From assembly GCF_036860695.1 (NCBI RefSeq), contig NZ_JAYKGJ010000001.1, forward strand, positions 744,001 to 808,000: 64,000 bases of DNA. The letters are read 5' to 3'. Made by a program: the position numbers and the translations under genes. The notes under the pieces were generated by a model. That model was not told the origin of the DNA, made no database searches, and was given only the letters and a program-made list of their open reading frames with translations. Below, piece after piece: positions 1 through 64,000 of this stretch (position 1 is the first letter of the stretch; each line of letters starts with the position of its first letter). The stretch comes from Rosettibacter firmus (lineage in GTDB: Bacteria; Bacteroidota; Ignavibacteria; Ignavibacteriales; Melioribacteraceae).

Positions 1-149
1 AGATGAACCTCGTCGCCACAATATTTTGCTCTTACCTCATCAGCTCTATTAAAGAGTTTTTGTAAATCTCTTTCATCTGATAGATTAAGAAGAAAAATAA
101 TTTCCTCTTTAGACAATTCATCTTTATATAAAATTTTCTCAAGATTCAT
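1..149 (-). CDS. hydE: [FeFe]-hydrogenase H-cluster maturase HydE, N-terminal fragment (cut by window edge)
   Basis: Partial gene: 49 codons from an ATG at 147-149 run off the left edge. The translation starts MNLEKILYKDELSKEE and reaches KYCGDEVH, which fits the segment just before the radical-SAM cysteine motif in HydE proteins. HydE is a radical SAM enzyme that works with HydG and HydF to build the 2Fe subcluster of [FeFe]-hydrogenase. The start lies 26 bp after the hydG stop on the same strand, so the two are probably one operon, which supports the assignment. The catalytic CxxxCxxC lies outside the window, so the call rests on N-terminal resemblance and context. Confidence 0.75.
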   Translation of the reverse strand, partial: MNLEKILYKDELSKEEIIFLLNLSDERDLQKLFNRADEVRAKYCGDEVH

Positions 150-175
150 TTTTATTAGCTTAATTGTAAAATATT

Positions 176-1567
176 TTAGAAGTAAACATCTCTCTCGCCA
201 GCATCAACTCTTTCGATCATTTTAATGGCTTTTGTTTTCGTAGGTCCATCTAATTTTTCTATTTCTTTTTGAATGAAATCATTAGCAATTTTTTTTGTTT
301 CTTCAGATGCATAATCAATAATATATTCTTTAAAAGTCGAAAGAGCATTAGGTGAACACATAAAATGAATTGTTCCAGATTTAGCAAATTCCATAAATCT
401 ATCGCCTGTTCTTTGAGAACGATAGCAAGCAGTACAAAAGCTTGGCAAAAATCCAAGCTGGCAACAATCTCTTACAACTTCATCAAGCGAACGATGATCA
501 CCAAGCTGGAACTGTTGCATTTCATATTCATTTAAACTTTCCTGAGATTCCCGGTAAGCCCCCGGTGATGTTCTACTTCCAGCACTAATTTGTGAAACAC
601 CTAAACTAAATAATTCGCGTCTAAGTTCAGGTCTTTCTCTTGTAGATAGAATAATTCCAGTATAGGGAACTGCAAGTCTTAAAACTGCAACTATTTTTTT
701 AAATGATAAATCATCAACAGCAAAAGGTGGTTTATGAGAAACTGGTGCATTCAGAGCTGGTTCGAGTCGTGGGACAGAAATTGTATGTGGACCAATTCCA
801 TATTTTTCATCAAGATTAAAAGCATGACTTAACATAGCGAGAGTTTCAAATTTATAATCCGTTAGACCAAACAATGCTCCAATTCCTACATCATCAATAC
901 CTGCTTGTAGAGCTCTATCCATTGCATAAAGTCTCCATGCAAAATCTTTTTTAGGTCCATCAGGATGCATTTTTACATAAGTTTCGTAATGATAAGTTTC
1001 TTGAAAACACTGATAAGTACCAATACCAAAACTTTTTAGTGTTTTGAAACCATCAATTGATAAAGGTGCAACATTAACATTAATTCTTCTAATATTACCT
1101 CCATTAATATGAACCTCGTACATAGTTCTAATAGCTTCACCAATGTAATCAAGAGAAGAATTTTTCAAACTTTCACCTGCAACAAGCAAAATTCTTTTAT
1201 GACCCTGTTTAACCAAGAATTCCGTTTCACCTTTTATTTCTTCAATTGATAATGTTTTTCTTTTAAGCTCTTTATTATCTCTTCGAAAAGCACAGTATAA
1301 ACAATTATTTACACATGCATTTGTTACATATAATGGTGCAAAAAGGACAAGGCGACTTCCATAGATTTTTTCTTTAACTTCTTTTGCTGTATAGAATAAT
1401 TCTTCAAGAAGTTCTTTATCTTCAATATTCAGTAGTGCGGCACTTTCTCTGAGTGTTAATCCCTTAGCTTCTTTTGCCTTTTGAATAATATCTTTCTGTA
1501 ATTCTTTTTCTTTTAGACTTTCATCTTTTAATAAAGAGAAAATATAATCTTCATTTATAAATTCCAT
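176..1567 (-). CDS. hydG: [FeFe]-hydrogenase maturase HydG (tyrosine-cleaving radical SAM enzyme)
   Basis: 463 aa, the normal HydG length. HydG splits tyrosine and uses the products to make the CO/CN-ligated Fe precursor of the H-cluster (family knowledge). The radical-SAM motif CVNNCLYC is present (C85, C89, C92). The C-terminal accessory cluster motif CX2CX22C is also complete (about C378, C381, C404 in FCTACYR...FMCSPNAL), which separates HydG from the related thiazole synthase ThiH. A Shine-Dalgarno sequence (AGGTGG) precedes the ATG. hydE follows 26 bp downstream. The hydrogenase structural genes are not in the window, but complete maturation motifs imply the host has an active [FeFe]-hydrogenase. 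Confidence 0.96.
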   Translation of the reverse strand: MEFINEDYIFSLLKDESLKEKELQKDIIQKAKEAKGLTLRESAALLNIEDKELLEELFYTAKEVKEKIYGSRLVLFAPLYVTNACVNNCLYCAFRRDNKELKRKTLSIEEIKGETEFLVKQGHKRILLVAGESLKNSSLDYIGEAIRTMYEVHINGGNIRRINVNVAPLSIDGFKTLKSFGIGTYQCFQETYHYETYVKMHPDGPKKDFAWRLYAMDRALQAGIDDVGIGALFGLTDYKFETLAMLSHAFNLDEKYGIGPHTISVPRLEPALNAPVSHKPPFAVDDLSFKKIVAVLRLAVPYTGIILSTRERPELRRELFSLGVSQISAGSRTSPGAYRESQESLNEYEMQQFQLGDHRSLDEVVRDCCQLGFLPSFCTACYRSQRTGDRFMEFAKSGTIHFMCSPNALSTFKEYIIDYASEETKKIANDFIQKEIEKLDGPTKTKAIKMIERVDAGERDVYF

Positions 1568-1722
1568 ATGCCCACCTTTTTATTAATGTCTTTGAACAAT
1601 AAATATACCAGTTACAAATAATCAAAAAATGTAATAAAATTTAGCTTTATTGAATATTTTTCTTAAAAAAGAGAAAGGGATTTAATGCTTATTCTAAATT
1701 CTAAGCAAAGTTTTATGAGGTT

Positions 1723-2664
1723 TTATTTAACAGCACTATCAAGAATTTCAATAGAACTATTAGAAGAATTAAGTGAGCATTTAACTCCAAATGGGAAAGT
1801 TATTTTTTCTTTTACATGACCATACCTGACATTGTATAAAACAGGCATTTTCATCTTACCAAAATAATCCAGAATCACTTCGTTAAGAGTTAAAGTTTTC
1901 TTATCTGGATCATGTTCATAACAGTTAATGAAATCACCTAATATGACACCACTAATTTGTTCAAAAACTTTAGCAAGTTTTAGTTGATTTAACATCCTAT
2001 CTATTCTATAAGGTTCCTCATTAATATCTTCTAATACTAAAATTGAACCTTTTAATTGTGGAAAATATTCAGTACCCATTAACGAAGTAAGTAAAGTAAG
2101 ATTGCCCCCTAATATTTTTCCCTGTGTTTTTCCTTTAGACAATACAAAAAATTTTTCACCTTTTGGATTTTGAATTTTTCCAATTTTTTTATTTGATGTT
2201 ATTACTCTCCAGAAAAATTCTTCTGTAAAAGGATCTATCTCATCCTGAAAATCAACTGCAACCATTGGACCTGAAAAAGTAATTAATTCACATTTTGTAT
2301 AAAATGCTAATTGTAAAGCATTAATATCGCTATGACCAACAAAAATTTTAGGATTATTCCGAATAATTTTATAATCTATTTTGTTAAGAAGGCGAGTAGA
2401 ACCATAACCACCACGTAGAGTAAAAATTGCTTTAATATTTTTATTTTTAAACATTTCATGAAGATCAGATAATCTTTCTTCGTCAGTGCCAGCTAAATAA
2501 CCTCTTTGTTTGCCTACATTTTTTCCAACTTCAACTCTGTAACCTAATTTTTCAAGGTAAGAAACTCCTTTGTCAATCTTTGACAAATCGTCTGGTGAAG
2601 AGGCAGGAGAAATAATTCCAATTACATCTCCTGTTCTCAGTCTTTCAGGTTTGACAATACCCAT
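1723..2664 (-). CDS. LD-carboxypeptidase (peptidase S66, muramoyltetrapeptide carboxypeptidase)
   Basis: 313 aa, usual for family S66. These enzymes remove the terminal D-Ala from cytoplasmic tetrapeptides during murein recycling. The Ser-Glu-His set can be placed: Ser112 in VGHSDINAL, Glu212 in LEDINEEPYR, His283 in RYGHVKEK. The N-terminal GDVIGIISPASSP strand and the TLRGGYGSTRLL motif are typical of the family. There is no signal peptide, consistent with cytoplasmic recycling. It stands alone between hydG and phoU. A murein-recycling-like kinase/MurU pair occurs 55 kb away in this window (55.9-58.1 kb). Confidence 0.9.
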   Translation of the reverse strand: MGIVKPERLRTGDVIGIISPASSPDDLSKIDKGVSYLEKLGYRVEVGKNVGKQRGYLAGTDEERLSDLHEMFKNKNIKAIFTLRGGYGSTRLLNKIDYKIIRNNPKIFVGHSDINALQLAFYTKCELITFSGPMVAVDFQDEIDPFTEEFFWRVITSNKKIGKIQNPKGEKFFVLSKGKTQGKILGGNLTLLTSLMGTEYFPQLKGSILVLEDINEEPYRIDRMLNQLKLAKVFEQISGVILGDFINCYEHDPDKKTLTLNEVILDYFGKMKMPVLYNVRYGHVKEKITFPFGVKCSLNSSNSSIEILDSAVK

Positions 2665-2841
2665 TAAAGTTTCTTTGAATTTATGTTAAATATAAAAAAA
2701 GTAAAATCTAAAGCAAAGAAATTTTTTATTTAAATTTTATGCGATTGGAGGGTAAATTTTAATGAATAAGTTAATCAATTTTTAAAAAATCAACTAAAAT
2801 ATTTATTTATATAAGAAACTTGAGATATAATATTAAATAAA

Positions 2842-3528
2842 TTAGTCTTCACTTTTTTTCTCGAGCTTTTGAAGTTTCTTTTGATGAGTTACAATTTTTG
2901 CTTCGACATAAAAGACCAGATCTTCAGCAATGTTTGTTGCATGGTCGGCTAATCTTTCTATATGGCGAGTTAATACAATAAGATGAGCTGCAGGTTCAAT
3001 CAAGTTTGGGTCTGCTTGCATTTTTGAGACTAATAATTTAAATGCCTGTTTATTTAAGTTATCTACAATTTCATCATTTTTAATTACATTCTCTGCAAGC
3101 TGGCTATCACCGTAAATAAATGAATCAATTGCCTGTTTAAGCATTAATCTTGCTTGTTTTCCCATTTCATTTATTTGAGATTCTATTATTAATGAATTAT
3201 AATCTTTCGTCTTTTTTATTCGTTGAGCAATATTAACTGCAATATCACCACATCGCTCAAGTTGATTATTAATCATCATTGCAGATATAATAAATCTCAA
3301 ATCTGCAGCAACTGGTTGAAACAGTGCAAGTAAATTTTCGCATTGCACCTGAATTAAGTTATCATAAGCATCAATTTCAATATCTTTTGCTTTAATACCC
3401 TTACACATTTCAACATTACCAGTTTCAAGTGCATTAATCACTCTTTCAACCTGTTCATCAACAAGCGAAGCCATTCTTATTAAATTTGTTTTCAAGCTTT
3501 CAATCTCGTTCATAAAATGTTGTTGCAT
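2842..3528 (-). CDS. phoU: Phosphate signalling protein PhoU
   Basis: 228 aa with the two PhoU three-helix repeats. Each repeat carries the metal-binding ExxxD-type motif: LERCGDIAVNIA in the first and HIERLADHATNIAED in the second. PhoU links the Pst transporter to the PhoR sensor and dampens the phosphate-starvation response when phosphate is ample. It is the last gene of the pst operon, 27 bp after pstB, with AAGGAG before the ATG. No phoR/phoB genes lie in this window, so the sensing partners must be elsewhere. Confidence 0.95.
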   Translation of the reverse strand: MQQHFMNEIESLKTNLIRMASLVDEQVERVINALETGNVEMCKGIKAKDIEIDAYDNLIQVQCENLLALFQPVAADLRFIISAMMINNQLERCGDIAVNIAQRIKKTKDYNSLIIESQINEMGKQARLMLKQAIDSFIYGDSQLAENVIKNDEIVDNLNKQAFKLLVSKMQADPNLIEPAAHLIVLTRHIERLADHATNIAEDLVFYVEAKIVTHQKKLQKLEKKSED

Positions 3529-3555
3529 AATAAACTCCTTTTCTTAAATTATAAA

Positions 3556-4320
3556 TTAACCAAATCTTCCACGAATATAATCATCTGTTTGTTTTTTTTC
3601 TGGAGCAGTAAAAATTTTTACAGTTTCTCCATATTCAATAAGATTTCCCATATAAAAAAATGCAGTATAATCACTCACTCTTGAAGCCTGTTGCATATTA
3701 TGTGTAACAATAACAATTGTATAATTTTCCTTCAATTCAAAAATTAAGTCTTCAATTTTAGTAGTAGAGATTGGATCAAGAGCACTTGCTGGTTCGTCCA
3801 TTAAAAGAATTTCAGGTTCAACAGCAAGAGCACGTGCAATACAGAGTCTTTGTTGTTGTCCACCACTTAAAGAAAGACCACTTTTTTTAAGATTATCTTT
3901 AACTTCGTCCCACAATGCTGCTTTTCGTAAACTATTTTCTACAATTTCATCTAATTTGTCTTTATTTCGAATACCATTTATTTTAGGTCCATATGCAACA
4001 TTATCATAAATTGACATTGGGAATGGATTTGACTTTTGAAATATCATTCCTATTCTTTTTCTAAGTTCAACAACATCGATTCTATCTTTGTAAATATTTT
4101 TTTCATCAATAATTACATCACCTTCTATTTTGACATTTTCTATTAAATCGTTCATTCTATTCAAACATCTCAGAAATGTAGATTTACCACAGCCTGATGG
4201 TCCAATTAAAGCAGTAACTTTTTTTTCTTTTATATTAATTGATACGTTATTCAAAGCTTTAAGCTTTCCATAATATAGATTCAGGTTATTTACTTTTATT
4301 TTATAGTTATCAACGCTCAT
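3556..4320 (-). CDS. pstB: Phosphate ABC transporter ATP-binding protein PstB (second copy)
   Basis: 254 aa. It has Walker [10 protein letters not shown], signature [15 protein letters not shown], Walker [14 protein letters not shown] and H-loop THNMQQASR, all intact. The PstB hallmark of calling on Met-Gln-Gln after the H-loop is present. The start codon overlaps the stop of the preceding pstB (ATGA), implying translational coupling. The tandem pair shares most motifs but differs in the N-terminus and in Walker B (PASALD here, PTSALD in the neighbour), so they are diverged paralogues rather than a recent repeat. With one PstA and one PstC in the operon, the two ATPases could form a heterodimer or be alternatives; this is inference. 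Confidence 0.94.
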
Positions 4321-5129
4321 CCAAATCTTCCTGATATATATTCTTCTGTTTGTTTATGATCTGGATTAGTAAATATCTTTTTTGTATCAGAAAATTCTAT
4401 TAATCTACCCAAATAGAAAAACGCAGTATAATCACTAATTCGTGCTGCCTGTTGCATATTATGAGTTACAATAATTATTGTATAATCTTTTTTTAACTCA
4501 TAAATAAGATCTTCAATTTTTATAGTTGCAATTGGATCAAGTGCACTGGTTGGTTCATCCATTAAAATTACATCTGGGTTAACAGCAAGAGTTCTGGCAA
4601 TACATAACCTTTGTTGTTGTCCACCTGATAAGCTCGCACCTGAACGATTAAGATTATCTTTCACTTCATTCCATAGTCCAACTTTTTTCAAATATACTTC
4701 GGCTATTTCATTTAATAATTTTTTATCTCTTATACCATTGTATCTTAAACCTGCAACTACATTGTTTATAATTGACATTGTAGGAAAAGGATTTGGTTTT
4801 TGAAAAACCATTCCAATATTTCTTCTTAAAATTACGGGATCAATTTCATCAAGATCGATTCCTTTATAATAAATTTTCCCTGAAGTAGTACCACCAATTT
4901 CTTGATGCATTTTATTCAAGCATCTTAGAAATGTTGATTTTCCACATCCAGATGGACCAATTATTGCAGTAACATTATTTTTAGGAATTGACAGAGAGAT
5001 TTCATCAAGAGCTTTTATTTCTCCAAAGTAAGCAGAGAGTTTTTCTATTTTTATAATTTCTTCAAATTTCTTTTGAGAAATTTTATAAGTCGATAATATT
5101 TGCGATATTTCATTAGTTTCTATCATCAT
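4317..5129 (-). CDS. pstB: Phosphate ABC transporter ATP-binding protein PstB (first copy)
   Basis: 270 aa. All ATPase motifs are present: GPSGCGKST (Walker A), [15 protein letters not shown] (signature), [13 protein letters not shown] (Walker B) and THNMQQAAR (H-loop). Compared with its neighbour it has about 20 extra N-terminal residues ([16 protein letters not shown]). Its ATG overlaps the pstA stop as TAATG, and its own stop overlaps the next pstB start as ATGA. It energises high-affinity phosphate uptake on the cytoplasmic face of the inner membrane. Confidence 0.94.
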
Positions 5130-5995
5130 TAATTAGCTTTATATTTTGATTTTGTTATAACTCTAAAAATTACACTAAAAATAGAAATCAACAAAATTAA
5201 AACGAGAGCGGCAGTCCAAGCCTGTTCATTCCAGTCTTCAAAAGGTGCACGTGCATAATCATAAATATAAACAGTTAAAGAAGCAATTGGTTGAAAAATA
5301 TTTGTTGACCAGAATCTATTACCTAAAGCAGTAAAAAGAAGAGGAGCTGTTTCGCCTGCTGCTCGAGATAATGCAAGTAATATTCCAGTAGCAATTCCTT
5401 TCCATGCTGTTCTTAAAATTATAAATAAAGAAGTTTTCCATTTAGGAATTCCAAGACCAAGACCAGCTTCTCTATAACTATGTGGAACTAATTTTATCAT
5501 TTCTTCTGTAGTTCTTGTAATTGTTGGTATCATTAGTATAGCCAGTGCTACACCACCAGCAAGAGCTGAAAAATGTTTCATAGGAATCACAACCAGTGTA
5601 TAAGCCACCACACCCACTACGATAGATGGAATACCGCTTAAAACATCAGTTAAAAATCTTAATACTGTACCAAACTTATTGTTACCAAATTCTGCAAGAT
5701 ATATTCCACTCATAATTCCTATAGGTAATCCTATCACTCCACCAATTCCAACCAAAATCAATGTACCCACAATAGCATTTGCCATTCCACCGCCAGATTC
5801 ACCAACTGGTTTAGGCATGGAGATGAAAAATTCAAGATTCAGATGTGTAATACCTTTTGAAACAGTGTAATAAAAAATAAATACAAGTGGTACAATTGCA
5901 AATAAAGCTGCAATAAAAGTCAAACTCATTACAAAAAAACTAATCGCCTTTCGATATATTAATTTTCTTTTATAACTTCTTATGATTTTTTCCAT
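5129..5995 (-). CDS. pstA: Phosphate ABC transporter permease PstA
   Basis: 288 aa inner-membrane permease with about six hydrophobic segments and the EAA-type cytoplasmic loop ([26 protein letters not shown] region). The frame also allows a start at 6013 (MESGEKMEK...), but GGAGAG sits five bases before the ATG at 5993-5995, so I take that as the start. The start overlaps the pstC stop by 16 bp and the stop overlaps pstB as TAATG, so the operon is tightly coupled. It pairs with PstC to form the phosphate channel. Confidence 0.94.
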
Positions 5996-6975
5996 TTTCT
6001 CTCCAGACTCCATACTAACATACGTGCTGCAGCATTAATAATAATTGTAATAAAAAAAAGAATTAAAGCTAATTCAATCAAAGCACTTAAATACAAATCA
6101 GAGGTTGCTTCAGTAAACTCGTTAGCAATTATACTTGCCATTGTATAAGCAGGATCAAATAATGATGATGATATTAATGGTCTATTACCAATAACCATTG
6201 TTACAGCCATAGTTTCACCAATTGCTCTTCCGAGTCCAAGCATTGTTGCACCTAACATTCCAGATTTAGAATTCATAAGAACTATTTTAGTTGCTTCCCA
6301 TTTTGTTGCACCAAGTGCAAGAGCAGCTTCTTTTTGAATAGAGGGAACAGACTTCATTATATCTCTTGAAATTGATGTAATAATTGGAAGAACCATTATT
6401 GATAAAATTATTGCAGCTGCAAGAATACTAAAACCATACATTGGTCCTCTAAAAAACGGAAGAAATCCAAGATGTTCAAATAAAAATGGTTGAACTTCAG
6501 AACGTAACCATGGCACAAGAACAAACACTCCCCATAAACCATAAACAATACTTGGAATACCCGCTAATAATTCTACAAGGAAAGATAAAGGCTTTTCTAA
6601 CCAGTCAGGAGCCAGTTCTGATAAATAAATAGCTACACCTATACTCAAAGGTACAGCAATTAAAAGAGCAAGAAAAGATGAAACTAATGTACCATATATT
6701 GAGGGAAGTGCACCATAAATTTCTGCAACTGGATCCCAAGTTGTTTCTGTTAAAAATTTCCATCCAAATTTTGATATTGAAAGTCTGGAGTTAATATACA
6801 TTTCATAACCCATAAAAACCGTAAGCATAAAAACAATAATTGCAAAAATGAGAGTTAATTTTTCGTAAATAAAATCTCCAAGATTAATTCTCTTACTGTT
6901 TTTAAGATTAAAACTATTTTTTTTGAGTTTATTGTTTATCAAAGAATAAGATTCTTTTTCGAATAGTTCTTTCAT
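5980..6975 (-). CDS. pstC: Phosphate ABC transporter permease PstC
   Basis: 331 aa permease. A cytoplasmic N-terminus of about 35 residues is followed by a transmembrane segment (LTLIFAIIVFMLTVFMGYEM), a periplasmic loop and the transport domain, which contains AVPLSIGVAIYLSELAP and the EAA-like loop KEAALALGATKWEATKIVL. It follows pstS with a 2 bp gap. It forms the channel with PstA. Confidence 0.94.
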   Translation of the reverse strand: MKELFEKESYSLINNKLKKNSFNLKNSKRINLGDFIYEKLTLIFAIIVFMLTVFMGYEMYINSRLSISKFGWKFLTETTWDPVAEIYGALPSIYGTLVSSFLALLIAVPLSIGVAIYLSELAPDWLEKPLSFLVELLAGIPSIVYGLWGVFVLVPWLRSEVQPFLFEHLGFLPFFRGPMYGFSILAAAIILSIMVLPIITSISRDIMKSVPSIQKEAALALGATKWEATKIVLMNSKSGMLGATMLGLGRAIGETMAVTMVIGNRPLISSSLFDPAYTMASIIANEFTEATSDLYLSALIELALILFFITIIINAAARMLVWSLERKWKKS

Positions 6976-6977
6976 TT

Positions 6978-8033
6978 TTATTTCACAACAATTTGTTTTC
7001 CATTTACAGTAAGAGAATTAATTTTCTTTTCGTTCAATTTAATAATAGATTTAGGTAATGGTGCATAATATAAATCTTCTGCAAATGATTGACCCTTTTG
7101 CATTGCCCATTTTAAAAATTTAACCAATGCTTCTGCTTTTCTTTGATCTTTCATATCCTTGTAAACCAATAACCAAGTAAAGCCAGAAATTGGATAAGAG
7201 TCTTTACCATCTGCATTTGTTATCATAGCTCTTAAATCATCGGGCATATTTTTACTTGCACCATCTGATGCAGCTGTTACTGTTTTAAAATTTGCTTCTA
7301 TAAAATTGCCAGCTTTATTTTTAATTAATGCATAAGGTAATTTATTTTTAACTGCATAAGCTAACTCGACATAACCAATTGCCCCTTCAGTTTGCTTTAT
7401 AATACCGCTAACACCTTCGTTTCCTTTTCCACCCAATCCAACTGGCCAATTAACAGACGTATTATAACCCACTTTTTTAGCCCATTCATTACTAACTTTT
7501 GATAAATAATTAGTAAAAATATATGTAGTTCCACTTCCATCTGAGCGATGAGCTACTATAATACTTTTATTAGGAAGTTTAAGATCGGGATTTAATGCAG
7601 CAATTCTTTTATCATTCCACATATAAATTTTCCCTAAAAATATATCTGCTATAGTAGCACCATCTAATTTTATAGGTTTATTAATTCCTGGTAAATTATA
7701 GCAAACTACAACAGCACCTAAAACTGTTGGGATATGGATAATTTCTGTTCCTCTTTTTTGTTTTACTTCTTTTAATTGTTCATCGCTCATTGGTCCATCA
7801 CTTGCACCAAAATCAACCGTACCTTCAATAACCTGTTTAATTCCCCCACCACTTCCTATCGATTGATAATTAATTTGTACTCCAGTTTGTTTCTTAAATT
7901 CATCAAACCATTTAGAATAAATAACGTAAGGGAATGTTGCACCAGCTGCATTTAATTGAACCTGTGCTTTTACTAAAGCTGTAGTTAATAATATAAGTAA
8001 AACAATTAAAATTGCTTTGACTCTAACTTTCAT
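6978..8033 (-). CDS. pstS: Phosphate-binding protein PstS
   Basis: About 351 aa with a signal peptide (MKVRVKAILIVLLILLTTALVKA) and no lipobox cysteine, so it is probably a soluble periplasmic protein. Phosphate-binding signatures are AGATFPYVIYSKW near the mature N-terminus, SIGSGGGIKQ, DGPMSDEQ and HRSDGSGTTYIFTNYLS. The frame opens at 8060, but AGGAG lies six bases before the ATG at 8031-8033, so I choose that start. It delivers phosphate to PstCA. Confidence 0.95.
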   Translation of the reverse strand: MKVRVKAILIVLLILLTTALVKAQVQLNAAGATFPYVIYSKWFDEFKKQTGVQINYQSIGSGGGIKQVIEGTVDFGASDGPMSDEQLKEVKQKRGTEIIHIPTVLGAVVVCYNLPGINKPIKLDGATIADIFLGKIYMWNDKRIAALNPDLKLPNKSIIVAHRSDGSGTTYIFTNYLSKVSNEWAKKVGYNTSVNWPVGLGGKGNEGVSGIIKQTEGAIGYVELAYAVKNKLPYALIKNKAGNFIEANFKTVTAASDGASKNMPDDLRAMITNADGKDSYPISGFTWLLVYKDMKDQRKAEALVKFLKWAMQKGQSFAEDLYYAPLPKSIIKLNEKKINSLTVNGKQIVVK

Positions 8034-8056
8034 TTTATACTCCTGTTTTATTTTTT

Positions 8057-9091
8057 TCAAAATTGCCAGAAAAATGTTATTCGAGGTATTACATCATTTT
8101 TCCCTTCGTTCTTGTATGTTTTAATCTGAACATTTGGAGAAATGTGTACTCTTGTATTTGGTTTATAATCAATAGCTAAAATTATTAGTTCATTATCATC
8201 ATTATTAATTTGTGAATTTGGATCATAATAATCATATCTTCCTATAAGGTTAAATTTATTTGTTAAATTATAATATGCCCATAACGAGATACCATAAGTT
8301 TTAAAATCTGTTAACTCATATAGCTCAGATTCTCGATAAGCATTTTTTGAATTTCTTAAAAATGACTCAATCCCGGTAGATAAATTTTTGCATTTGAAGT
8401 TACAAAACAGAGCAAGAACATAGCTATTAGTATTTTTGTTTGTCATTGAAACATTATCATATACAGATGAAATTGTTGTAAAGTCGCCATAAGTAGTAAA
8501 AATTAAATTTTTTGATGGATAAAATTCCAGTAATCCATAAAATCTTTTTTGCTTATTACTTTCTGGTCCGCTATTAGCATTATTACCGATTTTAATCCAG
8601 TATTTAATTTTTCCATTATCCATTAAATTCCCTTTAAGATCAATTCCCATATCTCTACTCGAAACTATACTGTTATAATCCAGAATAGTTTTTTCAATAA
8701 ATCGATTGCTCCAGATATTAGTAGAAACTTCAAAAGCTGGAGTTGGTGAAACACCTATAAATAAATTCGAACCATTAAAAATGTCGATCCATTCCAGATA
8801 TGCATCTTTAACCCAGACATTCATTTTATTATTCTTTGAATTAGCATTTGAAATATTATCTGCTTCGATTCTAAATCTTGAATTAAATTTTTCAGATATC
8901 AAATAATCAGCAGTTACAAAAATTCTTCTAAATTGAAATGCGTTCATTCCTTCTTCTGAAGATGAGTGATGTCTAAGATTATAAAAGTAATCGCCAAACA
9001 TTAATCCACTAAACTTTGGTAGATTTTGGGCTTGAATTATAATAGATAAAGGAAAAAAGAACATAATTATTGGAGTATAAAAAAATTTCAT
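8057..9091 (-). CDS. Outer-membrane porin-like beta-barrel, probably phosphate uptake
   Basis: 344 aa with a cleavable signal peptide ending IIIQAQ. The rest is beta-rich with alternating residues, aromatic girdles and a terminal aromatic residue (RITFFWQF), as in outer-membrane barrels. Motifs such as FRIEADNIS, VKDAYLEW and the R-x-F-Y-G-L-L-E-F strand resemble the phosphate-selective porin (OprO/OprP-like) superfamily. It is the first gene of the pst operon and lies just downstream of a Pho-box-like repeat, so a role in bringing phosphate or polyphosphate across the outer membrane is likely. Substrate is inferred from context only. Confidence 0.75.
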   Translation of the reverse strand: MKFFYTPIIMFFFPLSIIIQAQNLPKFSGLMFGDYFYNLRHHSSSEEGMNAFQFRRIFVTADYLISEKFNSRFRIEADNISNANSKNNKMNVWVKDAYLEWIDIFNGSNLFIGVSPTPAFEVSTNIWSNRFIEKTILDYNSIVSSRDMGIDLKGNLMDNGKIKYWIKIGNNANSGPESNKQKRFYGLLEFYPSKNLIFTTYGDFTTISSVYDNVSMTNKNTNSYVLALFCNFKCKNLSTGIESFLRNSKNAYRESELYELTDFKTYGISLWAYYNLTNKFNLIGRYDYYDPNSQINNDDNELIILAIDYKPNTRVHISPNVQIKTYKNEGKNDVIPRITFFWQF

Positions 9092-9172
9092 CTCTTCTCT
9101 CTCTCCCCTATATAAAAGAAAATTAGAATAAACAATATTAAAGAAATTATTCTTTCTAATTAATAATTATAA

Positions 9173-9189
9173 TGTTAAGAAAATGTTAA
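9173..9189 (-). promoter_or_regulatory. Pho-box-like tandem repeat upstream of porin-pst operon
   Basis: Read on the minus strand it is TTAACA-TTTTC-TTAACA: two identical hexamers with an 11 bp period, the layout of PhoP/PhoB direct repeats (the Bacillus PhoP box is TTAACA-like hexamers about 5 bp apart). It lies 82 bp upstream of the porin start. The same arrangement occurs before the TonB receptor at 13771-13787. The repeats are seen; regulator identity is inference. Confidence 0.65.
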
Positions 9190-9200
9190 ATTTTAGATAT

Positions 9201-9237
9201 AAAAAAGGCGTCTCGTCGGGTTTGAAACGAGACGCCT
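9201..9237 (-). terminator. Rho-independent terminator after the T9SS beta-helix protein gene
   Basis: An 11 bp perfect stem (9206-9216 with 9227-9237; AGGCGTCTCGT) closes a 10 nt loop and is followed on the minus strand by six T residues (9201-9206). It lies 26 bp after the stop at 9263 and separates this unit from the Pho-box of the porin-pst operon. Confidence 0.9.
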
Positions 9238-9262
9238 GTGGGTTGAGAGAGAGGAGAGAGAC

Positions 9263-10903
9263 TTATTTTACAAGCACCATTTTCTTCGAGATAGTATATC
9301 CATCGGCTTTCAATGTGTAATAATAAATTCCCGAAGGAATATTTTCAGGTTGCCATTTAATATTATAAGTGCCTTGATTTTTAAATTCATTAATAAGATT
9401 AGCTACTTCCTGTCCAAGAACATTATATATTGATAATTTTACAAATGTTGACTTATGTAATGTAAATGAAATTGTAGTTGAAGGATTAAAAGGATTTGGA
9501 TAATTCTGATAAAGTTCAAAACCAGTTGGAATAGTCTGCTCATCTTTTATATCGTTGGGTTGTGAATAGTCTGTATTTTGAGGATCGTAATTTGTCCAGC
9601 TCATATCCCATCTTTCACCATTTGGATTAAATGCACCAATGTAAGAAACATTTGTGAAGAAATTATCCTGTAGTCTTTCATTTACAAAGCTTGCAGCATT
9701 AACAGCTGGAGAATTTTGTAATGGTACTGGATTAGGAGAATTCAAATTAAAAGGATCTGTCAAAAGAACATCGGAACTATTATCAAAAACTTTATTCCCG
9801 AAATCAGGATTATTAAACCAGCTTACTACATCAAAATCAGAAACATTGGTAGTCAAATTTTTTCCTGTTTGTGCTCCTGCAATTATTGTATTTCTAATTT
9901 GTAATTGATTATTAATTGCCCCCTGTACTGTATTTTGTCCATCAAGCAAGAGACCAACTGGATAACCCATAACTATTGAATTATAAAGTGAAGTAAGAGA
10001 AGATCTTCTTAAATGTAAGCCACGTTTAAAATTTGGATTGAATGCACTAAAATTAGGATCTGACAATGGTCCAATAAGAGTAACATTTGAAAATAATGGT
10101 TGAGTTCTTGGTTCATTCAATGTTCCTGTTCCGTCGTTATCAGATTCAAATCCATTGCTACCACTTATATCAGCAATGTTGGGGTCTCTCAAACCAAGTA
10201 AAAACTGTAGTTTACCTCTAAAACCAAAATCTGTATCGAACTCATCATCCACGCCTTTATAAGCAATTAAGTACTTAGCATTTACTGTTCCCCCAAACCA
10301 TTCAAAAGAATCATCTCCTGAATAGCTAACCTGCACATATTCTATTACAGTTTTACGACCAACTGCTGCAAGTGTCAAACCATTGATTTCATTATCTGGT
10401 AAGTAAGCAACACCAGGGAATTCAATTCTTACATAACGCAATACTCCACTACTATCGTCGTCGTTCGGATTATCGCCCCCGCCATAAACCGTGCCAGTAC
10501 CCCCCTCAATAACAGCCGTACCGCCAGGAACATTTATTTTAGCCTTGCCTGCTATTATTATTCCACCCCAATCACCCGATGCTCTATTACCTGGTGGTTC
10601 CTGACTTGTAAAAACAATTGGTTTTTCTGGTGTACCAATTGCAATAATTTTTGCCCCTCGATTTATAATTAAAGTACCCTTAGAAGATTTTTCTCCATAA
10701 ATAATTGTGCCTGCTGGTATTGTTAATGTTGCAGGTTCATTTACATTTACGAAACCTCTTAATAAATATTTTTTATTTGCATCCAGAATTTTATCGGCAT
10801 TTATATTTCCTTCTAATACTTCGTCATAAGAAGAAAGTTGTGCAAATAATGATGTAACTGATAAAATTAATACTAAAAACAAACCGAAAATATGTTTTAA
10901 CAT
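9263..10903 (-). CDS. Secreted beta-helix-like protein with T9SS type A sorting domain
   Basis: 546 aa. Signal peptide (MLKHIFGLFLVLILSVTSLFA), then a repetitive beta-rich region (about residues 30-440) with phrases such as LTIPAGTIIYGEK, GDWGGIIIAGKA and YSGDDSFEWFGGTV that suggest a parallel beta-helix, then a C-terminal sorting domain beginning YQNYPNPFNPST and ending KKMVLVK. T9SS would export it to the cell surface. A GGAGG sits before the ATG, 11 bp after the TonB receptor stop, so the two are one operon. The pair lies beside the pst operon and shares its Pho-box-like motif, suggesting a surface protein that works with the receptor under phosphate limitation. Exact function unknown. Confidence 0.85.
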   Translation of the reverse strand: MLKHIFGLFLVLILSVTSLFAQLSSYDEVLEGNINADKILDANKKYLLRGFVNVNEPATLTIPAGTIIYGEKSSKGTLIINRGAKIIAIGTPEKPIVFTSQEPPGNRASGDWGGIIIAGKAKINVPGGTAVIEGGTGTVYGGGDNPNDDDSSGVLRYVRIEFPGVAYLPDNEINGLTLAAVGRKTVIEYVQVSYSGDDSFEWFGGTVNAKYLIAYKGVDDEFDTDFGFRGKLQFLLGLRDPNIADISGSNGFESDNDGTGTLNEPRTQPLFSNVTLIGPLSDPNFSAFNPNFKRGLHLRRSSLTSLYNSIVMGYPVGLLLDGQNTVQGAINNQLQIRNTIIAGAQTGKNLTTNVSDFDVVSWFNNPDFGNKVFDNSSDVLLTDPFNLNSPNPVPLQNSPAVNAASFVNERLQDNFFTNVSYIGAFNPNGERWDMSWTNYDPQNTDYSQPNDIKDEQTIPTGFELYQNYPNPFNPSTTISFTLHKSTFVKLSIYNVLGQEVANLINEFKNQGTYNIKWQPENIPSGIYYYTLKADGYTISKKMVLVK

Positions 10904-10914
10904 TTTTTCCTCCT

Positions 10915-13704
10915 TTATAATTTATAAGATATATTAAATGATATAGATGAGTTGTTACTGTCTAATCTTGCATTTTTATTTCCCTGCATAAAAACTTTAT
11001 TTTTTGAGAGTATATCTTTAGCAGTAAATTTTAATTCTATATTATCTGTTATCACTTTATTTATAACAATATCAATCATATCACGTGGTTTTTCTACAAT
11101 GTCGTCTTCATAATCCGTTGCTACTTCAATTATTCTTTCACCTATGCGGTTATATAAGATGCTTATTGTGGTACCCATTTCTTGAGAGTTATAAACCAGA
11201 CCAACATTTACAACGTATGGAGATTGCCCTTGAAGTGGTCTCCCTTTTCTTGCAATTGTTGATTCTGAACCTTTTACTGTAACAGATGATTTTATAAATG
11301 TAAGATTTGAATTGATTGAAAACCCAGATAAAAACTTACTTATATGTGAAAGTGAAAATCTTTCTTCAAGTTCGAGTCCATAAATCTTAGCAATATCTGC
11401 ATTCATAAAAGTTCTTTCTGAACCAAGTGCACTACCAGTAACAACAACCTGTTCTATTGCATCTTTAATATCTTTATAAAAAATTCCAATTGACAGTAAC
11501 TCACCAACATCAGGATAGGTATCAAGTCTAAGATCATAATTTCTTATTAAAGCTCTGCGTAAATTAGAATTGCCACGAACAGATGTTTGAGTATAAAAAT
11601 CAAAATATGCAAAAGGTGCCAGTTCTCGCAATTCAGGTCTGTTTACAGTTTGTGTTGCTGTTAATCTAAGATTTGTCTCGTCAGTAATTTTATATATAAA
11701 ATTTATAGAAGGAAGAATATCAACATTTTTTAATTGTATAAACAAATCTTTCTGATCAGAAATATCTCTTGAATTAATTTCCTGAATTGAATTTTCTAAT
11801 CTTGCCCCTAAAATAATTTTAAGTTCTCTCTCAAATAAGTTAAAACTATGGTCTAACATTAAATATGAGGCAAAGTATTTCTGGTTTGCTTTATAATTAT
11901 TTGTACCATTTAAATATTCTTGAATTGAAAAACCATTTTTACGATAATTTTCAGGAGAGAATATTTCATTGATTGGTAAATACAACAAATTAAAATCAGT
12001 AAAACCATTACCGGGTGCATTAATTATAGTTCCTATTAATCTTGATCTAAAATCTCTAAACTTATTTTCAACACTAACACCAAACTTAAGTTTTAAAGAA
12101 TTAAGAGGTATGGAAAAATCCGTATTAAAACCTTTTGTAGTTTCATCGAGGTTTGAATAAAATCTTCCACCATTTTTCAAATTAACCTGTGGTCCCAGTA
12201 ATGCAGCGTATTTATTATTACTTCCTAAATCTCGAGCATAAATTACTCTTCTATAATCTGGTTCATCTCGATTTGAAGACGAATAATATAAATTCCATTG
12301 AATATGTAGTTTATTTAGATCTGCAAAGAAATGTTCTGCAGATAATTGTCCAATATAAACTTCGCGCGAAGTAAATCTAAGAGAAGTTAACACTTGTTCC
12401 GTTCCAGAATCGGTATATTGTGCTCCTTTTAATTCTGCAACCTCATCATCGGATGAATGACTATATGTATTTTTAAAACTAAATTTATGATTATCAGAAA
12501 ATTTATAACTCAGGTTTAACAAACCACCCCATAAAGTTGAGTAAGTATTTTGTTCTCCTGCATAATTAAATCTTGGTTCGCCACTCGATTCATATTCACT
12601 TCTTTCAAGATGAATTTTATTGAAATTATTTTTATATGTAAGAGCAGTAATAAAACCAAAGCGTGGTCCAAAAAGATTAATTCCATCACCAAGAGATATC
12701 ATAAAACCACTATTTAATGGAGCAGTTCTATTTATAGTTGACCAATTATTTGGTAATGATTTTGCAAATTGAATTGTTTGTTCCGCCGAGTAATTACCTT
12801 TACTCAAATCTGCAGGTATTGTTGAAGGAATACTTCTTGTACCATCATCAATACCAAGAAAATCTAAAGAGCCACCTTTATAACTTTTAAACTCAGAAAG
12901 TGAAATGTTATTTGTATAAGAAGTTGTAAGTGTAATATTGAACTTTAATTTATCTGGAAAATCAATTGTATTAAGATTAACAAGTCCTCCTGTAAAATTC
13001 CCAGGTTTATCTGGTGTATAAGTTTTATAAATTATTGTATTATCAAGTAAGTTTGATGGAATAATATCAAATGCAAATGATTTTTTATCGGGTTCTGTAC
13101 TCGATAAAGAAGAATTATTAAGCATCGCATCACTATATCTTTCACTGGTTCCACGAATAAAAACAAATTTATTATCAATTATTGATACGCCTGTAATTCT
13201 TCTGAGAGCATCACTCGAAGTTGCATCAGGAGATTTTTTTATTTGTTCTGCACTTATACCATCACTAATCGAAACAGAATTTTTTTGAAGATTAAGTAAT
13301 GCTGCTTCATAAGAAGTTTGTAATTTGCCAGTTACTACAACTTCGTCAACATTTATTGCTTCTGGTGTTAATGCAATATTAATTATTGTTTTTTCACCAC
13401 TCTTTACTATTACATTCTGTATTCTGGTTTTAGTGTAGGATATATAACTTGCTAGTATTTCATATGTGCCTGGTTCTAAATTTGATATTAAATAATTGCC
13501 ATCAATATCACTTGCAGCACCAAAGTTTGTATTTACTATAATTATGTTAGCTCCAATTATTGGTTCTCCCGTTGATGCATCAACAATTTTACCGCCTATT
13601 GAACCTTTTATTTTACTCTGAGAATAATTGGGAAAATTTATTGTAAGAATAAAAATCAATGTTATTATTAACTGAATGCTTGTGTTGGTAATAAACTTTT
13701 TCAA
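10915..13704 (-). CDS. TonB-dependent receptor with carboxypeptidase-regulatory-like N-terminal domain
   Basis: About 930 aa. A hydrophobic signal (IQLIITLIFILTINFPNYSQ) is followed by a carboxypeptidase-regulatory-like domain (about residues 35-115, GKIVDASTGEPIIGANI), a plug (DALRRITGVSIIDNKFVFIRG) and a 22-strand-type barrel ending FNISYKL. An ATG-initiated frame opens at 13734, but GAGGAGG lies five bases before a TTG at 13702-13704 that begins LKKFITNTS, so I place the start at the TTG. It imports a substrate too large for porins using TonB energy. Its substrate may be a phosphate compound, given the Pho-box-like repeat upstream and the pst operon downstream. Substrate unproven. Confidence 0.88.
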   Translation of the reverse strand: MKKFITNTSIQLIITLIFILTINFPNYSQSKIKGSIGGKIVDASTGEPIIGANIIIVNTNFGAASDIDGNYLISNLEPGTYEILASYISYTKTRIQNVIVKSGEKTIINIALTPEAINVDEVVVTGKLQTSYEAALLNLQKNSVSISDGISAEQIKKSPDATSSDALRRITGVSIIDNKFVFIRGTSERYSDAMLNNSSLSSTEPDKKSFAFDIIPSNLLDNTIIYKTYTPDKPGNFTGGLVNLNTIDFPDKLKFNITLTTSYTNNISLSEFKSYKGGSLDFLGIDDGTRSIPSTIPADLSKGNYSAEQTIQFAKSLPNNWSTINRTAPLNSGFMISLGDGINLFGPRFGFITALTYKNNFNKIHLERSEYESSGEPRFNYAGEQNTYSTLWGGLLNLSYKFSDNHKFSFKNTYSHSSDDEVAELKGAQYTDSGTEQVLTSLRFTSREVYIGQLSAEHFFADLNKLHIQWNLYYSSSNRDEPDYRRVIYARDLGSNNKYAALLGPQVNLKNGGRFYSNLDETTKGFNTDFSIPLNSLKLKFGVSVENKFRDFRSRLIGTIINAPGNGFTDFNLLYLPINEIFSPENYRKNGFSIQEYLNGTNNYKANQKYFASYLMLDHSFNLFERELKIILGARLENSIQEINSRDISDQKDLFIQLKNVDILPSINFIYKITDETNLRLTATQTVNRPELRELAPFAYFDFYTQTSVRGNSNLRRALIRNYDLRLDTYPDVGELLSIGIFYKDIKDAIEQVVVTGSALGSERTFMNADIAKIYGLELEERFSLSHISKFLSGFSINSNLTFIKSSVTVKGSESTIARKGRPLQGQSPYVVNVGLVYNSQEMGTTISILYNRIGERIIEVATDYEDDIVEKPRDMIDIVINKVITDNIELKFTAKDILSKNKVFMQGNKNARLDSNNSSISFNISYKL

Positions 13705-13759
13705 TTTCTCCTCCTCTTTAATTACCATACTCAAACATAGAATATGAATATTAACTCAT

Positions 13760-13787
13760 TATTAAGGATATGTTAAGGAAATGTTAA
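13760..13787 (-). promoter_or_regulatory. Pho-box-like repeat (two perfect, one weak unit) upstream of TonB receptor
   Basis: On the minus strand TTAACA-TTTCC-TTAACA (13771-13787), again an 11 bp period, with a third degenerate unit 11 bp further (TTAATA, 13760-13765). It lies 67 bp upstream of the TTG start at 13704. The match in hexamer and spacing to 9173-9189 suggests one regulator for both units. Confidence 0.65.
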
Positions 13788-13913
13788 GTTTTGAGAGTGA
13801 TTAAATATGAAAGGATATAAAAATTCAGATGTGCAGTTTTATAATACTTACTAAATATTAAATAACTCGAATCTATTACTATGTTTTTTAATTATGCTAA
13901 ATAACAAGAATAA

Positions 13914-14705
13914 TTATTCTCTTATTAATTCGTTTCTACCCCATTCAACAAATTTACTTTTTATAAAATCAATTACTTTTTGATGTTCTTCACTTCCATT
14001 GCCAGAAATTTTAATTGGTTCACCAAAACAAATTTTTACTTCTCTTTTTGGATCTATTTTCCCAAAATCTTTTAAATATTTTCCATTGCTCCATGCATCT
14101 GTTACCAGAGCTACAGGAATTATTGGAACATTATTTCGTCTGGCTAATTTTATTCCCAGTGTATTAAATGATGAAGGATTTAAAAACTGAGTTCTTGTTC
14201 TCTGTGGAAAAATTACAACGGATTTACCTCTGGCTAATCTTTCACTACCCTGATTTAATACAGCCATCAAATCTTCTCTTGGATTATTTCTCGAAACTAA
14301 AATTGGATCTCTTGCAGCAGACACTGGACCAAATACTGGAAACCTTACTAACTCTTCTTTCATTACAAATACAATTTTCTTTACTGGATGAATAATAGAC
14401 GGAAAAATAAAAGTCTCTAAAATACTCATGTGATTAGATACAAAAACAACGGGACCTTCAACTGCCTTTAAATTATTCATGCCCGTTATGTGAAAGTTAA
14501 TTCCACTTTTCTCAAGTCCTCTCATTATATCAAGTGATGATGCAATCCATTCCTCATCATCATAAATTCCTTTTACGGCAAGACGGTTACAACGATAGAC
14601 AATTGGAATTAAGTGTTTGAAATAAAAATAAAGTGATGGGAAAATTCTCTTAGAAATTTTACGAGATGTTTTATATTCATCTTTATTAGCTATTACTTCA
14701 TTCAT
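13914..14705 (-). CDS. PlsC-family acyltransferase (1-acylglycerol-3-phosphate acyltransferase-like)
   Basis: 263 aa. The acyltransferase block I is VSNHMSILETF: His is kept but the usual Asp of HX4D is Glu. Block III is FPQRTRT where the family norm is FPEGTR, and block IV is VPIIPVALV. These deviations mark a divergent member, perhaps with a non-standard acceptor. There is no clear transmembrane anchor. It is monocistronic and ends convergently with nothing close. Product predicted: membrane lipid or lipid-A-like acylation; substrate unknown. Confidence 0.8.
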   Translation of the reverse strand: MNEVIANKDEYKTSRKISKRIFPSLYFYFKHLIPIVYRCNRLAVKGIYDDEEWIASSLDIMRGLEKSGINFHITGMNNLKAVEGPVVFVSNHMSILETFIFPSIIHPVKKIVFVMKEELVRFPVFGPVSAARDPILVSRNNPREDLMAVLNQGSERLARGKSVVIFPQRTRTQFLNPSSFNTLGIKLARRNNVPIIPVALVTDAWSNGKYLKDFGKIDPKREVKICFGEPIKISGNGSEEHQKVIDFIKSKFVEWGRNELIRE

Positions 14706-14951
14706 AAGTAAAACTATTTTTTTTAATATTTAATATATAAAATGAGAAATAACAAAATCGACTACATTATAGCATAAGTTGAATTAATGTTATTGAATAA
14801 ATTCGAGTTTACAAAAATTATCTACTGGCAGAAAGGTTGTTTTTCAAAATAAAAAGTTTCTACGATTTTACTTATAGAAAGCCAATCTAAAAATTGATTT
14901 AATAGGCATTTCGATAGGTGATTAATTCTACAAAAATTAAATTTTTTATAT
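14706..14951. other. Intergenic stretch with no recognised feature
   Basis: AT-rich sequence between the acyltransferase start and the first tRNA-Glu remnant. I see no convincing ORF, RNA or repeat. The promoter of the acyltransferase gene should lie at its left end. Confidence 0.4.
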
Positions 14952-15029
14952 AACCCCAATGGGAATGTCTAGGAATTCCTTTGGGAGATCTCCCACTGGG
15001 AGAACCCGTACTTTTCACCTTGAAAGAGT
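14952..15029 (-). pseudogene. tRNA-Glu 3'-half remnant, copy 1 (most decayed)
   Basis: Matches the intact tRNA-Glu (15280-15351) from the acceptor 3' strand to the anticodon loop (CTTTCAA), with point changes (ACCCCAATGGG for ACCCCAACGGG). The T-loop is split by an insertion longer than in the other copies, with TCCC...GGGA palindromes in two versions. No 5' half follows, so it cannot make a tRNA. Confidence 0.8.
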
Positions 15030-15068
15030 AAATAATTTTTTTGGGGGAATTACTTAGAGTGGTATTGT

Positions 15069-15135
15069 GACCCCAACGGGAATCTTCCATAGGAATCCCT
15101 TCGGGAGAACCCTATTTTCACCTTGAAAGAGTGAT
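15069..15135 (-). pseudogene. tRNA-Glu 3'-half remnant, copy 2
   Basis: The last 15 bp and the segment down to the anticodon stem match the functional tRNA-Glu. The T-loop (GGGTTC|GATTCCC) is interrupted by a 22 nt insert at 15085-15106 made of two small hairpins (TCCCGAAGGGA and TTCCTATGGAA). One base is lost in the T-stem. It ends in the anticodon stem, where sequence diverges from the tRNA. Confidence 0.85.
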
Positions 15136-15174
15136 TTATTTTATCTTGGAATTATTATGAGATTCAGATATGGT

Positions 15175-15239
15175 GACCCCAACGGGAATCTTCCATAGGA
15201 ATCCCTTTGGGAGAACCCGTATTTTCACCTTGAAAGAGT
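15175..15239 (-). pseudogene. tRNA-Glu 3'-half remnant, copy 3
   Basis: As copy 2, with a perfect match to the real tRNA-Glu on both sides of a 22 nt T-loop insert at 15191-15212 (TCCCAAAGGGA plus TTCCTATGGAA). It is separated from the intact gene by a 40 bp spacer that also occurs, nearly identical, after copy 1. Confidence 0.88.
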
Positions 15240-15279
15240 AAATAATTTTTTTTGGGGGGAATTACTTAGAGTGGTATTG

Positions 15280-15351
15280 TGACCCCAACGGGAATCGAAC
15301 CCGTATTTTCACCTTGAAAGAGTGATGTCCTAACCGTTAGACGATGGGGCC
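15280..15351 (-). tRNA. tRNA-Glu (UUC)
   Basis: 72 nt, read on the minus strand. Acceptor GGCCCCA pairs with TGGGGTC; anticodon loop CTTTCAA gives anticodon TTC; T-arm ACGGGTTCGATTCCCGT is intact; discriminator A. CCA is not encoded. It is the last gene of a Pro-Arg-His-Glu cluster and the source of the three remnants downstream. Confidence 0.96.
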
Positions 15352-15365
15352 AAAAATTTAATGGA

Positions 15366-15442
15366 GGGTGAGCAATGGGACTTGAACCCATGACCTTCTG
15401 GGCCACAACCAGATGCTCTAACCAACTGAGCTATGCTCACCA
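15366..15442 (-). tRNA. tRNA-His (GUG)
   Basis: Acceptor GGTGAGC pairs with GCTCACC; anticodon stem TCTGG/CCAGA closes loop TTGTGGC (anticodon GTG); T-loop TTCAAGT. The discriminator is C, as expected for tRNA-His. The base before G1 is T, so the G-1 needed by HisRS is not encoded at that position, or must be added or acquired by alternative processing. Confidence 0.95.
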
Positions 15443-15479
15443 TTTAAACTTTTTATTATTCACAATAATGGTTGATTGG

Positions 15480-15553
<74 letters not shown>

Positions 15554-15612
15554 ATTTTAAAATTTTTCAAAATGATGAGCAAGTAGCTTTACAATAAATT
15601 AAAGAACAAATC

Positions 15613-15690
<78 letters not shown>

Positions 15691-15906
15691 TCTATCAATT
15701 CAAAAAAACAATTACTTATATTCAATAATTTGGCTTTCAAAAATATAGTTTTAGAAAAGAAATGTCAATTTAATAAACATGTAGATCTGTATTTATTACT
15801 TTTATTTATCAATTGAAAATTAAATTTAATTTTTATTCACAGATTCTTTATTAAGTTTATAATTTCATTTATCCCTATTTTTGTAATAACTTATTACTTA
15901 AGTCTT

Positions 15907-17118
15907 ATGTTTATCTCATTCTATGTGGCAAGAAAGTACCTTAAGTCAAAAAAAGATTCTCGATTTATTTCTACAATATCATTGATAACAATCTCTGGAA
16001 TTGCTATTGGCGTATGTGTAGTTATAATCGCATTGACTATACTCGATGGATTTCAAAAAGTAGTTTCAGAGAAAATCATTAATCTAAATTATCATATCAA
16101 AGTTTCTTCTTTTGGAAAACGAAATTTACCTGACTTAATTGATGTTGAGAGATATATTCTTCGTGACTTTCCACAGATTAAAATAATTCATCCATTCATT
16201 TCAAAATTAGCTATTATTAAATCGAAAAAATTTACAGATGGAATTACAATAAATGGATTAAAAAGGGAATCACTCGATATCACTCTAAAAAAATACATCA
16301 TTGATGGCGATATAAATTTGAGTAACAATGAAATAATACTCGGAAAAAAATTGGCAGAAAAACTCTTCGTAAAACCTGGTGATAGAGTAACTATATTCTC
16401 ATTAAAACATGATCAAATTCCAACACAAGATAATCCACCTTCAATAATGCAATTTACTGTAAAAGGAATTTATGAAAGTGGAATGGCAGAATATGATGAT
16501 ATGAATGCATATGTTGATTTTTCTACTGCTCAGGAATTATTCGGAATGAAAAATGAAATTTCTGGATACAATATTAAACTAAATGATATTTCAAAAATAA
16601 ATATGATTTCTGATAAACTTCAGGATTATCTTGGTTATCCTTATTATGTTCAAACTGTTTTTAATATTCATCAAAACATATTTACATGGCTTGAACTTCA
16701 AAAAGAACCAATTCCAATTATTCTTGGCTTAATAATTTTTGTTGCTGTATTTAATATTGTAGGTACATTATTAATGATTATACTTGAAAGAACCAATGTA
16801 ATAGGAATTCTTCGTTCTCTTGGTGCAAATAGAAAATTAATTCTAAAAATATTTCTAATTCATGGTGCATATTTAACAATATCAGGATTACTACTTGGAA
16901 ATTTACTGGCTTACATACTGACTATTATTCAAGAAAAATTTAATGTAATTTCTCTTCCAGAAAAAATTTATTTTGTTACTAAAGTACCACTGTACATTTC
17001 GATTGATAATTATTTACTTGTCTCTACGATTACTATATTGATATCTTTCATAGCTTCATTACTTCCAGCTTACATTGCAACAAAAGTTCAACCAATTTCA
17101 GCAATAAGATTTGATTAA
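15907..17118 (+). CDS. Lipoprotein-releasing ABC transporter permease (LolC/LolE type)
   Basis: 403 aa with the FtsX/LolCE layout: one transmembrane helix near residues 22-45 (TISGIAIGVCVVIIALTIL), a periplasmic domain of about 220 residues, then three helices in the C-terminal FtsX domain containing NVIGILRSLGANRKLILKIF. LolCDE extracts lipoproteins from the inner membrane for transfer to LolA. A second permease and the LolD ATPase follow within 3 bp and by overlap. Confidence 0.88.
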   Translation: MFISFYVARKYLKSKKDSRFISTISLITISGIAIGVCVVIIALTILDGFQKVVSEKIINLNYHIKVSSFGKRNLPDLIDVERYILRDFPQIKIIHPFISKLAIIKSKKFTDGITINGLKRESLDITLKKYIIDGDINLSNNEIILGKKLAEKLFVKPGDRVTIFSLKHDQIPTQDNPPSIMQFTVKGIYESGMAEYDDMNAYVDFSTAQELFGMKNEISGYNIKLNDISKINMISDKLQDYLGYPYYVQTVFNIHQNIFTWLELQKEPIPIILGLIIFVAVFNIVGTLLMIILERTNVIGILRSLGANRKLILKIFLIHGAYLTISGLLLGNLLAYILTIIQEKFNVISLPEKIYFVTKVPLYISIDNYLLVSTITILISFIASLLPAYIATKVQPISAIRFD

Positions 17119-17121
17119 AGT

Positions 17122-18351
17122 ATGGTAGAATTATTTATAGCAAAAAGATATTTAAGAGCAAAGCATAAATTAAATTTAATTACAATAATCTCTTTTCTAT
17201 CAACATTAGGGATTGCAATTGGTGTAGCTGCATTAATTATAGTTCTTTCTGTTTTCAATGGATTTGGTTCACTGGTTACATCAATACTGATAAGTTTTGA
17301 TCCACATATTCGTATTTCTGTTATTGATGAAAAAGGATTTTCAAAAATTAATGAATTAGAATCATCTCTTAAGAATATTTCAAGTATTAAAACTTTTTAT
17401 CCCTATGCAGAAGGTAAGACTATTATATTAAATAAAAGAAGTTATGAAATAGTTACTGTAAAAGGAATTCCAGCTTCATTAAAAAATGAAAAATGGGGGA
17501 TTCCAACAAAAATTATTAGCGGTAAATTCGATCTTGAAAGTAAGTCAAACGAAGATAAAATAATTTTAAGTTTACCACTTGCATTGCGACTTTCAGCACG
17601 AATTGGTGATACAATTTATGTTACTTCTGCTTATAATATTGAAAAAACAATAACAACTTTTACAATACCATTAACAAGAAAATTTATAATTACTGGTTTA
17701 TTCGAAACAAATAATCGAGACTATGATGTTTCTTATGCTTTTACTTCATTGAAATCTGCTCAAAGATTATTTGGTTTGAAAAATAATTATACAGGTTACG
17801 AAATTCGATTAGACAAAATTGAGAACTCAGAAAAAGTAAAAAAGGAACTTCAGAATATTTTGCATGCTAATTTATTTTCTATCAATACATGGTACGATCT
17901 TCATAAAGACCTTTATAGTGTAATGACGATCGAGCGATGGTCAGCATACATATTGCTGAGTTTAATAATTGCTGTTGCCACTTTTAATATTTTTGCTTCT
18001 TTAACAATGACCGTCTTGGAGAAAAAGAAAGATATTGGAATACTTCGTTCAATTGGACTGGAGAAAAAATCGATTTTAAAAATTTTCATGTTCGAAGGAA
18101 TTTTAGTAGGAATAATTGGTACAATCTTAGGATTAACAATTGGACTCTTAATTTGTTACCTTCAGATTAAATATAATTTTTATCCATTAGATCCAGAAAA
18201 ATATATTATTAATGCTATGCCTGTTAAGATTAAATTTACAGATGTTATAGCTGTGAGTTTAATGTCGATGTTTCTTTCATTTATTGCTTCACTCTATCCA
18301 GCAAAAAGAGCAGCAAATACAATAATAATTGACTCAATAAAATATGAATGA
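17122..18351 (+). CDS. Lipoprotein-releasing ABC transporter permease (LolC/LolE type), second subunit
   Basis: 409 aa. Same topology as the preceding gene: N-terminal helix (TLGIAIGVAALIIVLSVF), large periplasmic domain, C-terminal FtsX domain with DIGILRSIGLEKKSILKIF. It starts 3 bp after the first permease and its end overlaps the lolD start by 8 bp. The two permeases are diverged, which suggests a LolC-LolE heterodimer; I cannot say which is LolC and which LolE. Confidence 0.88.
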   Translation: MVELFIAKRYLRAKHKLNLITIISFLSTLGIAIGVAALIIVLSVFNGFGSLVTSILISFDPHIRISVIDEKGFSKINELESSLKNISSIKTFYPYAEGKTIILNKRSYEIVTVKGIPASLKNEKWGIPTKIISGKFDLESKSNEDKIILSLPLALRLSARIGDTIYVTSAYNIEKTITTFTIPLTRKFIITGLFETNNRDYDVSYAFTSLKSAQRLFGLKNNYTGYEIRLDKIENSEKVKKELQNILHANLFSINTWYDLHKDLYSVMTIERWSAYILLSLIIAVATFNIFASLTMTVLEKKKDIGILRSIGLEKKSILKIFMFEGILVGIIGTILGLTIGLLICYLQIKYNFYPLDPEKYIINAMPVKIKFTDVIAVSLMSMFLSFIASLYPAKRAANTIIIDSIKYE

Positions 18352-19033
18352 AATGAATAATTACATCATCGAAGCAAAAGACATCAGAAAGTCATTTTAT
18401 AAAACAAAAGAAAAAAAATTAGAGATACTTAAAGGAATTTCTTTAAACATTGTAGAACATAAAATCACTTTAATAGTTGGTGCTTCGGGAGCTGGTAAAA
18501 GTACTTTACTCCACATTTTAAGTGGACTTGATTTGCCAGATAGTGGCGAAGTTAAAATTAAAGGAATAGATATTTTTAAGATGAGTGACGATAAATTATC
18601 ATCTTTTAGAAATAAAAATATTGGCTTTGTATTTCAGTTTCATCATCTATTACCAGAATTTGATGCTCTTGAAAATGTTGCAATTCCTATGATGATAAAT
18701 GGAACAACATTAAAACAAGCAAATAAACGTGCAGAAGAACTTCTTGAATTAGTTGGACTTAAAGACAGAATGCATCATAAACCTTCTGAATTATCTGGTG
18801 GAGAACAACAGAGAGTTGCTATTGCAAGAGCTCTTGCAAATAATCCATCAATTATTTTTGCAGATGAACCAACAGGTAATCTTGATTCTCAAAATGGCGA
18901 AATAATTCACAACCTGTTTGTTGAATTAAATAAGAACTTAGGTTTAACATTTTTAATTGTTACACACAATCCACAACTTATAGAATTTGGAGATTATGTT
19001 TATGAAATAAAAGATGGCGTTATTACTGTGTAA
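18344..19033 (+). CDS. lolD: Lipoprotein-releasing ABC transporter ATP-binding protein LolD
   Basis: 229 aa ATPase of the LolD/MacB class. Walker [10 protein letters not shown], signature [15 protein letters not shown], Walker [13 protein letters not shown] and H-loop VTHNPQL are all present. [16 protein letters not shown] matches the LolD Q-loop. The start used overlaps the permease end; a second in-frame ATG lies 3 codons on. It powers the two permeases encoded just upstream. The MscS-like gene downstream is convergent. Confidence 0.92.
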
Positions 19034-19058
19034 CTTAAAATCTATTATTTAATATTTT

Positions 19059-20510
19059 CTAAAGGTTAAAGAATCTCTTAATTCTATCCACAATTTCTCT
19101 TATTAACGACTTTTCATGTATTTGTGATGCAGCTATTCTGTCTATATTAATTGCCTGACGTTCTGCAATTACTCTTCCAAATTCTTCAACAAGTTGATTT
19201 CTATTATGAATGATGGGAGAAATAATTTCTTTATCAATCTCAAATATCAAACAATCTGTTCTGGCTCTAATTGTTGCAGAACGTGGTTCACCTGTAAATA
19301 AAGACATCTCACCAAAGAAATCTCCAGCAGAAATATTTCCAACATAAACATCAAGACCTTCATTGTTTTTAACAAAAACATTTAATAAACCTTCAACAAG
19401 TATAAACATCGAATCACCTTCTTTACCTTCTTCAATAATTACATCATTTTTTCTAAATGTTCTTATATACACATTCGTTGCTATTGAATTTAGTTCATCT
19501 TCTTTCAGCAAGCTAAATAAGTCAATATTTTTAAGTATTTTCTTACGGTCTTCAACAGAATTTACATTATAATATTTGTATTGATAATTCCCGATATAAA
19601 TATCACTCTTTCTATATGCTGGATATATACCAGCATAATAAAGATTTTTCAATGAAGTATTTAATATCACATCATTAAATTCTTTTGGATTTACTTCTGT
19701 CCACTGTTTTATCCAGTAAATTAATTCATAAACAATTCCGTTTTCATTCACATCGTTTATCAATACCTGCGGTTCAGGTGCATCTGTAATTTTATACTCC
19801 TGAAATATTTGTTCAAGTGCAGATAACAAAATTCTTTTTACTCTCTCGACTGGAACACTGTGATCAATGCAAATTTTAGTGCTGAATTTTGAATAGTCGT
19901 TATCTGATGTATAATTCTCTATAATTGAATTAGCAAAAAAACTCATAGGTATAAAGACAAGATTATTATTTTCATTTTTCATCAATACAAAGCCACGAGA
20001 AATATTTTGTACTTTTCCAAGCAACAAAACATTACCATCTCTATTTTTTATAGAAATCCAATCACCGACATTAAAAGGTTTAACACGAGCAAATGCTTCT
20101 TTTGGAAAGACAGAAAGTAATTTAGGTCTTAATGCAATGATTACAAGAAACAGTAATAAATAGACTATAAACCAGAATAGATTTAATTGAATCCAGAAAA
20201 TATTTTTTATTAAAATTGCAGTTGCAACAGTATATATAAGCGAAGAGACTATTTCTTTAATCCACTCCAGATTAATTTTACCGACTGTGATTTTAAATAT
20301 TTTCCCCCAGATAAAATAGTTAATAGCATAATTGAATAAATAAGCAAAAGAATACCAGAACAAAATATTTATAACTACCATGAAAACATAATCAACGGGA
20401 TAAATTTTATAATCACTTTTAGTTACAAGGAAAGTATCAGTAATTATTAAAGTTCCTGTTAAACAAAAAATAATTGCTAAAACAATTAATTGAATATTTT
20501 TACTCTTCAT
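19059..20510 (-). CDS. MscS-family mechanosensitive channel with C-terminal cyclic-nucleotide-binding domain
   Basis: 483 aa. Residues 1-150 hold about four hydrophobic helices. The MscS beta domain follows (about 155-230: FNVGDWISI, VQNISRGFVLMKNENNN, VFIPMSFF). A cNMP-binding domain occupies about 345-460, with the phosphate-binding cassette FFGEMSLFTGEPRSATIRA complete, including the R-S-A that contacts the cyclic phosphate. This is the bacterial cyclic-nucleotide-gated (bCNG) architecture, in which ligand rather than tension may gate the pore. No cyclase is nearby. The gene is single and convergent with lolD. Confidence 0.9.
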   Translation of the reverse strand: MKSKNIQLIVLAIIFCLTGTLIITDTFLVTKSDYKIYPVDYVFMVVINILFWYSFAYLFNYAINYFIWGKIFKITVGKINLEWIKEIVSSLIYTVATAILIKNIFWIQLNLFWFIVYLLLFLVIIALRPKLLSVFPKEAFARVKPFNVGDWISIKNRDGNVLLLGKVQNISRGFVLMKNENNNLVFIPMSFFANSIIENYTSDNDYSKFSTKICIDHSVPVERVKRILLSALEQIFQEYKITDAPEPQVLINDVNENGIVYELIYWIKQWTEVNPKEFNDVILNTSLKNLYYAGIYPAYRKSDIYIGNYQYKYYNVNSVEDRKKILKNIDLFSLLKEDELNSIATNVYIRTFRKNDVIIEEGKEGDSMFILVEGLLNVFVKNNEGLDVYVGNISAGDFFGEMSLFTGEPRSATIRARTDCLIFEIDKEIISPIIHNRNQLVEEFGRVIAERQAINIDRIAASQIHEKSLIREIVDRIKRFFNL

Positions 20511-20548
20511 TCAATGTCCTTTCGAATATTTTTCTAATTATAAAAAAT

Positions 20549-23134
20549 TTATGATCGAAGTCCTGCTGAGTGTATTGCATTAAAAAGTAATTTAAATGTA
20601 CCAAAAGTCCAATGGCGATTCTGCACTTTTATCCCCATTAAAATTACATGACCTTTCTTCTGTTTTAAATCTACAATTGCTGCTTTTTTATATAAATTTT
20701 CTTCACCAAGTAAAAAGCCAGATTTCAATAAATCTTTATCAGGAAAACGTACAACAATATTTCTATCATAAACACCAAATGGTATTGTTGTATTAAATGC
20801 AATATTATCACTAACATATGCAACAGTTTCTTCTTCCAAACCAAAACCGATTGGATTTGAATTATCTACTTGAATTTTCAATAATGAGCCAGGGCAAAAG
20901 AATTCATTACTTTTAAGATTTTTAAGTACATTTGTTACACGCAATTGCAAATCTTCGATTGCAAAATTGCAAGCTTCTCCCAGAGTTATTAAATAGCCAC
21001 CATCATTTTCTACAAATTTCTTTAAATTTTCCAGACCAACTTTCCCAATCCCACTATCATATTCTGGTGGTTTGGGTCTATAAAATCTTGCTGCTTCTCC
21101 ACCTGGTTTTCCATTTTTTATTACTTCTCCAGTCATATCTGGAATAATAATTACATCATACTTCTGTTTGAGATTCTTATCCTTAAAATCTTTATTATGA
21201 ATTGTAACAAAATTGAATTCATAATTCTCGAGTAATAATCTTGTCCAGCCTTCGTCCATATTTGCTGTCCATGGTTGATATAATGCAACATTAACTTTTT
21301 TAATCTCTTTTAATTTTTCTTTAGCAATATTATCTACAATATCAAATTGTATGTGTAAGTTATTTGCAGCTTTTTCTATTATTTCTTTTGACTTTTCAGA
21401 TATCTCAACAACTACAGAGCCTTGATTATAAGTATTTCCATTTATTAATAATTTTTCAACATTCCAGTAAACTGGTATATTATTTTTATGCAGTCGATTT
21501 ATTAATGTTGAATTTACATTAAGTCCAGCTCTTGCAATAAAATATTTCCCCTGTTTTCCATTAATCTTTCCTACTTGATATAATGGTTCAGTTATTATTT
21601 GAGAATTAATTTCAAAAGGTTTATCTACTTGATAGAATTTCACTCCCATTAAATAAGGGAGTGTCCATCCAGCTACATCATAAGGTACAATAGGATTTTC
21701 ATTTTTTGATTTTCTTAGATCAGGATAATTTTGTTCTTCAAATAAATCTTTAACATATCTACCATTTGGTTGAGCTAAATAAATTACATAACTATTTGCA
21801 GGATAAATAACATTATCGATACGAAATTCTTTATCAACAAAATTAACTTCAACGCCACCGAGCTGAAGAATTTCTATCATTTTTGATGTTGTAACAGGAT
21901 CATTTTGTTCACGCGGGATTATATATGCAAAAGGTTTTTCTGTTTTCCCTTTCTCGATTGCTGTTTTTGCCATATTATAAAAATTAAGTAACAATTCTTC
22001 TTTATAATCCGAAGATATTTTAATAAGTGCTTCTGTTAATGCTAATTCATAATTAACAATATCTCTTAATCTCCACCATCCACCACGCCATGGATTAGGG
22101 TAATTTATTCTTACATCGTAAGTAGTTATTTCATTTGTAACTTTTACTTCAGATGGGTCAATATAAATTGGACTTGCAATATTGCAACTTGCCATTTCGG
22201 ATAGCAATGCTATTTGATTATGCCACAATCCACAATCACTTGCAGGACCTTCCCACCATGCTTCGAATAATGCATGACTGATTATTCCATTAAAACCAAG
22301 TTTTTCAAGATAAGTTGCTGTTAGACTTCCTATAACACTTTGCCATCTCCAGATTAATGGATTAACATTTGGATTTATAGGATCTCTGTATGGTACTAAA
22401 AATAATCTTGCACCATTACTTCCCATCTGATGTTCATCGAGCCATATTTGTGGAATCCAATCATGATAAGCTACTTTAATTACATTTCTTGTTTCAGGTA
22501 AATTAAACATAAACCAATCACGATTATTATCGTGTCCCGAGTACACATGATACAACCATGGCATTTGTGCTCCATCGTATTCGGTATTCAAATTTTTGTA
22601 ATACCAATCAACAATCATTGATGTACCATCTGGATTTATTGAAGGCATTAAAATAAAAATCACATTATTCAATGCATTAATAATTTCTGGTTGCGATTTA
22701 GAAGTAATTAGATTATATGCTAATTCCATTGACATCTGTGAAGATGCAATTTCTGTAGAATGAATATTACATGTTACCAGAATAATGATTTTTCCTTCTT
22801 TAGCAAGTAACTTAGCTTCTTCATCATTAATTTTTCTGGGGTCAGAAAGTTTTTTGATAATTGCTCTATACTTATTTACATTTTTAATATTTTCTTCTGA
22901 ACTTATTACAGCCATAAACATATCTCGTCTAAGAGAAGTTTTCCCGATTTCCTGATAAATTATTTTATTTGAAAATTGAGCAAGATGTTTGAAGTAACTT
23001 TGAATTGTTTCATAATTTGCAATTTTATAATCTTCACCTACTTTAAATCCAAGAAATTCTTCGGGTGATTTCAAATGTTGTGCATAACAAAGAGAAGTAA
23101 TAATAAGTATTGCCTGTAGAATTAGCTTTTTCAT
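20549..23134 (-). CDS. Secreted M14-family zinc carboxypeptidase
   Basis: About 861 aa with signal peptide (MKKLILQAILIITSLCYAQ). The zinc motif is CNIHSTE (His and Glu of HxxE), with NPDG downstream; the remaining zinc ligand and catalytic Glu should lie in the first 400 residues (LDEHQ and SEMAS are nearby). The second half (about 480-861) resembles a glutamine-amidotransferase-like regulatory region seen in large M14 proteins. GAGG precedes the ATG at 23132-23134, which I prefer to the upstream ATG at 23146. No T9SS domain is visible, so it may be periplasmic. It probably digests peptides imported with the host's heterotrophic lifestyle. Confidence 0.85.
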   Translation of the reverse strand: MKKLILQAILIITSLCYAQHLKSPEEFLGFKVGEDYKIANYETIQSYFKHLAQFSNKIIYQEIGKTSLRRDMFMAVISSEENIKNVNKYRAIIKKLSDPRKINDEEAKLLAKEGKIIILVTCNIHSTEIASSQMSMELAYNLITSKSQPEIINALNNVIFILMPSINPDGTSMIVDWYYKNLNTEYDGAQMPWLYHVYSGHDNNRDWFMFNLPETRNVIKVAYHDWIPQIWLDEHQMGSNGARLFLVPYRDPINPNVNPLIWRWQSVIGSLTATYLEKLGFNGIISHALFEAWWEGPASDCGLWHNQIALLSEMASCNIASPIYIDPSEVKVTNEITTYDVRINYPNPWRGGWWRLRDIVNYELALTEALIKISSDYKEELLLNFYNMAKTAIEKGKTEKPFAYIIPREQNDPVTTSKMIEILQLGGVEVNFVDKEFRIDNVIYPANSYVIYLAQPNGRYVKDLFEEQNYPDLRKSKNENPIVPYDVAGWTLPYLMGVKFYQVDKPFEINSQIITEPLYQVGKINGKQGKYFIARAGLNVNSTLINRLHKNNIPVYWNVEKLLINGNTYNQGSVVVEISEKSKEIIEKAANNLHIQFDIVDNIAKEKLKEIKKVNVALYQPWTANMDEGWTRLLLENYEFNFVTIHNKDFKDKNLKQKYDVIIIPDMTGEVIKNGKPGGEAARFYRPKPPEYDSGIGKVGLENLKKFVENDGGYLITLGEACNFAIEDLQLRVTNVLKNLKSNEFFCPGSLLKIQVDNSNPIGFGLEEETVAYVSDNIAFNTTIPFGVYDRNIVVRFPDKDLLKSGFLLGEENLYKKAAIVDLKQKKGHVILMGIKVQNRHWTFGTFKLLFNAIHSAGLRS

Positions 23135-23247
23135 TATTAACCTCATTGATAACTGAATTATGCAAAATGAATTTATGAAAATGATTTTATAAATGACATA
23201 AAAAAATTTCGAAGTGAATTTCCAGGAATGAATAGATGAGTAATATG

Positions 23248-23287
23248 AAAAAGGGCTGAAGGATTTTATGATATTTCCCTTCAGCCC
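23248..23287 (-). terminator. Rho-independent terminator after the GH5-type gene
   Basis: Stem of 10 bp (23253-23262 GGGCTGAAGG with 23278-23287) and a 15 nt loop, followed on the minus strand by TTTTTC (23248-23252). It starts 8 bp after the stop at 23295. Confidence 0.88.
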
Positions 23288-23294
23288 ATAAATT

Positions 23295-25457
23295 TTATTT
23301 CAACAGAATCATTTTCTTTGATTCAGAATAATTATTTGCTTTCAATCTATAATAATAAACTCCGCTTGATAGATTACTTGCATTGAATGTAACTCTATAA
23401 TTTCCTGGGTTTTGAATTTCATCAACAAGAACTGCTACTTCTCTTCCAAGAATATCATATACCTTTAAATCAACTTTGCTTTGAACAGGTATTTGATAAT
23501 CTATAACTGTAGATGGATTAAAAGGATTGGGATAATTTTGACTCAAAGAGAAAGAATTTGGAATACCTGTTATAGTTTCTACACTGGTTACCAATATACT
23601 TGGTACTGCTAAATAATCAATTTGCATCCAGCCCCAGAAGAGCTCCATCTGAATTGTATTTTTTCCCTGTACAAGATCAACCATTAATTCTTTTTCCAGC
23701 CAAACATTTGTAGGACCATCAAACATTAATTCAGCTACTCTAACACCATTTACATTTATATATTGCCCTTTTGGTGTATCGTATGCAAGTTTATATCCAA
23801 ATCTAATTTCATATTTACCTGCTACTGGAACATTTTGAAGTGTCCATGTAATTGTTCCGGTTTGAGTTCTTGCATCAACGCAAAATCCTTTACTGGCACT
23901 TTTATCTGCAATAACAGTAATACCATTTCCCTGTTTTGAAGCTGCCTCTGCTTCTAATCTTATAAATTGTGGTGTACCTACAGTAATCTCAACTTTGTTA
24001 GATGTTCTTTTATGGCCCTGATTATCTATAGCAACTGCTGTTAATTTATAAATTCCGGATTTTACATTTGACCATGTAATAGAATAAGGTTCGGTTGAAT
24101 CTTCACCTATTTTAAGTGTATCGTTCGCAAAAAATTCTACAAGTGCAATTGAACCATCATTATCATAAGCAGTGGCTTCAACTTGAATTGATGCACCTTC
24201 AGGAAATTGTGAATTATTAGCTGGATTTGTTAAAGTAACAACTGGCCAATCTCCTCCAATACCAATTATGTCCACATCATTTTTATAATTATCCCACATA
24301 AATTTAAGATTCTTTAAAATATCATTTACATTTGTTACTTGATTATCTGTCCATGACCATGCAAGTGCACCAGCATATCCATAATTATAAAGAGTTACAT
24401 AGAGATAATCTTTAGGAACGCCAAAAGTTTCTTTAACATGAAATTCAGCCACTACAAGAGGTTTATCGAGAGCCCATATACTTGCAGGTCTATGAAATGG
24501 TGAATAATTTTTTCCTGCCCAGTCATAATAGTGAAATGTATAAAAATCCAGTTTACCATCTTTATCACCCCCAGTAGCAATTAATCTTTCATCAGTATAA
24601 TAGTTATAATTTTGAATACTCATTACTTTCTCATAATGCTTTATAATTTGATCCGCTGTCAAATAAAAACCATATTTTTTATAAAAACGATTTTCCATAT
24701 CTTTCTTATCAATGTCACTCATATAAGCATATTCTGCACTTAACTTAGTCAATTGCGGTGGAGTAATATCTGTTAATACTTGTATATGCCAGGAGCCATT
24801 TGTAACTTTTGCTGCTGGATCTGTTCGATGAATTGCACCTGCACATAAATTCACAAATCTTTGAATTGCAGACATTGGTACATGTTGAATTTCTGGCCAG
24901 CCATATTCATTACTCATCCCCTCAGGTTCATTAAATATTTCCCAGGCAACAATTGCTGGATGACCTTTTAAAGAATCAACCATTGGTATTAAAGAATTAT
25001 TAATGTACGAGCGAGTATAATTTGTATCAAGTAATAATTTTCTATTTCTTTCTAAAACTGTTGCAGATTTATTGGAACGAAGCATATCAAAAGACCACAG
25101 AGTGAGAATGACTCCAATTTCTCTTTCCCACGCAAGGTCAAGTACTTTTTTCAAATCCGATATTGTAGTTACACCAGGACCAACTACATAACCTGAATTA
25201 TCAAATTGGGGAGTTGCTGTACCATCGGTATGAAGCCACCAGCGAACAACATTACCTCCATTTTCATGAATTGTAAGAAAAATATCTGCAAAAGTATTGA
25301 AGTCAGTACTTCCAGTACCAATATCGCGAGCAAAACTTAACCATGCCAAATTGGTTCCACTTAGAAATAAATCCTGATTGTTGTATCTTATTCTGTTATT
25401 CTGAGCATTTATAACACTAAAAAATAAAAAAGCAAAGAGTATTGTATAAAACTTCAT
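23295..25457 (-). CDS. Secreted glycoside hydrolase (GH5-type) with Ig-like and CBM domains and T9SS sorting domain
   Basis: 720 aa. Signal peptide (ILFAFLFFSVINAQ). Residues about 20-400 form a TIM-barrel glycosidase: the acid/base Glu lies in AWEIFNEPEG and the probable nucleophile in LVVAEFHVKE. An Ig-like domain follows (about 405-500; VEFFANDTLKIGEDSTEPY), then a CBM35-like domain (about 500-620; LEAEAASKQGNG...), then a T9SS sorting domain (SQNYPNPFNPST). The clan GH-A layout fits mannanase or cellulase activity; the exact substrate cannot be read. GGAGTC precedes the ATG. It probably acts on plant polysaccharides at the cell surface. Confidence 0.88.
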   Translation of the reverse strand: MKFYTILFAFLFFSVINAQNNRIRYNNQDLFLSGTNLAWLSFARDIGTGSTDFNTFADIFLTIHENGGNVVRWWLHTDGTATPQFDNSGYVVGPGVTTISDLKKVLDLAWEREIGVILTLWSFDMLRSNKSATVLERNRKLLLDTNYTRSYINNSLIPMVDSLKGHPAIVAWEIFNEPEGMSNEYGWPEIQHVPMSAIQRFVNLCAGAIHRTDPAAKVTNGSWHIQVLTDITPPQLTKLSAEYAYMSDIDKKDMENRFYKKYGFYLTADQIIKHYEKVMSIQNYNYYTDERLIATGGDKDGKLDFYTFHYYDWAGKNYSPFHRPASIWALDKPLVVAEFHVKETFGVPKDYLYVTLYNYGYAGALAWSWTDNQVTNVNDILKNLKFMWDNYKNDVDIIGIGGDWPVVTLTNPANNSQFPEGASIQVEATAYDNDGSIALVEFFANDTLKIGEDSTEPYSITWSNVKSGIYKLTAVAIDNQGHKRTSNKVEITVGTPQFIRLEAEAASKQGNGITVIADKSASKGFCVDARTQTGTITWTLQNVPVAGKYEIRFGYKLAYDTPKGQYINVNGVRVAELMFDGPTNVWLEKELMVDLVQGKNTIQMELFWGWMQIDYLAVPSILVTSVETITGIPNSFSLSQNYPNPFNPSTVIDYQIPVQSKVDLKVYDILGREVAVLVDEIQNPGNYRVTFNASNLSSGVYYYRLKANNYSESKKMILLK

Positions 25458-25605
25458 TTTGACTCCAACTATTTTTAATAGTAATTAGTCAATTAGAATG
25501 CCAAATTTATTTGAAAAAGAGCTTTTAAATTTGGCAATTTATTGTATGGCAGGAATTATTATAATGATAAAAAATTATTAATAAGATAAATTATTTCAAA
25601 AGAAT

Positions 25606-27102
25606 TTATAAGCTTCTTAAATATTCAATCATTAGTCGTACACCAAAAGCAGTATCGTATTTATGAGTATAGTTATTTGCTCTATGTTTTATTGCAGGAC
25701 CTGCAATATCAATATGAGCCCAGGGAATTTTTTCATCTACAAAATGTTCTAAAAATTTTCCAGCTGTAATTGCACCACCCCAGCGAGGACCAAGATTAGC
25801 TACATCTGCTATTTCACTTTTTATCATTGATTTATAATCATTCCAGAAAGGCATACGCCATAGTCTTTCGTATGTTTTAAATCCAGCTTTTAGTAACCTT
25901 TCAGCAAGTTCATCATAAGAAGTAAACAATCCAGCTGCTATTTCACCAAGTGCAACAGCACAAGCTCCGGTTAAAGTAGCAAAGTCAATAATTTCATCAG
26001 GTTTTTGTTGAGATGCATAATAAAGTGCATCTGCCAGAATAATTCTTCCTTCTGCATCTGTATCTTTTACTTCAATGCTTTTTCCCGAAGCTGAAATAAT
26101 TACATCACCAGGTTTATAAGAATTTCCTCCTGGCATATTTTCAACTGCTGGGATTATACCAATTAATTCAACAGGCATTTTTAATTGTGCTGCTGCTTTT
26201 ATTACACCAACCACAAGAGCACCACCGGACATATCTGCTTTCATATCAATCATACTACCCGTTGGTTTTATTGATAATCCACCTGAATCGTATGTTACAC
26301 CTTTTCCTACAAGTACAATTTTTCTTCTGGTTTTAATTTCAGGTTTATAATGAATTACAATCATACACGGCTTATTTTTACTCCCTTTTCCTACAGTTAG
26401 AATTGCATTCATCTTTCTTTTCTTTAATTCTTTCTCATCAAATATTTTCACACTTAAACCATATTTCTGAAGTTCCAATTTTGTTCTTCTTGCAAATTCT
26501 AATGGAGTTAAAACTGCGGAAGGTTCATTAACTAAATCACGAGCAAAATAAACAGCAGACATTATTTTTTCAGAACTCTCAATTATTCTTTTAACAATTG
26601 CTGAATCTGTAAAATGTATACTAACTAATAAGTCTTCTGGATTTTTTTTATCACTTTTATATTTATCAAATGTATAATTCCCTAAAGCAATTCCTTCCAG
26701 TATTGTTTGTATAAGATAATCTATACTATCAAAATAATTTTTGAATGGTTCAAGGATTGGTGTAACTATATGAAGTTCTTTTAGTTTTTTATTTACCAGT
26801 GATGGAATCAGTCCTGCAAAATAATTTCTAAAAAAATCACAATTAAATTCTTTATCTAATTTTACTTTCTTTAAAAAAATTATTGAAGGTTCTCCTTCAT
26901 TATTATAATATGTCAGTACATCATTTTTTTTATCAAGGAAATTATTTTTTTGAAGTTCACTTATCTTAAGTCCCAGCGATTCAAAAAAATTATCAAGCTG
27001 ATTTTTTAGTTGATCACTATCTACAAAAAATTTAATTAGAGAAGAATTTTCTTTGAAACTTATGTAATCGCCTTCTGATTTGAATTTTAGTTTAAAAAGC
27101 AT
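25606..27102 (-). CDS. pepA: Leucyl aminopeptidase (M17)
   Basis: 498 aa with the M17 two-metal centre: GKGVTYDSGGLSIKP and DTDAEGRIILADAL, where the family usually shows NTDAEGR, so the residue before the metal-binding TDAEG is Asp instead of Asn. Cytosolic, releases N-terminal residues. GGAGTA sits before the ATG. The start follows the stop of nrnA by 2 bp, so the two are one operon. Confidence 0.92.
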   Translation of the reverse strand: MLFKLKFKSEGDYISFKENSSLIKFFVDSDQLKNQLDNFFESLGLKISELQKNNFLDKKNDVLTYYNNEGEPSIIFLKKVKLDKEFNCDFFRNYFAGLIPSLVNKKLKELHIVTPILEPFKNYFDSIDYLIQTILEGIALGNYTFDKYKSDKKNPEDLLVSIHFTDSAIVKRIIESSEKIMSAVYFARDLVNEPSAVLTPLEFARRTKLELQKYGLSVKIFDEKELKKRKMNAILTVGKGSKNKPCMIVIHYKPEIKTRRKIVLVGKGVTYDSGGLSIKPTGSMIDMKADMSGGALVVGVIKAAAQLKMPVELIGIIPAVENMPGGNSYKPGDVIISASGKSIEVKDTDAEGRIILADALYYASQQKPDEIIDFATLTGACAVALGEIAAGLFTSYDELAERLLKAGFKTYERLWRMPFWNDYKSMIKSEIADVANLGPRWGGAITAGKFLEHFVDEKIPWAHIDIAGPAIKHRANNYTHKYDTAFGVRLMIEYLRSL

Positions 27103-27104
27103 TT

Positions 27105-28091
27105 TTACTCCTTAATATAATTTTGTGCAGCAGCAATAACTTTATCTTTTATTTCATTCAGTTGAACATTATAGAGTCGAGAACCAGATGCATTAATATG
27201 ACCACCACCACCAAATTCTTCTGCAAGTTTATTTACATTAATATCGCCTTTGGATCTAAAACTAATCTTTACTCCATCATTCATTTCATAAAATAAAATT
27301 CCAATTAATACACCTTTAATCGAAAGACAATAAGAAACAAATCCATCTATGTCATCTTCAGTTGTATTATAAAATAATTGATCTTGTAGAGTAATTGTCA
27401 TATAAGCAATTTTTTTAGAAGAATCCAGCTCAATGGAATTTAATGCTTTCCCTAATAGTTTAATTCTCTCAAAGTTGAACTGGTTATAAATTTTTTCATA
27501 GACTTCTGTAGGATTTACACCTGTTTCAAGAAGTTCGGCAACAATTTTATGCAATTTTGGTGTGGTTCGTTCATAACGAAATGAACCGGTGTCGGTCATA
27601 ATTGCTGCATAGAGTTGATATGCAATTTTGTAATCAATATTTACAATTGATGTTTCTTTTATAAAATCATAAATAATTTCACCAGTAGCAGAATATTCAG
27701 TTCCGCCAAAAATATAATCGAAAAAATTTTCCGGATCCTGGTGATGGTCTATACAAATTTTAATACCTTTAAAGTTTTTGACACAATCTTCCAGTTTAAC
27801 AACTCTATTTACACGGTTTAAGTCAACAAAAATTAATACATCAGTTTCATTAAAAATTTTCTCGTGTAATTCAAAATTGAATTTTTGTATTACATTTTCT
27901 TCGTCAAGAAATTCCAGATTATATGGAGTGGCACTATGATTTATTACGTGTACTTTTCTATTGAGTTGTTTTAGAACTAAATAAAGAGCCAATTCAGAAC
28001 CGATTGCATCAGCATCTGGATTGACGTGAGTTGTTAAAATAAAAGAATTATTATTTAAAATTATTTCTTTAAGAACATTGTAATTATTCAT
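27105..28091 (-). CDS. nrnA: DHH-family bifunctional oligoribonuclease/PAP phosphatase NrnA
   Basis: 328 aa. The DHH domain shows THVNPDADAIGSELAL (motif I), DLNRVNRV, CIDHHQDPENF (the DHH itself) and the C-terminal DHHA1 domain ends with FGGGGHINASG, which binds the substrate phosphate. NrnA degrades nanoRNAs and dephosphorylates 3',5'-pAp. It is upstream of pepA with a 2 bp gap. An upstream terminator at 28143-28167 separates it from korAB. Confidence 0.9.
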   Translation of the reverse strand: MNNYNVLKEIILNNNSFILTTHVNPDADAIGSELALYLVLKQLNRKVHVINHSATPYNLEFLDEENVIQKFNFELHEKIFNETDVLIFVDLNRVNRVVKLEDCVKNFKGIKICIDHHQDPENFFDYIFGGTEYSATGEIIYDFIKETSIVNIDYKIAYQLYAAIMTDTGSFRYERTTPKLHKIVAELLETGVNPTEVYEKIYNQFNFERIKLLGKALNSIELDSSKKIAYMTITLQDQLFYNTTEDDIDGFVSYCLSIKGVLIGILFYEMNDGVKISFRSKGDINVNKLAEEFGGGGHINASGSRLYNVQLNEIKDKVIAAAQNYIKE

Positions 28092-28142
28092 AATATTTTA
28101 TAATAATTTTGAAAAGTAAAGATATGCATACCAGAAAAAAAT

Positions 28143-28167
28143 AAAAAGGCGAAGTAAATACTTCGCC
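28143..28167 (-). terminator. Rho-independent terminator after korB
   Basis: Stem GGCGAAGT/ACTTCGCC (28148-28155 with 28160-28167) with an AAAT loop, followed on the minus strand by TTTTT (28143-28147). It begins 31 bp after the stop at 28198 and lies before nrnA. Confidence 0.9.
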
Positions 28168-28197
28168 CCTTAAAATTCTTTGGTTTTTATTAAATAT

Positions 28198-29238
28198 TTA
28201 ATTTACTTCCCAGATATTATTGTTGAACATCAATTTTTCATACGTACCTTTGCCTTTTTTAGATTTCACCTCTTCAATTTGCTTCATATAATCTCCATCG
28301 AATGTAGGTTTATTGAATTGACGGAAAACACCAATAGGAGTAGGTAAACCAGGAATATCTGTAAATCTTGAAAGAATGAAACCACGTGTTGGATTAGCAT
28401 CAAATTCATCATGTACCCAGCAATCATTAATTGAATGAACTCCATCATTAAGGTTAATTACAACAGGATTTAATCCATCGAGTTTAATTCCTTTATCTTT
28501 ATTAGCACCAAATACCAGTGGTTTACCATGTTCAAGTACGAGAAGATTATCGGCTTTAGTTTCTTTATCTGTAAGATGAGAGAAAGCTCCATCATTAAAA
28601 ATCACGCAGTTTTGGTATACTTCTATAAATGCAAGTCCAACATGTTTAGAAGCTCTTAAAAGCATTTCCTGCATATGTTTGGTTTCGCGGTCAATAGTTC
28701 GTGCAATAAAAGTTGCACCTGCAGCATCAGCAAGTTTTATTGCATTAAAAGGAAACTCAACTGTTCCATAAGGTGATGATTTTGTAATTTTCCCTTTTTC
28801 TGAAGTAGGAGAATATTGACCTTTTGTTAAACCATAAATTTGATTATTAAATAATACGATTTTCAGATTAATATTTTTTCTACATGCATGAATAAAGTGA
28901 TTACCACCAATACTCAACATATCACCATCGCCGGTAGCAATCCAGACCTGTAATTTTGGATTTACAAGTTTTACTCCAGTTGCTATTGCCGCCGCTCTAC
29001 CATGAATTCCGTGGAAACCATAAGTTCCCATATAATATGGAAATCGGCTTGAACAACCAATTCCTGAAATCCAAACAATATTTTCTTTAAGTTCTCCAAA
29101 ATCCGGAGATGTTCTTTGAGTTTGGGCAAGTATTGAATAATCACCGCAACCCGGACACCATTTTACATCAACATCCGATGCAAAATCTTTTGCAGTATAC
29201 TTAACCTGAGTTTTTATTTCATCTATTTTATTTTCCAT
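28198..29238 (-). CDS. korB: 2-oxoacid:ferredoxin oxidoreductase, beta subunit
   Basis: 346 aa. Thiamine-diphosphate site: GCGDYS near residue 30 (VKWCPGCGDY), GIHGRAAAIATG and GDGDMLSIGGNHF (GDGD is the Mg/ThDP motif). It lacks the extra ferredoxin-like domain. An AGGAGG sits before the ATG, which overlaps the end of korA by 11 bp. Together they form a 2-oxoglutarate-type ferredoxin oxidoreductase that either decarboxylates 2-oxoacids with reduction of ferredoxin or runs in the reductive TCA direction. Substrate is inferred from the alpha subunit layout. Confidence 0.92.
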   Translation of the reverse strand: MENKIDEIKTQVKYTAKDFASDVDVKWCPGCGDYSILAQTQRTSPDFGELKENIVWISGIGCSSRFPYYMGTYGFHGIHGRAAAIATGVKLVNPKLQVWIATGDGDMLSIGGNHFIHACRKNINLKIVLFNNQIYGLTKGQYSPTSEKGKITKSSPYGTVEFPFNAIKLADAAGATFIARTIDRETKHMQEMLLRASKHVGLAFIEVYQNCVIFNDGAFSHLTDKETKADNLLVLEHGKPLVFGANKDKGIKLDGLNPVVINLNDGVHSINDCWVHDEFDANPTRGFILSRFTDIPGLPTPIGVFRQFNKPTFDGDYMKQIEEVKSKKGKGTYEKLMFNNNIWEVN

Positions 29239-31069
29239 TTTTTCCTCCTAAGACCTCGATAATCTTATTTTCAATTTCTGATACCTTGAATGGACGTCCT
29301 TGAACTTTATTTAATTGTATTACATCTTTCAAAAATTTGCTTCTTATAATAAACGCTAAATGACCCATATTAAGTTCAGGAATCAAAATCTTTTTAAATC
29401 TATTTAAAACATCTCCTAAATTTTTAGGGAATGGATTTATATAACGTAAATGAGCCTGCGAAGCTTTATAACCTTTCGATTTAATATTTTCGATTGCTTC
29501 TTTAATTGCACCATATGTGCTACCCCAACTTAGAACTAAAAGTTCCCCTTCCTGTTCTCCTTCAACTACCAAATCTGGAATTACTTTTTGAACATTATCA
29601 ACTTTTTGTTTTCTTACACGAACCATCTCTTCATGATTTTCAGGTTCATAGCTAATATTTCCATAAATATTTCTTTTCTCAAGACCACCAATACGATGTT
29701 CCAGTCCAGGTGTACCTGGTATAGCCCATGGACGAACTAAATTTTCATCTCGCTGATATGGATAAAAGTTTGTTGGATCGGTTCTAAAATTAACTTTTAT
29801 TTCGGGCAATTCTTCAAATTTTGGAATTCGGAGTGGTTCTGAACCAAAGGCTAAATAACCATCAGTTAACAATATAACTGGTGTCATATGTTCGATTGCA
29901 ATTTTTGAAGCTTCGATAGCCATATAGAAACAATCTGCTGGACTTTGAGCAGCTAAGACTACTAAAGGAGCTTCTCCATGTCTACCAAACATTGCTTGAA
30001 GTAAATCTGCCTGTTCAGTTTTTGTAGGCATTCCTGTACTTGGACCACTTCTTTGAACATCAACAACAACAAGTGGAAGTTCAGTCATTACAGCTAAACC
30101 AAGTGCTTCTGTTTTAAGTGAAAAACCTGGACCAGATGTTGTTGTAATAGCCAGTGCTCCTGCAAATGCTGCACCAATAGCAGCAGAGATTCCAGATATT
30201 TCATCTTCAGCCTGAAATGTTATTACATCATATTCTTTATATTTGCTCAGTTCCTGTAAAATTTCTGATGCTGGTGTAATAGGATAAGAACCAAGAAATA
30301 GTTTTAAACCACTTTTTAAGGATGCTGTAACGAATCCCAGAGCTGTTGCTTCGTTACCTGAAATATTACGATAAATTCCTTTAGGAAGTTTAGCAGCTTT
30401 TATTTCATATCTTGTTGTGAAAATTTCGGTAGTATCGCCATAATTATAACCTGCCTGTAATGCTCTTTTATTTGCTTCGACTAACTCTGGCCTATTTTTA
30501 AATTTTGTTTCAATCCATCTCATTGTAATATCAATGGGACGATTAAACATCCAGTACATCAATCCTAATGCAAAAAAGTTTTTACATCTTTCTTTTTCTT
30601 TAGTCGATAAATTTAAATCTTCCAGAGCAGACATTGTAAGTTGTGTGAGTGGAACAGGAATAACATTATATCCTGAAAGTGAACCATCCTCGAGTGGATT
30701 GGTTTCATAATTTGCTAATCTAAGATTTTTTGAATCAAATGCACTGGAATTTATTATTATAGTTGCATTTGGTTTTAAATCCTTAAGATTAACTTTTAGT
30801 GCAGCCGGATTCATTGCTACAAGAACATCAGGTGTATCACCTGGAGTTTGAATATCTTTACTGCTAAAATGTAATTGAAATCCACTTACACCAGAAAGTG
30901 AGCCAGCAGGGGCTCGAATTTCAGCAGGGAAATCTGGAAGTGTACTTAAATCATTACCTACTACTGCTGTAGTATCAGTAAATTGAGAGCCGGTTAACTG
31001 CATTCCATCGCCAGAGTCACCAGCAAATCTTACTGTTACATCTTCAACTATTTGAATTACCTTTGCCAT
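29228..31069 (-). CDS. korA: 2-oxoacid:acceptor oxidoreductase, fused gamma/alpha subunit
   Basis: 613 aa with the gamma domain fused in front (residues about 10-190; VRFAGDSGDGMQLTG), followed by the alpha domain with the pyrimidine-binding region (about 230-440; ITTTSGPGFSLKTEALG, PLVVVDVQRSGPSTGMPTKTEQADL) and a C-terminal domain. The fused gamma-alpha with separate beta is typical of KorAB. Reduced ferredoxin made here could feed the [FeFe]-hydrogenase that the maturase genes imply; this link is inference. Confidence 0.93.
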   Translation of the reverse strand: MAKVIQIVEDVTVRFAGDSGDGMQLTGSQFTDTTAVVGNDLSTLPDFPAEIRAPAGSLSGVSGFQLHFSSKDIQTPGDTPDVLVAMNPAALKVNLKDLKPNATIIINSSAFDSKNLRLANYETNPLEDGSLSGYNVIPVPLTQLTMSALEDLNLSTKEKERCKNFFALGLMYWMFNRPIDITMRWIETKFKNRPELVEANKRALQAGYNYGDTTEIFTTRYEIKAAKLPKGIYRNISGNEATALGFVTASLKSGLKLFLGSYPITPASEILQELSKYKEYDVITFQAEDEISGISAAIGAAFAGALAITTTSGPGFSLKTEALGLAVMTELPLVVVDVQRSGPSTGMPTKTEQADLLQAMFGRHGEAPLVVLAAQSPADCFYMAIEASKIAIEHMTPVILLTDGYLAFGSEPLRIPKFEELPEIKVNFRTDPTNFYPYQRDENLVRPWAIPGTPGLEHRIGGLEKRNIYGNISYEPENHEEMVRVRKQKVDNVQKVIPDLVVEGEQEGELLVLSWGSTYGAIKEAIENIKSKGYKASQAHLRYINPFPKNLGDVLNRFKKILIPELNMGHLAFIIRSKFLKDVIQLNKVQGRPFKVSEIENKIIEVLGGKNGK

Positions 31070-31148
31070 TTTTTTCTCTTAATTAAATAATTATACTTTT
31101 TATCTGTTTAAAAATATAAAATAAATTAATAAATAAAATACCCGAAAT

Positions 31149-32903
31149 TTATTTAACTCTTTGAAGTTTTTTAAGAAATTCATCAGAATTAACAAAACCT
31201 GTAAGCCTTTCAACTTCATTTCCTTTAGAATCAATAATTAAAACAGTTGGCATACCTACAATATTAAACTTTTTACGAATTATATCATTTTTTTCTGAAA
31301 GTGTTTGTGTCATATCAACCTTAAAAGTTATATAGTTTTTCAGTTCATTAATTACTCTTTTATCAGAAAAAGTAAGTGCATCTAATTCTTTACAGGGAAT
31401 ACACCAATCGGCATAAAAATCAATAACAATTTTTTGTTTGTTCAAAAGTGCTTCTTGAAAATCTTCTTCTGTATACTCCCTCCAGTTTGGAGATAATTTT
31501 TCTGCAGGCATAATTGAATAAATAGAAATTCCTATAACAATCAATGAAAAAATTATTTTGAACAATTTAAAACTGAAAACCTTATTCCCCATTCTATCAA
31601 TTATTAAAAGATACAAAGCAGCAATAATACCAAAAGCTGGTAAGAAGTAAACATTAATATCCTTGGAGAAAAGAGGCTGTATAAAGTAAATAGCCATACC
31701 AAGTAATAAAAATCCAAAAATATGTTTTACACCTTCCATCCAATCGCCAGCTCGAGGTAACTTTTTGATTTTACCAGAAAATATTGCAAGTAACAGATAT
31801 GGAGTTCCCAATCCAAGAGCCAGAACAAAAAACATTAAGAATCCATAATATGGATCTCCCTTTGCAGCCACATACGTTACAAGACCAAGTACAAATGGAC
31901 CAATACACGGAGCAGCAACTATACCCATAGTTAATCCCATAAAGAGTGAACCAAATAAACCAGCCTTTGCACCACCAGCTTTCATCACCCATTTATCAGG
32001 AAGTCTGAATTCATACACACCAAACTGGCTCAACGATAAAACAACAAACAATAATGAAATAGCAATCATTACAATAGGTTTTTGAAGAAGCGTTCCAAAT
32101 ACTGCTCCACTTAAAGATGTTATAACTCCAATTATTGAATAAGTTATTGCCATTCCTAAAATGTAAAGAGAACCTAATAATAACAATCTACTTGTTCTTC
32201 CTTCGCTCTGACCTCCAAAATATCCAATTGTAATTGGAATTAAAGGATAAACACAGGGAGTTAAATTAAGAGCCAATCCTCCCAGAAATATAAATAGCAA
32301 ACTTAAAACTATTCCATTTGATTCAAGTAAAGAACCAATTGAATTATCATTATTTTTATTTGCATTGCTTTCTTCAAAATTAATTTTATTAAAAATGCTT
32401 TCATTAATTTCATTTACTTTTATTGAATTACTAACAATATTGATTTGGAGAGTATCAATAACTTTTGCTGGCGGCATACAACTTTCGTTATTACATGCCT
32501 GGTAATTTAAATGAATTGGAATTTTATATGTGCCCAGTGGAATATCTGGATCAATTCGAATTAATCCAGCAATAAAAATTTCACCATCAAATACAGAGAC
32601 TGGTTTTTCTGAAAAACTAAATTTTAATTCTTTTGGTTTTGGGAAATAAACATTAGCCAGTGGAAATTTATTATCAAGTGAAATAACTCGAGTTGGGATT
32701 AAGAAATCTTCGTTTGGTTTATCTGAATTTATATGCCATGAATTTTTTATCGACACTTTTATAGCAAATTTGAAATTAGAATTCTGATGAGCATTATCCT
32801 GCCCGCTTATTAATTCAATTGTTACAATATCGCTGGAATTAAATTGAGAATAATTAATTCCTGCTAAAACAAAAAAAATTAGAAACAATATTTGCTTTAA
32901 CAT
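31149..32903 (-). CDS. dsbD: Thiol:disulfide interchange protein DsbD
   Basis: 584 aa. Signal peptide (ILFLIFFVLAGINYSQF), an N-terminal DsbD-alpha domain with its redox pair in ACNNESCMPP (about 145), eight transmembrane segments including NLTPCVYPL and AAPCIGPFV (the cysteines of the membrane relay), and a C-terminal thioredoxin domain with FYADWCIPCKELDA. It passes electrons from cytoplasmic thioredoxin to periplasmic reductases, for example in cytochrome maturation. Complete; nadE lies 35 bp upstream on the same strand. Confidence 0.94.
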   Translation of the reverse strand: MLKQILFLIFFVLAGINYSQFNSSDIVTIELISGQDNAHQNSNFKFAIKVSIKNSWHINSDKPNEDFLIPTRVISLDNKFPLANVYFPKPKELKFSFSEKPVSVFDGEIFIAGLIRIDPDIPLGTYKIPIHLNYQACNNESCMPPAKVIDTLQINIVSNSIKVNEINESIFNKINFEESNANKNNDNSIGSLLESNGIVLSLLFIFLGGLALNLTPCVYPLIPITIGYFGGQSEGRTSRLLLLGSLYILGMAITYSIIGVITSLSGAVFGTLLQKPIVMIAISLLFVVLSLSQFGVYEFRLPDKWVMKAGGAKAGLFGSLFMGLTMGIVAAPCIGPFVLGLVTYVAAKGDPYYGFLMFFVLALGLGTPYLLLAIFSGKIKKLPRAGDWMEGVKHIFGFLLLGMAIYFIQPLFSKDINVYFLPAFGIIAALYLLIIDRMGNKVFSFKLFKIIFSLIVIGISIYSIMPAEKLSPNWREYTEEDFQEALLNKQKIVIDFYADWCIPCKELDALTFSDKRVINELKNYITFKVDMTQTLSEKNDIIRKKFNIVGMPTVLIIDSKGNEVERLTGFVNSDEFLKKLQRVK

Positions 32904-32938
32904 ATACTACCTTTGAGTTAATAATGTTAATTTAAGAT

Positions 32939-34582
32939 TTATAACTTTCTCCAGCCCTGAACTATAGGATATCTTCTTCCATATCCAAAAGCTTTTGTTG
33001 ATATTCTGAGCACAGGTGCTGCTTGCTTTCTTTTAAATTCATTTCGATCTACCATATTTAATACTTTCAAAACAGTTTCAGGTTCTCCAATTGCTTCTGA
33101 AATTTCTTTAAATTCTTTTTGTTCTTCGAGATACATTTTTAAAATTTTATCGAGTAAATCGTAAGGTGGGAGCGTATCCTGATCTTTTTGATTTGGTCTT
33201 AACTCTGCGGAAGGAGCTTTATTTATTATTTCCTTTGGAATAATCTCTTTGTCACGATTTATGTAATTCACAATTTTATAAACCTGAGTTTTATAAACAT
33301 CTCCAATTACTGCAAGTGCTCCACACATATCACCATACAACGTAGCATAACCAGTTGCAAGTTCCGATTTATTTCCAGTTGCACAAAGTAGATAACCATG
33401 CTTATTAGATAATGCCATCAAAAACATTCCTCTTATTCTTGCCTGAATATTTTCTTCAGTTAAATCTGGCTGCTTTCCTCTAAAAGAACTATTAAGCACT
33501 CGTAGAATTTCATTAAATACAGATTGTATTGAAATTTTCTCTGATGAGATGCCTAAATTTCGAATAAGTTTCTCAGAATCTTCTATACTTCCTTTACTTG
33601 AAAATTCTGAAGGCATTAAAACAACATGAACATTTTCTTTGCCGAGTGCCTGAACAGCTAAATAAGTTACCAAAGCAGAATCGATACCACCACTTAATCC
33701 AACCAATGCTTTTTCAAAACCAGTTTTACGTGCATAATCTCTAATTCCCAGAATCAATGCATTTAGTGCTTCTTCTTCAAAAATATCTTCAACATGGTTA
33801 ATTTCATTATAATTCTTTTTAGTATCAAAAACAAAATAATCTTCCTGAAAAGCTTTCCCCAGCATGCACAATCTTCCATTTGAATCAAAACACATACTTG
33901 CACCATCAAAAATTAATTCTGTTTGTGCACCAACATAACAAACATAAACAAGTGGTAATTTATCTGTTCTTGTAAGAACACTCAGCATATTATAACGAAG
34001 TTTTCTTTTCCCATATGCATAAGGACTTGCAGAAATATTTATTAAAAGAGTTGCTCCAAGTTCTACTTGCTTTTGAACAGGATCGACTGGATATCGACGT
34101 TTTTTCCAGTAGTCTTCATCATTCCAGATGTCTTCACAAATTGATATGCCAAGTTTTTCATTCTTAAACTCATGAATATTTACTTCTTTTGCAGGTTCAA
34201 AGTATCTAACTTCGTCAAATACATCATAATTGGGAATTAATGATTTACTCTGAACAAATTGAATCTTTCCATTGTAGCATAACACAGCTGAGTTGTAAAC
34301 ACCTGTTCCAATTAATTCTTCGTAATCTTCTGTTATGGTTCCAAAAATAAGTCCAACATCTGTTGTCTGTTTAGCAATTTCTTCGGTAGCATTTCTTATT
34401 GCTTCTCTGAATTCTCTTTTTTCAACTAAATCAAGTGGTGGATAACCACAAAGAAATAATTCGGGAAAAATTACAATATCAACTCCATCATTAATTCCTT
34501 TTTGATATCCTTTAAGAATTTTTTTTGTATTACCTTTGATATCTCCAATTATGTTATTGTATTGACAGATAGCTATTTTCAT
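32939..34582 (-). CDS. nadE: NAD+ synthetase, glutamine-dependent
   Basis: 547 aa. The N-terminal nitrilase-like glutaminase domain (1-260) has the Glu in FPELFLCGYPPLD and the nucleophilic Cys in ISICEDIWND. The synthetase domain starts near 270 with the P-loop GLSGGIDSALVTYLAV and has ATGNKSELATGYATLYGD further on. It amidates nicotinic acid adenine dinucleotide with ATP and glutamine-derived ammonia. dsbD follows; PspC lies divergently upstream. Confidence 0.95.
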   Translation of the reverse strand: MKIAICQYNNIIGDIKGNTKKILKGYQKGINDGVDIVIFPELFLCGYPPLDLVEKREFREAIRNATEEIAKQTTDVGLIFGTITEDYEELIGTGVYNSAVLCYNGKIQFVQSKSLIPNYDVFDEVRYFEPAKEVNIHEFKNEKLGISICEDIWNDEDYWKKRRYPVDPVQKQVELGATLLINISASPYAYGKRKLRYNMLSVLTRTDKLPLVYVCYVGAQTELIFDGASMCFDSNGRLCMLGKAFQEDYFVFDTKKNYNEINHVEDIFEEEALNALILGIRDYARKTGFEKALVGLSGGIDSALVTYLAVQALGKENVHVVLMPSEFSSKGSIEDSEKLIRNLGISSEKISIQSVFNEILRVLNSSFRGKQPDLTEENIQARIRGMFLMALSNKHGYLLCATGNKSELATGYATLYGDMCGALAVIGDVYKTQVYKIVNYINRDKEIIPKEIINKAPSAELRPNQKDQDTLPPYDLLDKILKMYLEEQKEFKEISEAIGEPETVLKVLNMVDRNEFKRKQAAPVLRISTKAFGYGRRYPIVQGWRKL

Positions 34583-34691
34583 AAAAATTATTTTTTTTGT
34601 TTAAAGAAAATTAGTAAGTATATATAAGAATTCAAACCTTTTCTATATTAATGCGTCTTAATAATCAGACTAATTTTTGCTGGAGGTTGAT

Positions 34692-35120
34692 ATGCCAAAA
34701 AAATTATATCGTTCGAGAAAATTTAGAGTACTCGGTGGCGTAGCAGGTGGCTTAGCTGAGTATTTTGGATTAGATCCAATTCTTATGAGAGTAATTTTTG
34801 TTTTGATTACTCTAATTAATGGAATTGGGATTTTACTTTATATAATTCTCTGGATTATTATCCCAGAAGAACCATTAGAACTTGCGTATAACATCAATCA
34901 AGAAGAAAAAAAAGATAATCAAGAACCACAACAATCTCAGACAATTTTTGAATCCAGAAAAAATGGGAAAGGCAGAACTGTTATTGGAATTATTCTAATA
35001 ATCATTGGTTTACTGTTCTTAGCCGAAAGATTTATTCCTTCATTTTGTTTTGAAGATATTATACCAATAACATTAATCATAATCGGAGTTCTTTTAATAT
35101 GGAATTCAGTATCTAAATAA
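34692..35120 (+). CDS. PspC-domain membrane protein
   Basis: 142 aa. The PspC domain (KLYRSRKFRVLGGVAGGLAEYFGLDPILMRVIF) comes first, followed by a transmembrane helix, an acidic linker (NQEEKKDNQEPQQ) and a second helical pair (TVIGIILIIIGLLFL and ITLIIIGVLLIW). I start at the ATG 34692 with GGAGG six bases before it; the longest frame (TTG at 34677) would place the SD inside the coding region. PspC-like proteins respond to envelope stress. It is coupled to the next gene (TAATG). Confidence 0.88.
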   Translation: MPKKLYRSRKFRVLGGVAGGLAEYFGLDPILMRVIFVLITLINGIGILLYIILWIIIPEEPLELAYNINQEEKKDNQEPQQSQTIFESRKNGKGRTVIGIILIIIGLLFLAERFIPSFCFEDIIPITLIIIGVLLIWNSVSK

Positions 35121-35131
35121 TGAGGTGTGAA

Positions 35132-36028
35132 ATGAAAAGTAAGCAATTGTCATGGGGTTTCTTTTTAATTACAATAGGCTCATTATTCCTTTTAACTAAA
35201 TATAATTTTATTAATACAGATTTCTCTTTTGTTTGGGACATCTGGCCATTGATTTTCATTCTCTGGGGTGGATTAATAATATTCAAAAATACTATTGCAA
35301 AGCCAATACTGAGTTCGCTTACTGGAATTTATTTAGCCGTGATGCTTTTTGGTATAGTTTCAAATACATTTTCTAATTTCGACTGGACAAATGATTATAA
35401 TCAAGTTTACCAGACTTATGCAGAAGATTATAATGATTCTATAAAATATGCTGAATTAGATTTTAAATCGGGTGCTGGTTATTTTGAAATTGCAGAAACC
35501 ACAGATAAATTAATTTTATGTAACAGTTATGGAAGCTGGGCAGATTACGATTTTGAAACAAGCAAGACAGATAGTTCTTGTTATATTGATTTAAGACTCG
35601 AAAAAAACACTTTTAATTTTCCAATTAACAAAGTAAAAAATAATCTCTTAATTAATTTAAATGAAAAACCAGTATGGGATATCGACCTGAATTTTGGTGC
35701 TGCCAAAGCAAAACTGGATTTATCTCATTACAGAGTTCGTAATATTCAATTAAACACAGGTGCATCAAATGTAATTTTGAAATTAGGAGATAAATACGAT
35801 TCAACTGATGTTGATATTGATATAGGAGCTGCAAAAATTAAAATTTATGTTCCTAAAAATTCTGGGTGTCGTCTCGAAGGTGATATGGTACTTATGAGCA
35901 GAGATTTAGATGGTCTAAAGAAAGTTGATTCAGATTTATATGAAACACCAGATTATGAAAATGCCCAGAAAAAGATATCCATTAGAATAAATGGAGGAGT
36001 ATCATCATTCAAAATTATCAGATACTAA
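35132..36028 (+). CDS. LiaF-like membrane protein with C-terminal beta domain
   Basis: About 298 aa. Three hydrophobic segments at the N-terminus (GFFLITIGSLFLLT, IWPLIFILWGGLIIF, SSLTGIYLAVMLFGIV), then a beta-rich soluble domain (about 110-298) resembling the LiaF/toast-rack fold with repeated DLNFGAAKAKLDLS and VDIDIGAAKIKIYVP phrases. I start at 35132 because GAGGTG lies 4 bases ahead; the ATG at 35120 overlapping the pspC stop is an alternative. LiaF-type proteins modulate envelope-stress kinases. The stop overlaps the end of the convergent MGMT-like gene. Confidence 0.75.
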   Translation: MKSKQLSWGFFLITIGSLFLLTKYNFINTDFSFVWDIWPLIFILWGGLIIFKNTIAKPILSSLTGIYLAVMLFGIVSNTFSNFDWTNDYNQVYQTYAEDYNDSIKYAELDFKSGAGYFEIAETTDKLILCNSYGSWADYDFETSKTDSSCYIDLRLEKNTFNFPINKVKNNLLINLNEKPVWDIDLNFGAAKAKLDLSHYRVRNIQLNTGASNVILKLGDKYDSTDVDIDIGAAKIKIYVPKNSGCRLEGDMVLMSRDLDGLKKVDSDLYETPDYENAQKKISIRINGGVSSFKIIRY

Positions 36029-36364
36029 CTTTTCGGGTTGCCAGAAATGTTTTTTCATATTTACACATTTATTTTCATCAAACTCGATTCCTTCGGCTCG
36101 TAAAAGTTCTTCCATTAAATCAGGGTCGCCAAAATGTAATCTTCCTGTTAAAGCACCAAAACGATTTACAACTCTATGACAGGGTAAATTACTATTTTTT
36201 GCACTATTTAAAGCCCATCCAACAGTTCTTGCAGCTGAACGAATGCCGCATGCTTCTGCAATAGCACCATACGTAGTTACTTTTCCTTCTGGAATTTTTG
36301 CTACTATTTTATACACTCTATCAAAAAAATCTTTTTCACTTTCTTTCATCTTTATTTTCGACAT
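36005..36364 (-). CDS. MGMT-family DNA alkyltransferase-like protein
   Basis: 119 aa single-domain protein. The winged-helix DNA-binding part GKVTTYGAIAEACGIRSAARTVGWAL is followed by the active-site loop LPCHRVV, so the acceptor Cys is present, unlike alkyltransferase-like (ATL) proteins with Trp. It lacks the N-terminal domain of Ogt/Ada. It should repair O6-alkylguanine or flag it for nucleotide excision repair. Its start overlaps the glycosyltransferase stop by 29 bp (or 14 bp if ATG 36349 is used); its 3' end overlaps the convergent LiaF-like gene by 24 bp. Confidence 0.88.
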   Translation of the reverse strand: MSKIKMKESEKDFFDRVYKIVAKIPEGKVTTYGAIAEACGIRSAARTVGWALNSAKNSNLPCHRVVNRFGALTGRLHFGDPDLMEELLRAEGIEFDENKCVNMKKHFWQPEKLVSDNFE

Positions 36365-37112
36365 TTTGCAATTCCCATATTTTCATATATGTCATCATAT
36401 TTGTCATCATGTGTATTAAAGAGACCATTAAACCATAGATTCCATCTTTGTATCCTTTTCTTGAAATAAAATGGTTTAAAAATGCAGCCAAAGGATGCAA
36501 TATTAAATCTCTTGCTTTTACTTTTTTTGAATTAATCTTTTCTTGTGCTTGCAGATGTGAATAAATATTTATTTTACGAAAAGTATCGTTAAAATTTTGA
36601 TGTGCTTTATGAATTATATCACTCTTCAAATAACCAATTTTTCCAGTTACTTCAAAACCTTCATGCACTTTTCTATCTATAACACCTGCAAAATTTTTTT
36701 TGAATAATCTTAATTGATAATCAGGATACCAGAAACAGGTTTTAATTTCTTTGTGATTAAAAAAATTAAGACGTGGAATAAAATAACCATTAAAATCATT
36801 ATCGTTTGATAAAATAAATTCAATTTCATTTTTTAATTTATTTGAAACTCTTTCATCTGCATCGAGACTTAAAACCCATTCATTATTTGCTTTTTCCAGA
36901 GAGAACTTTCGTTGAGAAGAATATCCTTCCCATTTGCGAATGAAAATATTATCTGTATATTTTTTAGCAATTTCAATTGTTGAGTCATTGCTTTCTGCAT
37001 CCACAATCACAATTTCATCTGCCCATTTTACACTTTCAAGACAATCCTGAATATTTTTTTCTTCGTTATAAGTAATAATAATAACGGAGAGCTTTTTTCT
37101 TTTATTATTCAA
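36336..37112 (-). CDS. Glycosyltransferase family 2 (WaaE-like)
   Basis: 258 aa GT-A fold. The start is a TTG with GGAGAG eight bases before it. Nucleotide-sugar motifs: ITYNEEKNIQDCLESVKWADEIVIVDAESND and the DxD metal site LSLDADERVS. The arrangement of RKVHEGFEVTG and a hydrophobic C-terminal segment matches WaaE-type inner-core LPS or lipo-oligosaccharide glucosyltransferases. Sits in a run of small housekeeping genes with MGMT and yjbQ. Substrate unverified. Confidence 0.8.
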   Translation of the reverse strand: MNNKRKKLSVIIITYNEEKNIQDCLESVKWADEIVIVDAESNDSTIEIAKKYTDNIFIRKWEGYSSQRKFSLEKANNEWVLSLDADERVSNKLKNEIEFILSNDNDFNGYFIPRLNFFNHKEIKTCFWYPDYQLRLFKKNFAGVIDRKVHEGFEVTGKIGYLKSDIIHKAHQNFNDTFRKINIYSHLQAQEKINSKKVKARDLILHPLAAFLNHFISRKGYKDGIYGLMVSLIHMMTNMMTYMKIWELQNVENKDERK

Positions 37113-37115
37113 TAA

Positions 37116-37529
37116 TTACTCTCCAATAATTTTAATAATTACTCTTTTTCTTCTCTGTCCATCAAATTCTGCATAATAAACCTGTTGCCATGGACCAAAA
37201 TCAAGTTTACCATCTGTAACTGGAATTATAACTTCGTGATGAATCAATAAACTTTTAAGGTGAGCATCTCCATTATCTTCACCTGTTCTATGATGTCGAT
37301 AGTTTGGATTAAAGGGGGCAAGTTTTTCGAGCCATTCATCAATATCTTGAATTAAACCACTTTCTGCGTCATTAACATAAACTCCAGCTGTAATATGCAT
37401 AGCAGATACTAACACCATTCCTTCTTTAATACCACTTTTCTTTAATGCTTTTTCGACATCAGAAGTTATATTTATATATTCTCTTCTTTTAGCTGTATTA
37501 AACCATAAATATTCAGTATAACTTTTCAT
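37116..37529 (-). CDS. yjbQ: YjbQ-family protein (secondary thiamine-phosphate synthase enzyme)
   Basis: 137 aa, the family size. Conserved signatures: [51 protein letters not shown] and [16 protein letters not shown]. The family assignment is firm; a weak thiamine-phosphate synthase activity is reported for some members, true role uncertain. It lies directly after the cyclic-nucleotide domain gene with a 12 bp gap. Confidence 0.9.
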
Positions 37530-37541
37530 AAAACAACTCTC

Positions 37542-37880
37542 TTATTGTTGAGAAATTTCATCGGTTAGTTTTGCAAGTCTTTCTGCAAGACTATAGATAA
37601 GTTTATAGGATATATCAGGATATTGCTTAATTATATCTTCAATTTCACCTTCAACTTCGATGAGTTCTACATCAGTTATTGCCAGTATTGATGCTGTTCT
37701 TGGTTTTTTCAATATTAAGCTCATCTCACCAAGAATAGTTCCTTCTTTATCAAACTCTCTAATCTTAATCCCATTTTTATAAATTCCAACTTTACCATCA
37801 ACAAGTACAAAAAGTTTATTTGCTTTTTCTCCTTCGTTTGCTATCAGTTCACCTTTCATAAAACTTCTTAGACGAGACAT
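37542..37880 (-). CDS. Single-domain cyclic-nucleotide-binding protein
   Basis: 112 aa consisting only of a cNMP-binding beta-roll. The phosphate-binding cassette GTILGEMSLILKKPRTASILA is complete (E and R-T-A). No DNA-binding domain and no membrane part, so it may be a small regulatory subunit or a sensor. The start is 11 bp after the prfB stop. Ligand unknown. The same fold is fused to MscS at 19.1-20.5 kb. Confidence 0.8.
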   Translation of the reverse strand: MSRLRSFMKGELIANEGEKANKLFVLVDGKVGIYKNGIKIREFDKEGTILGEMSLILKKPRTASILAITDVELIEVEGEIEDIIKQYPDISYKLIYSLAERLAKLTDEISQQ

Positions 37881-37891
37881 GAAATAGTCCT

Positions 37892-38993
37892 TTAATTTTG
37901 TGAGAACTTAAGAAGATATTCTTTTATGAAGTTATTAATATCTCCGTCCATTACTGCCTGTGTATCGGATGTTTCATAACCAGTTCTATGATCTTTTACA
38001 AGATTATATGGATGAAAAACATAAGAACGAATTTGACTTCCCCATTCAATCTTTAGTTTATTTTTTTCATATTCACTCAATTCTGCCTGTTGTTTTTCTA
38101 ATTCAAGTTGATAAAGTTTTGCTTTAAGTAATTTCATTGCATTTGTTTTATTTTGCAATTGTGAACGTTCAGTTTGACAGGACACAACAATTCCAGTTGG
38201 AATATGTGTAATTCTTACAGCAGTTTCAACTTTATTTACATTTTGTCCACCTTTACCACCAGATCGAAATGTATCGATTCTTAAATCAGCTGGATTAATT
38301 TCTATTTCGATTGTATCATCAACTTCGGGGATTACAAAAACAGAAGCAAAAGATGTATGTCTTCTTTTATTAGCATCAAATGGAGAAATTCGAACAAGTC
38401 TATGCACTCCATTTTCTGCTTTTAAATAACCATAAGCAAATGGACCTTCAACCTCAATAGTAACACTTTTAATTCCAGCACCTTCACCTTCGAGATAATC
38501 GATTAAAGTCATTTTATAACCATTTTGTTCACCCCATCGTAAATACATTCTCATCAACATTTCTGCCCAATCCTGAGCTTCAGTTCCACCAGCTCCAGAA
38601 TGAATTGTTAATATGCAATTTTTATCATCATCTTTACCACTAAGCATGCTTTTTAATTCAAGCTCTGAGTAGCTTTTTTGAATCTCTGCAAGTTCTTTTT
38701 CTATTTCTGCTGCCAGAGATTCATCATTTTCTGATTGAGCAAGTTCGATAAATTCTCTAAGATGTTTTTCTTTTTTATCGAGTTCATTCCATGAATCCAC
38801 CCAAACCTGAAGAGATTTTGCTTTTTGCAATAAAGCCTGAGCATTTTTTTGATCGTTCCAGAAATCAGGTGCTTCTGACTTTTTTTGTATTTCTAAAATT
38901 TGTTTTTCTTTTTCATCCAATTTAAAGATAACCTCTCAAGTTTTTTATTTTCTCTTCCATTTCGTTAAGCAATTTTAATTGTTCTTCAAACAT
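37892..38993 (-). CDS. prfB: Peptide chain release factor 2, made by programmed +1 frameshift (join 38993..38925, 38923..37892)
   Basis: RF2 recognises UAA and UGA. Main body contains [19 protein letters not shown] and the catalytic GGQ in [18 protein letters not shown]; the stop-codon-recognition loop of RF2 type is nearby. Upstream of the body, a 23-codon frame starts at ATG 38993 (AGGAG six bases before) and reads MFEEQ...LRGYL then TAA at 38924-38922. The body continues in the +1 frame from AAA at 38923. Skipping T38924 joins LRGYL to KLDEKEKQ, exactly the junction of other RF2s. Total 366 aa, like E. coli RF2 (365). Any annotation starting at TTG 38920 would be N-terminally truncated. 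Confidence 0.92.
38922..38937 (-). promoter_or_regulatory. prfB +1 frameshift site (GAGAGG-UUAU-CUU-UAA-A)
   Basis: Minus-strand bases: SD-like GAGAGG (38937-38932), then codons TAT, CTT (38927-38925), the stop TAA (38924-38922) and A. Slippage of tRNA-Leu on CUU to UUU brings AAA into the A site. Known sites use an SD-like stretch 3 bases before CUU and UGA as stop; here the stop is UAA, which RF1 also reads. Confidence 0.85.
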
Positions 38994-39093
38994 CTTTTCT
39001 CCTTTTTTTAAAAATGTATTAATAAATCAAAATTTATACTTACAAATTTATCATTTATTTTGATATGATGTGGTGCAAGAAAATATATAATAT

Positions 39094-40026
39094 TTATGAA
39101 ATTTTTAGTGAAGCTTCTTCTAATATTAAATTATGAATATTATCTAATTCTTCAGAACTATTAACATTTATCCATTTAATTCGTTTATCTTTTCTGAACC
39201 ATGTCATCTGACGTTTAGCAAATCTTCTGGTGTTTCTTTTAATAAGTGATATTGCTTCATCAAGTGTAATTTCATTTTCCAGATATGAAATTATTTCTTT
39301 ATATCCAACCGTATTAAGTGCATTTAAATTTTTTGTAAAACCTGAAGATAAAATATTTTTAACTTCTTCAACCAATCCAGCATTTATCATCTCGTCTACT
39401 CTACTTTCAATATTTTTATAGAGAGTTTCTCTATTCCACAGCAAACCAAATTGTAAAAAATCATAATCTACATTTCTTTTATATTCTTTATGGAAATGCC
39501 AGATTGGTTTACCAGTTAAATGATAAACTTCGAGTGCTCTCATAACTCTTTTCCAATTTTGAGGTAACATTTTTGATGCACTAATAGGATCAACATCTTT
39601 CAACATATTATACAAAAATTCGTTGCCATATTTTTCTCTTTTTTCTTTCAGTTCTCTGCGAAATTCTTCATCTACATCTACATCATTAAATATTCCATCG
39701 ACAATTGCTTTAACATATAATCCAGAGCCACCAGCAACAATAGGTATTTTATTTTGAGATAATAAATTCTCAATAACTTTTAATGCATCTTCTTCATATC
39801 TACTAACATTGTAATCTTCATCGGGATTTAATAAGTCAATAAAATGATGTTTTACTATCATTAATTCTTTTTGTGAAGGTTTTGCTGTACCAATAGATAA
39901 ATATTTATAAATCTGTCTACTATCAGCCGAAATTATTTCTGTATTTAAATTAAGAGCAAGGTTAATTGCAACCTTAGTTTTACCAGAGCAGGTTGGTCCA
40001 ACTATAACAATTACTTTCCGTTCCAT
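39094..40026 (-). CDS. miaA: tRNA dimethylallyltransferase MiaA
   Basis: 310 aa. P-loop GPTCSGKTKVAINLA at the N-terminus, ISADSRQIYKYLSIGTAKP substrate region, and the C-terminal RRFAKRQMTWFRKDKRIKW conserved motif. It prenylates A37 of tRNAs that read UNN codons. Its start overlaps the pcm stop by 16 bp, so they are coupled. Confidence 0.96.
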   Translation of the reverse strand: MERKVIVIVGPTCSGKTKVAINLALNLNTEIISADSRQIYKYLSIGTAKPSQKELMIVKHHFIDLLNPDEDYNVSRYEEDALKVIENLLSQNKIPIVAGGSGLYVKAIVDGIFNDVDVDEEFRRELKEKREKYGNEFLYNMLKDVDPISASKMLPQNWKRVMRALEVYHLTGKPIWHFHKEYKRNVDYDFLQFGLLWNRETLYKNIESRVDEMINAGLVEEVKNILSSGFTKNLNALNTVGYKEIISYLENEITLDEAISLIKRNTRRFAKRQMTWFRKDKRIKWINVNSSEELDNIHNLILEEASLKIS

Positions 40027-40649
40027 CCTTCTTTTCCAACCAGGGGTACAAATGCAAAATAAGGGATTTCATTAACTCGAAATTCTTCTTCAGAAATTTT
40101 TGTAAGAATTTTTAAAACCTGTGTTTGACGATCGCCAACTGGTATAACTAATATTCCATCAATAGCAAGTTGTTTTTTTAAGTTTTTGGGAATTGAGGGA
40201 CTTCCAGCTGTAACAATAATTCTATCGTAAGGAGAAAATTCTTCCCAACCAATAGTTCCATCACTACAGCGTGCTGCTATTCTTAAATTCAATTCATCAA
40301 AAATTTTAAGTGCTCTATTATAAAGTTCATAATTTCTTTCAATAGTAAAAACCTTTGCCCCCATTTCATATAATATTGCAGCTTGATATCCAGAGCCTGT
40401 ACCAATTTCTAAAACCTTATGACCTGGTTGAACTTTTAATGCTTGTGTCATTATTGCTACAGTATATGGTTGCGAAATAGTCTGTCCATATCCAATTGGA
40501 AGAGCAATATCTTTATAAGCATGATGTCGAACAGCTTCGGGAACAAATAAATGGCGTTCTACTTTAAGCATTGCATCAAGTACACGCTCATCTGTAATCC
40601 CTTTTTTTCTTAAACTATTAACTAATTCTAATCTATCTTCTTCAAACAT
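40011..40649 (-). CDS. pcm: Protein-L-isoaspartate O-methyltransferase
   Basis: 212 aa. SAM-binding LEIGTGSGYQAAIL and the family signature AYKDIALPIGYGQTISQPYTVA with the post-motif RCSDGTIGWEEFSPYDRIIVTAG are present. It repairs isoaspartyl residues in damaged proteins. Overlaps miaA downstream. Confidence 0.95.
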   Translation of the reverse strand: MFEEDRLELVNSLRKKGITDERVLDAMLKVERHLFVPEAVRHHAYKDIALPIGYGQTISQPYTVAIMTQALKVQPGHKVLEIGTGSGYQAAILYEMGAKVFTIERNYELYNRALKIFDELNLRIAARCSDGTIGWEEFSPYDRIIVTAGSPSIPKNLKKQLAIDGILVIPVGDRQTQVLKILTKISEEEFRVNEIPYFAFVPLVGKEGWNGK

Positions 40650-40718
40650 TTCTAAAATAAATTATTAATTTTGGTATATAAAAATAAGAGTTAATTAACA
40701 AATATATCGGGTTTATTA

Positions 40719-41240
40719 ATGACATTAGAAACTATTTTTGGTGCATTAATTATTATGCTCATGCGTATATGTGATGTTACAATAGGTACATTCAGGACAA
40801 TGTTAGTTGTGCAGGCAAAAAAATATCATGCTGCATTTGTAGGTTTTTTTGAAGTACTTATCTGGATTACGGCAATGAGTTACATAGTAAGACATTTAGA
40901 CAATACAATTAATTTAATTGGTTATGCTTTAGGTTTTGCTATCGGGAACATATTAGGAGTAACATTAGAACAAAAAGTAGCAATTGGATTTTCACAGGTT
41001 AGTATAGTATCACTTCATCATACAGATGAAATTGTAAGCAAGCTAAGAGAAAAAAATTTTGGCGTTACAAAATTACCAGGTGAAGGGAAAGTCGGAGAGA
41101 TTTCGATTATTTTGGTTATAATAAAAAGAAAACATTTAGAAGAGGTTTTAAGACTTGTAGAATCAATAGACAAACGAGCTTTTATCACAGTACAACATTC
41201 CCGTCCTTATCGAGGATATATACATGGTCCCAGGGTATAG
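40719..41240 (+). CDS. UPF0316 (DUF2179) membrane protein
   Basis: 173 aa. Three hydrophobic N-terminal helices with RICDVTIGTFRTMLV and EVLIWITAMSYIV, then a soluble DUF2179-like domain (VSIVSLHHTDEIVSKLREKNFGVTKLPGEGKVGEISIILVIIKRK) that in relatives binds small ligands. Function unknown; divergently transcribed from pcm. Immediately followed by tRNA-Gly. Confidence 0.85.
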   Translation: MTLETIFGALIIMLMRICDVTIGTFRTMLVVQAKKYHAAFVGFFEVLIWITAMSYIVRHLDNTINLIGYALGFAIGNILGVTLEQKVAIGFSQVSIVSLHHTDEIVSKLREKNFGVTKLPGEGKVGEISIILVIIKRKHLEEVLRLVESIDKRAFITVQHSRPYRGYIHGPRV

Positions 41241-41256
41241 AAAAATAAATATATTA

Positions 41257-41285
41257 TTGCTAAGAATTAGTCATAGTATTATATT
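41257..41285 (+). promoter_or_regulatory. Possible sigma70-type promoter for tRNA-Gly
   Basis: TTGCTA (41257-41262) and TATATT (41280-41285) with 17 bp between them, about 38 bp before the tRNA. Common in AT-rich DNA, so the match carries limited weight. Confidence 0.3.
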
Positions 41286-41323
41286 TACAAACGAAAATTA
41301 ATTGTTCTTAAGAGATTGGAAAT

Positions 41324-41396
<73 letters not shown>

Positions 41397-41402
41397 CTAA
41401 CT

Positions 41403-41432
41403 AATCCCGATACTATTCGGGATTTCTTTTTT
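41403..41432 (+). terminator. Terminator after tRNA-Gly
   Basis: Stem AATCCCGA/TCGGGATT (41403-41410 with 41417-41424), loop TACTAT, then TCTTTTTT. It sits between tRNA-Gly and tRNA-Cys, so tRNA-Cys probably needs a separate promoter or read-through. Confidence 0.85.
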
Positions 41433-41465
41433 GTAAATACTGTACATTTCGAATCATTAACAGAG

Positions 41466-41539
41466 GGCGGTGTAGCCAAGTGGTCTAAGGCGAAGGTCTG
41501 CAAAACCTTTATTCGTCGGTTCGAATCCGACCGCCGCCT
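41466..41539 (+). tRNA. tRNA-Cys (GCA)
   Basis: 74 nt. Acceptor GGCGGTG/CGCCGCC (one T-G wobble), discriminator T; anticodon stem AAGGT/ACCTT with loop CTGCAAA (anticodon GCA); T-arm GTCGGTTCGAATCCGAC. Its 3' half is duplicated in decayed form about 280 bp downstream. Confidence 0.95.
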
Positions 41540-41559
41540 CTAACTTAGTTTTAATCCCC

Positions 41560-41865
41560 ATATTTTTTGTTTATGTTCTAAGGTCTCTTAAAGATAATAA
41601 ACGGTATATTGGTTTTACTGAAAATTTATCCCTGGGAATCCATCCCTTTGGGAGCAGACTCAAGGAACATAATAATGGCCTTGTTAAATCCACTCGCAGA
41701 CGCATCCCTCTTGAACTTATTTACTTCGAAACTTTCTCTTCAAAACATGATGCTCTCTTAAGAGAAAAATTTCTTAAATCTGGTCAAGGACGAACTTTTC
41801 TTAATTCCATTATCCAATCGAAGGTCTGCAACCCGCCTTCGGCGGGCGAATCCGACCGCCTTTAA
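41560..41865 (+). pseudogene. GIY-YIG nuclease-like gene, copy A: open frame without a usual start
   Basis: The frame reads FFVYVLRSLKDNKRYIGFTENL, an 8-residue extra piece (about 41629-41652, LGIHPFG), RLKEHNNGLVKSTRRRIPLELIYFETF, and REKFLKSGQGRTFLNS. This fits single-domain GIY-YIG (YhbQ/UvrC-like) proteins. There is no ATG/GTG/TTG at the expected site: an ATA at 41560 stands where copy B has ATG. The frame has no internal stop. Its C-terminus runs into a tRNA-Cys 3'-half copy. The 24 nt insertion keeps the frame and holds TCCCTTTGGGA, as in the tRNA-Glu remnants. Probably a pseudogene, but one start-codon mutation from a gene. Confidence 0.75.
41818..41860 (+). pseudogene. tRNA-Cys 3'-half remnant
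   Basis: TCGAAGGTCTGCAA matches the anticodon arm of tRNA-Cys, and CGAATCCGACCGCC its T-arm end. Between them the tRNA sequence is replaced by a perfect hairpin CCCGCC-TTC-GGCGGG. It is followed by about 20 bp of the tRNA's downstream flank. It overlaps the 3' end of GIY-YIG copy A. Confidence 0.8.
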
Positions 41866-41881
41866 CTTAGTTTTAATCCCC

Positions 41882-42075
41882 ATGTAATTTATTTACGTTT
41901 CTCAGATCGCTCAAAGACGCTATATTGTTTTCTACAGAAAACTTATCTCTGAAAAATCCATCCCATCGGGAACAGATTCTGGGAACATAATAATGATTTT
42001 TTTAAATCTACTCGGAGAGATCCCTCTTGAACTTGTTTTTATTAATTGATCATTTCTTCTAAAACTTAATATTGT
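41882..42075 (+). pseudogene. GIY-YIG nuclease-like gene, copy B (decayed, truncated)
   Basis: Nucleotide match to copy A from the shared flank TAATCCCCAT through the palindromic insert (CCATCCCATCGGGA) and CATAATAATG to CCCTCTTGAACTTG, with frameshifts and stops throughout. It has ATG at the place where copy A has ATA, but TAA follows at once. It shows that the tRNA-Cys 3' half plus GIY-YIG block was tandemly duplicated and that the palindromic insertion predates the duplication. Confidence 0.8.
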
Positions 42076-42103
42076 TTACGAGAATTACACTAAAGTAAAT
42101 CTC

Positions 42104-42787
42104 TTATTTTTTACTGAGTATTTCTTTTATCTTTTCATATCGTTCTTCTACTTTTTCTATTTGACTTTCTTTAGAACACTTTTCCTTAATATCATCTAAT
42201 TCAGTTAGAGCTTCGTTGAGTATTCCAATATCAATCATAACATCAACAAAAAATAGTCTATCTTCTATTTTTGATTTAGTATCTGGATATTTACGAAATG
42301 TCTCTTTTGCAAGTAAAATACCAGATTCTTTATAACCATTTTTAACTAAATGTTTTGCACCATTCAATTTCTTAATCCCTAAATCACTTAAACTATTTTT
42401 AATTGTTGAACTACTTCCTACTTTTTCTCCATAGACTGCAGTATTACGCCGTGTGTCATTCTCCTTATTCTTTGGTAAATTTCTAATTTCTTCCATTGCC
42501 AGAGCTAAAAGTAATTCATTAATGGATATCTTTTTAATATTATTTATTCCCAGAGCTGAATTACTTTGAAGAATGAAACGACTCCCATTATTATTTAATA
42601 TCACATAAGATTTATCACCTGTTGCAATTAAATCACTTCCTTTTAAGATTTGACCTTCTTTAACTTTTATCCATTCTTCACTGTATCCAATTAATGCTTT
42701 TACATCGCCATTTATTTTTTCTACTGTAAATGATTGACAATTTATTGAAATTGATAAAACTAATAGAATAAAAATTATCTTTTTCAT
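42104..42787 (-). CDS. FecR-like periplasmic protein with C-terminal helical region
   Basis: 227 aa. Signal peptide (MKKIIFILLVLSISINCQS), possibly a lipobox around SINC. Residues about 20-80 resemble a FecR domain (INGDVKALIGYSEEWIKVKEGQILKGSDLIATG then YVILNNNGSRFILQ). The second half is helical with TPR-like spacing and no clear enzyme motif. It is the last gene of the sigma54-like operon, 11 bp after the transglutaminase gene. FecR domains occur with CHASE2 proteins in other bacteria, which fits the CHASE2 regulator four genes upstream. Function unknown. Confidence 0.7.
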   Translation of the reverse strand: MKKIIFILLVLSISINCQSFTVEKINGDVKALIGYSEEWIKVKEGQILKGSDLIATGDKSYVILNNNGSRFILQSNSALGINNIKKISINELLLALAMEEIRNLPKNKENDTRRNTAVYGEKVGSSSTIKNSLSDLGIKKLNGAKHLVKNGYKESGILLAKETFRKYPDTKSKIEDRLFFVDVMIDIGILNEALTELDDIKEKCSKESQIEKVEERYEKIKEILSKK

Positions 42788-42798
42788 ATATCACCTCT

Positions 42799-44835
42799 CT
42801 ATTGTACATCTATTATTGTTACTTTACCATTAAATAAACCAGATTCTTCAAGAGCTTCTTTATTAAATTTTTCAGCAGCTAACGACCATGCTGTTTCAAA
42901 ATTTTTCAAAGATGTAGTTTCAAGTGGAATCCAGATTTCATCTTTATCTTCAGCATTTTTTCTAATTACAACTTTTTTATCATTGTTGGTTATTAAATCC
43001 ATTTGTTCAGGTGAAAGATTTGTATTTACCAATAAATTTACGTGACTGATTCCATCCTCATTTTTATAATCAACAAAAGCTGTTTGTATTCCAATACTTT
43101 CAAGTAGCGATGCAAAACAAACACTTAAATCATCACAATCACCACCTTTTAATTTTATTGTCTCATTAGGAAATTGCACATGCTCAACACTTGCACGGGG
43201 ATCAGAAACATAGTTCATCTCTTTTATGAAATTTTCAAATAATATTCTGGTTTTATAAAAGTTCTCAAGATTCAGGTCAATTGATTTTAATTCAGAATTA
43301 TATTCTTTCAATATTTGTGTAGAATAATTTCGAGAAAATTCAAAATCGTCTCTCACAAAGTACATCAAATTAGATACATTACCATCCCAGCTGTTTTTAT
43401 CATTAACTAAAATTGATTTTTGAATTTTATCATCTGGTTCTAAATCATCGACACTTACATAAAATTCTGCCTGAGCTATTTCTCTTTTCATAAAATTTGT
43501 CTTGTTTACAAAAGTATAAAATGGTACATCAATAGTATCGTATGGTAGAATAGTAACAGCTGGTGAATAAACAATTTCATCATTTACATTTTTCAATAAA
43601 GTTGAAGGTCTTATTTCTAATTTTTTATTTGTAAGATTTACAACTTTTCCTACTGCTATTGGTTTTTGTAAATAAAGGTCATGCAATGTTGGATAAATTT
43701 CATTCTTAATGTCAAGATCAATAAACTTCACCTGCTTTTCTTTAATAAACCCCAGTGCAAAATTAACTGTAAGATATACTCTATCGTGGCTGTAAATATT
43801 ATTTGTAATATTATGAATTCCATAATTAATCATCTTATCAATTGAACTCGTTCGAGATCTATCAGTAAAATATTTAATGCCACTTAAAGTTATACTAAAT
43901 AGATTAGTAGAATAATTTATAGAACTTAAAAATCCTGCAAAATAAGGTTGCTGGTATTTGTCGTGAAATAATAAACCACCCAATGTAAGAGAACCATTAA
44001 ATAATTTTTTAGAGTAATTGATTCCCGCATAAAATGAACCTGTAGTTTCAAATCCACCTGAAAGATTAAGATGCTGAAATGGTGAAATAAGTATTTCTGA
44101 TGTTAAACTTTTATTCCTTTTCAAAGAATAATTTTTTATTAAATCATTTTGAAGAGTTTCTTCAGTTAAGAATAGGTTATTTGAGAATAATGTTATAATA
44201 AAATTTCGATTTGGTGTATAAGTAATTCCAATATCACCACGCCAATAATTGTTTTGTGTTACTTCATTTTTAATTGAAATGTAATTAACAGAATCAGTAT
44301 AAAATAATACTGGTTTTTCTTCTATAAATTCCTGTACAAAATATCTAAACGAAAAACCTAATGTAAAGGAAGAAGAAATTTTCCATGAGTATCCCAATCC
44401 ATATTTCTCTTCAAAATTAATTTCTGTTTTCAACTCAGCAATACTATCAGGAAGTTGAACATTCAAACCACTTTTAATAATAAAACGTTGAATGATACCA
44501 GGAGTATATCTCAAATAAAAGTAATGATTATTCAATTTCTTTGAGAAAGACAAAGCATAAAGATTGCTACTCAATTTCGAATCGATAACACCTTCAAATG
44601 TTGAAGAAAGCTCCATATCTTTCGATAAACTGTAGTTAGAAACATTGCTTTCCAGACTATTTAATCTAAAATGTGAATTAAAATCAGTCATAACATTCCC
44701 ATAATAATCAAGTGAAAGTTGAGCAAATGAATATATATTCCAGAATAAACTTAATATTATAAATAAAAAAAATATTTTTTTATGGAATATCGATTTTAAT
44801 ATTATGAATGCTTTGTGCTGTAATAAATGTATCAT
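42799..44835 (-). CDS. Outer-membrane beta-barrel protein fused to a transglutaminase-like domain
   Basis: About 678 aa. Hydrophobic signal (KKIFFLFIILSLFWNIYSFAQ), then a beta-strand-rich part to about residue 380 that looks like an outer-membrane barrel, a beta-sandwich-like linker (about 385-500), and a transglutaminase-like domain (about 520-640) with the Cys in LKGGDCDDLSVCFASLL and the His in GISHVNLLVN. The start is uncertain: the longest frame uses TTG at 44865; I chose ATG 44835. Both overlap the upstream gene end (44780). A papain-fold enzyme attached to a barrel could cross-link or cleave envelope peptides. Novel combination as far as I know; not searched. Confidence 0.65.
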   Translation of the reverse strand: MIHLLQHKAFIILKSIFHKKIFFLFIILSLFWNIYSFAQLSLDYYGNVMTDFNSHFRLNSLESNVSNYSLSKDMELSSTFEGVIDSKLSSNLYALSFSKKLNNHYFYLRYTPGIIQRFIIKSGLNVQLPDSIAELKTEINFEEKYGLGYSWKISSSFTLGFSFRYFVQEFIEEKPVLFYTDSVNYISIKNEVTQNNYWRGDIGITYTPNRNFIITLFSNNLFLTEETLQNDLIKNYSLKRNKSLTSEILISPFQHLNLSGGFETTGSFYAGINYSKKLFNGSLTLGGLLFHDKYQQPYFAGFLSSINYSTNLFSITLSGIKYFTDRSRTSSIDKMINYGIHNITNNIYSHDRVYLTVNFALGFIKEKQVKFIDLDIKNEIYPTLHDLYLQKPIAVGKVVNLTNKKLEIRPSTLLKNVNDEIVYSPAVTILPYDTIDVPFYTFVNKTNFMKREIAQAEFYVSVDDLEPDDKIQKSILVNDKNSWDGNVSNLMYFVRDDFEFSRNYSTQILKEYNSELKSIDLNLENFYKTRILFENFIKEMNYVSDPRASVEHVQFPNETIKLKGGDCDDLSVCFASLLESIGIQTAFVDYKNEDGISHVNLLVNTNLSPEQMDLITNNDKKVVIRKNAEDKDEIWIPLETTSLKNFETAWSLAAEKFNKEALEESGLFNGKVTIIDVQ

Positions 44836-45700
44836 CAAGCAAGTTAAAGTTAAGTTCTTTTTCAATTTTACGAATAAAGCTTATAATAATTTTTTTATCC
44901 TGCAAAGCCACAAGTTGTTCAATTACACTGAAAGGTATTTTAATTTTACCATTGTTATTATGTCTAATTTTAATTAGTGGTTCTGTTTCATTAGTATTTT
45001 GTTTAATTCGAGCAATCACAATTTCAACATTATCATTCGGGAGTGCATTCCATTCCAGTGTTAGATAGAGATTTTTTCTTGCTCTGCTTCCTTCAAATGT
45101 AATTTTTCCAACAATTTCATCTGGTGTTTCAATATCGAATTGAACAAAAGAATTTTTGTTCACAAATGCTTTAAAATTTACTTTAGATAAAAATGGGAAA
45201 TTATGCATTTGACCATTGTGTCGCATCATACGTTGATTAGCAAAATACTTAATACCCAGTACTGTATCTCTCACCATCATTCTATCCATATAAGAAATCT
45301 TATTAGGGATCGGAATAGCTTCATAATTATTGAATCTAACAGAGTTAAAATTTTTTGACTTAAACCCAATCAGTTTTTTTCCTTTTACCATTACTGGTTT
45401 ATCTTTATCATTAAAAATTGCATAATAATAACCTTCGTTTTGAATAGTTCCCATACTTGAATTTCTTACACCAGTAATGTTAATTATTGTACTTTTTTTA
45501 AGAAATGGATTGATTATACCTGTAGAATCATATCCATAAGAATTTATACTTGCATCCGCATCATTTGATATCGTTTCGATCTGTACATTTGATGTAACTG
45601 AATTTTCATCCGATAAAAGTTCGGTAGGAGCTGGTTCTCCGCAACTCCAGATTAAAAGTGAAATAAAAATATAAGACGATATTTTTTTTAAGTTATTCAT
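44780..45700 (-). CDS. Predicted lipoprotein of unknown function (sigma54 module)
   Basis: 306 aa. Lipobox LLIWSCGEPAPTE near residue 20 implies lipid attachment at Cys. No recognised catalytic motif; the body is mixed, with KNLYLTLEWNALPND and FIRKIEKEL. It sits 35 bp after the larger lipoprotein, with a weak hairpin between them, and its stop overlaps the barrel/transglutaminase gene. Unknown; perhaps a partner or export target of the barrel protein. Confidence 0.65.
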   Translation of the reverse strand: MNNLKKISSYIFISLLIWSCGEPAPTELLSDENSVTSNVQIETISNDADASINSYGYDSTGIINPFLKKSTIINITGVRNSSMGTIQNEGYYYAIFNDKDKPVMVKGKKLIGFKSKNFNSVRFNNYEAIPIPNKISYMDRMMVRDTVLGIKYFANQRMMRHNGQMHNFPFLSKVNFKAFVNKNSFVQFDIETPDEIVGKITFEGSRARKNLYLTLEWNALPNDNVEIVIARIKQNTNETEPLIKIRHNNNGKIKIPFSVIEQLVALQDKKIIISFIRKIEKELNFNLLDDTFITAQSIHNIKIDIP

Positions 45701-45710
45701 ATTTATTAAA

Positions 45711-45730
45711 AGGCGGAAGTTAATCCGCCT
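45711..45730 (-). terminator. Intercistronic hairpin, weak terminator or attenuator
   Basis: Stem AGGCGGA/TCCGCCT with loop AGTTAA. On the minus strand it is followed by TTTAATAAAT, so only a short T stretch. Located 6 bp after the first lipoprotein stop (45736) and 11 bp before the second lipoprotein's start. It may reduce read-through into the rest of the operon or protect the upstream mRNA. Confidence 0.5.
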
Positions 45731-45735
45731 CCTTT

Positions 45736-46752
45736 TTATTTAACTGCGTAAGGAATTCCCCATGTTTTTTCTTCAACCTGAAAATCTGTATCTGTAATTG
45801 AATTATCAGGTAATAAATTTATTACTGCATGCATAAATCCTGGATGCAAATGAGTAACCCATGTTTTTTCATATGTTCGAATGTAATAAGTTCCATCAAA
45901 TTGTGTGTCTTTCAATTCAAATTTTTCTTTAGTTCTATACATTCCTGCATTAACCATAGCACCATGTGTTAATGTAAGAAAATCAGGTTTTTCATAAATA
46001 CTTTTTACTTCAACTGTAACTGTGACTGGTTGTTTTCTACCTAAAAATGGCATTAAATCATTCATTTTAACTTTTCCATGTTTTCCATTACCAGAATTAT
46101 GCATATTAGTATTAGATGTATCTCTTAATAATCCATAGCCTCTTCCAAAATCAAAGAAGAAGTCATTAGGAGAAGTTATAGTAACAGTTTTACCATCTAA
46201 AGTTTTTAAAGTAACTTTTGTAATTTCTATGTTACTTGTTTCTGTACCGCCTGCTGGTAAAGAAGAGCCAACAACTTTCCAATCAACAAGATTATCGCCA
46301 GTACTATCAATTCTTGCATATTTAATTTTTCTGGTTATAATAGATGTAAATGGTTTTTTAACTACTGTATCAGGAATGCTTTTGTTGTTATCAGTAAATG
46401 AGCCAATTATAATCAAATCACCTTCAAATTTTAATGTAAGAAGACCAAGAGCTGTATCAGTTCCATAATCAATTTGTAAAGTGCGTTCTTTAAGATTTAC
46501 TACATGTCCAACTTTTATTGGATATAATGTTTTGCCAAGCTGACTACTAACCAAGCTAAGTGCCTGTTCTTCATTATAATTAGGAATGAATGAATTTAGA
46601 GCTTCGTCAGAATAAGTAATTTTTTCTAAAGCCGATTTTAAGTTTGAACTCTCTGGTTCTGTAATAAGGTTTTTATCATCGCAGGCTATTAATGAAAAAA
46701 TAATAATTGCCAGCATTGATAAGTTAAGAAGATGAGAAATTAAGCGATTCAT
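45736..46752 (-). CDS. Predicted lipoprotein, first gene of the sigma54-like operon
   Basis: 338 aa. The longest frame starts at 46803, but GGAGG lies five bases before ATG 46752, which begins MNRLISHLLNLSMLAIIIFSLIACDD, a lipoprotein signal with Cys after SLIA. The mature part has no known motif; a DFFFDFGRGYGLLR segment and several HL/H patterns (THLHPGFMHAV) are visible. Its promoter is a sigma54-like -24/-12 element at 46788-46803 with two tandem sites upstream, and the CHASE2 activator gene lies next door. It is likely highly expressed when the activator is on. Confidence 0.65.
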   Translation of the reverse strand: MNRLISHLLNLSMLAIIIFSLIACDDKNLITEPESSNLKSALEKITYSDEALNSFIPNYNEEQALSLVSSQLGKTLYPIKVGHVVNLKERTLQIDYGTDTALGLLTLKFEGDLIIIGSFTDNNKSIPDTVVKKPFTSIITRKIKYARIDSTGDNLVDWKVVGSSLPAGGTETSNIEITKVTLKTLDGKTVTITSPNDFFFDFGRGYGLLRDTSNTNMHNSGNGKHGKVKMNDLMPFLGRKQPVTVTVEVKSIYEKPDFLTLTHGAMVNAGMYRTKEKFELKDTQFDGTYYIRTYEKTWVTHLHPGFMHAVINLLPDNSITDTDFQVEEKTWGIPYAVK

Positions 46753-46787
46753 ATTTTCCTCCATATTTTTGTGTTTCACAAGGAGGT

Positions 46788-46803
46788 TCATTTTCTGTGC
46801 CAA
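46788..46803 (-). promoter_or_regulatory. Sigma54-like promoter (-24 TTGGCAC, -12 weak)
   Basis: Minus strand reads TTGGCAC-AGAAA-ATGA: the -24 part is a perfect match to the sigma54 consensus (TTGGCAC); the -12 GC is instead GA. GG to the -12 dinucleotide spans N10 as required. Start site would be near 46777, about 25 bp before ATG 46752. Adjacent to a gene for a sigma54 activator. Confidence 0.5.
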
Positions 46804-46850
46804 GTATAAAATTTCTTTTTTAGCATATTTTCAAATAATTTCACAACATC

Positions 46851-46886
46851 AAATGCCTGGAATTTATAACAAAATGCCTGGAAAAA
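46851..46886 (-). promoter_or_regulatory. Tandem 12 bp repeats, probable enhancer sites for the activator
   Basis: AAATGCCTGGAA occurs at 46851-46862 and 46872-46883, 21 bp (two helix turns) apart, both in the same orientation. The first is a near-perfect dyad (AAATGCCTGGAATTT). They lie about 75-105 bp upstream of the predicted start site, where sigma54 activators bind. Confidence 0.6.
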
Positions 46887-46907
46887 ATTAACTCCGTCGT
46901 TTTAATT

Positions 46908-49343
46908 CTATTTTTCGGCAAGATAATGTTTTATTATCTCATCAAAATATGTATGATACCTTACAGGTAAATTTTTATACTTTGATTTCATCTTTGATTT
47001 AATAAATGTAAAATCAGAATTATCAAATTTTACTAAATCCTTTTTTATATTTTCCAGATACATTGATACTTTAGCTTTAACCTTATCAAGAACCAGTTTA
47101 TCATCAGTTGATGCTAAAGTTTTAACAGTTTCTTCAAGGTTATAATTTGAATTCACATAAGTCTTAAAAAAGATACCACGAAAATTTTCAGATACTATTG
47201 TTCTACTCAAATTGAATTCTTCAGCTGTTTGATTTATGGATGAATGGGAAAATTTTTTTTCTCGCAATGCATTAAGAAGTATATTCTCAAAATCATCTTT
47301 TTCGATATTATAATATTCTGATGGCAAATCTTTCAAGGTAATTATATTTCTATTTTCAGATTTTGCAAATATTACCATTCTTTTGATTACAGATTCCAGT
47401 TCTCTAACATTTCCTTTCCATTCATTTCTTATTAAATTTTCTATAACTCCCTTAGAAATTTTTAATGAGCTATCTTCTTTTTGGGCAAAATAGTTTGCAA
47501 GTACTTCTATATCATTTTTTCGTTTTCTTAAAGGTGGTATTTCAATCCTTAAAACATTCAATCTATAAAAAAGATCTTCTCTGAATTTTTTAAGTCTCAC
47601 CATTTCATCTAAATTTTTATTTGTTGCTGCAATAATTCTTACATCAACATGTTTTGTTTCGGTTGAACCAACTTTCTCAAAATCTCCAAATTGAATAACT
47701 CTTAGAAGCTTAGCTTGAAAATTCTCACTTGTTTCTGCAATCTCATCCAGAAAAATTGTTCCACCATCTGCAATTTCAAATCTTCCTTTTTTATCAGAAT
47801 AGGCATTAGTAAATGCACCTTTAACATGACCAAACAATTCACTTTCAAGGAGAGACTCTGGCAATGCTGCACAATTTACTGCTACAAAATTTTTCTCTTT
47901 TCTATTACTCAAATTATGAATTGCACGAGCAACCAATTCCTTTCCACTTCCACTTTCACCCAAAATTAAAACTGTAGCATCGGAAGGTGCAATTTTTGTA
48001 ATTAATTTAACAACATCTTCCATCTCTTTACTTCTATAAACAATTCCCTCGAAAATTTTTACTTCGTTTTCTGTATAACTTTCTTCAACTTCATCGCTAT
48101 ATTTTTTCAATTGTTCTATTTCTTCTTTAAGTTTTTCTATTCTACCAATTAAATCCTCATTTTTATTTTTTTCATTTTCTTTTATTAAATCTGATAATAA
48201 TTGTTCTTTTGTAATCAAAATATTTTTTAGCAGTAATAATTCATTTGATGTTTCTTCAATCTTTAATTTGTTTTTAAGAACGTAAATAAAACCTTCGTTA
48301 ATTAATAATAACAACGCTGGTGCTATTACTAATGAGTAATAATTTTCTATAAAATAATTATTAAATAGAATAAATGATGTAATCAGATAAGCTATAATAA
48401 CAATTATTATTGCTTTGGTGTGACTGACTTTAAACTTTATTTGAGAAGTTACATATAGAATCAAAAGAAAAATTACAGCAATAAAAATGCTTGATTGATA
48501 TTTAATAGTTCTATTAGTAATCAAATTATCAAGAACAATTGCATGAAAACCCACACCTGGTAATTCGTCATCATAAAATGTAGAAAAAGTTTTTGCAATT
48601 GAAGGATCGCTTACACCAATCAAAACAATTTTGTTATTGAAATATCTTGATGCAGTTTCATTATCAATTAGATTGAAAAATTCAAGAAGTGTAAAGTTTT
48701 TAAATTTTCTCCATGATGTATAAAAATTAATCTTGAGTAATTCATTCTTTCTCTCAAATTCTTTGTCAGCCAGTTTTACTGCAAAAGCAACTTCTTTATT
48801 TTTATTAATGTAGATTACAGAAGGAACAAATATTCCATTTTTTAAAATATAATTGAGGTGTCCAGATGACAATTGAGGCAAATCATTTTTGGGATTTGAA
48901 TAAATTAAAGTGTCCTTTCCAAAATATTCTCCTTCTTTATTTTTATTAGTTATAATGGAAGAAAGAACAACTTTATTTGATTTTAATAGTTCTTCTTTCA
49001 ATAAATCATCATAAATTGACTGAAAAGCTAATTTATCCGAGAGAAGAACTTCTAACCCAATTTTTTTAACATTAAATTGCGTCAGTTTATTAATTAACAA
49101 AGCATAATAACTTCTCTTTAAAGGCCAGCCACCCAATTGTTCAATATCATTATTATCTATATGAATAATTACTATTGAACTATCAACATTTTTTTCGCCA
49201 GCAAAAATTCGGAATAAATTTTCTGTAGTGTAATTAATCCAGTTCGATACAGAACTAATTATTACAACTAAAAGAATTCCCAGTACAATTACCAATTTTC
49301 TTAAATGATGTTCATAAAAAAGAATTTTTTGTAACTTATTCAT
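46908..49343 (-). CDS. CHASE2-domain sigma54-dependent transcription activator
   Basis: 811 aa. Residues about 20-280 form a CHASE2 extracytoplasmic sensor between a first helix (LVIVLGILLVVIISSV) and three helices at 290-355. A coiled coil (ENEKNKNEDLIGRIEKLKEEIEQ) follows. The AAA+ domain (about 440-680) has Walker A GESGSGKE, GAFTNA where most activators have GAFTGA, and Walker B GGTIFLDEI. A C-terminal HTH candidate is INQTAEEFNLSRTIVSE, followed by about 90 residues unlike Fis. The gene lies directly upstream of the sigma54-like promoter of the lipoprotein operon. A membrane-anchored activator sensing a periplasmic signal is implied. Confidence 0.88.
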   Translation of the reverse strand: MNKLQKILFYEHHLRKLVIVLGILLVVIISSVSNWINYTTENLFRIFAGEKNVDSSIVIIHIDNNDIEQLGGWPLKRSYYALLINKLTQFNVKKIGLEVLLSDKLAFQSIYDDLLKEELLKSNKVVLSSIITNKNKEGEYFGKDTLIYSNPKNDLPQLSSGHLNYILKNGIFVPSVIYINKNKEVAFAVKLADKEFERKNELLKINFYTSWRKFKNFTLLEFFNLIDNETASRYFNNKIVLIGVSDPSIAKTFSTFYDDELPGVGFHAIVLDNLITNRTIKYQSSIFIAVIFLLILYVTSQIKFKVSHTKAIIIVIIAYLITSFILFNNYFIENYYSLVIAPALLLLINEGFIYVLKNKLKIEETSNELLLLKNILITKEQLLSDLIKENEKNKNEDLIGRIEKLKEEIEQLKKYSDEVEESYTENEVKIFEGIVYRSKEMEDVVKLITKIAPSDATVLILGESGSGKELVARAIHNLSNRKEKNFVAVNCAALPESLLESELFGHVKGAFTNAYSDKKGRFEIADGGTIFLDEIAETSENFQAKLLRVIQFGDFEKVGSTETKHVDVRIIAATNKNLDEMVRLKKFREDLFYRLNVLRIEIPPLRKRKNDIEVLANYFAQKEDSSLKISKGVIENLIRNEWKGNVRELESVIKRMVIFAKSENRNIITLKDLPSEYYNIEKDDFENILLNALREKKFSHSSINQTAEEFNLSRTIVSENFRGIFFKTYVNSNYNLEETVKTLASTDDKLVLDKVKAKVSMYLENIKKDLVKFDNSDFTFIKSKMKSKYKNLPVRYHTYFDEIIKHYLAEK

Positions 49344-49407
49344 AATAAATATAACTTTTTACATATATGTATTTTTAATTTACAAAAAATAATTCAAAGG
49401 TATTGTT

Positions 49408-50205
49408 ATGAAACTTACAGTAAATGGTCTATCGGTTAACACTTTTGGGGAACCATCAAAGCAATCAATTATTTTTGTTCATGGTTTCCCTTTTGATCAC
49501 ACGATGTGGAATAATCAAATTGAAGCTTTAAAAGATGAATATTATTGTGTTGCTTATGATGTAAGAGGACTTGGCGAAAGTTATGTTGGCGATGGACAGT
49601 ACACTATGGAATTCTATGTAGATGATTTATTCTCAATAATAGATGAATTAAAATTACAAAAGCCTGTTTTATGTGGATTATCAATGGGAGGTTATATTGC
49701 TTTAAGAGCAATCGAAAGAAAACAAGAAAATTTTAGTGCATTAATTTTATGTGATACAAGATCAGAAGCAGATGACAATGCAGGGAAATTGAGGCGTTCA
49801 TCAAATATAAATACAATAAATACAGAAGGATTAAAAAAGTTCGTAGAAAATTTTGTCCCAAATTGCTTTGCTGATATTACAATTGAAGAAGAAAAAGATC
49901 TTTATCTTTCAGTATTAAACAAATCATTCAATCACAATCCTACTGGTGTTAAAGGTGCAATAATAGCAATTATGAGTAGAACAGATACTACTGAATTTCT
50001 GCCATTGATTAAAATTCCAACACTTATATTATGTGGTTCATTCGATAAATTAACTCCACCTGATGTTATGCGTAAAATGTCTGAAAAAATTCCAGATTCG
50101 GAATTTGCAATAATTCCAAGAGCTGGTCATATGTCACCTATTGAAAATCCAGGTGCTGTAAATGATTTAATAAAAGGATTTCTAAAAAGAAGGTTACAAG
50201 TTTAA
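49408..50205 (+). CDS. Alpha/beta-fold hydrolase
   Basis: 265 aa. Nucleophile elbow CGLSMGGYIAL (Ser near 94), oxyanion HGFPFDHTMW, catalytic His in RAGHMSPIEN, acid likely in CGSFDKLTPP. No signal peptide. Resembles 3-oxoadipate enol-lactonase and similar small-molecule hydrolases; the substrate is not readable. AAAGG lies before the ATG. Divergent from the CHASE2 gene. Confidence 0.88.
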   Translation: MKLTVNGLSVNTFGEPSKQSIIFVHGFPFDHTMWNNQIEALKDEYYCVAYDVRGLGESYVGDGQYTMEFYVDDLFSIIDELKLQKPVLCGLSMGGYIALRAIERKQENFSALILCDTRSEADDNAGKLRRSSNINTINTEGLKKFVENFVPNCFADITIEEEKDLYLSVLNKSFNHNPTGVKGAIIAIMSRTDTTEFLPLIKIPTLILCGSFDKLTPPDVMRKMSEKIPDSEFAIIPRAGHMSPIENPGAVNDLIKGFLKRRLQV

Positions 50206-50251
50206 GTTAGATAAATATTTACGAATGATTGAATTTATTCTTAAAGAAGAA

Positions 50252-50710
50252 TTAATAAAATTTAACTTCATAATTTTTTAAGATTCCATCTTCATAAATA
50301 AACTTTGCACTAAAAAATTTATCCTGAAATAGCCAGGGGATAAAAATTTTATCCCCTTCCCACAAATTAAGTTCTAAAAGTTTATCATTGGGAATCCATT
50401 TAAGTATTCCTTCTTTAGAATCAATTAAATTACCTTCGAATTCTTTTGCTGTAAAAAGAAAAACATACCAATCCTTTTTACCATCGAACATCGGGAATGT
50501 GATAAAACCATGCAACTTAGGATTTTTAATTAATAAGCCAGATTCTTCTTTTACTTCGCGAATAACACATTCTTCTGGTGTTTCTCCGTGTTCAAATTTT
50601 CCGCCAAGTCCATTCCACTTTCCTTCGTGCATATCATTCTTTTTCTTGACACGATGCATCATCAATGTTTTATCATCATCAATTACATAACATAATGTAG
50701 CGAGTTGCAT
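50252..50710 (-). CDS. NUDIX hydrolase (MutT-like, 8-oxo-dGTP diphosphatase type)
   Basis: About 152 aa. The NUDIX box is GKFEHGETPEECVIREVKEESGLL (GX5EX7REUXEEXGU). I start at ATG 50710 with AAGGA ahead; the longer frame begins with TTG at 50740. The N-terminal ATLCYVIDDDKTLMMHRVKKKND fits DNA-repair NUDIX proteins. It would remove oxidised nucleotides. It lies 33 bp downstream of the four-helix-bundle gene. Confidence 0.87.
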   Translation of the reverse strand: MQLATLCYVIDDDKTLMMHRVKKKNDMHEGKWNGLGGKFEHGETPEECVIREVKEESGLLIKNPKLHGFITFPMFDGKKDWYVFLFTAKEFEGNLIDSKEGILKWIPNDKLLELNLWEGDKIFIPWLFQDKFFSAKFIYEDGILKNYEVKFY

Positions 50711-50743
50711 AATTAATTCCTTTAGAAAAGATAAATACAAATT

Positions 50744-51091
50744 TTATGAAATTGTTTCTGCAAGTATTGAAGAAATTTCATCGAGCTCATCTAAAAACCA
50801 TTTAACTTTATCTGGATTTGCTCTTTTACTATCTCTTACAAGTGCAAGCCATAATTTACATTCATTTGCAAATTTTAATGATGCAATCGTATAATTATTC
50901 AAATCTTTTTTTGTAGTTGCAGCTGTTGCCTCAATGTAATTACTTATTACACTCGTTCCACTGCTAAAAAGTTCATCACCAATTCTTTGAGAAACATTGT
51001 CCTTTGGTAGCTGATCAATAAATTCAATTAATTTTAGAGTAAAAAAGTAAAGTCTTTTTCTAAACTCACCTTTTGAAAATTCTTGTGTCAA
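50744..51091 (-). CDS. Four-helix bundle protein (S23/IVS-encoded family)
   Basis: 115 aa beginning at TTG 51091 with GGAG nearby. Typical residues: FRKRLYFFTLKLIEFID, DELFSSGTSVISNYIEA and KFANECKLWLALVRDS. Family members were first seen inside 23S rRNA intervening sequences; here it is a stand-alone gene between hldD and a NUDIX gene. No molecular function is known. Confidence 0.88.
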   Translation of the reverse strand: MTQEFSKGEFRKRLYFFTLKLIEFIDQLPKDNVSQRIGDELFSSGTSVISNYIEATAATTKKDLNNYTIASLKFANECKLWLALVRDSKRANPDKVKWFLDELDEISSILAETIS

Positions 51092-51114
51092 TTATACTCC
51101 AGCTATATTTTATA

Positions 51115-52098
51115 TTAATCCACACTATTATCAAGGTATGGATTTTTCAAAAGATAATTTTTAACATAATCACTAACACCTTGCTGTACATTCATAATAG
51201 GTTTATTGTAACCAGCTGCTCTTAATTTTTTTAAATTCGCTTCTGTGAAATACTGGTATTTATCTTTAATTTCATCGGGCATTTCAACAAATTCAATATT
51301 AACAGGTTTATTCATAGCATTAAATAATGCTGTAACAAGTTCTATCCAGGTTTGAGCATTTCCTGTACCAACATTATAAATTCCATTTTTATCTCTGTGC
51401 TCCAAAAAAAACAAAGTGATATCCACTGCATCTTTTACATAAATAAAATCTCTTTTTTGTTCACCATCTTTATAATCACTTTTATATGATTTAAAGAGTT
51501 TTACTTTACCAGTATCTCTAACCTGCTCAAATGCTTTGTGAACAACACTTCTCATATCACCTTTGTGGTATTCATTGGGCCCATAAACATTGAAATATTT
51601 CAATCCAACAACTTTATTAAGCAAATTATTTCTTTTTAACCACAAATCGAAAATATGTTTTGAATAACCATACATATTCAGTGGTCTAAGTTTTTCAAGT
51701 TGTGATTCATCATCATTATATCCATTTGATCCATCGCCATAAGTAGCAGCAGAAGATGCATAAATAAATCTTATATTATTTTTTATGGAGTAAATAGCAA
51801 GATCCTTAGAGTATCTAAAATTATTATCCATCAAATAATCTGCATTTCTTTCTGTTGTGGATGAGCAAGCACCGAGATGAATTATTGCATCAATATTAAA
51901 AGGGACGCTATTAACTCTTACTAAATCAATAAATTTATTCTTATGATAATAATCCTCGAATTTAAGTCCACACAAATTTTTCCATTTATCATCACTTCCC
52001 AGCTCATCAACTATGATGATATTATCGATGCCCATTTTATTTAGTTTCCACACCACTGCGCTTCCAATAAACCCAGCGCCACCGGTAACTACTATCAT
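51115..52098 (-). CDS. hldD: ADP-glyceromanno-heptose 6-epimerase
   Basis: 327 aa extended SDR. NAD(P) motif GGAGFIGSAVVWKLN, catalytic pattern YGYSKHIFD with Tyr and Lys, and family signature ELGSDDKWKNL with YFNVYGPNEYHKGDMRSV. It makes L-glycero-D-manno-heptose for LPS core, so the host has a heptose-containing core. Divergent from metH. Confidence 0.94.
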   Translation of the reverse strand: MIVVTGGAGFIGSAVVWKLNKMGIDNIIIVDELGSDDKWKNLCGLKFEDYYHKNKFIDLVRVNSVPFNIDAIIHLGACSSTTERNADYLMDNNFRYSKDLAIYSIKNNIRFIYASSAATYGDGSNGYNDDESQLEKLRPLNMYGYSKHIFDLWLKRNNLLNKVVGLKYFNVYGPNEYHKGDMRSVVHKAFEQVRDTGKVKLFKSYKSDYKDGEQKRDFIYVKDAVDITLFFLEHRDKNGIYNVGTGNAQTWIELVTALFNAMNKPVNIEFVEMPDEIKDKYQYFTEANLKKLRAAGYNKPIMNVQQGVSDYVKNYLLKNPYLDNSVD

Positions 52099-52207
52099 AA
52101 ACTTCTCATTTATTTATTATATTTAAACGAAAATTAATCATAATCATTGATTAATGAAAATATTCTTACATTGCATTGTTATTTCTAAATAGATTTGAAA
52201 GGATTTT

Positions 52208-55200
52208 ATGAACAATCTTGAAATACTAAAAAAGATTTTAAGTGAAAGAATCATGGTTCTCGATGGAGCAATGGGAACCATGATTCAAAAATATAAATTG
52301 AAAGACGATGATTTTAAAGGTGATAGATTCAAAAATCATCCGGTTGAACTAAAGGGAAATAATGATATCCTTGTACTTACCAGACCGGATATCATTAAAG
52401 AAATTCATCGTGCATATCTTGAAGCAGGTGCAGATATTATTGAAACAAACACATTCAATGCTACATCAATATCTCAATCAGATTATAAAACAGAAAATTT
52501 AATTTATGAAATTAATTATGAAGCTGCACGTCTCGCAAAAGAGGCTGCCAGAGAATTTTCAATTAAAACACCAGATAAACCAAGATTTGTTGCAGGTGCC
52601 TTAGGTCCCACAAATAAAACACTTTCTATATCCCCAGATGTAAACGATCCCGGTTATCGTGCAATTACATTCGATGAAATCAAAAATGCATATAAAGAAC
52701 AGGCTAAAGGATTAATTGATGGTGGTGTTGATATTCTACTTCTTGAAACAATTTTTGATACACTCAATGCTAAAGCAGCTCTTTTTGGTATAATGGAATT
52801 ATGTGATGATTTGCAAATACAAATCCCGATTATGATTTCAGGAACAATTGTAGACATGAGTGGAAGAACACTTTCCGGTCAAACAGTAGAAGCTTTCTGG
52901 ATTTCAATTTCTCACACTAAAAATTTGTTGAGTGTAGGTCTTAATTGTTCACTTGGTCCAAAGCAGATGCGTTCGTTTATTGCCGAATTATCTGAGATTG
53001 CAAATGTTTTTGTAAGTTTATATCCAAATGCAGGTTTACCAAATGAATTTGGTGAATATGATGAATCACCAGAATCAATGGCTTATGTACTGGAAGAATT
53101 TGCTCGCGAAGGATTTTTTAATATAATTGGTGGTTGTTGTGGAACTACACCAGAACATATTAAAGCATTTGCCGAAATAGCAAAAAAGTATCCACCAAGA
53201 AAAATACCTGAAATAAAACCTTACTTAAGATTAAGTGGTTTAGAACCCTTAATTTTTCGTCCCGATACAAATTTTGTAAATATTGGTGAACGAACAAATG
53301 TTACAGGTTCCAAAAAATTTGCACGACTGATAAAAGAGAATAAATTTGAAGAAGCATTATCTGTTGCAAGAGAACAGGTTGAAAATGGTGCACAAATGAT
53401 TGATGTAAACATGGACGAAGCAATGATAAATTCAGAAGAAGCAATGACAAAATTCTTAAAGTATATTGCTTCGGAACCAGATATTGCAAGAGTTCCTATT
53501 GTAATAGATTCTTCAAAATGGAGTGTTATTGAAGCAGGATTAAAATGTCTTCAGGGAAAAGGCGTTGTAAATTCAATTTCATTAAAAGAAGGAGAAGAAA
53601 TTTTTAAGGAAAGAGCAAAAAAAATTTTAAGATATGGTGCAGCTGTAATTGTTATGGCTTTCGACGAAGCTGGTCAGGCAGACACCTTTGAAAGAAAAAT
53701 TAATATATGCAAAAGAGCTTATGAAATTTTAACTAAAGAAGTTGGATTTCCACCACAGGATATAATATTTGATCCAAATATTTTTGCAATTGCTACTGGA
53801 ATTGAAGAACATAATCAATACGCAATTAATTTTATTGAAGCTACAAGATGGATTAAAAAGAATCTACCACTCTGTAAAGTTAGTGGTGGTGTAAGTAATA
53901 TCTCATTTTCTTTTAGAGGAAATGATATTATACGAGAAGCTATTCATTCAGTTTTTCTCTATCATGCTATAGAAGCTGGAATGGATATGGGAATTGTCAA
54001 TGCAGGTCAATTAACTGTCTATGAAGAAATCCCTAAAGATTTACTGGAATTAGTTGAAGATGTTTTATTTAATCGTAGACCCGATGCAACAGAAAGATTA
54101 GTTGAATATGCAAACTCAGTAAGTAAAGACTCTAAAAAAGAAATTATTAGCGATAGCTGGAGAAATACTTCTGTAGAAGAAAGATTAAAACACTCAATCA
54201 TTAATGGAATAACAGAGTATATCGAACAAGATATTGAAGAAGCCAGACAAAAATATACAAACCCACTTGAAATTATTGAAGGACCACTAATGGATGGTAT
54301 GAATATAGTTGGCGATTTATTTGGCTCTGGAAAAATGTTCTTACCCCAGGTTGTAAAAAGTGCAAGAGTAATGAAAAAAGCAGTTGCATACTTAATTCCT
54401 TTTATTGAACAATATCAAAAAAAATCGAACGAGAATAGAGCAGCTGGAACAATATTACTTGCTACCGTAAAAGGTGATGTCCACGATATAGGAAAAAATA
54501 TTGTTGCAGTTGTACTAAGCTGTAATAATTATAATGTAATTGATTTAGGTGTTATGGTGCCATCAGATAAAATTTTATCTACAGCAGTTGAAAAAAATGT
54601 TGATATAATTGGCTTAAGTGGTTTAATAACTCCATCTCTTGATGAAATGGTTCACGTTGCAAAAGAAATGGAAAGATTAGGACTAAAAATTCCTTTACTT
54701 ATTGGAGGTGCTACAACTTCACGTGTTCACACAGCAGTTAAAATTGCACCTAATTATTCAAATCCTACAATTCACGTACTCGATGCTTCTCGAAGTGTTG
54801 GAGTTGTTAGCAATCTTCTAAACAAAGAAATAAAAGATAAGTTTGCAGAAGAAATCCGAAAAGAATATGAAAGATTGAGAGAAATTCATTACAAAAAACA
54901 ATCAGATAAAGATTTTATTTCAATTGAAGATGCAAGAAAAAATAAATTATTACTCGACTGGAATAATTACAAAGTTAAAACCCCAAATAAATTAGGAATA
55001 ACAATTTTCAACGATTATCCACTCGAAGAGATTAAAAATTATATTGACTGGACACCATTCTTTCAGGTCTGGGAATTAAAAGGACATTATCCCGAAATTT
55101 TTGAAAATCCTTCTTATGGAAAAGAAGCAAAGAAAATTTTTGAAGATGCCAATAAACTGCTTAATAATATAATTCATAATAAATTATTAAAAGCAAATGG

Positions 55201-55909
55201 TATTGTAGGATTATTCCCCGCAAATTCTTTTGAAGACGATATTGAAATTTATACTGATGAATCCCGCAAAGGAATTCTTGCAATCTTACATACACTTAGA
55301 CAACAAATACTAAAATCAAAGGGACTACCAAATTTAGCACTTGCAGATTTTATTGCACCAAAAGAGAGTAATGTTAATGATTATATTGGTCTATTTGCAG
55401 TTACAGCTGGAATAGGGATTGAAAATATTATAGAAAAATTTAATAAGGAAAACGATGAGTATAATGTAATAATGGTCAAAGCAATTGCAGATCGATTGGC
55501 AGAAGCTTTTGCAGAATTGCTACACGAAAAAGTTAGAAAAGAATTATGGGGCTATGCTCCAGATGAAAATTTATCTAACGAAGATTTAATACAAGAAAAA
55601 TATCAGGGCATTCGTCCAGCACCAGGTTATCCTGCTCAACCAGACCATTCAGAAAAAATTACAATCTGGAAAATTCTAAATGTGGAAAAAAATATTAATA
55701 TAAAACTTACAGAAAGTCTTGCAATGTATCCTGCTGCATCTGTGTGCGGCTTATATATTGCTCATCCACAAGCAAAATATTTTAATGTAGGTAAGATTGG
55801 AAAAGATCAGGTTCAGGATTATCAGAGACGGAAAGGCATTAGCTTAAAAGAAGTCGAAAAGTGGTTACGTCCAATATTAAATTACAATGATTATGAAGAG
55901 AGGAATTAA
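52208..55909 (+). CDS. metH: Cobalamin-dependent methionine synthase MetH
   Basis: 1233 aa, full length. Homocysteine domain (1-340) with zinc cysteines in GLNCSLGP and [10 protein letters not shown]; pterin domain (355-640; [17 protein letters not shown]); B12 domain with the cobalt-binding His in [15 protein letters not shown]-terminal SAM-activation domain (about 920-1220; [15 protein letters not shown]). Methyl transfer from methyl-tetrahydrofolate to homocysteine. No cobalamin riboswitch is seen in the 110 bp before it. Its stop overlaps the next gene's start (TAATG). Confidence 0.97.
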
Positions 55910-57354
55910 TGAACTACAAACTCGAACTTGAAAATCTCTTTAAAAAATGGTCTAACCAAAAACCTGTTACATTCACACAAATTACTGGTTCTGGTTCCAA
56001 TAGAAAATATTTTAGAATTATAAGTGCAGATAAAACAGCTATTGGTGTGTTCAACGAAAACAAAAAAGAAAATAAAGCATTCATTTATCTTACTAAACAT
56101 TTTTCTAAAAATAAATTAAATGTTCCTGAAATTTATTCATCAAGATTGTCTAAAGGAATTTATTTACTTGAAGATTTAGGAGATACAACATTATATTCAT
56201 TTTTAATAACAAAAAGAAAAAAACGAGAATTCCCGCTAGAGGTTATTCCCTTTTATAAAAAAGCTGTAGAAGAACTCGCCAAATTTCAAATTAAAGCTCG
56301 TGTTAATCTTGATTTTTCTATTTGTTATCCCCGTCCTGCTTTTGATAAGCAATCAATTATGTGGGATTTAAATTACTTCAAATATTATTTCGCAAAAGCA
56401 TTTGATATTAACTTCGATGAACAACTGCTCGAAGATGATTTCAAAACACTAACTAAATTTCTTCTTTCAGCTGATTCAAATTATTTTATGTACAGAGATT
56501 TTAACTCTCGTAATATTATGATTAAAGATAGCGAGCTTTATTTTATCGACTATCAGGGAGGACGAAAAGGTGCTCTACAATATGATATAGCTTCATTACT
56601 TTTCGATTCAAAAGCAGATATACCAGAAAACTTACAAAAGGAACTTCTTGAACATTACCTGAATTATATCAGCAAACTCATCAAAATTAATTATAAAGAG
56701 TTCTTAAAATATTATGATGGATTTGTTTTAATTAGATTATTGCAAATGCTTGGAGCTTATGGCTATAGAGGATTGTTCGAAGGTAAATCTCATTTTATTC
56801 AAAGCATTCCTTATGCAATTAAAAGTCTCGAACAAATTTTGAAAAAATTCAAAACACAGATAAAGATTCCGGAATTGTTTTCTATACTTGAACAATTAAT
56901 CAAATTAGATGAACTAAAATTATTCAAAGTAAATAAATCGAATCACAATAAATTAACTGTAAGAATTAATAGTTTTTCTTACAGAGGTAAAATTCCAGTT
57001 GATCCAACCGGTAATGGTGGTGGTTATGTTTTTGATTGTAGAGCCATACCAAATCCGGGAAAAATCGAAAAATTCAAAAACCTGAATGGAAAAAATAAAG
57101 AAGTAAAAGAATTGTTAGATAATATGCCCGAAGCTAAAATGTTCTTGAATAATACAATTAAGATAGTTTCTCAATCAATAGAAAACTATATTGCAAAAGG
57201 ATGGACAGATTTAATGATTAATTTTGGATGTACTGGTGGTCAACATCGTTCAGTTTACTTTGCAGAAAAATTAGCAGAATATCTTTCTTCTAAATATGAT
57301 GTAACAATAGAAGTTACACATACACAATTAAATAAAAATAAATTTATTGCATGA
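55909..57354 (+). CDS. AmgK-like aminosugar kinase fused to a RapZ C-terminal domain
   Basis: 481 aa. Residues about 1-320 are a phosphotransferase (APH-like) domain: YLLEDLGDTTLYSFL, the catalytic loop YRDFNSRNIMI (the usual His is Tyr) and FIDYQGGRKGALQYDIASL. Residues about 345-480 are a RapZ C-terminal domain: FSYRGKIPVDPTGNGGGYVFDCR, NPGK, then GCTGGQHRSVYFAEKLAEYL. RapZ-C senses glucosamine-6-phosphate in other bacteria; AmgK phosphorylates MurNAc or GlcNAc. The MurU-like gene follows with ATGA overlap. I infer a sugar-kinase with its own metabolite sensor. Substrate not proven. Confidence 0.82.
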   Translation: MNYKLELENLFKKWSNQKPVTFTQITGSGSNRKYFRIISADKTAIGVFNENKKENKAFIYLTKHFSKNKLNVPEIYSSRLSKGIYLLEDLGDTTLYSFLITKRKKREFPLEVIPFYKKAVEELAKFQIKARVNLDFSICYPRPAFDKQSIMWDLNYFKYYFAKAFDINFDEQLLEDDFKTLTKFLLSADSNYFMYRDFNSRNIMIKDSELYFIDYQGGRKGALQYDIASLLFDSKADIPENLQKELLEHYLNYISKLIKINYKEFLKYYDGFVLIRLLQMLGAYGYRGLFEGKSHFIQSIPYAIKSLEQILKKFKTQIKIPELFSILEQLIKLDELKLFKVNKSNHNKLTVRINSFSYRGKIPVDPTGNGGGYVFDCRAIPNPGKIEKFKNLNGKNKEVKELLDNMPEAKMFLNNTIKIVSQSIENYIAKGWTDLMINFGCTGGQHRSVYFAEKLAEYLSSKYDVTIEVTHTQLNKNKFIA

Positions 57355-58097
57355 AAGCTTTTATACTTGCTGCAGGTTTGGGAACAAGACTGAAACCACT
57401 AACAGATTTCAAACCAAAAGCATTAATTGAATTAAATGGAATCCCATTAATTGAAATAATAATTAAAAGATTAATCAAATATGATTTCAAAGAAATTATA
57501 ATTAATGTTCATCATTATGCAGATCAAATAATAAAATTTCTTGAAAAGAATAACTATTTCAACATTGAAATAAAAATATCCGATGAAAGAGAACTTCTTC
57601 TTGATACAGGAGGCGGATTAAAAAAAGCATCCTGGTTTTTTGATGATAACCAACCATTTTTAATTCACAATGTAGATATTATAAGCAACATTAATTTGAA
57701 AGAATTTTATGAATATCATAAGTCACAAAATTCTGTTATCACAATTGCAGTTCAAAAACGAAATTCATCAAGATATTTTTTGTTTGATAGCGAAAACTAT
57801 TTATGCGGCTGGGAAAACATAAAAACAGGTGAAGTAAAAATTGTTCGCAACCCTTCTGGCCCCATTTCGAAATATGCTTTTAGTGGCATACATACAGTAA
57901 CTCCTATTGTTTTCAAAAATTTTCCAGATAAAGATGTTTTTTCAATTATTGATTTTTATCTTACATTAGCATCTAAATACAAAATTTCATTTTATGAGCA
58001 TAATAATAATTTCTTTTTCGATTTAGGTAAAAAAGAAAACTTAATAGAAGCAGAAAAATTTATAACAAAAACTAATTTTATAAAGGAATTGATATGA
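57351..58097 (+). CDS. Nucleotidyltransferase, MurU-like (MurNAc-1-phosphate uridylyltransferase)
   Basis: 248 aa GT-A type nucleotidyltransferase: FILAAGLGTRLKPLTDFKPKALIELNG (signature) and HNVDIIS for the metal Asp. The MurU family pairs with AmgK to recycle MurNAc to UDP-MurNAc, bypassing GlmU, and the upstream kinase overlaps by 4 bp. Length (248) is close to MurU (about 225). Its stop overlaps the S15 peptidase start. Confidence in nucleotidyltransferase is high, in MurU moderate. Confidence 0.8.
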   Translation: MKAFILAAGLGTRLKPLTDFKPKALIELNGIPLIEIIIKRLIKYDFKEIIINVHHYADQIIKFLEKNNYFNIEIKISDERELLLDTGGGLKKASWFFDDNQPFLIHNVDIISNINLKEFYEYHKSQNSVITIAVQKRNSSRYFLFDSENYLCGWENIKTGEVKIVRNPSGPISKYAFSGIHTVTPIVFKNFPDKDVFSIIDFYLTLASKYKISFYEHNNNFFFDLGKKENLIEAEKFITKTNFIKELI

Positions 58098-59956
58098 AGA
58101 AAAAATTATTCTTGTTATTAATTTTTATTTATAGCTTAATTAATGCTCAGGGCATAGAGTGGATCAAAGAAAATTATATCAAGAAAGAATATAGAATTGA
58201 AATGCGAGATGGTGTTAAGCTTTTTACTTCAGTTTATATTCCAAAAGATACTACTAAAGATTATCCATTTTTGATGGTTCGAACACCTTATACAGTATCT
58301 CCCTATGGTGAAAATAATTATCCACAAACATTAGGACCAAACGAAGAATTTGCACGAGATGGTTACATTTTTGTATATCAGGATGTACGAGGAAAATTTA
58401 TGAGCGAAGGAGAATTTGAAAATATGCGTCCATATATTCCAATTAAAAAAAGTAAAAATGATATTGATGAAACTACAGATACTTATGATACAATTGACTG
58501 GCTAATCAAAAATATTAAACACAACAATGGTAATGTTGGAATTTGGGGCATCTCTTATCCAGGCTTTTATGCTGCAATGAGTTTAATTGATTCGCATCCG
58601 GCATTAAAAGCAGTATCGCCACAGGCTCCTATTGCAGATTGGTTCATTGGAGATGATATGCATCATAATGGAGCTCTTACACTTGCAATGTCTTTTAATT
58701 TTTTTAAAACATTTGATCAACCAAGAGATAGTTTAAAAACAAAATGGAAAACAATAGATCCTTATGATTCTCCAGATATGTATAATTTTTTCTTAAAACT
58801 TGGACCAATAAAAAATATAAACGAAAAATTTTTTCATAATAAACTGCCATTCTGGAATTCAATAATTAAACATGGAACTTATGATGATTTCTGGAAAGCA
58901 AGAAATAACTTACCACATTTTAAAAATGTAAAGCCAGCAGTTTTAATTGTAGGTGGCTGGTACGATTCAGAAGATTTATATGGGCCATTAAATATCTATA
59001 AATCAATTGAAGAAAAAAATCCTGAAAATAAAACCCATTTAGTCTTAGGTCCATGGAGTCACGGAGGTTGGGCAAGAAGTAATGGTAATATGTTTGGTGA
59101 CTTTATTTTTCCAGAAAACACCAGTGAATATTATAGCAAAAATATTCTAACGCCATTTTTTAAATATTATCTGAAGAACGAAGGACAATTAAATATTCCA
59201 GAAGTAATAACATATAGAACAGGCAGCAATACCTGGATTAGCTATGAAAAATGGCCACCTGAAAATGTAGAAACAAAATTTTTATATCTATCTTCAAATG
59301 GAAAACTAAACTGGGAAAAACCTGCCAACAAAAAAACTTTATACAACGAGTTCATTAGCGATCCAGATAAACCTGTACCATATACAGCTAAGTTTCACGA
59401 CTCTAAACAAATGTATTTAAGAACTTACATGAGCGAAGATCAAAGATTTGCTGCTTCGCGTCCAGATGTTCTGGTTTTTGAAACTGAACCATTAGAACAG
59501 GATTTCACAATTGTTGGACCAATTTATGCTGACTTATATGTTTCAACGACAGGTACAGATGCAGATTGGATTGTAAAGATCATTGATGTTTATCCAGATG
59601 GAGAAGAAAATCCAGAAACAAATCCAAACAATGTAGAATATGGTGGTTATCAAAGATTAATAAGATATGAAATTCTAAGAGGTAAATTTAGAAACAGTTA
59701 TGAAAAACCTGAACCATTTGTTCCAAATAAAATTACCAATATTAAAATAAAACTTAATGACATTGACCATACTTTTCTAAAAGGTCATAAAATTATGGTA
59801 CAAATACAAAGTAGTTTTTTCCCATTCTTTGATCGCAACCCACAAAAATTTGTTGATATTTATTCGGCAGATAAAAATGATTTTCAAAAAGCAACTCACA
59901 GAGTTTATTTTTCAAAAAATTATCCTTCATCAATAAAGTTCTTTACAATTAAATAA
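58094..59956 (+). CDS. CocE/NonD-family hydrolase (X-Pro dipeptidyl-peptidase S15 type)
   Basis: 620 aa. Signal peptide (KLFLLLIFIYSLINAQ). Nucleophile in GIWGISYPGFYAA (Ser near 155); catalytic Asp and His in GGWYDSEDLYG and LGPWSHGGW. C-terminal jelly-roll domain with EPLEQDFTIVGPIYADLYVSTTG. Secreted, cleaves peptides or esters. Fourth gene of the metH run; stop overlaps upstream gene only by ATGA. Confidence 0.88.
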   Translation: MKKKLFLLLIFIYSLINAQGIEWIKENYIKKEYRIEMRDGVKLFTSVYIPKDTTKDYPFLMVRTPYTVSPYGENNYPQTLGPNEEFARDGYIFVYQDVRGKFMSEGEFENMRPYIPIKKSKNDIDETTDTYDTIDWLIKNIKHNNGNVGIWGISYPGFYAAMSLIDSHPALKAVSPQAPIADWFIGDDMHHNGALTLAMSFNFFKTFDQPRDSLKTKWKTIDPYDSPDMYNFFLKLGPIKNINEKFFHNKLPFWNSIIKHGTYDDFWKARNNLPHFKNVKPAVLIVGGWYDSEDLYGPLNIYKSIEEKNPENKTHLVLGPWSHGGWARSNGNMFGDFIFPENTSEYYSKNILTPFFKYYLKNEGQLNIPEVITYRTGSNTWISYEKWPPENVETKFLYLSSNGKLNWEKPANKKTLYNEFISDPDKPVPYTAKFHDSKQMYLRTYMSEDQRFAASRPDVLVFETEPLEQDFTIVGPIYADLYVSTTGTDADWIVKIIDVYPDGEENPETNPNNVEYGGYQRLIRYEILRGKFRNSYEKPEPFVPNKITNIKIKLNDIDHTFLKGHKIMVQIQSSFFPFFDRNPQKFVDIYSADKNDFQKATHRVYFSKNYPSSIKFFTIK

Positions 59957-59975
59957 CATATCATTAGGAGGAATT

Positions 59976-60515
59976 ATGTCGAAGAAAATTATAGTTATAT
60001 TTATTGTTAATCTAATTTTAGCTTTAGAATTAAATGCTCAGTCAATTGCAATTGGTCCACAATTAGGCTATCACAAATCTGAAGATGCAGAAGGCTCGAT
60101 GCTATTAGGTGCCATGGGAAGAATTTATTTAGCTCATAGCTTTGCTGTAGAAGCTGCAATTAATTATCGAAGTGAAGATTATGAGAATGGAGCTGTTAAA
60201 ACCAAAATGTATCCAGTAATGGTTAGTGGATTATTGTACTTCTTTCCACTTCTTTATGGTACTGTTGGTGCAGGATGGTATAATACTAAAATAGATTATT
60301 CCAGTACTTTGAATTCTTTAGGACTCAAAGATCAAACTAAAAGTGAATTTGGTTACCATCTTGGACTTGGAGCTGAGTTTGGTTTGGGAAACTTAATACT
60401 AACAGGAGATATTCGTTATGTTTTCCTTAATTTGAAATTAGATAGACTGCCCGGCGTTAAGGAACTCAAAAATAATTTCTACATTATTACTGTGGGTGTT
60501 TTATTTGAATTATAA
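59976..60515 (+). CDS. Small outer-membrane beta-barrel protein
   Basis: 179 aa with signal peptide (IIVIFIVNLILALELNAQS) and eight or so amphipathic strands (IAIGPQLGYHKS, AVEAAINYRSED, MVSGLLYFFPL, FGYHLGLGAEFGLG), ending in VLFEL. AGGAGG lies before the ATG. OmpX/OmpW-like small barrel; substrate unknown. Confidence 0.78.
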   Translation: MSKKIIVIFIVNLILALELNAQSIAIGPQLGYHKSEDAEGSMLLGAMGRIYLAHSFAVEAAINYRSEDYENGAVKTKMYPVMVSGLLYFFPLLYGTVGAGWYNTKIDYSSTLNSLGLKDQTKSEFGYHLGLGAEFGLGNLILTGDIRYVFLNLKLDRLPGVKELKNNFYIITVGVLFEL

Positions 60516-60557
60516 TTTCATAATTTGTAATTAAGAAATTCAATTTTAGGAGCAATT

Positions 60558-61022
60558 ATGATTTATGATCAACTAAAAAATGCTCATCTTTATTTTAATC
60601 TTGGAAATAGAATTCAAAAGGCTTTTGAATATTTATTAAATACAGATTTCACAAATTTAGATGCTGGCAAATATGAAATTGATGGAGATAATATCTATGC
60701 TGTAATTCAGAATTATGATACAAAACCCATTACTGCTGGTAAATGGGAAGCTCATAAAAAATATATTGACATTCAATACATAGTTTCTGGTAAAGAAAAA
60801 ATGGGCTATTCCAATTCCATTAAAATGATCGTTACAGAAGAATATAATCAGGAAAAAGATGTAATGTTCTTAAAAGGGAACGGAAATTTTTTAATTGCAG
60901 AAGAAGGATATTTTGCTTTATTCTTTCCTTCCGATGTTCATATGCCTGGTATTGCAGTCAATTTATCTACACCTGTTAAAAAAGTAGTGGTGAAAGTAAA
61001 AGTAGAAGATAATAATAATTAA
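60558..61022 (+). CDS. YhcH/YjgK/YiaL-family protein (DUF386)
   Basis: 154 aa cupin-like protein. Family residues WEAHKKYIDIQYIVSG and FFPSDVHMPGIAV carry the metal ligands. Relatives are linked to sialic-acid, N-glycolyl or beta-galactosidase metabolism, and several act as sugar anomerases. AGGAG precedes the ATG. A terminator follows. Exact substrate unknown. Confidence 0.86.
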   Translation: MIYDQLKNAHLYFNLGNRIQKAFEYLLNTDFTNLDAGKYEIDGDNIYAVIQNYDTKPITAGKWEAHKKYIDIQYIVSGKEKMGYSNSIKMIVTEEYNQEKDVMFLKGNGNFLIAEEGYFALFFPSDVHMPGIAVNLSTPVKKVVVKVKVEDNNN

Positions 61023-61030
61023 TGCATAAC

Positions 61031-61078
61031 ACAGATGGCACAGCAAGTAAAATCAATACTGTGTCATCTGTTATTTTT
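61031..61078 (+). terminator. Terminator after the YhcH-family gene
   Basis: 13 bp stem (61031-61043 with 61059-61071, one G-U pair), 15 nt loop, then TTATTTTTAT. The convergent ABC ATPase stop lies inside the hairpin (61064-61066), so the terminator may serve both directions. Confidence 0.8.
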
Positions 61079-61702
61079 ATATTCTTCCAGATTTATAACA
61101 TAACTACATAAATTAAGATCCGCTTCTTCATTTGAAGCAATTAGCACAAGATTTTCTTTACCTTCTTTTAAAATTATTTCATATACTTTATCTTTACCAA
61201 AATTATCGAGATTGGATGTAGGTTCATCAAGAATTATTAATGGTGGTTTATGTAATAGAGCAAAAATGAATTTCAATCTTTGTTTCATTCCAGATGAATA
61301 TCCTTTTACCAGATCATTTTTTCTATCATACAAATTGAACTCCGATAATAAATAATCTGCATAATCTTTATGAAAAGGGATTCCACGAATTTTAGAAAAG
61401 TGAATCAAATTTTCTTCGGCTGTAAATTCATCATAAAGAAAAAGATATGGAGAAACAAAACCAATATAATTGTGGAGCTGCTCATTAACAATTATTCTAT
61501 CATCTATTTTATGAATAACTCTACCTCGTGTTGGCGAAATTAAATTTGCAATTATTTTTACAAATGTAGATTTACCAGAGCCATTGGGTCCAGCCACTCC
61601 ATAAATATTTCCAGCCTTGAATGATTCATTTATCTCATTAAAGACTAATCTTCTACCAAAATATTTAACAAGATGCTCGATATGTAAAGAATAATTAATC
61701 AT
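61064..61702 (-). CDS. ABC transporter ATP-binding protein (CcmA-like), orphan
   Basis: 212 aa. Walker A GPNGSGKS, signature YSSGMKQRLKF, Walker B LIILDEPTSNLD, and an SNEEADL where the H-loop His would normally be. That missing His lowers expected ATP hydrolysis or marks a variant. No permease gene is adjacent; the HExxH protein is upstream with 8 bp overlap. Partner unknown. Confidence 0.78.
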   Translation of the reverse strand: MINYSLHIEHLVKYFGRRLVFNEINESFKAGNIYGVAGPNGSGKSTFVKIIANLISPTRGRVIHKIDDRIIVNEQLHNYIGFVSPYLFLYDEFTAEENLIHFSKIRGIPFHKDYADYLLSEFNLYDRKNDLVKGYSSGMKQRLKFIFALLHKPPLIILDEPTSNLDNFGKDKVYEIILKEGKENLVLIASNEEADLNLCSYVINLEEYKNNR

Positions 61703-63329
61703 TAATTACTACAAATTTTCCTTTATTAAGAATGTCACCAGATTTAACAAAATAGAAATATATACCTGATGCTAATTTTTTCATATCATTATTTAGTGCA
61801 TTCCATTTAATGACAGTTTTATCAGAAGAAAAAATTTTATGCTCACCTGAATAAATTAAATCCATATTAACTGAATAAACATACAATTCTGCATAGCCAG
61901 ATTTTGTCCTTTCTGCAGGGAAATAAATAAAATCATCTTTAGAATACATAAAAGGCTGAGGGAAAGCATAAGCAATATCAGTTGTACTAATTTGTCCTTC
62001 ATTAATCAATCTATTATTTAAAATATTTGATTCTGTCAATAGAAAAGGGTTATCACATTCTATTTTTGAATAATAATTATCTATGATTTTTTTCTCTCCT
62101 TTAAAATTTTGATTCGACAAAATGTACTTTAGATTAAGTTTGCTGCCCGGACTATCTACTCCCTGTGTAATATCTGTGTTTGCAATTATTGCTACAAAAG
62201 TATCAGGAACAGCTTCTGAATTATTAATAAAGACAAGATAATTTGATGAAACAGGTTCAGAATTTATTTCAACTGTTGTGGTTGGTTGTATAAATTCCAT
62301 AATTAGAGAAGGCTTAATTAAAGGATAATTTTCTGCTTCTTCAAAATATTTATTTGGAACTGTACGATAATTTGTAAAGAAAATCCATTGACCAAATAAT
62401 GCAAATTCATTTTTAAAAGATGAACCGTACTCAGATATTGCATCAGCCATTGCATTTAGAGCTCTTTCATTTCTGAATAATTCCCAGCTCCTTTTTATGA
62501 TATCGAAACCGAATCTTTCTTTCAAAAAGATATCCCAGATTGCAAGATTATATCCATCATTATAAGCAAAAGCACGTTGTGGATTATTAAAAAACGATGG
62601 CATATAAGAGTAATAATCATTAATACTATCGAAAACAAATTCTTCCATTGCTGTTGAAGTCAATTCGTGGAAAAATTGATCTTCATTTCTTAAAATATAA
62701 TTCCCAATTTGAATTGCGTGATGTAGTTCGTGAGCTACAGAAACTTTAGCTCCATCAATACCTTTTGTATATGTATCTGAAAAATCATTATCAATAACTA
62801 TATAACTTGTATAAATTCTATTTCCAATTTCTGTCTCATTTTCTGTGTAGCCATATAAACCACCAGTAAGATTTTGAATATAAATATCATATTTATCATC
62901 TCCCCCTTCACCAAAATCTTTTGGTGGAGGTGGATATTTTAAGATATTTACTTCATAATTATATGCTGAGTCGATTGCTCTTGCCAACTCATTTAAATCA
63001 TATTTAGGGGAATGAATTCCAGCCTTATTAAAATGAATTCTGAATAAACCTGAACGTGTAACAAAACTTGCGTCTGTAGTTGGACGAGTAAAAAATTGTG
63101 ATAGAATAATTTTTTGCTTTGGTGTAAATTTATCATAATTTAATCGGACAGAACTTACAATCCCGAAGCCACATTTAATATAATTGCTATCAGAAATTGT
63201 TGTTACATATCTCCTATCGGATTCGATTCCCTTTATTCTTAAAAATTCATAAAAAAGAGAATCAAGATTTTGAGCCAATAAGCCTACATTTAAGAGTAAT
63301 AAGTTTAGAAGTAAAATTATTTTTTTCAT
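61695..63329 (-). CDS. Secreted HExxH metalloprotease-like protein with T9SS-type C-terminus
   Basis: 544 aa. Signal peptide (IILLLNLLLLNVGLLAQN). Zinc site AHELHHAIQIGNY near residue 200, with TSTAMEEFVFD following, as in MXAN_6640-like putative metalloproteases. The last 80 residues (FPQPFMYSKDDF...GIYFYFVKSGDILNKGKFVV) resemble a T9SS type A sorting domain. The ATG overlaps the preceding gene's stop. Probably exported to the surface. Protease activity is inferred. Confidence 0.75.
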   Translation of the reverse strand: MKKIILLLNLLLLNVGLLAQNLDSLFYEFLRIKGIESDRRYVTTISDSNYIKCGFGIVSSVRLNYDKFTPKQKIILSQFFTRPTTDASFVTRSGLFRIHFNKAGIHSPKYDLNELARAIDSAYNYEVNILKYPPPPKDFGEGGDDKYDIYIQNLTGGLYGYTENETEIGNRIYTSYIVIDNDFSDTYTKGIDGAKVSVAHELHHAIQIGNYILRNEDQFFHELTSTAMEEFVFDSINDYYSYMPSFFNNPQRAFAYNDGYNLAIWDIFLKERFGFDIIKRSWELFRNERALNAMADAISEYGSSFKNEFALFGQWIFFTNYRTVPNKYFEEAENYPLIKPSLIMEFIQPTTTVEINSEPVSSNYLVFINNSEAVPDTFVAIIANTDITQGVDSPGSKLNLKYILSNQNFKGEKKIIDNYYSKIECDNPFLLTESNILNNRLINEGQISTTDIAYAFPQPFMYSKDDFIYFPAERTKSGYAELYVYSVNMDLIYSGEHKIFSSDKTVIKWNALNNDMKKLASGIYFYFVKSGDILNKGKFVVIND

Positions 63330-64000
63330 TATCGCACATAATTAAATTTGATAAGATTATCAGAAGAATCTGTATAAACTATTAATTCTTGCTTGTTTTT
63401 AATTTGTTGAATAAAATAATCATTGATTGTTTTAGAATCAAAAATATCTCCCGTTCTGTAATTAAGATAATTTTTATCAAATACTACTTTTTTGATTTTC
63501 CCTCTCTGATTATCGTACAAAAATAAATTACCATAGTTATTTGATTCATAAAATCGAATATAATTTTTTGCTATAAAATAATTCTCGAAATTTATTGTTT
63601 TTAAATGACCTTTATGCAAAACAATTAATTCTGAATAACTAGTATGACCAAGTATTACAAAAATAGGTTTATCTTTTTCATTTTGGCTACTAATACTCTT
63701 TACTTCTGTTGAATAATTTTTTACGTCATCTAAACTTAAAGTAGTAAGATTAACTGGATTTTCTACAGTATTATTAATTTGAATTTTATTAAGATATAGA
63801 ACATTATTAAATCTTGACGAGTAATAAATTTCTTTACCTAAGTTAAAAGAAAGTGTAGCCGATTCAATATTCCCAGAAATCTCAACAAAATCCGTATTAA
63901 CATATCTAAAATCTCTAAATTCATATGACTCAAAAAATAATTTATTATTCTTCTTACTTATAATGTAAATTATTTGTGTATTTGTTAATCTATTATTAGA
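63329..64000 (-). CDS. Hypothetical protein, 3' part (5' end beyond window)
   Basis: The frame is open from 63329 to the window's right edge (about 223 codons) with no stop, so the gene is longer than any start seen here. The protein is rich in Asn, Ile and Tyr with beta-type phrases (KPIFVILGHTSYSELIVL, GNLFLYDNQRGKIKKVVFD, ELIVYTDSSDNLIKFNYVR). No family recognised. Its stop overlaps the ATG of the HExxH protein (TAATG), so they are translationally coupled. Confidence 0.7.
   Translation of the reverse strand, partial: SNNRLTNTQIIYIISKKNNKLFFESYEFRDFRYVNTDFVEISGNIESATLSFNLGKEIYYSSRFNNVLYLNKIQINNTVENPVNLTTLSLDDVKNYSTEVKSISSQNEKDKPIFVILGHTSYSELIVLHKGHLKTINFENYFIAKNYIRFYESNNYGNLFLYDNQRGKIKKVVFDKNYLNYRTGDIFDSKTINDYFIQQIKNKQELIVYTDSSDNLIKFNYVR

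Follow-up and report, generated by a model that had tools for sequence, protein, structure and literature searches.

Small GIY-YIG nuclease genes that abut tRNA genes in bacterial chromosomes are probably selfish cassettes, single-domain and SegB-like, each targeting tRNA genes of one isotype, and a decayed member of this kind lies in a 64,000-nucleotide stretch of the Rosettibacter firmus genome, hereafter called the window. Cleavage and mobility are what we infer from the arrangement of these genes and of the tRNA fragments that surround them. The cassettes apparently form a large, undescribed class, and no description of such a chromosomal class was found in the open literature searched.

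Findings

The locus from which the analysis started is anchored by an intact tRNA-Cys(GCA) identified with ARAGORN (41466–41540, + strand) and continues on the same strand, in the order that the original prediction had given, with a GIY-YIG gene (copy A, 41560–41818; Pfam PF01541, E = 5e-11), a tRNA-Cys remnant (41819–41860) and a second, decayed GIY-YIG gene (copy B, approximately 41882–42047), the repeat unit having a spacing of 316–328 nt. Copy A is a probable pseudogene. Its frame is open from 41560, with the translation IFFVYVLRSLKDNKRYIGFTENL..., and does have ATA at the start position, as had been noticed, where relatives have ATG; it lacks a stop of its own and runs on into the tRNA-Cys remnant. 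It also contains a palindromic in-frame insert, SLGIHPFGS (27-nt core at 41629–41655, + strand), that is missing from the aligned homologues, with a related insert in copy B, which opens with ATG TAA (at 41882) and contains frameshifts. Because of the palindrome-bearing insert and the missing stop in copy A, both copies, judged by their sequence, are probably dead. An NCBIfam search with the window GIY-YIG protein gave no match. The tRNA fragment between the two copies had been described as a 3' half. Its start does lie in the anticodon arm, but the 3' half is not intact: the fragment consists of nt 26–38, a hairpin and nt 57–70, the hairpin CCCGCCTTCGGCGGG (41832–41846) standing in place of nt 39–56, a pattern with a chance expectation of 0.01 per 64 kb. 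The junction GCAA^hairpin^CGAATCC recurs in three other genomes (G002, G009 and G011). In one of these, the same-genus G002, two tandem hairpin-bearing tRNA-Cys copies at the Cys locus (L109, 2214–2402) reach the contig edge, and an intact tRNA-Cys was not detected in that stretch.

A similar locus elsewhere in the window consists of an intact tRNA-Glu(TTC) (15279–15351, − strand; ARAGORN) followed on its 3' side by three tandem tRNA-Glu(TTC) remnants (14951–15238, − strand). The parallel drawn earlier between the two loci is borne out to the extent that the anticodon arm is where each Glu remnant starts; at these remnants, however, a GIY-YIG gene was not seen, and the array reads, from its sequence, as a relic or a non-autonomous array. 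The T-loops of two remnants contain 22-nt double hairpins (15191–15212 and 15085–15106), and the third insert is degenerate. That the double hairpin might be a general genome repeat was considered and rejected for this genome, in which the exact pattern is limited to tRNA-like remnants and one-mismatch matches elsewhere are different sequences; across loci, double hairpins are 3.5 times denser near tRNAs, yet not exclusive to them. The identical 22-nt double hairpin also occurs in a tRNA-like remnant that follows a tRNA-Arg(ACG) of this genome (L260, 1353–1520; G000:C1, ~297,100), with no GIY-YIG gene nearby.

A PF01541 search of the Rosettibacter firmus genome returned nine places, including UvrC and a 560-aa protein, without which there remain seven small GIY-YIG genes in six clusters. 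Five of the six abut a same-strand tRNA gene (Leu-CAA, Ser-GCT, Glu-CTC, Pro-CGG and Cys), and the sixth falls in a separate UPF0213-like group. At Ser-GCT two tandem GIY-YIG copies are arranged around a Ser remnant, and at Glu-CTC a full pseudo-tRNA is followed by the GIY-YIG gene and then by the intact tRNA.

The same association is found well beyond this genome. ARAGORN was run around every small GIY-YIG gene listed for 20 relatives and around the majority of the ones listed from a partly hand-picked 60-genome phylum sample. Many of the sampled genomes are fragmented metagenome assemblies in which contig edges hide neighbours, and edge clusters were left out of the counts. Among the matches listed, 48 of 84 small GIY-YIG clusters in the order sample and 40/84 in the phylum sample have a tRNA or tmRNA gene at most 250 nt away, an arrangement for which chance gives approximately 0.004 per GIY-YIG gene. 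A further 33 linked clusters came from a query for which four Asn-linked genes of Ignavibacteria were aligned and which was scanned over genome contigs by protein pattern alone. When the 20 relatives and the phylum sample are combined with named genomes of Patescibacteria and Omnitrophota, every one of the 121 linked clusters shares the strand of its tRNA, from which it is mostly no more than 60 nt away. It had been asked whether related GIY-YIG genes are found preferentially at tRNAs, and these clusters answer that they are. A CPR-centred set of 14 genomes (chiefly Patescibacteria, besides a single genome each of Omnitrophota and Margulisbacteria), picked via matches of the Asn query and hence Asn-biased, gave 46 of 47 linked clusters on the same strand and one on the opposite strand, with 24 anticodons, and 23 unlinked clusters. 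The tRNAs at linked loci include those for Ala, Arg, Asn, Asp, Cys, Gln, Glu, Gly, Leu, Lys, Met, Phe, Pro, Ser and Val, and tmRNA occurs as well; with many isotypes and several phyla involved, the duplication is clearly not confined to this strain, a possibility that had been raised against the original prediction.

The small GIY-YIG genes that are not linked to a tRNA belong mainly to two UPF0213/YhbQ-like groups and serve as an internal control; when the unlinked members were checked against other RNA genes, two were at tmRNA and the others at none. GIY-YIG genes were observed 3' of tmRNA genes at three loci (L035, 1124–1740; L088, 1550–2265; L174), so tmRNA may belong to the target class as well. 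One clade, marked by GYT...ESTKNRRP (L018, L055, L058, L061, L064, L065 and L067), is related to the Cys-linked genes and had no tRNA found adjoining it, and several of its members are at contig ends.

The nuclease genes follow the isotype of the adjoining tRNA. A tree of 93 genes can be labelled by isotype with 23 changes, compared with a mean of 52.3 for shuffled labels, and none of 200 shuffles was so low; when 96 linked genes were each compared with their nearest relative at a different locus, 67 of them matched it in amino-acid isotype, where 9.4 would be expected. The Asn query, although it consisted of a protein pattern alone, led to Patescibacteria genes directly upstream of tRNA-Asn(GTT), often with an overlap of a few bases with the tRNA 5' end. 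No fixed set of isotypes is kept within a lineage. In the gene tree the 25 unlinked UPF0213-type rows occupy their own starred branch, which contains no tRNA-linked row. The description of the window gene as YhbQ-like needs to be changed to one of superfamily level, because the tRNA-linked genes branch apart from the UPF0213/YhbQ-type genes and the latter adjoin almost no tRNA.

The tRNA-linked proteins are 80–100 aa long and consist of a single domain. Among 28 aligned members Y4, Y15, R25 and E61 are invariant and G17 nearly so. An AF2 model of 81 residues (pLDDT 93.8) is a bare GIY-YIG catalytic fold, to which the closest structures are the UPF0213 proteins 1zg2 and 1ywl, I-TevI (1ln0), UvrC domains and SLX1; the model includes no separate DNA-binding region and Pfam gave no further domain. 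By residues, PF01541 match and fold the tRNA-linked members belong to the GIY-YIG superfamily, the window copy being a damaged one. Between divergent members, where dS is measurable, dN/dS is 0.04–0.3, which indicates purifying selection, and two recent tandem pairs gave 0.47 and 0.72.

Two mirror-image layouts can be distinguished, one with the GIY-YIG gene downstream of the tRNA (70 loci) and one with the gene upstream (42 loci). In the downstream layout, 46 of 70 loci have a tRNA remnant on the far side of the gene, and 45 of these 46 remnants extend to the tRNA 3' end; in the upstream layout a remnant is present 5' of the gene at 18 of 42 loci, and all 18 begin at nt 1–2. The tRNA remnants expected to flank the GIY-YIG genes are thus present, and on the side predicted. 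No remnant across the gene was detected at 24/70 and 24/42 loci, respectively, and a reversed-tRNA control yielded none. Of 114 linked tRNAs, 70 have a remnant nearby, and of 58 unlinked tRNAs, 7 do (Fisher p = 2e-10); several of those seven are relics of the same kind. Remnants can outlast the nuclease, as in the window Glu array and at loci L109 and L119. Tandem arrays are common, for example one of three units of 317 and 323 bp. Two further arrays were observed: eight copies of a small GIY-YIG gene at approximately 364 bp per unit (L148, G071:C34:5500-11500), in a stretch in which a tRNA was not detected, and a tRNA-Val(TAC) followed by four remnants, spaced 124 nt apart, together with a truncated GIY-YIG gene (L096, 1354–1925, in G013).

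Self-complementary inserts interrupt the loops of the tRNA remnants. Those of 3' remnants recur 17–18 nt before the 3' end of the tRNA, within the T-loop motif GGTTC^GAATC, at about 15 loci of many isotypes, and those of 5' remnants usually occupy the D-loop. The inserts often consist of two adjacent hairpins and measure 22, 30 or 54–60 nt; their sequences differ but the pairing is retained.

An occupied and an empty site could be compared within one genus, at a tRNA-Ser(TGA)–tRNA-Ser(GCT) locus that is syntenic on both sides. In G035 the tRNA is directly followed by its terminator-like hairpin; in G030 the tRNA and this hairpin are followed by the GIY-YIG gene and a Ser remnant, after which the terminator-like hairpin occurs again; tRNA-Ser(GCT) is identical in the two (92/92). 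At the Cys locus of the same-genus G001, which has synteny on both sides and a tRNA-Cys identical to that of the window (75/75), a search recognised no GIY-YIG gene. G001 is no longer regarded as a pristine empty site, because the intergenic stretch there shows a weak resemblance to a decayed GIY-YIG gene (98, against a shuffle 95th percentile of 88.5) and may contain a relic. Recoding of the resident tRNA against cutting was looked for at the Ser-GCT and Cys loci and was absent from both; altered tRNA sequence is confined to the remnants, where it lies in loops.

Interpretation and alternatives

The original prediction of a small tRNA-targeting mobile cassette gains strong support from the tRNA association, the shared strand, the isotype match, the remnants and the empty site in G035, while for mobility and cutting it depends on what we infer. 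The scheme that we propose takes tRNA-gene cutting, repair and amplification from the precedent of SegB, by analogy. The nuclease would act on its cognate tRNA gene, where the likeliest place for the cut is the T-loop, at the conserved sequence GGTTC^GAATC, or, in cassettes of the upstream type, the D-loop. Recombination via short tRNA homology would then insert, or tandemly amplify, a unit of tRNA part and nuclease beside the intact tRNA; the surplus tRNA copy would be broken by the loop-located hairpins, and nuclease and remnants may subsequently decay as they have in the window. The main difficulty for homing is that the tRNAs at occupied and empty sites are identical, because the resident target of a homing enzyme is normally protected.

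The main rival is that the GIY-YIG protein is an RNase that acts on the cognate tRNA molecule, as a toxin or a stress or anti-phage effector, with the remnants serving as RNA decoys or antidotes. Isotype fidelity and the strict same-strand layout would fit co-expression with the cognate tRNA, and the preservation of two hairpins despite sequence change, at one T-loop position in many isotypes, would be understandable in a decoy. We nevertheless consider this unlikely, as a remnant is undetected across the gene at the 24 downstream-layout and 24 upstream-layout loci given above, remnants persist where the nuclease is gone, the nucleases decay freely, and the nearest structures include DNA nucleases (I-TevI, UvrC and SLX1). 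A second proposal that joins the two views is, in our estimation, possible and tentatively held: either the genes are isotype-specific cleave-and-rescue selfish elements that home into tRNA loops and leave hairpin-blocked remnants, in which case they would carry or duplicate the tRNA and the host would stay viable, or they encode a tRNA-directed nuclease with decoy RNAs.

Explanations that dispense with a tRNA-targeting selfish element fare worse. The units are tandem, and homologous recombination is easy at tRNA repeats, so that a host gene near a tRNA might simply have been duplicated by unequal crossing-over without any mobility; the recurrence of the arrangement at many isotypes and in several phyla, in isotype-matched lineages, and the existence of an empty site make this highly improbable. 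No more credit can be given to the idea that the tRNA is a hotspot for integrase islands and the GIY-YIG gene a passenger. The 3' ends of tRNA genes are well-known integration sites with 3'-end duplications, but the units here are about 300–400 bp long and lack an integrase, many insertions are upstream of the tRNA with 5' remnants, and the nuclease itself is isotype-matched. Purifying selection and wide distribution would suit a domesticated host nuclease that repairs or maintains tRNA genes, yet presence is patchy, GIY-YIG genes number up to 24 per genome, truncations and stops are frequent and lineages have no fixed isotype set, and we regard domestication as very improbable.

If the reading as tRNA-targeting cassettes is correct, a large family of minimal mobile nucleases, many of them in a single genome, has its standing target in the tRNA genes of Bacteroidota, Ignavibacteria, Patescibacteria and Omnitrophota. 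Recognition of one tRNA isotype by approximately 80 residues would make these proteins unusually small natural gene-specific nucleases. They would also explain in a new way how tRNA genes are duplicated and how tRNA pseudogenes arise, might cause errors in annotation, and would offer a naturally occurring system for studying homing that spares an essential gene.

Comparison with known systems

Tyrosine integrase islands likewise use the tRNA gene as a site and are accompanied by a 3'-end duplication. Unlike them, the cassettes measure 0.3–0.4 kb, in the units examined contain no integrase and nothing besides the nuclease, and have a mirror-image upstream type with 5' remnants. No clear phage vector for the cassettes emerged, only weak matches (five in one search and two in another). 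The fold of the catalytic domain is shared with I-TevI, an intron-encoded GIY-YIG homing endonuclease (1ln0); in contrast to I-TevI, the cassettes have neither an intron nor a C-terminal DNA-binding region, and the tRNA stays intact through duplication rather than splicing. With UPF0213/YhbQ the cassette nuclease has fold and size in common, whereas genes of that type branch apart and, in the genomes sampled, almost none is at a tRNA.

The closest precedent is SegB, a free-standing homing endonuclease of the GIY-YIG type from phages T4 and T6. It cleaves within tRNA genes at the motif RAWTSGAAC; through its action a tRNA+segB unit whose gene ends are truncated is amplified in tandem, and it co-localises with tRNA genes within 1 kb without isotype preference (PMC13096335, Nat Commun 2026). 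By inspection, the reverse complement of this motif, GTTCSAWTY, is the T-loop. The cassettes resemble SegB in having a GIY-YIG gene near tRNA genes and outside introns, present as a stand-alone ORF adjoining the tRNA, in their tandem tRNA+nuclease units and in the gene-free allele of a relative (G035). An altered resident target and a separate DNA-binding region are the SegB-like features that they do not display, and because the resident tRNA is unaltered and no such region is present we regard the cassettes as SegB-like in their working and as standing outside the SegB family. They differ from the phage enzyme, moreover, in being located in bacterial chromosomes, in consisting of one domain of 80–100 aa, and in abutting a single tRNA on its own strand, faithful to its isotype and accompanied by hairpin-bearing remnants of it.
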